Assembly (NCBI GenBank): GCA_026419775.2
Contig: JAOPGA020001803.1
Location: 1-35,930, forward strand
From: Acrasis kona
Lineage: Eukaryota > Heterolobosea > Eutetramitea > Acrasida > Acrasidae
Direction: 5' to 3'
Length of the DNA: 35,930 nt
A program made the translations under genes and the position numbers. Under the pieces are notes generated by a model. That model saw only the letters and a program-made list of their open reading frames with translations. It was not told the origin of the DNA and searched no databases. Positions 1 to 35,930 of the stretch are shown piece by piece; position 1 is the first letter of the stretch; every line of letters starts with the position of its first letter.

Positions 1-437
1 CATGTGGCCGCAACGATTGCAGAGCGTACGCGCGTGTACACTTTCTTGTATTGTTTGGGAACTGTGCTGCCAGGTCAGTTAGAAGTCGAAGTACATCACC
101 CCGCCCGATGTTTTCTTCGCAGAAAACAAGCCATTACAAGTAAGGCTCCGTAAGGCGATCAGGCTGCGCTAACCGAAAGGTGAGCACACAACATGCTTCC
201 GGACATGTGGCCGCAACGGTTGCAGAGCGTACGCGCGTGTACACTTTCTTGTATGAGTTGTCCAAGACATCTAAGATCCATCAGGTGTTTTCTCCTCAGG
301 AAACAGACAAAGTATTGCGAGTAAGGCTCCGTAAGGCGATCAGGCTGCGCTAACCGAAAGGTTAGCACACAACATGCTTCCGGACATGTGGCCGCAACGG
401 TTGCAGAGCGTATACGCGTGTACACTTTCTTGCATGC
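1..437. repeat. ~181-bp tandem satellite with a GAAA-loop hairpin
   Basis: Two nearly identical long units begin at 140 and 321 (offset 181 bp). The second half of the unit occurs three times, at about 1-51, 204-253 and 385-434, so the array enters from the left edge and the first copy is cut by the window. Each full unit carries a 7-bp stem closed by a GAAA tetraloop (168-185 and 349-366) and a second short dyad, ACATG...CATGT, around TTCCGG. The antisense open frames here are a by-product of the repeat and resemble no family. It could be a satellite or the edge of a mobile element. Confidence 0.75.
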
Positions 438-1450
438 TTTGTTTGGGAACTGTGAAGTGACATCTCTGCCCGGACACCCAGAAGTCCAAAGACGAAGTCC
501 AGAGTTGAAGGCCTGTCGAGGTACGCCGAGTGCACACTGTTTAAACCAGAGGTTCAGGTAGTCTTCTCATCACTAATTGCTGCGTCTCCGCTCTCTTTCG
601 TGTACTTGCTTTGCTGCCGAGTATTACAAGTGCCCCTCGCTTTTCTGTCACCTCTTTTGATAGATTACAATCCCTTCAGCCAACTGTGAGAAACTGCGAC
701 ATGCCTAGTGGAGAGAGCGTCAAATACATTCGCACGGCTAGAATAACGATTTCATAGAGCAGAACAGTAAGTAGTAATACATAGAAGTGCTTCTGACTAA
801 TTCATTAAATTTATACAGAATCATTCCGAGCAGGAGCAAATCATTCTTTACCATCAGCATGCATGCAATTAAAGAAAACGTCAAGTACAAATAAGAAGCA
901 AACGTGGTATTACAAAACGAGCAAACTAGTAAATCAATCAAGAACCCATATCGAAAAGGCAGTTGCACTCAACAAACACTTGCCTACGAATGTGCATCGT
1001 TCGTGTCTAAAGATGCCATACAAACCTGATCCAAGTATGTATGATCTAAGACAAGCAATTCTTGCATTACATATTTGATCGCCGTCAGTAAACTCGCACC
1101 AACTTTTTGAATCCGATAGTCGCCAAACATATTCGATCGAATCACAAACTGACGTTACTGCCGCAAAAAGTTGAGGGAGATGTGATTGACTGATTGTGAA
1201 CGGAAATCAAATCAGCAGTTGTTGAGCCTACCACACGAAGAGAGTGGACACAAATGCAACCACGGCGCTTAATCAGTACTCAAGATGCAATTAAATCACC
1301 GTAGAGAATCCAGTCCCAATCGAACTAAATAATTGTACATAACAGAGTCCGCCAGAGCAACGAAGAGTTTGCACGCACCACCAGTCAGCTTTGAATATAC
1401 AGTTCTACACACCAAACAGCAGTTCAACGACAGACATTTTCGATCATTTA
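438..1450. other. gene-free stretch, nothing recognised
   Basis: Only short open frames on both strands with no family resemblance, no plausible start context and no visible splice-linked continuation. No RNA gene was recognised. The first ~100 bases hold degenerate leftovers of the satellite (a region like GGGAACTGTG recurs at about 57 and 444). Confidence 0.4.
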
Positions 1451-1451
1451 A

Positions 1452-2619
1452 CAGCAACAACGTTCCATCCAGCACAACCTCAAACGTTACCACTGATACT
1501 CGAACGCAATTTTCGAATCAGACGCAAATCTCGGTTGACGCGTACAATCCGCATCTCGATTACATGCAAATTGTGAAATTGCGGATCGATTAGAGTACGG
1601 CGATGCCAATTAGTTAGCGAAGGACACGAAATGCATTCAAATCATTGTCGCGTTCATCTCCCACCATGTAAGGTGAGAATGACGAAATTGTAAACAAGAG
1701 TGGAATTAGCAAGATTGCCTGGGGCTACGTCCTGAAGGACTTTTGGAGATGTTGGAACGATCAATGAGAATTTTGAGACAATCAAGATGGAAAGTGCGTC
1801 GGTAATTGCACAAGCCATTCGGAAATGCATGTGAGCCGCATCATTAGATCTAGTTATGGGGTACGATCGCACCATATTTCACAAGCCTGACACATTCTAA
1901 TTCTGAATCAAACACTTGTTTACCGGATACTATTGTTTGGTCTCAACTTTACCCCAGAGGGAGTTTACGATTGTATCAGCAGTGATTCAAAATACCGAGA
2001 GGCGAAAGAATTTTTGTATTCTTCATGGATGTCCTTTTCAAATCTACAATTCAATGTTGACAATTAAAAATGATCTCGAATCAGTTCGATACCAATCAGC
2101 GTAGAGGATGAAATGCAATCATCATCGTCACTTATAACTACCAACATGAAAGGAGAACTACAATAAGATGGGCTGCGTTGCTCAATGTCTGGAAGGTTCA
2201 TAACGAATCATGACACAACCAATGGCATCGGAGTCGATCGAACATGAGTAGGCAATCTGATCGGCCCTCGTCTGGGAAATTGAGATTTTTGAATCATTGT
2301 AGAAGATTTATCGCAGAAAAAGTAATCATGATGAGAAGCATATCGACAAAGCCTTCGACTCGGGATTGATGTATAGGTGTGATAAATCACAATCTGATTG
2401 ATTCGTTGCGAAGGAATCAAGAATTAGTTTCACGAGGAGACCTGCAAATCTACAAGTAGGGGATGGGGATCATCAAGTCCCAAATGAACTCAAAGCAACG
2501 TCACCAACTACCGATCATATATTTAGTTGAACGACAACAACGTTCCATCCAGCACAGCCTCAAACATACTCTCTGATACTCGAACGCAATTTTCGAATCA
2601 GACGCAACTCTCGGTTGTA
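1452..2619 (+). repeat. 88-bp direct repeat pair in gene-free DNA
   Basis: Bases 1452-1539 and 2532-2619 align without gaps at an exact offset of 1080 bp with only a few mismatches. A shortened third copy of the opening motif (CAACAACGTTC) is at about 2829. A related short motif, AAAGTAATCATGATGAGAAG, occurs at about 2319 and 2985. The 86-residue open frame over the first copy is Asn/Ser/Thr-rich and not family-like, so I treat this as repeat, not gene. Confidence 0.6.
2265..2296 (+). repeat. 32-bp exact inverted copy of the DPCD 5' flank
   Basis: This 32-bp segment is the perfect reverse complement of 13981-14012, which lies just upstream of the DPCD start at 14041. Looser similarity continues on one side, so both are fragments of one dispersed repeat. 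Confidence 0.75.
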
Positions 2620-3840
2620 CATTTGGAAATTTAGATTCTTGTCGGATTGAATGGTGGACTAATTTTACCGCAGATCAAGTATTATGAGCAAGCACATTAA
2701 ACATTATATCATGGTTACAAGATGCATCGACAGACAAATTACATCAAGTATTCCGATTCAGATGATGTGGGGAGACCAATCATCAAGAGGGAAATGAACC
2801 GACTACCGACCAAATACCACGTTGAGCAGCAACAACGTTCTGATTAGTCAATCATATAAGCCATGGCCAGCACGCAATGATTTCAAATAATGAGCAAAGA
2901 CGAGCATCACAGCCTCAAACATTCTCGATCGCAATCAGCAAATCAGATCCAACTCTTTGAAACATTGGATTGTGTCATCACAGGAAAAGTAATCATGATG
3001 AGAAGCACGTCAACAAAGGGAACACGATCAAGAGAGGTATACTCACCACAAAAAACAACAACATCACCACCGTCATCGTCGTAACTCCATCTCACAATGT
3101 TTCATGATTACGAGATGTATGATTTGAAATTATGATTGTCAACGATTAAGATGCTTGATCACAATCAATATGCTGAATATTATTGGAAACACATTTCCTC
3201 AATGAACTACAACTTTAGGAATCCATCAACGACAATAGGCACATTGTGATTCTTTACAAGATTTATTTGATCGATTCTTTCGGTGATTGAATCTCAGACA
3301 CAACCATTCGCCGCCACCAAGCAATCATCATTATTTTCGACCTTGTTTAAATGGGACATTTATTCGAACAAATTATAAATGTCGAATCATCATAATTACA
3401 ACACTATAGACGATTACCAATTCAAATCACGACAACTCAGTTATACAAGTAAATCTCGATATGAATAATAAAACGTTCTATATGTGGTCGCACATGGGTA
3501 AGTCATCAACTTTATTTCCTCATTGGTAATTACATTAGTCACCATCACTTTCAAAATCAAGATTCAACACCATGACACCAACAATCATAATCGAACAAGC
3601 GACTTGGAGCCAGTATTCCCAATCGATCATTTGTTGTCAATCACCATGACACAATCTACATGTAGAAAATGAATCATCCCTCCTCATCATCGATGCCCCC
3701 ACATCTGATGATATCAATTCCCTGCAACGTCGTCAATCTCCACCCACTACGGAGTTGTCATTTAATGCACACGCCCATTTCGAAAATCCCCCACCCCACC
3801 CACCACACATGACAATTTAAAGTCCACCAAGAAAATAATA
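2620..3840. other. gene-free stretch, simple AT-rich DNA
   Basis: No coding frame longer than about 64 residues and no recognisable RNA. Sequence is rich in CA/TCA-type triplets and contains scattered remnants of the repeats described at 1452-2619. Confidence 0.4.
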
Positions 3841-4130
3841 TACATGTGGCGACAATCAAGTAACATGATGATCCCCTGTGACGTCAACAATCGCTTGCAT
3901 CATACCACTATTCCCACAACACTGTCAATCTCTGCACGCTCTATTCAACCATCAACGCTCAACGCACATCTCCTTCAAGAAACCCCCACCACCCCGCTCA
4001 CACAATCATAACACTCGCTACCATACCCACACCACTTGGTCATCACAGATCATTGATGGACCACTATACACCCACGATTACACGTACGACCATTAATCAG
4101 TGTCACATCAATGCATGACTACTATTATAT
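3840..4130 (+). repeat. dispersed repeat family, copy 1
   Basis: Shares blocks with the segment at 4400-4650 and, in reverse complement, with 13390-13700: the block ending in CACTTGGTCATCACAGAT, the block CTGTCAATCTCTGCAC, and the CCCCTGTGACGTCAA block. Copies are clearly diverged and contain indels. The CA/CCC-rich translations show no protein family. Confidence 0.6.
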
Positions 4131-4399
4131 GGTAGACCATTACCCCATCACATTCATCAAGTCACTCGCACGCCACCACGTATCCATCTAGTCGGCATAC
4201 TTTATACTCACGCTGCATATATGACTGCTATATACCCCATCAGATCAACGCATGACATCACCACCACTACTCAAAAATGTCGAACTCAACATTGTAGAGA
4301 GGCGCGTTGTATGTTCACTCACCACTACACTCCACTGGTCAGCGCGTACATTATGGACCTTATTATACAATACTCAATGATTTCAAGTCCATCAAGAAA

Positions 4400-4650
4400 A
4401 CATTACTCATGGAGTCATTAATCAGCATAATGTCAAGAATATGCACTCTTGGCGCAAACAACACCATACTCCTCAGTTGTAATTACCCCTGTGATGTCAA
4501 TCGTACAACGCACACCCCTATAAATCCCCACCCCACCGCACAATCACCACACCTTCGTCTCGCGTCGTCCCATGACCTCTAACTACTATACCCACACCAC
4601 TTGGTCATCACAGATCGATCATCATGATGAAACACCACTTACCCACACTT
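4400..4650 (+). repeat. dispersed repeat family, copy 2
   Basis: Best match is the reverse complement of 13430-13690. A shared stretch reads CATAATGTCAAGAATATGC, and CACTTGGTCATCACAGAT closes both copies. The order of blocks is the same in both, so these are true copies and not chance composition. Confidence 0.65.
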
Positions 4651-4819
4651 GACACATGATCACACCCATCAATAAGAAATTCAAAAATTGTACAATAAAT
4701 CCTGACCTAAAGAATTGTTAGGGAAGGGCCTTATTGGGCTTTAAAGTACTTTTGTTTTGTTGTTAATTAAAAACCAACGTTAATGTGATAGATTCATTCG
4801 TAATAAAAAAACAAATCAT

Positions 4820-6385
4820 TTATTCTTGCTCCATGTCCAAATGCACATCGATCAACTCTCTCTGCTTCTCCTTTCCAAACAATTGATCATCATCCTCGTA
4901 TTCCTCGATGGGCGTCATCATGGAGGCATCGTCCAACATACCTCTAGCCTGATACTCCTCATCATCGTCGTCGCCAAAGAATGCACCACTAGTCAACACA
5001 TGATCGCTCAATATCACCTCCTGTTGATTGCTGGGCAAGAAGAACAAGGCCAACGTGATCACATAATAATTCAACAATGGAAACATGCTCAAGTACTGCG
5101 CAGCACTGTTCACGTCGTCCTTCATCAAGAAGGTCACAAAATCAACGCCCAACACCATGCACACCAACACCGTGAGCCCCAAGAAGAATTTATACTTGGC
5201 ACTGATGCTGTACTGCGACACGTAGTGCTGTCTAAAGTTGCTCCTAGTGTCGTGAGCATCGCTTCTATCCAATTTCAACAGCGCCTCATAAAACACATCG
5301 TCTCCAGCCACTGCTCTAATGGTATAGTACACCACCAACAAGAATATGATCAAACCAATCATGGCGATGGCCATGTTGACCTGACCAAAGAAGGGAATTT
5401 CGTGAATGGGATCTGCAATTTCGTTGAAGCGCTCCCATATCAACGTGACGGTGATCAACAGCCACAGGCACGCCACCAATAATAATTTGGGCAGGTAAAA
5501 ATTGAAGGAGCGCCTCTGCGTTCCATTGTGCATGGGCAACACTGCACTGTGCGACATGATCAACACGAACAGCAGCAGCAAGCACACGCATGACGATTGG
5601 AATACAATGTCAATCAGGGTGAACAAGTACACGTCGTTCACCAGGAATAATGGGTTGTTGAACATGATGAGCGATGGCAACAACACCATGATCCATTTTT
5701 GTTCTACTTTACAATAGGACCACGTCTGCATGCGGAACAGCATTAACGAATAATATAATGTTACAATGACGCTCATGATTGTGAATATGCTCCTCAACGT
5801 CATCTCGAAGGTGGTGTAGTTCGAATTGGTGGTCTCAATTTGCGAAAAGATTACATCCTCCAGGAGTTCCGCCTTGTATACTGCGCCTATTCCTGATAAT
5901 GTTGTGATGACGCGGTATTCCTTGTATTCAATGTACCGGGTTAGATAGGTCACGATGGGGCTACAAAAGTATTGCGACGAACTCGAATCGCACGAGATTG
6001 AACGTTGGAGCGACTGTGATTGGTGAATGTCGATCCACTTATCGTCGCTCAATCCTTGTATGCTTGTATTTAAATATAAATCATTCTTGTTCAACTTGTT
6101 CACCGTGCGTTCCTTGAGAAGGATGGAGAAGGTGATTTCTTGATTGGTCTTGTTTACTTTGCCCAACACGTTTGATTCTTGTATAATGCTGTGTGCGCCA
6201 TTGAAAAATCCAGAATAGTCGCCATCAATCGTTGCTTTATGGGTGTACACTTGCTTCACTGTGGGTGCGAAGGCAATGATGCCGATGGATCCTAATACGG
6301 ACAGGAAGAACACAAAGAATGCTGCCAGAATGACAAAACTAGGCAGCACATCCACCAGTGCAGTGTATGTTCGTTGTCTAGACAT
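4820..6385 (-). CDS. TMEM181: TMEM181-like seven-transmembrane protein (GOST family)
   Basis: Intronless, 521 residues, starting at the ATG at 6385. An N-terminal membrane anchor (about residues 12-38) is followed by a ~150-residue luminal domain and then a bundle of hydrophobic helices between about 195 and 460. The block VEQKWIMVLLPSLIMFNNP, followed about 60 residues later by FNFYLPK, is the TMEM181/Wntless-type signature. The family (TMEM181, WLS, GPR107, TMEM87) acts in Golgi and endosomal membranes, and human TMEM181 is linked to toxin entry; here the role is inferred only. The tail is acidic (a run of Asp/Glu near 475). The TAA stop is inside AATAAA (GAA TAA ATG). The start is only 28 bp past the SMARCC stop on the same strand. 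Confidence 0.85.
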   Translation of the reverse strand: MSRQRTYTALVDVLPSFVILAAFFVFFLSVLGSIGIIAFAPTVKQVYTHKATIDGDYSGFFNGAHSIIQESNVLGKVNKTNQEITFSILLKERTVNKLNKNDLYLNTSIQGLSDDKWIDIHQSQSLQRSISCDSSSSQYFCSPIVTYLTRYIEYKEYRVITTLSGIGAVYKAELLEDVIFSQIETTNSNYTTFEMTLRSIFTIMSVIVTLYYSLMLFRMQTWSYCKVEQKWIMVLLPSLIMFNNPLFLVNDVYLFTLIDIVFQSSCVCLLLLFVLIMSHSAVLPMHNGTQRRSFNFYLPKLLLVACLWLLITVTLIWERFNEIADPIHEIPFFGQVNMAIAMIGLIIFLLVVYYTIRAVAGDDVFYEALLKLDRSDAHDTRSNFRQHYVSQYSISAKYKFFLGLTVLVCMVLGVDFVTFLMKDDVNSAAQYLSMFPLLNYYVITLALFFLPSNQQEVILSDHVLTSGAFFGDDDDEEYQARGMLDDASMMTPIEEYEDDDQLFGKEKQRELIDVHLDMEQE

Positions 6386-6413
6386 TTACAAAATTCGATT
6401 ACAATAAAATAAT

Positions 6414-8600
6414 TTATTCGGGCTTGTGCTTGAATCGATCATTCAGCAGTTCTTGCCTAGCATTCTCCAATTCTTGAGTCTCCTTCGATAACAAGGCATC
6501 CAACTGTTCAAAGTGCCTCACCTTAATCTCCAATTTCTTCAGCTGCTTGTCGATCACGGCTGCAACGTTCCTCTGTATCTCCCTCTCCTCCTTCTCGCAC
6601 AACAACTTGGCACGTGCAGATGCAGCACCCAGAGCAGCAGCACCGGCAGTTCTCACGTCCATCTTGCTCACGTCAATAATGTTATTAAATGTATCGGATG
6701 ATTGTTGTTGCTGTTGCTGTTGTTGTTGCTGTTGTTGTTGTTGATCGAACGCTGCCAACGCTGCCTGTGCTGCAGCACTCGCCACCGATGGACTCACCAT
6801 GCTCGATAAGAACGCAATGGTGCTCATGATGGGGTTGGTGCTGTCGGCGAAGGGCATGGGTTGTTCGTTGCTGCTGGACGTGACCTCCTGAGCGTCCACC
6901 AAAAAGTCATCCTCGATGGGCAATTGTACAAAGTGCATCAGGCATTGTTCCTTCGTGCGATTGTTGCCCACCATTTGCGCCACTGCGCTCCAATCCTCCT
7001 TGTACTTGTCCACTGCGTCCAACAATTTCAACGTCTCGTCGTCGCTCCACTCGGGTCCAGCGTTCATGTGATTGGGCTGCGATGGTTGAGGCACGGCGAA
7101 TCGGTTGCCCCCTTGTTGAGACAACACTTGAGATGCATTCACGTGAGTATTCAACAAGATCATCTTTTCCGTGTTGGTCATCATGGTGTGTTGGGATGGA
7201 TCCTTGGTGTAGTCGTGATACATTGGGTTGGCCGGTTGATTGCTGAACGTTTGATTGAGGCCGATGGGTTTGTTGCGCGGATCCACTCCATAATTGATGA
7301 GGCCCCATTGTTCCAAGAATGTATGCACCCTCATGATGGCACACACGTCTCCCGTCAGCACCTTCCTGCACTCGGTGGCGGTCAAGTAGCGATTGGTGTC
7401 CCTTCTAAATGTATTCACCATGTAGTTGCGATATTGCTTGTAAATGGTTGCATTCTTGTCTGGCGATTTGTTGTCGAAGAATTCTGGCAGCGACCTCCTC
7501 TCCACCTCGTTCACCTCCTCCAACTTGAACCATGCGCTGTGCGAGGGCACAATGACGGTGGGTATGGTTGATTGTGCGCTCGATGTGGTTTGTTGTTGTT
7601 GAGCGATGCTTGTTTCATTGTTGGTCTTGATGCGTTTGTTGGATGTTTCTTCCAATTGAGCGTCGCTGGCGCTGCGTTTATTTGTCTGTAGTATTCTTCT
7701 CTTGTTACGGCCCTGTGGTGGTTGTGGTGTGGCGTCGGCTGGTGTGGGAAGGGTGCCGAGTTGTTGCGCTTGCTCGGATGCATCCTCCAACGTGAGGTCG
7801 TAATCATTCTCGTTCATCCATTCGTTAAAAAAGTGAGAGTCTCTGATGAACCTGGCATGTACCTTCCACTTGTCCCTTTGCAGGTTGGGCTCCACTTCTC
7901 CTTCCCCTTGTACGTTGGCTTTGCTCATCCACTCGTCATAACTGTCTGGATAGTACCACCAGTGGATGTGTGAAATGGTTTGGTTGGATTCAATGGTTCG
8001 TAAGTAATCTTCGCCGCCCTCTGACTCCTTCAAATGTTCTGGATCATCAAGAACTACGTGGGTCGCATCCTTCTCGTCGACAACTTGTCTGCACATGCTC
8101 ATGTCGCGCACTGATGACTCTAACTGTTTTTTGTGTGCCAAATCATTAACGTTGATGTAAATGGACTTGACTTGAATGAAGCCCTTTTGCTCCAAATCAG
8201 ATTGTATGCTCCTGAACAATTCAACATTCTTCTCCGTTCTTTTCTGGTTTAGTAGGGTGAAGTCAAACCGCTTCCATTCCTGTTGCGCTTTGAACGAATA
8301 ACACTTTCTTAGAATATGAACTATGGTGCCATTGGTTGGTTCAAAGTCGTTGAAACATGAAAAAGGAAGCTTCATCATCGCTATGCGCGTATCCTTCGGT
8401 GCGTCGACGCCAAAGGCCTCTTCATTGAATTGTATTAGCTGAATTAATAGTTGAGATAGATGTTTTGGTGTCACTTGAGATAGATCGAGCGTACCATCCA
8501 TCAACGTGGACAATATTGGTGCAAGCTTCGCAATGGTACCGTCTGATTCATAATCGGATATGCTTGCGTTGGCGCGCTTATTGATTGTTCTTTGGGACAT
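6414..8600 (-). CDS. SMARCC: SWI/SNF chromatin-remodelling subunit, SMARCC/Swi3 type
   Basis: 728 residues without introns. I chose the ATG at 8600 (MSQRTINKR); the open frame extends ten codons upstream only from a TTG. An N-terminal SMARCC-type region (about 50-260) is followed by a basic, nuclear-localisation-like linker, a SWIRM domain (about 355-441, from SAWFKLEEVNEVERRSLPEF to QWGLINYGVD), a SANT/Myb domain (about 517-568, EWSDDETLKLLDAV), a hydrophobic SWIRM-associated helix, 14 glutamines (encoded near 6704-6745), and a coiled coil with KKLEIKVRHFEQL, the SMARCC leucine-zipper signature. It is expected to be a core scaffold dimer of the nuclear remodeller. The TAA stop lies inside AATAAA. 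The bestrophin-like gene diverges 158 bp away. Confidence 0.93.
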   Translation of the reverse strand: MSQRTINKRANASISDYESDGTIAKLAPILSTLMDGTLDLSQVTPKHLSQLLIQLIQFNEEAFGVDAPKDTRIAMMKLPFSCFNDFEPTNGTIVHILRKCYSFKAQQEWKRFDFTLLNQKRTEKNVELFRSIQSDLEQKGFIQVKSIYINVNDLAHKKQLESSVRDMSMCRQVVDEKDATHVVLDDPEHLKESEGGEDYLRTIESNQTISHIHWWYYPDSYDEWMSKANVQGEGEVEPNLQRDKWKVHARFIRDSHFFNEWMNENDYDLTLEDASEQAQQLGTLPTPADATPQPPQGRNKRRILQTNKRSASDAQLEETSNKRIKTNNETSIAQQQQTTSSAQSTIPTVIVPSHSAWFKLEEVNEVERRSLPEFFDNKSPDKNATIYKQYRNYMVNTFRRDTNRYLTATECRKVLTGDVCAIMRVHTFLEQWGLINYGVDPRNKPIGLNQTFSNQPANPMYHDYTKDPSQHTMMTNTEKMILLNTHVNASQVLSQQGGNRFAVPQPSQPNHMNAGPEWSDDETLKLLDAVDKYKEDWSAVAQMVGNNRTKEQCLMHFVQLPIEDDFLVDAQEVTSSSNEQPMPFADSTNPIMSTIAFLSSMVSPSVASAAAQAALAAFDQQQQQQQQQQQQQQSSDTFNNIIDVSKMDVRTAGAAALGAASARAKLLCEKEEREIQRNVAAVIDKQLKKLEIKVRHFEQLDALLSKETQELENARQELLNDRFKHKPE

Positions 8601-8758
8601 TGTTTGAAACGAACAAATCCAAGTTGACAAGAATTAATTTCGACATTATAAACCAGTTCAGACTATTAACAAAGAATAGACGCATCTCTCCATTAGCATG
8701 TGGTATGATAAAATGAAGTCCACAAGTATCAAATGGTTGAGTGGGATTGGTTGATCAA
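8601..8758. promoter_or_regulatory. divergent promoter region, SMARCC / bestrophin-like
   Basis: 158 bp separate the two divergent start codons, so both promoters must lie here or inside the genes. A TATAA-like stretch (ATTATAAACC) is at about 8644. No other element is recognised. Confidence 0.4.
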
Positions 8759-9771
8759 ATGTCAAGAAATCCAGTTGATCATGATCTGATTGCTTCCCAG
8801 CAGGGATTCTCTCAAGCCGATGATGAAATCATTCAAACACAAAGAAGAGCATGGTACAATATACTAATATCAATAAGGGGGACTGTAAGTTTTTTGATGG
8901 TGATGATTAGTAACAATTAAATCAGGTCATTAAAGACGTTCTTTTAAGAGTTGCTTGTTTAACATTGTTTTCCACTATAATTACCGCTCTTTACGAGTTC
9001 CAATACATTACCGTGACTTACAGCGCCGATGCACACAAGTTGATTGGATTGGGCTTGTCTCTGCTTTTAGTTTACAGAACAAATTCAAGTTATGATAGAT
9101 ATTGGGAAGGAAGAAAGTTGTGGGCCGACATTGTAAATGGATGCAGGAACATGATCCGTTTTGGAAAAGCGGCTGACGAGACCAAGAAAATTCGTCAACT
9201 ATCACACCTTTTGTGCGCATATTGCTTTTCGCTAAAACAAAGGTTAAGGGGAGATAATACCTTTTCCAGGTATTCTGACTACTTAAACGACTCGCAGATG
9301 CAATTCCTGGAAACAACCAAAAATAAACCCTTCGCCATCACGCTGCTGATCACCGACTGGACCAGAATGAATTACACGGATCGCGAAAGCTTAAAGATTA
9401 TGGAACAATACACGGCTGCTCTTGTGACTGCTCAAGGTGGTCTGGAAAGAATCATGAACACACAAATTCCATTCAGCTACATTGCACAAATCCATCACAT
9501 CTTGTTCGGGTACTTGATCACCCTGCCGTTCGTCCTCACCGAGTATCATTGGGCTGGAATTGCTGTGATTGCGCTCATTTCGTTTGCCATGTTAGGAATA
9601 GAGGAGAGTGGAATAGAGATTGAAGATCCATTTGGAGAGGACAAGAATGATTTACCTTTGGACGCAATATGCTCGAGCGTGCTCAATAATGTTAGACTCG
9701 TTTGTGAGGACCACCATGTGGACTTTGACGAGCCTGTTAGAAGCAATAATGTAGAAATTGAATTAAATTAG
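8759..9771 (+). CDS. bestrophin-like anion channel (UPF0187/RFP-TM family), one intron
   Basis: Exons 8759-8884 and 8926-9771, intron 41 bp (GTAAGT...AATCAG), giving 323 residues. The start MSRNPVDHD is in frame after splicing; the open frame from 8965 begins at a TTG and would lack the N-terminal helix. The hallmark LLVYRTNSSYDRYWEGRKLW is present (about residues 80-99), as is the C-terminal IEDPFGEDKNDLPLD motif of the bacterial/plant bestrophin-like branch. Family members are pentameric chloride/anion channels in plasma, thylakoid or other membranes; the location here is unknown. The stop is TAG, with no AATAAA overlap. Confidence 0.88.
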
Positions 9772-9801
9772 TTTCTTTTCGATTAAGCTTTTTACAATTA
9801 A

Positions 9802-10581
<780 letters not shown>

Positions 10582-10779
10582 AATATCAGTCTTAATAAAG
10601 CTCTAACAGTTTATTAATGTAATGAATTGTTCCATTTAATTTACTTAATACACTTTACTGACGAAAATTTTGGATGCTAGTAGGGCTTCGATGCGAATAA
10701 AGATAAGAGAGGAGGTGATTGACTTTAGTGAGATTGAGGGTGTGAGCATACAGGCGATAATTTTGCTGAAATTGTTAAT

Positions 10780-11245
10780 AGCCGTTCAAAGGGGCTAGAA
10801 GCTCAAAGTAAACTTTTGTCAGCAACAACGGGCAATGCAGGAAATAACGGAACTTTTTGCTTCGAGCTAGAACAAAACATCAAAGCAGATTTGGAATAAT
10901 TTGATGACCGAGTGCAAGTTTAAAGGTAGGGAGAGCAAAGTCAATTGTCTCCCATATGTTATCAACTTGTGTGTGCAGAACATGCTTGATGGACATGATG
11001 ATGACGTCAAGGTGAGATCCGTAGCAAAACACTTTTCAGCCACCCTACAGCATTGGCGAAGCATCTGTAAATGTTGGAATGGAAAAAAACAAATTCATTC
11101 ATACAGACACAGTTGACAGATGGAATTACACCTATCGCATGTTGAATGATACAATTCAGGTTAAGAAAGTGTATGACCAAGTTACAAACGATTCTGACTT
11201 GATGGTAGAAGTGCGAGTCCCGGGATGCCGGAGTTATTGATGTGT
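10780..11245 (+). pseudogene. decayed hAT-family transposase fragment
   Basis: Three successive frames carry hAT landmarks in the correct order. First (from 10819) comes LLSATTGNAGNNGTFCFELE, matching the TTDNAxNN...E(L/M)E region. Next (from 10901) comes VNCLPYVINLCVQNML, matching the RIRCxAHxxNLxVQ block. Then (from 11112) comes VDRWNYTYRMLNDTI, matching the TRWNSTYxML block. At least two frameshifts and in-frame stops (TAA after ADLE, TAA after RVQV) interrupt it, and the aspartate of the TTDNA motif is Gly. No N-terminal zinc finger or C-terminal dimerisation domain was found and no terminal repeats were identified. It is inactive. Confidence 0.8.
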
Positions 11246-11584
11246 TATCCATTAACGACAGCTATTACTTACTGCAATCCAACTCCAAACCAATTTTGAG
11301 GTTCGACTCAATTAGTTTACATGAAGTTGCATAATTAGTTACACGCACCATGATTATTCGACAAAATATCACAATTAGTTTCTAATTGCACAAATAAATT
11401 CTGGAAGTAACCCTAATAATTCTTCCTCTCCTTGCCAAAACTGAAGTGTGATTAGATCAGAAACACCAAAACATGTTCGGATCAACATTTTGAACATTTT
11501 GATGGGAATAGACGACGAGCACTATTCTTTCAATATCGTACGACAACTTTTTGAAATGGCAGCAAAATTACTTAGACATCATTA
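11246..11584. other. gene-free stretch
   Basis: No coding frame or RNA recognised. It may include more eroded hAT sequence, but nothing specific can be read. Confidence 0.35.
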
Positions 11585-12893
11585 TGTTGATTCTTTGTAA
11601 TGTGGCACCTATCATTAGACCTGACTTTTGATTTCTCATTCACACGTCAAAACGAACACAGACCCATACTACACACATAGATGATAGTTTAATGACCACC
11701 CAAGAAGCTATTATAATTTTCAATTAGAGTAAAAGAGACTGTAATCATTTTAGTTTCGTACGAATGACTTGACACTATGGCTAAGTTGTTGAGCTTTAGT
11801 AAAATCTGCCCTTGGATGGAATACAACAAGTAAGCAACATTTATGTAAAGACAATAACATTATTAGGTGAACTATGATTGTTGATGGAAGTACAAGAGTA
11901 TAAGATGAAGAAGGAGTATAAAATAAAGTAGATTTAATCAATCATACTTTTATCCTTTCAACTACATTTGTTTCATCAATTTTATATATTTAGCCACGAT
12001 CAACCAAAAGTGAACGTTGCAAAAGAAAAGAGAAAAGAAGAGGAGTGCCACCAGTTGAGCTTACCGGCAGAGCAAGGAAGTTGGATAGTACCAGCAGAAC
12101 AAGATCCAGGAACAAGAAGAGCAAGATCTATATACAAGAAGGAAGAGTAAGAGCAAGACAGGACCACAACAGCACATACAGACACAGAAATCAAGCAACA
12201 CTTTTAGTATCCTTCTCTCTTACGATCTGTTACCCTTTAGTCCAGAGTGCATTTGTTTCTAAAAACACAGGTGGTGGGGATGTTGGCCTGGGAACCGACA
12301 TGGGGACATTTGTGGGATAAGGGCAACTGTATGAGGGTTAGAAGGTGCAGTCGTAGGTGGATGGGAGATACGAAGAGTATTGATGTGACATGTTGTGATG
12401 GCCCAAGAGAGAAGGGAGAGGAGAATGTATAAGGAGTCGTAGGAGAGTGAAGAAGGAGAACAGAGAGGAGAGTAGAGTAAAGCGACAGTAAGCTTATTTT
12501 TTTTGATTGAATCCTTGGACCGTCCTTGGACCCTTCAACAGGTCCTTGGACAAGGTGTGTTGGCAAGGTGTGTTGACCCAACATCCTAGTCATTGTTTAT
12601 GGAGGATACGATTGTAAGAAGTATCTAAACCATGCTCTGTCACTCTTCGCACGAAGAGTACTCCGATACGAACATTGACGTTATAGAGTCTGATCAGCTC
12701 TAAGAACTGTTATGCTTACCTGTTCTTCCCTTGGTTAGGGTGATCCTGTATGGTTGCTCTTGTTGTGTTTGGCTCTGCTAGTGTTCGGCTGTACTCGCAC
12801 CATTGCAGACTTGCAAAAGGTAGTGGTGTAGAATGCAGATTAACCTTACATTGTCAGATGTCAAATGTGTGATTGATGGCAATTTGTGCTTAT
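11585..12893 (+). repeat. 1.3-kb non-coding dispersed repeat, copy A
   Basis: Aligns in the same orientation with 27036-28270 over its whole length, with small indels. The left part (to about 12600) is moderately diverged, and the right part (12606-12890) is almost identical. It contains a purine-rich tract (about 12400-12480), repeated TCCTTGGAC motifs (about 12508-12555) and a hairpin-bearing block (12606-12733). No open frame is conserved between the copies, so it is not a protein gene. It could be a non-autonomous mobile element or a long LTR; clear terminal repeats were not seen. Confidence 0.8.
12606..12733 (+). other. 128-bp invariant block with perfect hairpin (copy A)
   Basis: All 128 bases are identical to 27983-28110, whereas flanking repeat sequence differs. 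It contains a perfect dyad at 12642-12659 (ACTCTTCG, 2-base centre, CGAAGAGT) and a weaker one, AGAG...CTCT, around TGATCA. It could be an RNA gene, a regulatory core or just the youngest part of the repeat. No tRNA, 5S or snRNA hallmark was found. Confidence 0.5.
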
Positions 12894-13389
12894 GGATTAA
12901 TTGTACTTAGTGCATAATAATTCGAAGCAATATTGTACTCCAAGATATTAATGTGTTTTGAACGATCGTGAGCGAGAAAAGTGTTGCTACGGAGATTTGA
13001 TTCAGTGTAGTCAGCAATAGTGTTCGGTTTTGCGTTGTGTAGTGGTGATATAAAAGTGTGATCATGTGGAGGGAAATGCAATCAACTTGGTTTTAATGGT
13101 TGATCCCTGACTGACCCATCATCCAACCGAAAACAAAGAGAACGACACCAAAGGAAATGTCGACATGAACAAAGGACTGGCTAAAACTTGAAGACAACTT
13201 TTAATAAAAAATACTATTATACACAATTTGATTGGTAAATGCACGCCACATTTACGTTGATTTTTAAATTAGTTAAACAAGCAAGTCTCTTTCCTAATAT
13301 TTCTTTAAGACAGAATTTATTGTACAGTTTGTGAGTTGAAAGTTCCTTGGTGTAATAGCAGTAGAATTGGGTGGAGTATGGTCTTGAAG

Positions 13390-13700
13390 GTGATCTTGTA
13401 TTGTCAAGTGGGTGGGTACAGTGATCATTGGTGATCAATCTGTGATGACCAAGTGGTATAATAATTAGTGGTCATGGGGTGAAACAAGAGGAGATTACAA
13501 CCACGTGAAGGTGGAGATTTTTAGGGTGTGCGTTGAATGTCAATTCTAAACTGTGCAGAGATTGACAATGTTGTGGGATACAAGCGATTGCGCCGTTGGC
13601 GTCAGGGGAAATTACAATCGTGAAGCATCATGTTGCTCGATTGCGCCGATATAAGAGCGCATATTCTTGACATTATGCTGGTTATTAGCTCCATGGGTGT
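13390..13700 (-). repeat. dispersed repeat family, copy 3 (inverted)
   Basis: The reverse complement matches 4400-4650 and, less well, 3840-4130, with blocks in the same order. Together with the 32-bp pair at 2265/13981, it makes loosely inverted flanks around the segment that carries TMEM181, SMARCC, bestrophin-like and C2 genes. Confidence 0.65.
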
Positions 13701-13980
13701 ATAGTATGATGTGAGACATAAGTTCACTGGCGTGGTGGTCATCCGTGTGGGTGTGACGTTGCTATTCATTGAGAACATGTGTGGACAGCATAATGACTGC
13801 AATTAAACATTTTTTAACAATCACAGTTCCAAATTATACATCTTGATTTTATAAAACATCATGTTGTTGGTGATGTAGTGCTCTTGTAAAATGGAATTGA
13901 TATGCTAGATGATGATAGTGATGTTGTCCCTCTTGGTGTTTTTCTGTGATGAATTATTCCACAATCCACATGACAATCCA

Positions 13981-14012
13981 TGATTCAAAAATCTCAATTT
14001 CCCAGACGAGGG
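13981..14012 (-). repeat. 32-bp repeat next to the DPCD start
   Basis: Exact reverse complement of 2265-2296. It ends 28 bp before the DPCD ATG, so a piece of dispersed repeat may be part of that gene's promoter or 5' UTR. Confidence 0.7.
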
Positions 14013-14040
14013 TGGTTGTTCTTACAAAGGGCGCAAATCA

Positions 14041-14714
14041 ATGACCAAGGAGGACTCTGCTGACAAAAAGTATCCATACACAAGCAGCATCGTCAAGGAT
14101 GGAAGGAAGAAGGTGCATACTACTTTTGAAGATCAGAGCGAAATGGTGGAGGAGTTTGATGTGAACAATAATAAACTATTGGTGCGAAAATGGAGGAGAC
14201 CAACAAAACTAGGTGGTGAAGGAGAATGGGAATTTGAAATTGGAGCAGAAGTAAAACCGTTCAATCCGATGAATGATTTGTTCGCCCCCTCTACAGACAA
14301 TGTAAGCATGCTTTTGCTTTTTGCGCTCAATTTCATAGCCTGTTGTCGTTAGAAGTGATACTTCAGATTCTTTCCAATGGCGTATAAGGAATTGTTTTTT
14401 TGATAAGAACGTATACCAGGTTACGGTGGATGTGGAGAATCAAAGCATTGTAATTCGCACTTCCAACAAAAAATACTACAAAGTAATACAAATACCAGAC
14501 ATGATTAGGCTCAAACAACAATTAATACCACAGTCTCTTCAATGGTCCCATTCTAACAACACGCTCATCATATCTGTAAGTTTCATTTTAATGGTGCATC
14601 TAAAACACAAAGTATCCTAAGCCTCCAGCACTCGTCCAACAAGAAAGAGTAAAAGAACATCAACTAAGACAATTAAACTCAAAAGAAGGAGACGTTCAAT
14701 GTCCTCAACAATAA
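14041..14714 (+). CDS. DPCD: DPCD homologue (cilium-associated protein), two introns
   Basis: Exons 14041-14301, 14339-14575 and 14613-14714, with two introns of 37 bp, both in phase 0, give 199 residues, close to the ~203 of human DPCD. Diagnostic stretches are KDGRKKVHTTF, LLVRKWR, the exon-2 start leading into DTSDSFQWRIRN, VIRTSNKKYYK and TLIISYPKP across the second junction. DPCD is a conserved protein linked to motile cilia and to the R2TP/RUVBL assembly machinery; it has no catalytic motif. Without splicing, the frame would stop at 14352 and lose the most conserved part. The TAA stop sits 1 bp from the stop codon of the convergent J-protein gene. Confidence 0.92.
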
Positions 14715-14715
14715 T

Positions 14716-15426
14716 TTATTTCTTCGTTTTTCTGTCTTTCGTCCTACTCGATGCTTGTGTCTCCTTGGCTGCTCTAATCATCTTTTCCGGCGGTTTAACT
14801 CCATGCTTGTCATGGAATGCTCTTGCCTCTGGATTTGTTAGCACAGAATAAGCCTCCGAAATCAATGACATCTTCTTTGTGCACTCTTCTCCACAATTGG
14901 GGTTGCGATCAGGATGCCACGTGATGACCGCCCTCCTGTGAGCTCTACGAATGTCAGGTGTGGTGGCGTCATTAGTAATGTTGAGAACATTGTAGTAATT
15001 GATCTCCTCCAAATTATATAAGCTTTGCAAGCCGAATGTGTTTTCGTCTAATTTCAAATACGCAACGCCCAATAACATCATCAATATGGATCCCATGATG
15101 AACCATCCGAACTCAATGTTAAAATACTTGTTGCTATAATAGTAGCAGCAACAGAATACCTTGAAGCAAACTCCGTGCTCTTTATTCTTTGATTTTCCTC
15201 TTCGTGATGCTGCAGTGGTCTTCTTTTTAAAACCAGTGTGGTGCATTACTGCATCGCTTTCATCAATTTGCTCTTTTGGGTTGAACACTTGATTGATCGC
15301 TCTCACATCGTCAGGTATTAGTGAACGTTGTGTTTCATATACCATCAGTGGATTTATGATAGTTGCATGATATTGGTTTGTGGACACCTCCGCTTCTTCT
15401 TTATCGACGAGCCTCTTGGGTGGCAT
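14716..15426 (-). CDS. membrane-anchored J-domain co-chaperone
   Basis: 236 residues, intronless, ATG at 15426. An N-terminal hydrophilic region (1-85) is followed by a Cys/Tyr-rich stretch (CFKVFCCCYYY), one transmembrane helix (about 105-123) and a J domain (about 143-208) starting NYYNVLNI, with HPD at about 171-173, then a Lys-rich tail. There is no Gly/Phe region or zinc finger, so it is a type III (DNAJC) J protein, likely recruiting Hsp70 to a membrane such as the ER; orientation is not determinable. The TAA stop overlaps AATAAA (AAA TAA ATT). It lies downstream of the dehydrogenase gene on the same strand (94-bp gap) and abuts DPCD tail to tail. Confidence 0.85.
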   Translation of the reverse strand: MPPKRLVDKEEAEVSTNQYHATIINPLMVYETQRSLIPDDVRAINQVFNPKEQIDESDAVMHHTGFKKKTTAASRRGKSKNKEHGVCFKVFCCCYYYSNKYFNIEFGWFIMGSILMMLLGVAYLKLDENTFGLQSLYNLEEINYYNVLNITNDATTPDIRRAHRRAVITWHPDRNPNCGEECTKKMSLISEAYSVLTNPEARAFHDKHGVKPPEKMIRAAKETQASSRTKDRKTKK

Positions 15427-15520
15427 GTTTTAAAACAAGTTGAGTCAACTTGAAGGAAGCCTTCGTGTCCTTGTGGTGATGATACAAAAATAAACACTAC
15501 ACCATTCAATATATATGTAT

Positions 15521-16615
15521 TTATTCTAAAAATTTATGTATTTGATCTAAACTCCAATCCCATAACTTCTCTGCGTCATATTTATTATAAGTTAATGTGA
15601 GAGATTTCTTGGGCATGCAGTGGTCAAAGTATTTACCCGAAACATCTTCTACTTCAGGAGATAGGCACAAGTACACGATGGTGACGCTTCCCTCAAACGC
15701 ATTCATGGCAACAAATCGAAGCACGTGTTCCATCGCAAGATTGAATGGGAACCAGACGTTTTGAGTAATGTTGGTTACAATGATGCCCGGATGTAATGTG
15801 TTCACAGTGATTTTGTCCTGATATTTTGTACGGTTGGCTTGTAAGTATCTGTGTAGTTCGTATGTGAACATGATGATGCAGCACTTTGATTGAGAATAAC
15901 CTAGGAAGGGATTGTAGCTCCTATCTGAATTAATGTCATCCCAGTTGATAAAACCACCACGGTGAGCTTCGCTTGATACCATGATGATGCGAGATGGACC
16001 ATTATTTTTTAGTGTGTCCAAAAGTAACTTTACAAGAAGAACGTGTGCCAGATAATTGGAGCCGAGTTGAGATTCATATCCTTCCTTTGTTCTTGATAGT
16101 GGAGGCACCATGACACCCGCGTTACAAACTAGTATATTAACTGGTATTTTTTCACTAATGATTTGTCCTGCGAATTTCTTTACGCTTTCAAGGGATGATA
16201 AATCACAATGCATGTATCTAACGTCGACACGATTTCTTGATTGTCTTTGAATGATTGCAACTGCTTCCTCTCCTCTCTGTTTGTTCCTACATGCTGCGAT
16301 AATGTTATAGCCAGCGTTGGCCAAGTTCTTTGCCGTTTCCAAGCCTATACCAGAGTTTGCCCCAGTGATGATGACATATTTTTTACGCGCATCTTCAGAT
16401 TTTACTTTATTTTCCTTGAACTGCTTCATCGTTTTTTGAAGCAAAACAGATAAAGGTATCTGCGCATTTGTTCTCTTGTCAATATTCACAACGCCGAGGA
16501 GAGATTTGATTTTGAACGGTAAATCCAATTCAAGAAGGAGCAAGTACAGACCATGAAAGGCGAATAGAAAAAATCTAACCCAGCCAATAATAGATGACAC
16601 CAGTGAAGTGATCAT
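15521..16615 (-). CDS. short-chain dehydrogenase/reductase, retinol-dehydrogenase type
   Basis: 364 residues, no intron, ATG at 16615. An N-terminal hydrophobic helix (about 8-30) suggests membrane attachment. The Rossmann motif TGANSGIG is at 84-91, CNAG at 164-167, the catalytic serine in MVSSEAHRGG (about 212-221) and YSQSK (240-244) supplies Tyr and Lys. A following HPG (TLHPGIIVTNI) is typical of RDH11-14/WWOX-like enzymes. It is expected to use NADP(H) to oxidise or reduce a lipid alcohol or carbonyl; the substrate is unknown. The TAA stop lies inside AATAAA. It is divergent from the golgin gene with 76 bp between starts. Confidence 0.88.
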   Translation of the reverse strand: MITSLVSSIIGWVRFFLFAFHGLYLLLLELDLPFKIKSLLGVVNIDKRTNAQIPLSVLLQKTMKQFKENKVKSEDARKKYVIITGANSGIGLETAKNLANAGYNIIAACRNKQRGEEAVAIIQRQSRNRVDVRYMHCDLSSLESVKKFAGQIISEKIPVNILVCNAGVMVPPLSRTKEGYESQLGSNYLAHVLLVKLLLDTLKNNGPSRIIMVSSEAHRGGFINWDDINSDRSYNPFLGYSQSKCCIIMFTYELHRYLQANRTKYQDKITVNTLHPGIIVTNITQNVWFPFNLAMEHVLRFVAMNAFEGSVTIVYLCLSPEVEDVSGKYFDHCMPKKSLTLTYNKYDAEKLWDWSLDQIHKFLE

Positions 16616-16691
16616 CTTTATTTGTCACAAAGTTGTCTCAACTTGATACTCATTGCATTTTGTAAAATAAACATCATCCTATCAGAATACC

Positions 16692-18836
16692 ATGTCAGAC
16701 ACACCCGTGCTCAAGAAGCAAGGGAAAAAGAAAAGGAAAAAATCAACAAACGATGTAGCATCGGAAACTACCGTGGTGGAATCTGAAGAACCAAACAAAG
16801 ATGAGATCAAAACAAAAGTCGAGGGCGGTCCGGATGTTCCCGTGCAGGATGAAAAACAGCCAGATAATGTACAGATTAACGATCACGTAACAACTAATGC
16901 AGAACCAACGCCAGAGCAAAAGCCTGTTGCTGTTGCAGAACAAGTAGCGGAGGAAGTTGAGAATACAAAAAATGAAATCATACCATCAAGTCAGGGCGAT
17001 GATAAGAATGACGCCACGGTCGAAGCAGAATCAGTCAAAGACAAAGACAACACAAATCATGTACAGAAACAAACCATAGAACCTCATTTACAAACCCTAT
17101 TCAGCAACTTTGTTTTGGAGATGGATGCCATGACCAAGAAGAGGGAAGATGCACTCAACGACCGCATGGGAAAACTGTCGGGAAGCCTCTCTAACATCAC
17201 CAACACCATGCAAGTAATGGAGAAGAAGAAGAATGAACGCGAAAAGGAACTGCTCGATAAGATCAAACTACTCGAATCCAAACAACCAACACCACCAGTC
17301 GAACACGCTGGCGCAGAACAAGATTTACAAGCTCTGCTACAACAAGAAAAAAAGATCGTGCAGGACAAGGATTTGGAAATTGATTCGCTCAAGAAGAAGA
17401 TGGACGACTGGAAAGTAAAAGTCAAACAAATCACGACCAAGGATCTACAGACCATACAACAATTAAAAAAACAATTAAAGGACAAGGAAGATCAAGTGGC
17501 CGCGCTAGAGACACAAGCCGCCCAACAACCAGCTGCTGCACCCGTAGAGGCGCCTCTGTCCCAACCAATAACAGTGCTGTATCATATTGATGCGATCGAA
17601 TCGATCGTGTTGCGCGATCAAGATGGATCTCATCGTCTCATGACCATAGAATCCTTCAACCGGTCGTTACCCACCGAACAACAACCATTCGCACTGCCAG
17701 ATCCATTATCCAACATGAGCGCAGAGTTGGAGAATGTAAAGACCGAACTCAACAACAACAAGGAAGAATTGAGAACGTACAAGGCCAGAGCACACGCAGC
17801 GCTCAAGAAGAAGGGAGAATCAGAAACAAGAATCAAACAAGAATGCGAGGTCAAAATATCGCAACACCAAGAGGAATTGACTCGCACGAAGGACGAACTA
17901 TCGGACGTGCTGGTCAGGGAATCACAACTACAACAACAAGTACAAGAGCTGGTGGATGTGCAGGACGAGAATGTAAAAATGATTCAAGAATTGGACGCGT
18001 TACAACAACAAGTACAAACATTGACCGAATCATTAACATTTAGTCGAGAATCATCATCGCGCGTACAATCAGAATACGAACAATTCAAGCAGCAACAATT
18101 GATACAACAACAAGAAACAAGCAACAATCACGACACCATCGTGCATCAATTAAATGCTCAAAATCAAAAAGAGATTCAAGTGCACAGGGATCGCACCAGA
18201 AGAATGATGGACGAGAAGGAGAGGGAGATTGCGAAATTACAATTAAAGATTACGGCCATGAAGAAGGATCACATGGCAGAGTTGGAACAAGTCAAATTGG
18301 AGCACGACAGCAACATTCAACAGGTCATGTTGGTAACATCACCACCACCACCACCACAATTACCTCCTCCACCACCGCAACCATCTCCACCGCCACAGCC
18401 ACAACCACCATCGCCATCTTCACAAGATGAATCAACGCAAGAGATGAGCATGTTGATGCAATTGGCACAAGAACAAGCATCTCGTGATCATGAGCTGATG
18501 CACTACAAGAAGAATATTGCGCAGCTCAAGGCACAACTGCAGGACAGTCAAGGTGCTGCCGCCGCGTTACAACAATCACAAGAGCAACTCAAGGCACAAA
18601 TCAAGCACTTGGAGAATTTATCACAACACAATGGCGGACCCAACATGGAGTACCTGAAGAACGTGTTGATTAAATTCTTGAACACCAAGGATGTGATTGC
18701 CAAGGATAAATTATTCAAAGTGGTCAGCACCATGTTGGATCTCACCAGTAAGGAACAGGAGGTGATTAGGCAGCAGTGGCAGAATAATGATAATGCTGGA
18801 TTGTTCTCGAGCATCTTTAGCAGCAAACCATCATGA
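16692..18836 (+). CDS. golgin: coiled-coil protein with C-terminal GRIP domain
   Basis: 714 residues in a single exon. A Lys-rich start (KKQGKKKRKK) is followed by an acidic, disordered region to about 125 and long heptad coiled coils (about 130-545 and 590-645), interrupted by a proline-rich linker (about 550-577). The last ~65 residues contain MEYLKNVLIKFL...KLFKVVSTMLDLTSKE, a GRIP domain with the conserved tyrosine that contacts Arl1. GRIP golgins are recruited by Arl1 GTPase to the trans-Golgi and tether vesicles. The stop is TGA, followed at once by TAAATAAA. MROH1 starts 67 bp downstream on the same strand. Confidence 0.87.
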   Translation: MSDTPVLKKQGKKKRKKSTNDVASETTVVESEEPNKDEIKTKVEGGPDVPVQDEKQPDNVQINDHVTTNAEPTPEQKPVAVAEQVAEEVENTKNEIIPSSQGDDKNDATVEAESVKDKDNTNHVQKQTIEPHLQTLFSNFVLEMDAMTKKREDALNDRMGKLSGSLSNITNTMQVMEKKKNEREKELLDKIKLLESKQPTPPVEHAGAEQDLQALLQQEKKIVQDKDLEIDSLKKKMDDWKVKVKQITTKDLQTIQQLKKQLKDKEDQVAALETQAAQQPAAAPVEAPLSQPITVLYHIDAIESIVLRDQDGSHRLMTIESFNRSLPTEQQPFALPDPLSNMSAELENVKTELNNNKEELRTYKARAHAALKKKGESETRIKQECEVKISQHQEELTRTKDELSDVLVRESQLQQQVQELVDVQDENVKMIQELDALQQQVQTLTESLTFSRESSSRVQSEYEQFKQQQLIQQQETSNNHDTIVHQLNAQNQKEIQVHRDRTRRMMDEKEREIAKLQLKITAMKKDHMAELEQVKLEHDSNIQQVMLVTSPPPPPQLPPPPPQPSPPPQPQPPSPSSQDESTQEMSMLMQLAQEQASRDHELMHYKKNIAQLKAQLQDSQGAAAALQQSQEQLKAQIKHLENLSQHNGGPNMEYLKNVLIKFLNTKDVIAKDKLFKVVSTMLDLTSKEQEVIRQQWQNNDNAGLFSSIFSSKPS

Positions 18837-18903
18837 TAAATAAAAATTTGATTTTAAAAATATTGTAATCCATAGTTGGCTGACAAGTCATATATATATC
18901 AGC

Positions 18904-21900
18904 ATGAGCTTCTTTGGGTTTGGCAAAAAGGCCAACGAAGATGTTGGTAGCGTGGACACTTCAAAGTTAACCAGTCCTGTTTATGACACTGGTAGAAATG
19001 TAGATGGTTGGTTACTCCCGAACGAATTGGTGACGCTAATACATGTTAGATATCGTAAAGGGATTGATCAATGCCATCAACGATGATCAACCAACAGTCA
19101 AAACGCTTATACATGAATCCCTGTGTCGAATTGGTGACAAGGAGCCACTACTGGTTTTGAGCAAGGGATTGAACTTTTTAAATACCGCTTCAAGAGGGCA
19201 GAAAAATCACAGAGTGTTGGTCATGAATGTTTTGACTGACATTATCAACTCGAAGGTCACTTTGAAGATACCAGAAGACCTGGCACAAGTAACTAGATTG
19301 TTTTTGACTGATTTTTACATTGAAAGGCACTCGCCGTCATGTCCACTCTGGAAATTGTTGCAGAGAAGAGCATCGACTCTGACTGGCAGGACTCTGCGTG
19401 CAAACTATTAATATCCATGGCCAGAGTGGTTCCAGACACAGTGGCACGTAATCTAATCGATCGTTTCCCTGCCAATCAAATTCCACATTATTTTGTAGTC
19501 AAGGCGTTGGCTGATTTTGCACATTTATATCGTGAGTCCACGCTTCATCATTGTCTAACGTTTTGCAGCCGAATTATTCCTGCCTCACTTGAAAGAGATC
19601 TTAACGAGAGCACTACCGATCCTAGCACTCATCAAACAGGACAACATTCGTTGGGTGTTTTGTGCAGGATTAGGCAGGTGGGCGGAGGCAGTGGTCAGAG
19701 TGGCAAAGAGCGACGACAAGGTTACATTAAGCGAGTACAGCGGCAGCATGCACGCTGCGCTCAAGTGGTGCCTGAACGAAAATCTCCCACTGCGCAATCA
19801 AAAAATACGCTTGGTCGCCGCAGAGGCCATAGGTCACCTGTCGCATTTGATCGAGACCGAGCACCTGACCGCACTGCTCAAAAAGATCATCGTGGAGATG
19901 TTGGCCCTCATGAAGAAGGAGATGAAGGAGGATCAACTGCCGGTATCGATCGGCTATCAAAACGTGATCGCATCGGCCATCAAAAAGAACCCACAATCGT
20001 TGGTGGAATTCATGGATGGACCTAATGGATTATTGGTCAGCACCCATCAATTCCTCGCCAACGCCATACGCATGGAACCAACCTACAACAAATCGGAACA
20101 AAATCAACTGCAGCTCAACATTGTGTTCGAACAGCTCACCAAGGAATTCACCGATCAAGTGGTCACCTTCTTACAAAAGAGCATCGAATCGAAAGAAGCC
20201 GTTCGATTGGCCACGCTGCGCGCACTTCGACACATGATCAACAACAATGCGAGCCAACTGCACTCCTACAAGGATCTAATCGTGAGCGCGCTGCGATTGG
20301 TGACCAACGAAAATGATCTGGATCTCATCTACTTGATTCGTGACATGGGAAAGCAGGGCTATCTACAGGCCATATCGGGAGAAGATTTGGTGAGCCACGT
20401 GATCAAGGGATCATCGTCGCACCTGGAACCACTACGCAACGAATGCGACGGCACCATGATCACGTTCAGCACCGAATACGGCGATCGCATGGACCCGGTG
20501 CTGTGGCCCTATCTGCTCACCACCATCGTTCCTGGCGATCTCACCAACGCAGTGCCCATCGTGTGCAAGGCGCTATCGGACATTGCCAAGAGGAAGAAGA
20601 ACGATGATGATTTCATCATTGACTTTGATCGTGCGGTCAATTTGCCCAAACCCAACGCAGTGTTCGCCAGGTTGTTGATCCTGTTGACCGCTCCACACGA
20701 TCGCAACTCTCCAGGCGTCAATATCCTGCGCGCGCTGTACTGCTTGTCGCCCAACATTCACCCTGATCTAGTGGAGACGTGGAGCAAGAGATTACCTGCC
20801 ATGAAGCGTTACTTGGACGAGAACAGCGAGAGCGAAGGCACCAAGCCATCGCCCAGCTTTAATCAAGACCAATGGGAGAATTTATTGTTGAACTTTGTGA
20901 GGGACAGCATCGATGCGGTCAACGATGACGAATATACGGTATCGCTCGGCGATGCGCTCATAGCACAGTGCAGTCTGTACCCATTCAACAAGGCGCTCAA
21001 GAGAGCACTGCTCAGCACTGCAGGTCTCATCGTACAAAAGACGCAATTGAAGGATTTCGTGCACCGCGCCATTCACAGCATATTCGATCAGTGCGATCAT
21101 GGCAGCGAAGAGGAGCGATCTGGATGTGCGAGAGGATTGGGCCAGGCCAGCGCCAGTCACACCGACATTGTGCTGAGCAAGCTATCGCAGGTGGTCAAGG
21201 CGCCGCCGCCAAAGAAGAACTTTTTCGGCGTCAGCACGCCCACCGGCACGGGTCCCACCTACGACAACAAGGCGAAGGCCACTGCATGTTTGGCCTATGG
21301 ATACGTGAGCATGTTGACGCCGTCGTCGTTGATGGTATCGCGCGTGGAAGTGCACGTGATCAATTCGCTGTTGCCATTGTTGAACGGCACCAAGGACTTT
21401 GAGGTGAGGGAGAATGCGCTGCGTGCCGTCGATTTGATTGGAAAGGCGTGCAGCAGCGATCGAGTGGGCGATGAATTCGTGCTCAAATCGAGACAAGAAG
21501 TGTGCAAGGCAGTAGTGACGGTGATCAACACTGCCAACGACAGAGTGGACAAGAGAGTGGAATCACCTGGTGGTCCAGGCGCCGCAGCTTATGGCAATCC
21601 GCTGCGTACGCTTGGATTGGAGGCACTCAGCACGTTGATTCAATTGCCACCAAAAGTGGAATCACAGGTGCAGAATACCATACTGGATTGCCTGTTGCCA
21701 CTGTACAAGAGTGCAACGGAGGATCAAATCATGGTGCACGTGGACGAGGTGATGAACGATTTGTTGTCGTGTCATGCCGATCAGAGTGGACTGGATGCAT
21801 TGATGACGGCATTGGAGGCACCATCGCGCAGCGATCATGTTTTGGAGAGGACGCGCGCTGCCAAGAGCATCTTGTTGTTATTGAAGAGCTATGCTAGATT

Positions 21901-24025
21901 CATTGCCGATCAATCATCGCCATCAACAACAACAGGTCTCACCAACATTTCAAAATACTTGGCGAGGTTGATACCTAGATTGACCGAATCACAATTGGAG
22001 ATTAGAAAGATGGCACTGGATAGCATTTATTTGGTATTGAGGATCGATCACTACTTGCAGCATGGCGACGGTGTCGCGCTGTCGGAGCACGTTTCCAAAG
22101 TGGCAACGCTACGATCTGGATTGGATGCGAAGGATCCCAGTCAATTGCTATTCCACGCAAAGGAATTGAGCATGATATTGGTGCACGTGATACGAAAGGA
22201 TGACTTGTTCCCGTTGGTAGAGACGTGCGTCATGTGCTTGGAGGACGTGGACCATGATGGTGCCAATGGTAGCAGCGTGGTGTTGAACGGATTGATCAGG
22301 AGCAGAGGGAACGAACTGGAGACGCAATGTGCAGCGTTCGTGCGCACGCTGATCAACAGCATGAACAAATTATCGAAGCACGAACAATTGGTGACTGGCC
22401 TACTGCACGCCGTTCGCAGCATGACCAGAATCTATCCCAACATTTGCATGTCCACGCTGTTATCGTTGCCCGTTGGCATGGAGACTGTTCGCTCGTGGCA
22501 ACACATTTGTTTGGATCGAACGTTGGTGGAGCCATGCATCGAGTACTTGTTGGATGCCATGAACAATTCACAGCAGTATGAAGAGAAGCGCGATGCCAAC
22601 GACGTCAAGATGGTGGGCGCTCTGTTGCCCAAGAATGCCACCAGCGCGCTGGGCAGCATACTAACGTTGAACGAGATGAACGTGGTGGCCAAAAAGTATT
22701 ACAGCAGGATATTGATCGGTGCGCTGTTGAGATTGGGCGCCTGTAGCAGCATGAGCAGCGAGGCACCCATCAAGGACGTGGAGCTCATCATTCGTCACTT
22801 GATGATCGTGATTTGTAGAGGATTGCACCAAGAGGATGAAGAAGACGAAGAGGAGCAAGACGAAGATGATGACGAAGAAAAGATCTACGACGATAGACAA
22901 TTGTTGGACGACATGAAGAGCGTGTGGCCGTTGATGAATGCCGTCCAATATGGAGAGGCCATCCAATCCACGCTGGACATGGTGTGCAGGGCTCATTCGG
23001 ATCTGATCAGAGAAATGTTCTTGATCGCCAAGCCATTCGTCAACAGGACGCTGATCGGCGTCAGAGTCAGCGCCACCGCCACATGTGCCACCCTACTGTC
23101 GCACATTCGCAACGATAGAGAATTGGTGCACGATGCCATCAATAGCTTATTGTCCAGATCAGGAACGGACGAGAAGGTGGTGGTCAAGTTGTATAGTTTG
23201 AGAGGCCTCGCCAATCTCACCAAACAAAACAAGGACGTGCTGCACAAGTACGTGACGCCGGTGACGGGTGCGTTGATTGCCAATTTGGAGGATACCGATG
23301 AGGCCGTGATATTGGAGACCATGAAGAGCGTAAAGATTGTATTCGCCGTGGCCGATGACGAGTACATTTCGCCGCTACTGTTGAACTTGTGCGTGAGATT
23401 GAAACCTGCCTTCGAGAAGAGCAATCCACAAATCAGAGAGAGCAGCATCTTGTTGTTTGGTGAATTGGCGCGATTTGCAAAGGGAACGCTGAGCGATACG
23501 TTGGTGAATAACTTTTTCAATAACCTGCCGACCATCGTGTTGCACCTGCAAGATAATGATGCCAGCGTGATTCGTGCCTGTAAGATTTGTTTGAAGAACA
23601 TCGTGCCTCAGCTGAGCGATCATGTAGGCAAGGAGCTTGTGGATTTGTTCCATGGCGAAGGGTTCGATACCAACGCCGCCGATGATGCTGATGCCACCAA
23701 CACAGCAGCACCAGAGCTGAGCGCAGAGTTGGTTGATTTTGATGTGTTTGCGGAGAAGTTTGCAAAGATTTTCATCAAGGAATTCCCCAATCGCATTTCT
23801 GATTTGGTGATGAATTTGGTGGTGTTTTACAAGTCGGATTGGGCTGGCGTTTGTGCTGGTGCAGTGTTGATTATTGGACACTTGTTGGCCAATATTAATT
23901 CGGAGATGAGGGCCAGAGTAAACTTGAGGCACACTTGTGCTGGATTGATTTCATTGTTGAGACATCAGAATCCATTGATTAGAGAGAAGGCTGGAAAGGT
24001 TATGGGCATGTTACATGAAGCATAA
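18904..24025 (+). CDS. MROH1: MROH1/HEATR7A-type giant HEAT-repeat protein, three introns
   Basis: Exons 18904-19006, 19050-19288, 19327-19531 and 19569-24025 (introns 43, 38 and 37 bp) give about 1667 residues, close to animal and Dictyostelium MROH1 (about 1640-1650). Landmarks in order are IVKGLINAIND, ALPILALIKQDNIRWVFC, RMDPVLWPYLLTTIVP, LSPNIHPDLVETW, an acidic insert near 22836-22880, and the C-terminal block ending LIREKAGKVMGMLHEA. HEAT solenoid throughout; there are no catalytic motifs. The first intron is the least certain, since an alternative donor at 18992 would give 58 bp. The stop is GCA TAA AAG, 9 bp from the stop of the convergent MORN gene. Confidence 0.9.
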
Positions 24026-24034
24026 AAGAATTTT

Positions 24035-25727
24035 TTATTTCTTTATCCATTCTGGTTTTTTGTCATTGTCCAACTTTTTGAGTTTCAATCGTAAGAATTC
24101 TGGCATGTCGTCTCCTCCTGTTCCAGTGGTGGGAGAATCTTCGTTCCGTGTTCTTGGAGTGAATGTGACGCTTTGGGAGCGGTTGTTGTTGTTGGCCGTG
24201 CCTGCTCTTGGACTCAAGGACTGCATGCTTCCCATCCTTGGCAGGGCCATGCCGCCGTGTACGGTAACGGAGCGAGGACTATCCACGTTGCGTGGTGATG
24301 AATAGGGACTCGATGTATCGCTGCGATTACGAGGAGAACTTTGTTCCCTCCTCAATGATTCAATGATCAAATCCCTCTCGCTCAAGTCGGTCGTTAATTG
24401 GTTTATTTTGACATCTTGTTCTTTGGATCTTTGATTATAATTGGCTTCTAGCTCTGAAATCTTTTGTTCGTGTAGTAATTGTTGTTTCTGTGCATCAGAA
24501 TTTGACTGTTGTTGTGTTTCGACTTGGATTTTTAACGATTCAATCTCATTCTGTAGCTGCTCCCTTATGAATTGTGCTTCTTGGTTGATCTTGTCCTCGA
24601 TTTGTTGGCGTTCTTTTTCGTGTTCGGCCTCTTGCAATGCCAACTTTGACTCCAACTCACTAATGTGATCGCTCATGGCTCTGTTATGTCTGTTGGTTTC
24701 CACTTCAAACGCTTCAAACAGCTTTCTCTGTTGTTGCACCTGACATTGTTAGTGGAAAGTTTAAAAAGAATGAATAACCTGTAGTAACATTTGCTGCTCA
24801 ATCTGCTTGGCCTCTTCCACCCTCTGAAGTTGTACTTGTAACTCGCCTTCTAAAGCCTTACATCTTGCTTCGTAGGGATTGTTATTCTTCTCCTCCGTCA
24901 GCTTTTGCTCAAGCAGGGTCAATTGATTTTGAAAGTCGAGAATGTTGTTTTTATGCTTCTCGTGTGTTTCTTTTTTGAAATCAGTGAACTTTTGCTTATC
25001 AAAGAATTCTACAAACTCAATGTTTGAGTTCACAATGTCAGGAGATGATGCTCGTGGAGTTTGAGGTGCGTCTGTACTGGCCTCCTCTCCATTTGCGCCA
25101 ACCAAACGGTCTGCTTTTCTGTTCTTAGTTGGGGTGCTGCTTGGACTTGAGGCTAGATTCTTTTTGTATTGTTTGAGATCTTGAATTTTGTCCTCAATTC
25201 CTTCGGTATTAACAGTAAATTCTAAGCCGCGCTCTAATTTTCCTGAGCGGAACTCTATGCCTACCAACTATTACATGAGGTTGGAATGTTTAAGTCTACT
25301 TACCACATGAATTCCCTTGTGGTCAGGAGTCCTACTAAATTGTACACCTCTGCCGTTCAGTACCCCATTTGTGAAGTCTCCAAATATCTCTTTATCTGCA
25401 AATCCACTCCTTTCTACGGTGTAGTAACAACCTCTGCCACACATCATGTCGTTGACGAATTGTCCCTGAAAGGTTCTCCCATCACTGAAAGTGTATTTTC
25501 CATTTCCATTCATCATGTCATCACACCATTCTCCAAGGTCTTTTGTTATAATTTATTTATGATGCTTCGTGAATCACTTACAATCCCCTTTGTCAGGCCA
25601 GTGGTAATGTCCTTGTAACGTTACTTTATATTGCAATCATTGGGTACATACCATAATATTCTCTTTTTCCACCACGTATTTTGCCAGTATAAACCTCTCC
25701 ATTCTTATACTTCTTTGTTCTCACCAT
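24035..25727 (-). CDS. MORN-repeat / coiled-coil protein, four introns
   Basis: Exons (minus strand) 25652-25727, 25582-25611, 25304-25539, 24779-25267 and 24035-24739, with introns of 40, 42, 36 and 39 bp, give 511 residues. MORN repeats fill about residues 11-115: with the chosen splice sites the repeats VYTGKI..., YLGEWCDDMMNGNGKYTF and FQGQFVNDMMCGRG fall exactly 23 residues apart, which fixes the second acceptor. Then follow a Ser/Thr-rich linker, long Gln/Glu-rich coiled coils (about 200-400), a Ser/Pro-rich region and the tail EFLRLKLKKLD. MORN proteins bind membranes or scaffold cytoskeletal structures; the function here is inferred only. The TAA stop overlaps AATAAA. Confidence 0.85.
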
Positions 25728-26021
25728 CTAGTCAAGCTTTGTCAAAATTTAACTGTCACACATCAAACGTGTCATAACGGAAATAACACGATGTCTCAGT
25801 TCTTATCAACGACATGCTAGCTTATAAAGGACGAGACATAGTCACATAGACCCATGATCTTAAGGCGTACAGCCGAAATATTCAATAGCTTGGTGAAAAT
25901 TCTAGTAGAATGTCTTTCGAAGAGAATTCTGATGACATACGAACAACAAATGGATAAATTAAAAAAATCTTTATAATCTCAATTTAAATGAAAAGTATTC
26001 TACTGCTATTTAAAAAAAAAT
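25728..26021. promoter_or_regulatory. intergenic region upstream of the MORN gene
   Basis: 294 bp between the NPC2-like stop and the MORN start, both on the minus strand. A TATAA-like motif (CTTATAAAGG) is at about 25822 on the plus strand. No gene is visible. Confidence 0.3.
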
Positions 26022-26554
26022 TTATTTTTTAACTTGGAAGTCAAATTGGACGCAGGATAATATGTTTCCAGCAGCGTCAACGGCAGTGTTTTTTGTCTAT
26101 GTTTGTTAAATCTAGTGTCATGTTTTCTTACGCTGTAAACGCCGGAGAGGGCAATCTTAGGAACATTTTGGACAACGGTGGCTGTGTATGGGCCTGTAAC
26201 TGGGCAAGTTCCGATCTTGCACAAATCGTATGTGAATGCGAATAAACGAATTGTTCTCAAAAAGACTTCGACTGTGAGTTTTCCGCCAGTTACTTCCTTG
26301 TCTAATTGTGTTGAATTTTATATAAGCGGTATAAATTTACATACTGGCAGTTCCTTTAATGATGGATGTAACATTGTCTCCTGGTTTGGCAATTACTGGG
26401 TTAACATCAACAGCATCAACAGTTAAAGTAGGGTTCTCGAAGCATGATGTGGTCTGACTGGTGAGATAATGATGACAAACCTAGTTCGTACCTTTACGAG
26501 ATCGCAGTTCACAATAGCGATAAGAACTAAGAGTGTGAAAATGATGGACCTCAT
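26022..26554 (-). CDS. NPC2-like secreted lipid-binding protein (ML domain), three introns
   Basis: Exons (minus) 26492-26554, 26345-26453, 26132-26301 and 26022-26096, with introns of 38, 43 and 35 bp, give 138 residues. Exon 1 encodes a signal peptide (MRSIIFTLLVLIAIVNC). The mature part has the ML pattern: CFENPTLTV, VTGGKLTVEV, YDLCKIGTCPVTGPYTATV, then in the last exon NILSCVQFDFQVKK as the final strand. The cysteines fit the disulfide layout of NPC2/ML proteins. Family members bind sterol or phospholipid in the lysosome lumen or outside the cell. None of the single open frames shows this; only splicing joins them. The TAA stop lies inside AATAAA. Confidence 0.88.
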
Positions 26555-27035
26555 ATCGTCTTTTTATTTTTGTTTTGATCGCCGTAACATCTTTTTTATT
26601 AATTTTGATTGGTGAGTACTTTAATTACAAATAGATGACCCTAAGAGCGTGACAACCGATCAGGATTCTCGACAGACAGACACCATACACTAGAGCTGTG
26701 ATTGAATGTCAGTCTAACCAGTAATTCTTTGGTATCTGTCGGTCGAACATCTGTAGTTGACTTTTTGAATACTACTTACTGTCTTACTCTGTTTGAAAAA
26801 AAACGTCGAGGGAAAATTAACAAGAGAAGTAATAGGCTTGTGATGTTCGCTAATTTCAGATTTGTTGTAGCTTATTATAATTCAAAAGCCGTGTCCCTCA
26901 ATTTATAAAAAGTTTGTAATTACACTTACTGTAAATTGATCACCCTCTGTTCTCTTATTATATTAGACCACCGAAAGAATTTTACTCACTGTGCCGACTG
27001 TGAGTGTGTTGTACTACCATCTTATTCAAGAGAAG
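26555..27035. other. gene-free stretch
   Basis: Open frames up to 68 codons occur but lack family features, signal peptides or a convincing start. It includes the promoter of the NPC2-like gene next to 26555. Confidence 0.35.
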
Positions 27036-28270
27036 TGAAATTCTTTGTAATGTGGCGCCCATCAAACACCGGACTTTTTGTTTTTCAGTCACGCGTCGAA
27101 ACGAATACACTTATCATGATTGTTTGATGGCTATCTTAGAAGCTATTATAATTTAGAATTAAAGTAATATAGACTGTAGTCATTTATGTTTTGGTTGGGT
27201 ATAACAAGTAAGCAACATTTAACTGTAAAAGACAATAACATTATTAGGTGAACTAGTATTGTGTTGATAGAAGTGATAAGAGTAAAAGATGAAGAGGGAG
27301 TACAAAATAAAAGTAGATTTAATCAATCATACTTTCATCCTTTCAACTACATTCATTTTCACATCAACCTCATATATTTCTACATCAACTTTATATATTT
27401 AGCCACGGTCAACTAAAAAAACGTTTCAAAAGAAAAATGAAAAGAAAAGAGAGCGCCACCAGTTGAGCTTACCAGCAGAGCAAGAACAAGTAGACAAGTA
27501 GCAAGAACAAGAGCAAGAGACTATTACAATAGCACATACAGATACAGAAACCAAGCAGCACATTTAGTATTCCTTCCTCTTATGATCTGTTACCCTAGTC
27601 TGAGTACATTTGTTTCCTGAAGACACAGGTGGTGGGGGTGTTGGCCTAGGAATCGACATGGGGACATTTGTGGGATAAGGGCAACTGTATGAGGGTTAGA
27701 AGGTGCAGTCGTAGGTAGATAGGAGGTACGAAGAGGTGTTGAGGTCCAAGATTATATTGATGTGACATGTTGTGATGGCCCAAGAGAGGAGAGGGATGAG
27801 AACGTATAAGGAGAGGTAAGAGAGTGAAGAAGGAGAATAGAGAGGAGAGTAGAGTAAAGCGACAGTAAGCTTATTCTTTTTACTAACACCTAATTACATT
27901 GTCCTTGGACTCTTGATTGAATCCTTGGACTGTCCTTGGACCCTTCAACAGGTCCCAACATCCTAGTAATTGTTTAAGGAGAATACGATTGTAAGAAGTA
28001 TCTAAACCATGCTCTGTCACTCTTCGCACGAAGAGTACTCCGATACGAACATTGACGTTATAGAGTCTGATCAGCTCTAAGAACTGTTATGCTTACCTGT
28101 TCTTCCCTTGATTAGAGTGATGCTGTATGGTTGCTCTTGTTGTGTTTGGCTCTGCTAGTGTTTGGCAGTACTCGCACCATTGCAGACTTGCAAAAGGTAG
28201 TGGTGTAGAATGCAGATTACCCTTACATTGTCAGATGTCAAATGCGTGATTGATGGCAATTTGTGCTGAT
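27036..28270 (+). repeat. 1.3-kb non-coding dispersed repeat, copy B
   Basis: Direct-orientation copy of 11585-12893, about 15.4 kb downstream. It starts with TTCTTTGTAATGTGGC in both copies and ends near GGCAATTTGTGCT. Compared with A it lacks the doubled AAGGTGTGTTG unit and carries a short insertion around 27745. Because several ordinary genes lie between the copies, they cannot be the two LTRs of one element. No shared open frame. Confidence 0.8.
27983..28110 (+). other. 128-bp invariant block with perfect hairpin (copy B)
   Basis: Base-for-base identical to 12606-12733, including the hairpin dyad (here 28019-28036). The ~155 bp that follow differ at only about seven positions, so the 3' quarter of the repeat is the best-conserved part. 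Confidence 0.5.
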
Positions 28271-28860
28271 TGTCTGATTGTATTAGATAGACTACTAAAA
28301 CTAACGTGGGAGTAGTACTTACTGATCTTTATTCTGTGATCGGGTCACCTTGAATCAAGTTCAAGTTTAGTATTTTTTTGTAAATTACTTTCCATAATAA
28401 TGAAACGTTGACTGAATGAAAAAAAGTGTATAATATGCCTGCAAAATACATAGACGAAATCTATGATTGTACTCCAACAGGATCTTTTCTGTAGTACATT
28501 AGCAGTGAAATTCTATTTACTGCCCCAAATCCAGGATGACGATGGATGATCCCCTATGATGAGCGTGATAACGAGCTCAAGTGGTATTTTTTTACCCTTG
28601 TCGCTCATAGATGATCGCTACATGCTTCTTTCGAGAAGCATGGGTCATGGGTGGACGAACTGACTGGTACTTTTTATTCAAACAAAAGAATACATTGGTT
28701 TACCCTAAACACTCTGATGAATTTCCAGAACACCATTATATCTCTAAAAACAGGACATACTTTTTGCTCAATTATTAATACAGACTATTTTACTACACAG
28801 TGACTTAAATATTTAATCAATAGAATTCTCAATATTGTTTATAAACTAGTTATATTTTTA
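28271..28860. other. gene-free stretch
   Basis: No coding frame of note and no recognisable RNA. It contains a short inverted pair around 28620-28650 (CTTCTTTCGAGAAGCATG), too short to interpret. Confidence 0.35.
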
Positions 28861-29991
28861 TTAAGCACTATTGAGCAAATCAACACCGTTCAAAGCACCA
28901 ACATTAAGAACACCCAGATTGCTTAAAATGCCTTCGTCATTGATATATGATGGTCCTTCTGCACCGTTGTTGATGGAACTACCGGCATTTCCACCAAGCA
29001 CTGAACCGTCATTGCCTCCCAGTATGTTTCCTAACCCAACAATTCTATTCTTCAACTGCTTCAAAGTTGTCTCAGCCTCTTCGATTTCGACTTCAAGATC
29101 AATAATATCCGAATCAAATTTTCTACCATTAAGAGCACTGACACCATTTAGAGCACCAACATTAAGAACACCCAGATTGCTTAAAATGCCTTCGTCATTA
29201 GTGTATGATGGTCCTCCTGCACCATTGTTGATAGAGCTTCCAGCATTACCACCTAGAACTGACCCACCATCTCCACCTAGAATGTTACCTACACCGATGA
29301 TTCTCTTGTTGCTGCCCCTCTTGTTATTGAGCAAATCTATACCATTTAGTGCTCCAACATTTAATACACCAACATTGCTTAGAATACCTTCGTCATTAGT
29401 GTATGAAGGTCCTCCTGCACCACTGTTGATGGAACTACCGGCGTTACCACCTAGAACTGATCCGCCATCTCCACCTAGAATGTTGCCAACACCGATGATC
29501 CTTTTTCTCCCCTCAATCACTTCTACAGGTTTTTCGCCTGTGTTTAACAAACTGACATCATTTAGTGCATTTATTGTGATCAAGTTGGCATTGCTCAAGA
29601 TACCCTCATCGTTAGTGTAGGAGGGACCGCATGAGTTACCTGCTTCTCCACCTAACACTGATCCATCATTTCCACCTAAAATGTTTCCAACACCTAGTAT
29701 TCTTTTCTTTGTGTTTCTCCTCTTGTTATTGAGCAAGTCAACACCATTTAGTGCTCCAACATTCAGTACGCCAACGTTGCTTAGAATACCTTCGTCATTA
29801 GTGTATGAAGGTCCTCCTGCACCATTGTTGATAGAGCTTCCAGCATTACCACCTAGAACTGACCCACCATCTCCACCTAGAATGTTACCTACACCAATGA
29901 TTCTGCTCGCTAAGTTTGAACGAGACTGAGACTTTGCGTTCACAACAAACAAAGTGTAGAACAATAAAAAGGACATAACGATAACTCTCAT
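28861..29991 (-). CDS. secreted protein of five tandem Gly/Asn-rich units separated by basic sites
   Basis: 376 residues, one exon, ATG at 29991. A signal peptide (about 1-19, MRVIVMSFLLFYTLFVVNA) is followed by five units at residues 31-97, 98-164, 165-230, 231-316 and 317-376. Each begins (I/L)(I/L/V)G(V/L)GNILGG, continues SVLGG.AG, PSY.NDEGILSN, and ends .ALN.(V/I)..LN. Every unit follows Arg directly: ASR, KKR, RKR, NKR and KNR. This looks like a precursor cut at basic sites to give peptides of about 55-60 residues, or alternatively a cell-wall or matrix repeat protein. Units 1 and 4 share identical DNA over about 80 bp, implying recent duplication or conversion. Unit 2 has the only cysteine; unit 4 carries an acidic insert. 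The TAA stop overlaps AATAAA. No known family was recognised. Confidence 0.85.
   Translation of the reverse strand: MRVIVMSFLLFYTLFVVNAKSQSRSNLASRIIGVGNILGGDGGSVLGGNAGSSINNGAGGPSYTNDEGILSNVGVLNVGALNGVDLLNNKRRNTKKRILGVGNILGGNDGSVLGGEAGNSCGPSYTNDEGILSNANLITINALNDVSLLNTGEKPVEVIEGRKRIIGVGNILGGDGGSVLGGNAGSSINSGAGGPSYTNDEGILSNVGVLNVGALNGIDLLNNKRGSNKRIIGVGNILGGDGGSVLGGNAGSSINNGAGGPSYTNDEGILSNLGVLNVGALNGVSALNGRKFDSDIIDLEVEIEEAETTLKQLKNRIVGLGNILGGNDGSVLGGNAGSSINNGAEGPSYINDEGILSNLGVLNVGALNGVDLLNSA
28864..29901 (-). repeat. five coding tandem repeats of ~200 bp
   Basis: DNA units at about 29701-29901, 29500-29700, 29302-29499, 29044-29301 and 28864-29043 encode the five protein units. Unit length is 180-258 bp, varying only in the linkers. 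Stretches 29211-29294 and 29811-29894 are identical. Confidence 0.85.
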
Positions 29992-30227
29992 TTTTCAACT
30001 GTGCTTGTTGTGTTTGTTTTCTTAGTATATATTGTTGAAACCAGTTCTTGTGACCTTTTAAATGTTTGGTAATTCATAACGAATCAATGTGTATTCACCA
30101 ATATATAGAAATATCTGTTCATAATTGATAAAAATAAACAAATCAGATCAACAAGTTCACCAAACCTAGACAGTAACATATTGGATCAAGTATATATGAA
30201 TAAGGGTATATTTCTTACTCCAACCCG

Positions 30228-30807
30228 ATGTGGCCTCTTTGTTTGATTGGCCTCGTTCGTAACCCATTCTTTTTTATGCTCTTCATGACCTCAAGCAGTT
30301 TGGACGAACAAATAAATTGGGTGCTTTTACAAGTGTTATGCAATACGTGATGGAAGATTTATTTACAAACCATCAATCTTGTAGAACTACGGGTCGTTGG
30401 AGAAGACGATAGAAGAGTGCACTCTAGAACATGATACCAAATTATATGACATATGTTAGTTTATAGACTTTCAAGATGTTCCTTTATTGTTTTAGCCTGT
30501 GTATTCCTTCAAGGTGAATGAGTGCTGCTTCGGTGACTTGTTGACAGTTACTCATGCTGGGGTTGTGTATGCCTTTGAGATGGACAAATTTAAGTCTTGT
30601 GTCCCTTCGAGATGTTCATTTGTAATGACTGCATCCGTGACGTATTGCGAACAGTGTTTAACAAGAAAGAGTGTAATCCAAAAATGCGTGGTTGAGGGAA
30701 TTCGATAATTTATTTCGCAACCAGGTTCCAACCAGCAATCACAGTGACCGAAATAACAGTCACCCCTACATCTGACACAGCAACAGTAGAAGAAGAACCA
30801 CAAGCTT
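30228..30807 (+). CDS. possible spliced Cys-rich gene, structure unresolved
   Basis: A TATA-like run (TATATATGAATAAGGG, about 30190-30206) precedes an ATG at 30228 that opens a hydrophobic segment (CLIGL, FFFMLFM). A workable exon chain is 30228-30332, 30385-30454, 30496-30513 and 30548 onward, with introns of 52, 41 and 34 bp. It reads ...EECTLEHDTKLYDI, SCVFLQ, THAGVVYAFEMDKFKSC, a small Cys-rich region. A Thr-rich frame (ITVTEITVTPTSDTATVEEE) ends at a TAA at about 30806, but I could not join it in phase. The 18-nt exon is suspicious. It could be a real multi-exon surface protein or a decaying one. Confidence 0.3.
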
Positions 30808-30830
30808 CGTAACAAATCATAGGAGCCCTT

Positions 30831-31133
30831 ATGGGTATATTCATGTTCGTTGGAGGGGTTCTTATACTAACTGGCGCTGCAATTAGATCAAGCGACCCTA
30901 TTTACGAACAAGTCGCACAAACGGAGACATTTTCGAAAGAGACTGCTCAAGTTTATATTAAAACGGTATTGCAGTTATGTATACCGACGCATCAGTTCTA
31001 TTGTTGTCAGGTGCTATCGTATGAATTTATGGTATTTCTTCTACAAGCTAGTGTCTTGTGGGTCAGTACTGGTTTCTTTTACCTATTCGCCAGATTGTAT
31101 CAAATCGCAGCACGCATTTTTAAATGTAAATAA
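30831..31133 (+). CDS. small two-helix membrane protein, hypothetical
   Basis: 100 residues from the ATG at 30831: one helix at about 2-19 (GIFMFVGGVLILTGAAI) and a second at about 65-90 (MVFLLQASVLWVSTGFFYLF), with a polar loop between. The reading is supported by its end, AAA TGT AAA TAA ACT, where the stop overlaps AATAAA as in other genes of the window. The same frame continues upstream past a single TAA into the Thr-rich segment, so it may be the membrane end of a broken type I protein. No family recognised. Confidence 0.4.
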   Translation: MGIFMFVGGVLILTGAAIRSSDPIYEQVAQTETFSKETAQVYIKTVLQLCIPTHQFYCCQVLSYEFMVFLLQASVLWVSTGFFYLFARLYQIAARIFKCK

Positions 31134-31833
31134 ACTGATTTTGTATTATTCGATCGTTAGTTCTTCTGTGAGCATCCCATTATCTCTGTTGTTTGTCTCA
31201 ATCTTATTTATGTATGTGGACATTCGGATCAACATTACATCGCTTAAATTGAGCACCCTTGCTTTCACTACTAACAAATAATATCCCATGGTGGTTTAAG
31301 ACAAATGATCGCCATTGGAAACAAACTTATCAATGTAAGCGCAATGAAAATATCTCTATATGATACCGAAACGTAACGAAAAATTTTCGACGTCGCTTGG
31401 GAGCCCTTTCAAAATATGCAGGTTCTAGAACATCGCGAAGAGCTTTGCAAATTATACTAATTATTTGAGAATGAGGGTGATGTAATTAGATACGAAGGAA
31501 GAAGTGGGATTGTAATAAATGGTTTCTTGTGTGTTCCATTAGATGTATTGCGGGTAGAGGGTTAAATTAAATGAGTATTGGACCCATAAAAAAGATGGTA
31601 CTTCTAATCCGTAAATGTTATGCCTCCGTGATTCTGCTAAAAAAATATGGTCGATTCAAAGAGTTAAATTGTAGAGCTGTTAAGTGGTGTGCTTCATTTG
31701 TTATTTTGCTGTCGATTGTAACTTGTTGCGTTTGGCGTTGTCTGTTTGCCCACATTGATGTGACTTTTATTAGAATTATTGGTGGATCAACCTTGTAAAC
31801 TGCAAGTTGTTCTATTTCGTCAACCAAGTCACA
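31134..31833. other. stretch without a supported gene
   Basis: Open frames at 31021-31281 and 31571-31798 encode hydrophobic segments (LSLLFVSILFMY; SFVILLSIVTCCVW), but neither has a family match, a polyadenylation-linked stop or a clear start. They could be exons of an unresolved membrane gene. Confidence 0.3.
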
Positions 31834-32625
31834 ATGCTGAGAAGAGGCTGTTCATCCATCTTTTTGAGATCCAGAATCTCACCCGTATTTGCTTTAAATA
31901 AGAATCTAATCACAGTTAGACAATATTCCCAAGAAAATAGACATGACGAGTTGGACGAGGAAGAAAAGCTACTTGGAAAGAGTTATCACTTAACAGAAGA
32001 ACAAAAACTCCGTAACAAATTCCTGCAGTTCAAGAGAGAGCATGGTCATGATTACCTTGGTGCGAAATTGGCACCAACAGCCCGCAGTGACATTGAAGAG
32101 AGAGCAAGGGAAGTGAGCGAGTTGATCAACTCTTTTTTCATTTCGGAGGAAGCACCCAAGCAATTATCATACGAAGCACAAGATCTCTGGTCTCGCCTCA
32201 AATACAGTTTTGATTTCATTTCAAAGACCACCTGGCACAGGCTCAATGATGTTGAAAAGTATGAAGAATGGCAAGCCATCAACCTTCAACATAAAATCAC
32301 CAAATTGAACGAAAAGGAAGCCAAATTAATTAACCCCTTGATGGACTCACTCAACAAATATTGGACCGTTGCATTACGCGTGGAACATGTTTATTCGATC
32401 GTGGATGAGTTGGTCCACAAATACCAAAACACATACACTTCGCCGAAAGAGGACCAAACACTAGTTTATGAGTTGGTGGAGGAGTATGTGGAGCTAAGCG
32501 AAATCTACAAGAATGACAGCTTCGTGCTCGGCAAGTTGACTCCGCTATTGGAGGAGTTGACCTTTTTGAAACAAAAGTTAGTCATGCCTGGTTTGTCCGT
32601 CAGATACCCAGTGTTGTTCAAGTGA
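31834..32625 (+). CDS. hypothetical protein with mitochondrial-type presequence
   Basis: 263 residues from the ATG at 31834; the open frame extends nine codons upstream only from a TTG. The N-terminus MLRRGCSSIFLRSRISP is basic and amphipathic, with Arg/Ser/Leu and no acidic residues until about 33, as in mitochondrial targeting sequences, and VRQYSQE resembles a processing site. The remainder is mostly charged helices (KLLGKSYHLTEEQKLRNKF, YVELSEIYKND) with no motif I recognise. The stop is TGA with AATAAA about 11 bases later. Confidence 0.65.
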   Translation: MLRRGCSSIFLRSRISPVFALNKNLITVRQYSQENRHDELDEEEKLLGKSYHLTEEQKLRNKFLQFKREHGHDYLGAKLAPTARSDIEERAREVSELINSFFISEEAPKQLSYEAQDLWSRLKYSFDFISKTTWHRLNDVEKYEEWQAINLQHKITKLNEKEAKLINPLMDSLNKYWTVALRVEHVYSIVDELVHKYQNTYTSPKEDQTLVYELVEEYVELSEIYKNDSFVLGKLTPLLEELTFLKQKLVMPGLSVRYPVLFK

Positions 32626-32697
32626 AGTGTCAAAAATAAAAATCATGTTTGTTATATTTCTACATGTCTACTTACAACAAAGAGCACAACCATACAC

Positions 32698-32928
32698 ATG
32701 AGTCAACAAGAACAACAACATAAGGTAGACGATTCCCATGACGATCAACTGAGCTATGGAGAGGATACACCGACACCAATCTATGACGACGGGATAGATT
32801 ACGATGATTTTGAAGTTGTCAGTAATAAGGGCGGAGGAGGCGGCGGTAAGGGCAAGCAAGTATACAATTCAAAGCACGTTAGAAAAACTTTAGAAAATCA
32901 AAGTCGGAAAAGTGAACCTAAAAAGTAG
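32698..32928 (+). CDS. small acidic/Gly-rich hypothetical protein
   Basis: 76 residues, ATG at 32698, 72 bp after the preceding gene. An acidic Asp/Tyr-rich half (YDDGIDYDDFEVV) is followed by GGGGGGKGK and a basic tail, QVYNSKHVRKTLENQ. Composition and the sharply bipartite charge suggest an intrinsically disordered small protein. No family recognised. It might continue by splicing, but no GT-AG solution is needed. The stop is TAG. Confidence 0.5.
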   Translation: MSQQEQQHKVDDSHDDQLSYGEDTPTPIYDDGIDYDDFEVVSNKGGGGGGKGKQVYNSKHVRKTLENQSRKSEPKK

Positions 32929-33090
32929 GCTTCATGTTATTAAAAACACATTGAGAAAAAGTTTTATTTTCGAACGTAACCAAACAATGTCAAACGCTAA
33001 TTAAAGTTACATTGCCGTTAAAATTCATTTAATCAGAGAACTTCTCTATTAGACTATTTTTTTTTATTTGGAACAAAATCTCATTTTACA

Positions 33091-33957
33091 TCATGCCTTC
33101 TTCAACAAGCGCTTAAGATTACTTTTATCCTCGTCATCAATGACCAACCCACAACTATCAATTATCAAGCTAATCACGGCTAATAGTTTATGATGCTCGC
33201 CACCGCCACCGTGGTATCTCAAAACACTAGCAAAGCTAACCAAACATCCACGCAATACTCTCAAGGACACCTCATCTCTCTCCAAACTAAAGTTGACCGT
33301 GTTGTTAGTAACGTCTACAAGCCTAACATCCCAATCACAGGCACTCATAATTAATGTCGTTATATCACTCTGATATTCCTTTGAGTAGCTAATGGTTAAG
33401 AACTTTTTATCTCCATCTGGCGAATAGCCTACTATAACAAAATCATCTGTGCACTCCGTACTTGACTCATTATTGTACCATTCTGTAATAAAATAGTTTT
33501 GTTTGGGCGTCAGAAATGACTCCTTCATTTTAATCAGACCAAACTCTGGATGCTGTGTTTGTAGGTAATCAATGCTAGAGTAGAACTTAATAATCAGGCC
33601 ATAGGCAGCAAAGGTATTACTAGATGCCTTGTGTAAAATCCTTTCTGAATACCTTGTGGTGATAATGTATTCTCCATCTTCGCACTTCTTGACGTGCTTC
33701 CGCTGGTTGAATAGAAACTTTAATCTCTCGAGATATCTTTGTCGGTGGTCTTTTATTTCTTTTGTAGCCCCAAACGTATCTCTTTCTATATACATCCAGT
33801 ACTCATTACTTTGCATACAATGTTTCCAACTTTTACAAGTAGCCTCCACAAAGCAAACGGTGCTTGGATCGTCTATGAACGGCACAATATGTCTCAATAT
33901 ATCGCTTGAAAATAAATGATGATCTATCTTTCGTCTCTTTTCACTCGGTTCCTTCAT
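33091..33957 (-). CDS. F-box protein
   Basis: 288 residues from the ATG at 33957 (MKEPSEKRRKIDHH); a 28-codon upstream extension depends on a TTG and is AT-rich, so I left it out. Residues about 14-60 (LFSSDILRHIVPFIDDPS, then VCFVEATCKSWKH and W) fit an F-box, the Skp1-binding motif of SCF ubiquitin ligases. The rest shows no WD40, LRR or Kelch repeats, so the substrate domain is unknown. The stop is TGA; AATAAA lies about 25 bases further on. Confidence 0.6.
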   Translation of the reverse strand: MKEPSEKRRKIDHHLFSSDILRHIVPFIDDPSTVCFVEATCKSWKHCMQSNEYWMYIERDTFGATKEIKDHRQRYLERLKFLFNQRKHVKKCEDGEYIITTRYSERILHKASSNTFAAYGLIIKFYSSIDYLQTQHPEFGLIKMKESFLTPKQNYFITEWYNNESSTECTDDFVIVGYSPDGDKKFLTISYSKEYQSDITTLIMSACDWDVRLVDVTNNTVNFSLERDEVSLRVLRGCLVSFASVLRYHGGGGEHHKLLAVISLIIDSCGLVIDDEDKSNLKRLLKKA

Positions 33958-34041
33958 TGCTGTTGGGTTAAAGTAATAGGGGAAATATTTAACTATTATT
34001 GTTGCACCGAAAATATTTATACAAAATTTATTATAAAACAA

Positions 34042-34480
34042 ATATGGTAGACAACTCAGTTCTCCCTTTCTCCTTTTTATTTTCCCCTCTCCTCATGATG
34101 AACTATTAATTAATTAATTAGAGATGTATTTAAAATTGCTAGGTAGCAGAAACCTCTTCAGAAGACGAATTTAAAAGATTCACTATGATTCGCAATGAAA
34201 TAAAGAGTCGTATAGACACGTAAGGTAGATAAGGTAAATACACAGTGTTTACACGATCAATATTGTTTCTTAACGTTTATTCAAATATTATTAAGTTACC
34301 TTTTATACTGGCAAGTTCATACGAAGTTCCCAAGAACTATAATGCATCCTTCAATCTCCACATGCTAGTGTTCGCTTCTTGATGTTCTTCTCTATTGTAA
34401 TTAATAATTACAACACTCCTGGGACAACGAAAGGGCAAGACAACGATGTCTTAAAGATGTTCTAATTTAACGACTCTAAA
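34042..34480. other. AT-rich region, probable outer part of the retroelement
   Basis: No coding frame. A TTAATTAATTAATTAG run is near 34107. This region probably contains the 3' LTR boundary of the Ty3/gypsy element at 34899-35930, but I cannot place TG/CA ends or a target-site duplication. Confidence 0.35.
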
Positions 34481-34800
34481 CCTGATCAAACACAGGACGT
34501 AGGGATGCTAACATCAAACAGTAAAGCACAACCCTCGTGATAACCTGATCAAACACAGGACGTAGGGATGTTAAACATCAAACAGTAAAACACAACCCTC
34601 GTAATAACCTGATCACACACAGGACGTAGNNAATCAATACATCAAACAGTAAAGATATAACTAATGTCTACAAACCTGATCAAACACAGGACGTAGGGAT
34701 GTTAAACATCAAACAGTAAAACACAACCCTCGTAATAACCTGATCACACACAGGACGTAGGGAAACCAAAACTATTGGTGAAAACCCTCGTAACTCTTTC
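34481..34800 (+). repeat. five-copy ~64-bp tandem array beside the retroelement
   Basis: Units start at 34481, 34544, 34608, 34675 and 34739 (steps 63, 64, 67 and 64). Each opens CCTGATCA(A/C)ACACAGGACGTAG, and most continue with ACATCAAACAGTAAA and CACAACCCTCGT. Two undetermined bases lie at 34630-34631 in unit 3. A shorter related pair (ACATCA.ACAGTTAGA) follows at about 34802-34846. Because it lies right after the integrase stop, it is likely in the element's 3' untranslated region or LTR. Confidence 0.85.
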
Positions 34801-34898
34801 AACATCATACAGTTAGAAAGATCTCGTCTAACATCAAACAGTTAGAGAGTGTTGATCACTTTTATGACCATTTACAAATATAATAAATTTTTTTTTTT

Positions 34899-35930
34899 TT
34901 ATTTCTTCCTCTGAGTACTTCCATGTTCTGCTTCTACAATCTTTTTTTGAATCCTTTGGCGAGGAACCCTCCCAGCGGCAAGAGAAGTGGGCACAACATC
35001 AGGTCGTTCAATAGAACTTGGTACAAAACTGTTGTCTCTCATGTTGTCAATTCCAGTCTCGTCGGCCATTTCTTCGTCACTATCAGACTCCTCGTAAACG
35101 GGTTTGTCTCTTAAAGTAGCTCCTTCTGCTAATTTGGCTCTTTTAAGATAATTTGCTGGCACTTTGAGTTCCTTCTCATAATTACTACGAATAATGTACT
35201 CTCCGTTTACATCAGTCTTTCCAATTACTTCGTAGGGTCCTTCATACAAAACTTCTCCTTTCCTTTTCTTAGGATTGCGTAACATGACAACTTCATTTTG
35301 TTCATACTCGTCAGTCTTTTTATGGTACTTGGTTTTTTCAAATTTGTCAATCCTCATTTGATGTATCAAAGATGGTACAACGTCCTTGTGAACTTTCCAA
35401 AAGTTGGTCATTTTCTCGCGATCTAATTTCATGTCTTTGTCATCCTTTTCTTCTACGTTAGCAAAGTTAAAGGGGCTTCTTCCGAACATTAATGAAAACG
35501 GTGTCGCTAACATTTCCGAATGAACACGGCTATTCATTGCAAACATGCATGCTGGAATTAATTCTTCCCAACGACCTTGGTACTTCTTGTCTTTGAACGA
35601 CAATTCCATCTTCTGTAATAATGTCCTAATTGTTTTGTTTTGAATCTCAACTAGACCATTGGCGTGATGATTGTAAGCAATAACTCTCTTGTGTTCTACT
35701 CCGGCTTTCTCGCATACTTGCTTTAAGGCAGAATTGAGAAACTCTTTCCCATTATCGGATTTAATTGTTGATGGAAATCCAAACGTTAGGAAAACGTTGA
35801 GTATAGCATCGGATACTTCCTCCTTTGTCTTTGTTAAAATTGGCTTCAACCATACGAATCTTGAAAACTTGTCAACCATGACTAACAACTTCGAATATCC
35901 TTTTTTGCTCTCGTTCAAATGCATCAAGTC
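34899..35930 (-). CDS. Ty3/gypsy retrotransposon integrase, 5' end beyond window
   Basis: Open to the right edge; about 343 residues of the C-terminal part of a Pol polyprotein. The catalytic triad is complete: Asp encoded by the last codon of the window (DLMHL), Asp in SDNGKEF, and Glu in ANGLVEIQ exactly 35 residues after it. Near residue 235 is LYEGPYEVIG, the GPY/F module of Ty3/gypsy integrases. The tail is acidic (EESDSDEEMADE), with no chromodomain seen. There is no frameshift or stop in the visible part, so the element may be intact here. The TAA stop overlaps AATAAA and is followed by an A-rich run. Confidence 0.9.
   Translation of the reverse strand, partial: DLMHLNESKKGYSKLLVMVDKFSRFVWLKPILTKTKEEVSDAILNVFLTFGFPSTIKSDNGKEFLNSALKQVCEKAGVEHKRVIAYNHHANGLVEIQNKTIRTLLQKMELSFKDKKYQGRWEELIPACMFAMNSRVHSEMLATPFSLMFGRSPFNFANVEEKDDKDMKLDREKMTNFWKVHKDVVPSLIHQMRIDKFEKTKYHKKTDEYEQNEVVMLRNPKKRKGEVLYEGPYEVIGKTDVNGEYIIRSNYEKELKVPANYLKRAKLAEGATLRDKPVYEESDSDEEMADETGIDNMRDNSFVPSSIERPDVVPTSLAAGRVPRQRIQKKIVEAEHGSTQRKK

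Follow-up and report, generated by a model that had tools for sequence, protein, structure and literature searches.

In Candida albicans, Ece1p is described as a secreted precursor from which peptides are freed by processing. Processing of Ece1p involves a kexin step. The fungal KEX2-processed repeat proteins (KEPs), which include the yeast α-factor precursors, are placed at the base of the opisthokonts by the survey that deals with this class (PMC6339444). The same survey presents Rep1 of Ustilago maydis, a multi-copy precursor cut by KEX2, whose 37-residue peptides control the wall properties of hyphae; a title among its references mentions amyloid-like fibrils (PMC6339444). Metazoan neuropeptide precursors and proGATI of Chlamydomonas are reported to combine basic-residue sites with a subtilisin-like convertase and trimming carboxypeptidases (PMC10886904), and a pre-animal origin of neuropeptide signalling has been argued for (PMC9004410).

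The gene presented here belongs to Acrasis kona and has in common with the fungal KEPs a signal peptide (a predicted one in A. kona), at least three near-identical units, KR or RR sites, and a kexin gene in the same organism. It differs from them in the length of its unit core (about 58 residues), in the many sites that are R-x-x-R or a single arginine, and in its host, a heterolobosean and hence a member of the Discoba. The likeness to Rep1 concerns the layout of a multi-copy precursor with basic sites, the likeness to Ece1p a secreted precursor that releases peptides, which is predicted for A. kona; these two systems were compared by layout and description. Basic sites, a candidate convertase and candidate carboxypeptidases are shared with the neuropeptide precursors and proGATI. 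In contrast to these, the A. kona units give no convincing indication of amidation: a glycine precedes the lysine or arginine after 15 of 78 units, and a search for PAM domains was silent in A. kona and equally in all 14 control genomes.

The window, i.e. the whole analysed stretch of 35,930 nucleotides of the A. kona contig JAOPGA020001803.1 (labelled C943 in our searches), contains on its minus strand a single uninterrupted ORF of 376 residues at 28861..29991, stop codon included; all parts listed in the following lie on this strand. Residues 1–19 (29935..29991) form a predicted signal peptide, which consists of MR, a hydrophobic stretch, and VNA before a lysine; its cut site is our estimate. 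The mean hydropathy of residues 3–17 is 2.68. A pro-region (residues 20–30; 29902..29934) ends with ASR and adjoins unit 1 (residues 31–88, 58 aa; 29728..29901). Linker 1 (29701..29727) reads NKRRNTKKR, with basic residues close to either end, and is followed by the shortened unit 2 (residues 98–150, 53 aa; 29542..29700), linker 2, which is TGEKPVEVIEGRKR (29500..29541), unit 3 (residues 165–222, 58 aa; 29326..29499), linker 3, which is NKRGSNKR (29302..29325), and unit 4 (residues 231–288, 58 aa; 29128..29301). Units 4 and 5 are separated by a long acidic spacer of 28 residues that has basic residues close to either end and KNR as its last residues (29044..29127). Unit 5 (residues 317–374, 58 aa; 28870..29043) is succeeded by SA and the stop codon. 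From its sequence, the 28-residue spacer looks helix-prone to us; related spacers are present in the paralogues L009, L010, L012, L013, and L014.

An earlier note, made from the DNA letters, had proposed at this position a secreted precursor of five units, each preceded by ASR, KKR, RKR, NKR, or KNR. Translation confirmed the position of the ORF, the five units, and the residues in front of them. The start motif (I/L)(I/L/V)G(V/L)GN given there also holds, except that the first residue is isoleucine in all five cases and not isoleucine or leucine: the units begin with IIGVGN, ILGVGN, IIGVGN, IIGVGN, and IVGLGN. Likewise, the repeated unit was recognized correctly, whereas its length of 60 residues has to be corrected to a core of 58 (53 in unit 2). 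The core called invariant, DEGILSN, recurs as part of NDEGILSN in all five units.

A search of the 37.35-Mb A. kona assembly (the genome paper estimates 44.02 Mb) detected 14 further complete, uninterrupted ORFs of this kind. Together with the window gene, the family comprises 15 complete genes with four to eight units each, and in these genes 78 NDEG/NDKG anchors agree with 78 unit starts. Each of the 15 proteins has a hydrophobic N-terminus (mean hydropathy of residues 3–17 between 2.49 and 2.90). Not included in the unit counts are a sixteenth copy, L023, which is truncated where its contig ends, a divergent pair of genes on contig C431, and a relic on contig C772. Two pairs of paralogues, L012/L013 and L017/L018, are near-identical, with 99.3% identity over about 3.3 and 3.9 kb, respectively. 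The divergent genes on C431 lie close to each other (L048:2092-2688 and L048:3196-3564) and contain unit-like stretches with cysteines (IICLGN...C, IVCYGN...C); the three stretches are preceded by RKR, KQR, and RKR. Their resemblance to the main family extends over about 30–60 residues, and with the second cysteine-containing unit as query nothing matched beyond itself. Possibly, these genes represent an ancestral or sister peptide family. Copies also decay: around L025:1389-1676 on C772, a broken one-unit relic is spread over different frames.

Several neighbouring ORFs deserve mention in their own right. Immediately next to the paralogous precursor gene L016, at L016:3824-5013 on the minus strand, a cysteine protease ORF of the papain-like type (motif identified by eye) is present in pieces. 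Bestrophin-like ORFs at L014:4451-5377 (plus strand) and at 8965-9771 of the window (plus strand) have the string YRTNSSYDRYWEGRKLW in common, and both contigs carry precursor genes; the Pfam scan refers to the ORF in the window, and the shared string perhaps reflects just a large family. The window further encodes a Wntless-like transmembrane domain protein (4820-6385, minus strand; PF06664, E-value 6.9e-42), here found in a heterolobosean, and, at 9886-10581 (plus strand), a C2 domain, behind which a 15-base repeat encoding QGYPQ recurs about 13 times. A large MROH2B/Maestro-like HEAT-repeat protein is encoded at 19589-24025 (plus strand), and an ORF in another frame (19043-19411) may be the start of this gene. 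At the end of the window, an integrase-core (rve) ORF (34899-35930, minus strand), which runs past the window and is probably part of a retroelement, adjoins a 64-bp tandem array (34479-34763).

The residue in front of each unit (P1) is arginine in 77 of 78 cases and lysine in the remaining one (unit 3 of L009); without L013 and L018, the count is 68 arginines and one lysine for 69 units of 13 genes. The earlier note had named paralogues without the conserved basic residue as a refuting observation; all 78 units of the 15 genes keep it, which strongly supports the proposed layout of a multi-copy precursor. KR is retained even in L010, whose third unit is degenerate. The residue following the site is isoleucine in 76 cases and leucine or valine in one case each, and although the start pattern demands one of these three residues, the 78 starts that it finds equal the 78 anchors in number. 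In a control that was anchored on NDEG/NDKG and made no use of the unit start, position -35 was lysine or arginine in 75 of 78 units; the three exceptions are units with indels, in which the basic residue is located nearer to the anchor. Among the 4,524 cells that cover positions -34 to +23, lysine or arginine occurs in no more than 17, and 15 of these are found between -34 and -27, where shortened units shift linkers into register.

Basic residues are concentrated between the cores: the 63 internal linkers contain 230 lysines or arginines among 617 residues, compared to two among 4,501 core residues (two among 4,457, if an alternative core end is chosen). Internal linkers vary in length from 3 to 28 residues, the arginine staying next to the unit, and 44 of the 45 linkers with at least six residues have a lysine or arginine among their first four; C-terminal tails with such residues occur in ten of the 15 proteins. 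None of the 74 dibasic pairs lies within the first 50 residues of any unit. With respect to the type of site, 32 of the 63 internal ones are dibasic, 16 are R-x-x-R, 13 have lysine or arginine at P3 or P4, and two are single; for the 15 first-unit sites, the corresponding numbers are 11 single, two R-x-x-R, and two with lysine or arginine at P3 or P4. At P2, lysine (32) and glutamine (23) are most frequent among the 78 sites, the rest being S, E, T, A, or N. The P1 codons are AGA (58), CGT (9), AGG (8), CGC (2), and AAA for the single lysine; AGA is used before the first unit in all 15 genes, and CGT or CGC occurs at P1 in eight of them. An origin of this pattern by chance or as a low-complexity artefact was rejected on the basis of the NDEG-anchored control, the variety of P1 codons, and the selection acting on the cores.

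This selection was assessed for the 71 units that possess a 58-residue core (seven of 78 were excluded). Among the 2,485 pairs, dS was saturated in 1,380 and at most 0.05 in seven; the 1,098 usable pairs gave a median dS of 1.91, a median dN of 0.19, and a median dN/dS of 0.09, which is a rough value because dS is saturated or nearly so for most pairs. These values point to purifying selection and to units that are presumably old and constrained rather than diversifying. The cores are acidic (pI 4.05–4.37, mean 4.05; 3.59 D/E versus 0.03 K/R per core), have a mean hydropathy of +0.31, and are rich in glycine (24%) and asparagine (18%).

Structure prediction resulted in no usable model of the unit (five aligned window units; pLDDT 47.2, pTM 0.16) and in no confident fold of the full protein together with four homologues (pLDDT 27.8, pTM 0.24). 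In agreement with the earlier note, to whose author no matching family was known, Pfam gave no match for the whole window protein at E-values up to 0.1 or for one unit at E-values up to 1, no PDB relatives of the unit were found at E-values up to 1, and protein searches of limited reach detected no relatives outside A. kona. The latter covered 5.8 billion proteins with limited sensitivity and gave 4, 4, and 1 matches, all from A. kona; they reach relatives that have exact 5-residue words in common with the query, and in two of the searches scoring was confined to the 7,990 and 7,989 candidates with most words in common. Absence of the family outside A. kona is weakly indicated by these results, because the search listed the proteins of 4 of the 15 genes and not the window protein. 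Database proteins of the family are AKO1_007807, AKO1_001858, AKO1_012108, AKO1_000983, and AKO1_014275, none of which is named in the main text of the genome paper. In the literature searched, whose returns were partly off target, no such precursor family is described for Heterolobosea. Within the searches made, the unit family, the Arg|Ile site, and the lineage are new; the precursor layout as such is already known.

How closely this layout agrees with the KEPs can be judged by the fragment rule of the survey (PMC6339444), by which cutting at KR or RR has to yield four or more fragments, with similarity among three or more of them. We counted the C-terminal fragment, which the survey first omits, and skipped the KK fallback and the Fimo step. 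The window protein is split into six fragments, four of them with a unit; 12 of the 15 genes show both the required number of fragments and their similarity, whereas L009, L010, and L020 give three fragments each. Unit cores account for 285 of the 376 residues of the window protein (76%), compared to a repeat coverage of at least 15% set by the survey (PMC6339444). The signal peptide that the survey demands, with no further transmembrane segment, has its counterpart in the hydrophobic N-termini of all 15 proteins, which are putative signal peptides. The survey also asks for a Kex2-type protease in the organism, and a domain search of the A. kona genome detected one gene with both a subtilase (S8) and a P domain.

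The best solved relatives of this gene product are Kexin (E-value 1.3e-69) and furin (9e-69). Its active-site segments, at the positions which we take to be catalytic, align with those of the solved relatives; a hydrophobic segment near the C-terminus was noticed by eye, and the ORF begins downstream of the expected pro-domain. In addition, the genome gave 16 matches to S10 and 12 to M14 carboxypeptidases, as well as 45 to subtilases and 44 to trypsins; all of these are exon-level matches and not gene counts, and some contain internal stops. Isoleucine, leucine, and valine after the cut strongly inhibit vertebrate furin, whereas an insect furin cuts before valine and leucine efficiently, though incompletely (PMC3014772). 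A simple substrate of vertebrate-type furin was rejected, as a branched aliphatic residue follows the cut at all 78 sites. Of the cutting by furin- or kexin-like proteases suggested in the earlier note, the basic-site layout is retained, but many sites differ from classical furin sites: lysine and arginine are absent from P2–P4 at 11 of the 15 first-unit sites, and the residue behind the cut is I, L, or V. The identity of the cutting enzyme is uncertain, because nearly every site is followed by isoleucine, which vertebrate furin disfavours.

Taken as a whole, the window gene is probably one of at least 15 A. kona genes for a secreted multi-copy precursor that is cut by a kexin-type enzyme and supplies peptides in bulk to the surface or matrix. 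That the protein is a processed precursor we consider, on the sequence data, highly probable. The signal peptide would direct it into the secretory pathway, where an Arg-specific endoprotease, most likely the one kexin/furin-type convertase detected, would cut after the arginine before each unit and also in the basic stretch behind it. Carboxypeptidases, for which the S10 and M14 matches are candidates, might then remove leftover lysines and arginines. In this way, each precursor would be a bulk source of four to eight nearly identical peptides, some 58 residues long, acidic and hydrophobic, and rich in Gly and Asn.

Conservation of the arginine by itself would suit a cut site and a residue of the fold equally, although the sequences taken together imply cleavage of the precursor. 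An uncut structural or adhesive protein has to be considered, in which acidic hydrophobic blocks and basic hinges self-assemble and Arg-Ile belongs to the fold. The apparently secreted, repetitive, Gly/Asn-rich chain, whose acidic cores alternate with basic linkers like an alternating-charge polymer, is what one would expect of such a protein. An arginine also precedes the first unit in all 15 genes, however, where no preceding unit requires a linker or hinge and where the pro-regions differ in length; between the units, the linkers vary from 3 to 28 residues while the arginine stays in place, and no confident fold that uses it was found, which is weak evidence. We therefore regard an uncut protein as unlikely. 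As to the enzyme that cuts, we give the kexin-type gene about an even chance. The activation site of trypsin-type zymogens is R|IVGG. The R|IIG step of the precursors resembles this site, P1 is constantly arginine with isoleucine behind it while P2 varies, the genome contains the trypsin-family matches listed above, and the papain-like ORF adjoins L016. The same precursor could consequently be cut at single arginines by a trypsin-like (S1), a papain-like, or another subtilase enzyme; the 32 dibasic and 16 R-x-x-R sites among the 63 internal ones exceed what such an enzyme would need, and we hold this alternative, which is compatible with either of the functions discussed next, to be possible but not probable.

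With respect to the released units, a structural or surface role is our tentative choice, to which we assign somewhat less than an even chance. Bulk extracellular material fits best because of core composition, copy number, and constraint, and the units would most likely serve, in large amounts, to build or coat the cell surface or the extracellular matrix (the slime sheath, or the wall of spores or cysts), similar to Rep1 of Ustilago. The A. kona genome paper deals with a sheath matrix and with 100 genes that are induced during aggregation and lack known homologues. It also discusses quorum and kin-recognition factors that are still unidentified, and since A. kona is a social organism and the precursors are laid out like those of hormones and pheromones, signalling peptides for aggregation, quorum, or kin recognition come to mind. 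For a ligand, however, we judge a length of about 58 residues, 78 units in 15 genes, and a low-complexity hydrophobic composition to be unusual, which makes this role doubtful. Moreover, we know of no receptor for the units. Even less likely are antimicrobial or membrane-active peptides directed against competitors or against the bacteria on which the amoeba preys: that a microbe-eating organism apparently secretes numerous short copies, which are hydrophobic and rich in glycine, would suit this function, but the cores are acidic and under purifying selection without a sign of diversification.

A more far-reaching reading, which we consider speculative and improbable, is that the Discoba possess a kexin-type multi-copy peptide system with an origin separate from that of the opisthokonts, and that it provides a lineage-specific, self-assembling coat or sheath for the aggregative multicellularity of Acrasis. 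If the units are released, Acrasis spends at least 15 genes with 78 units on one secreted peptide family, which suggests a large and unstudied supply of extracellular peptides in a social, fruiting heterolobosean amoeba.
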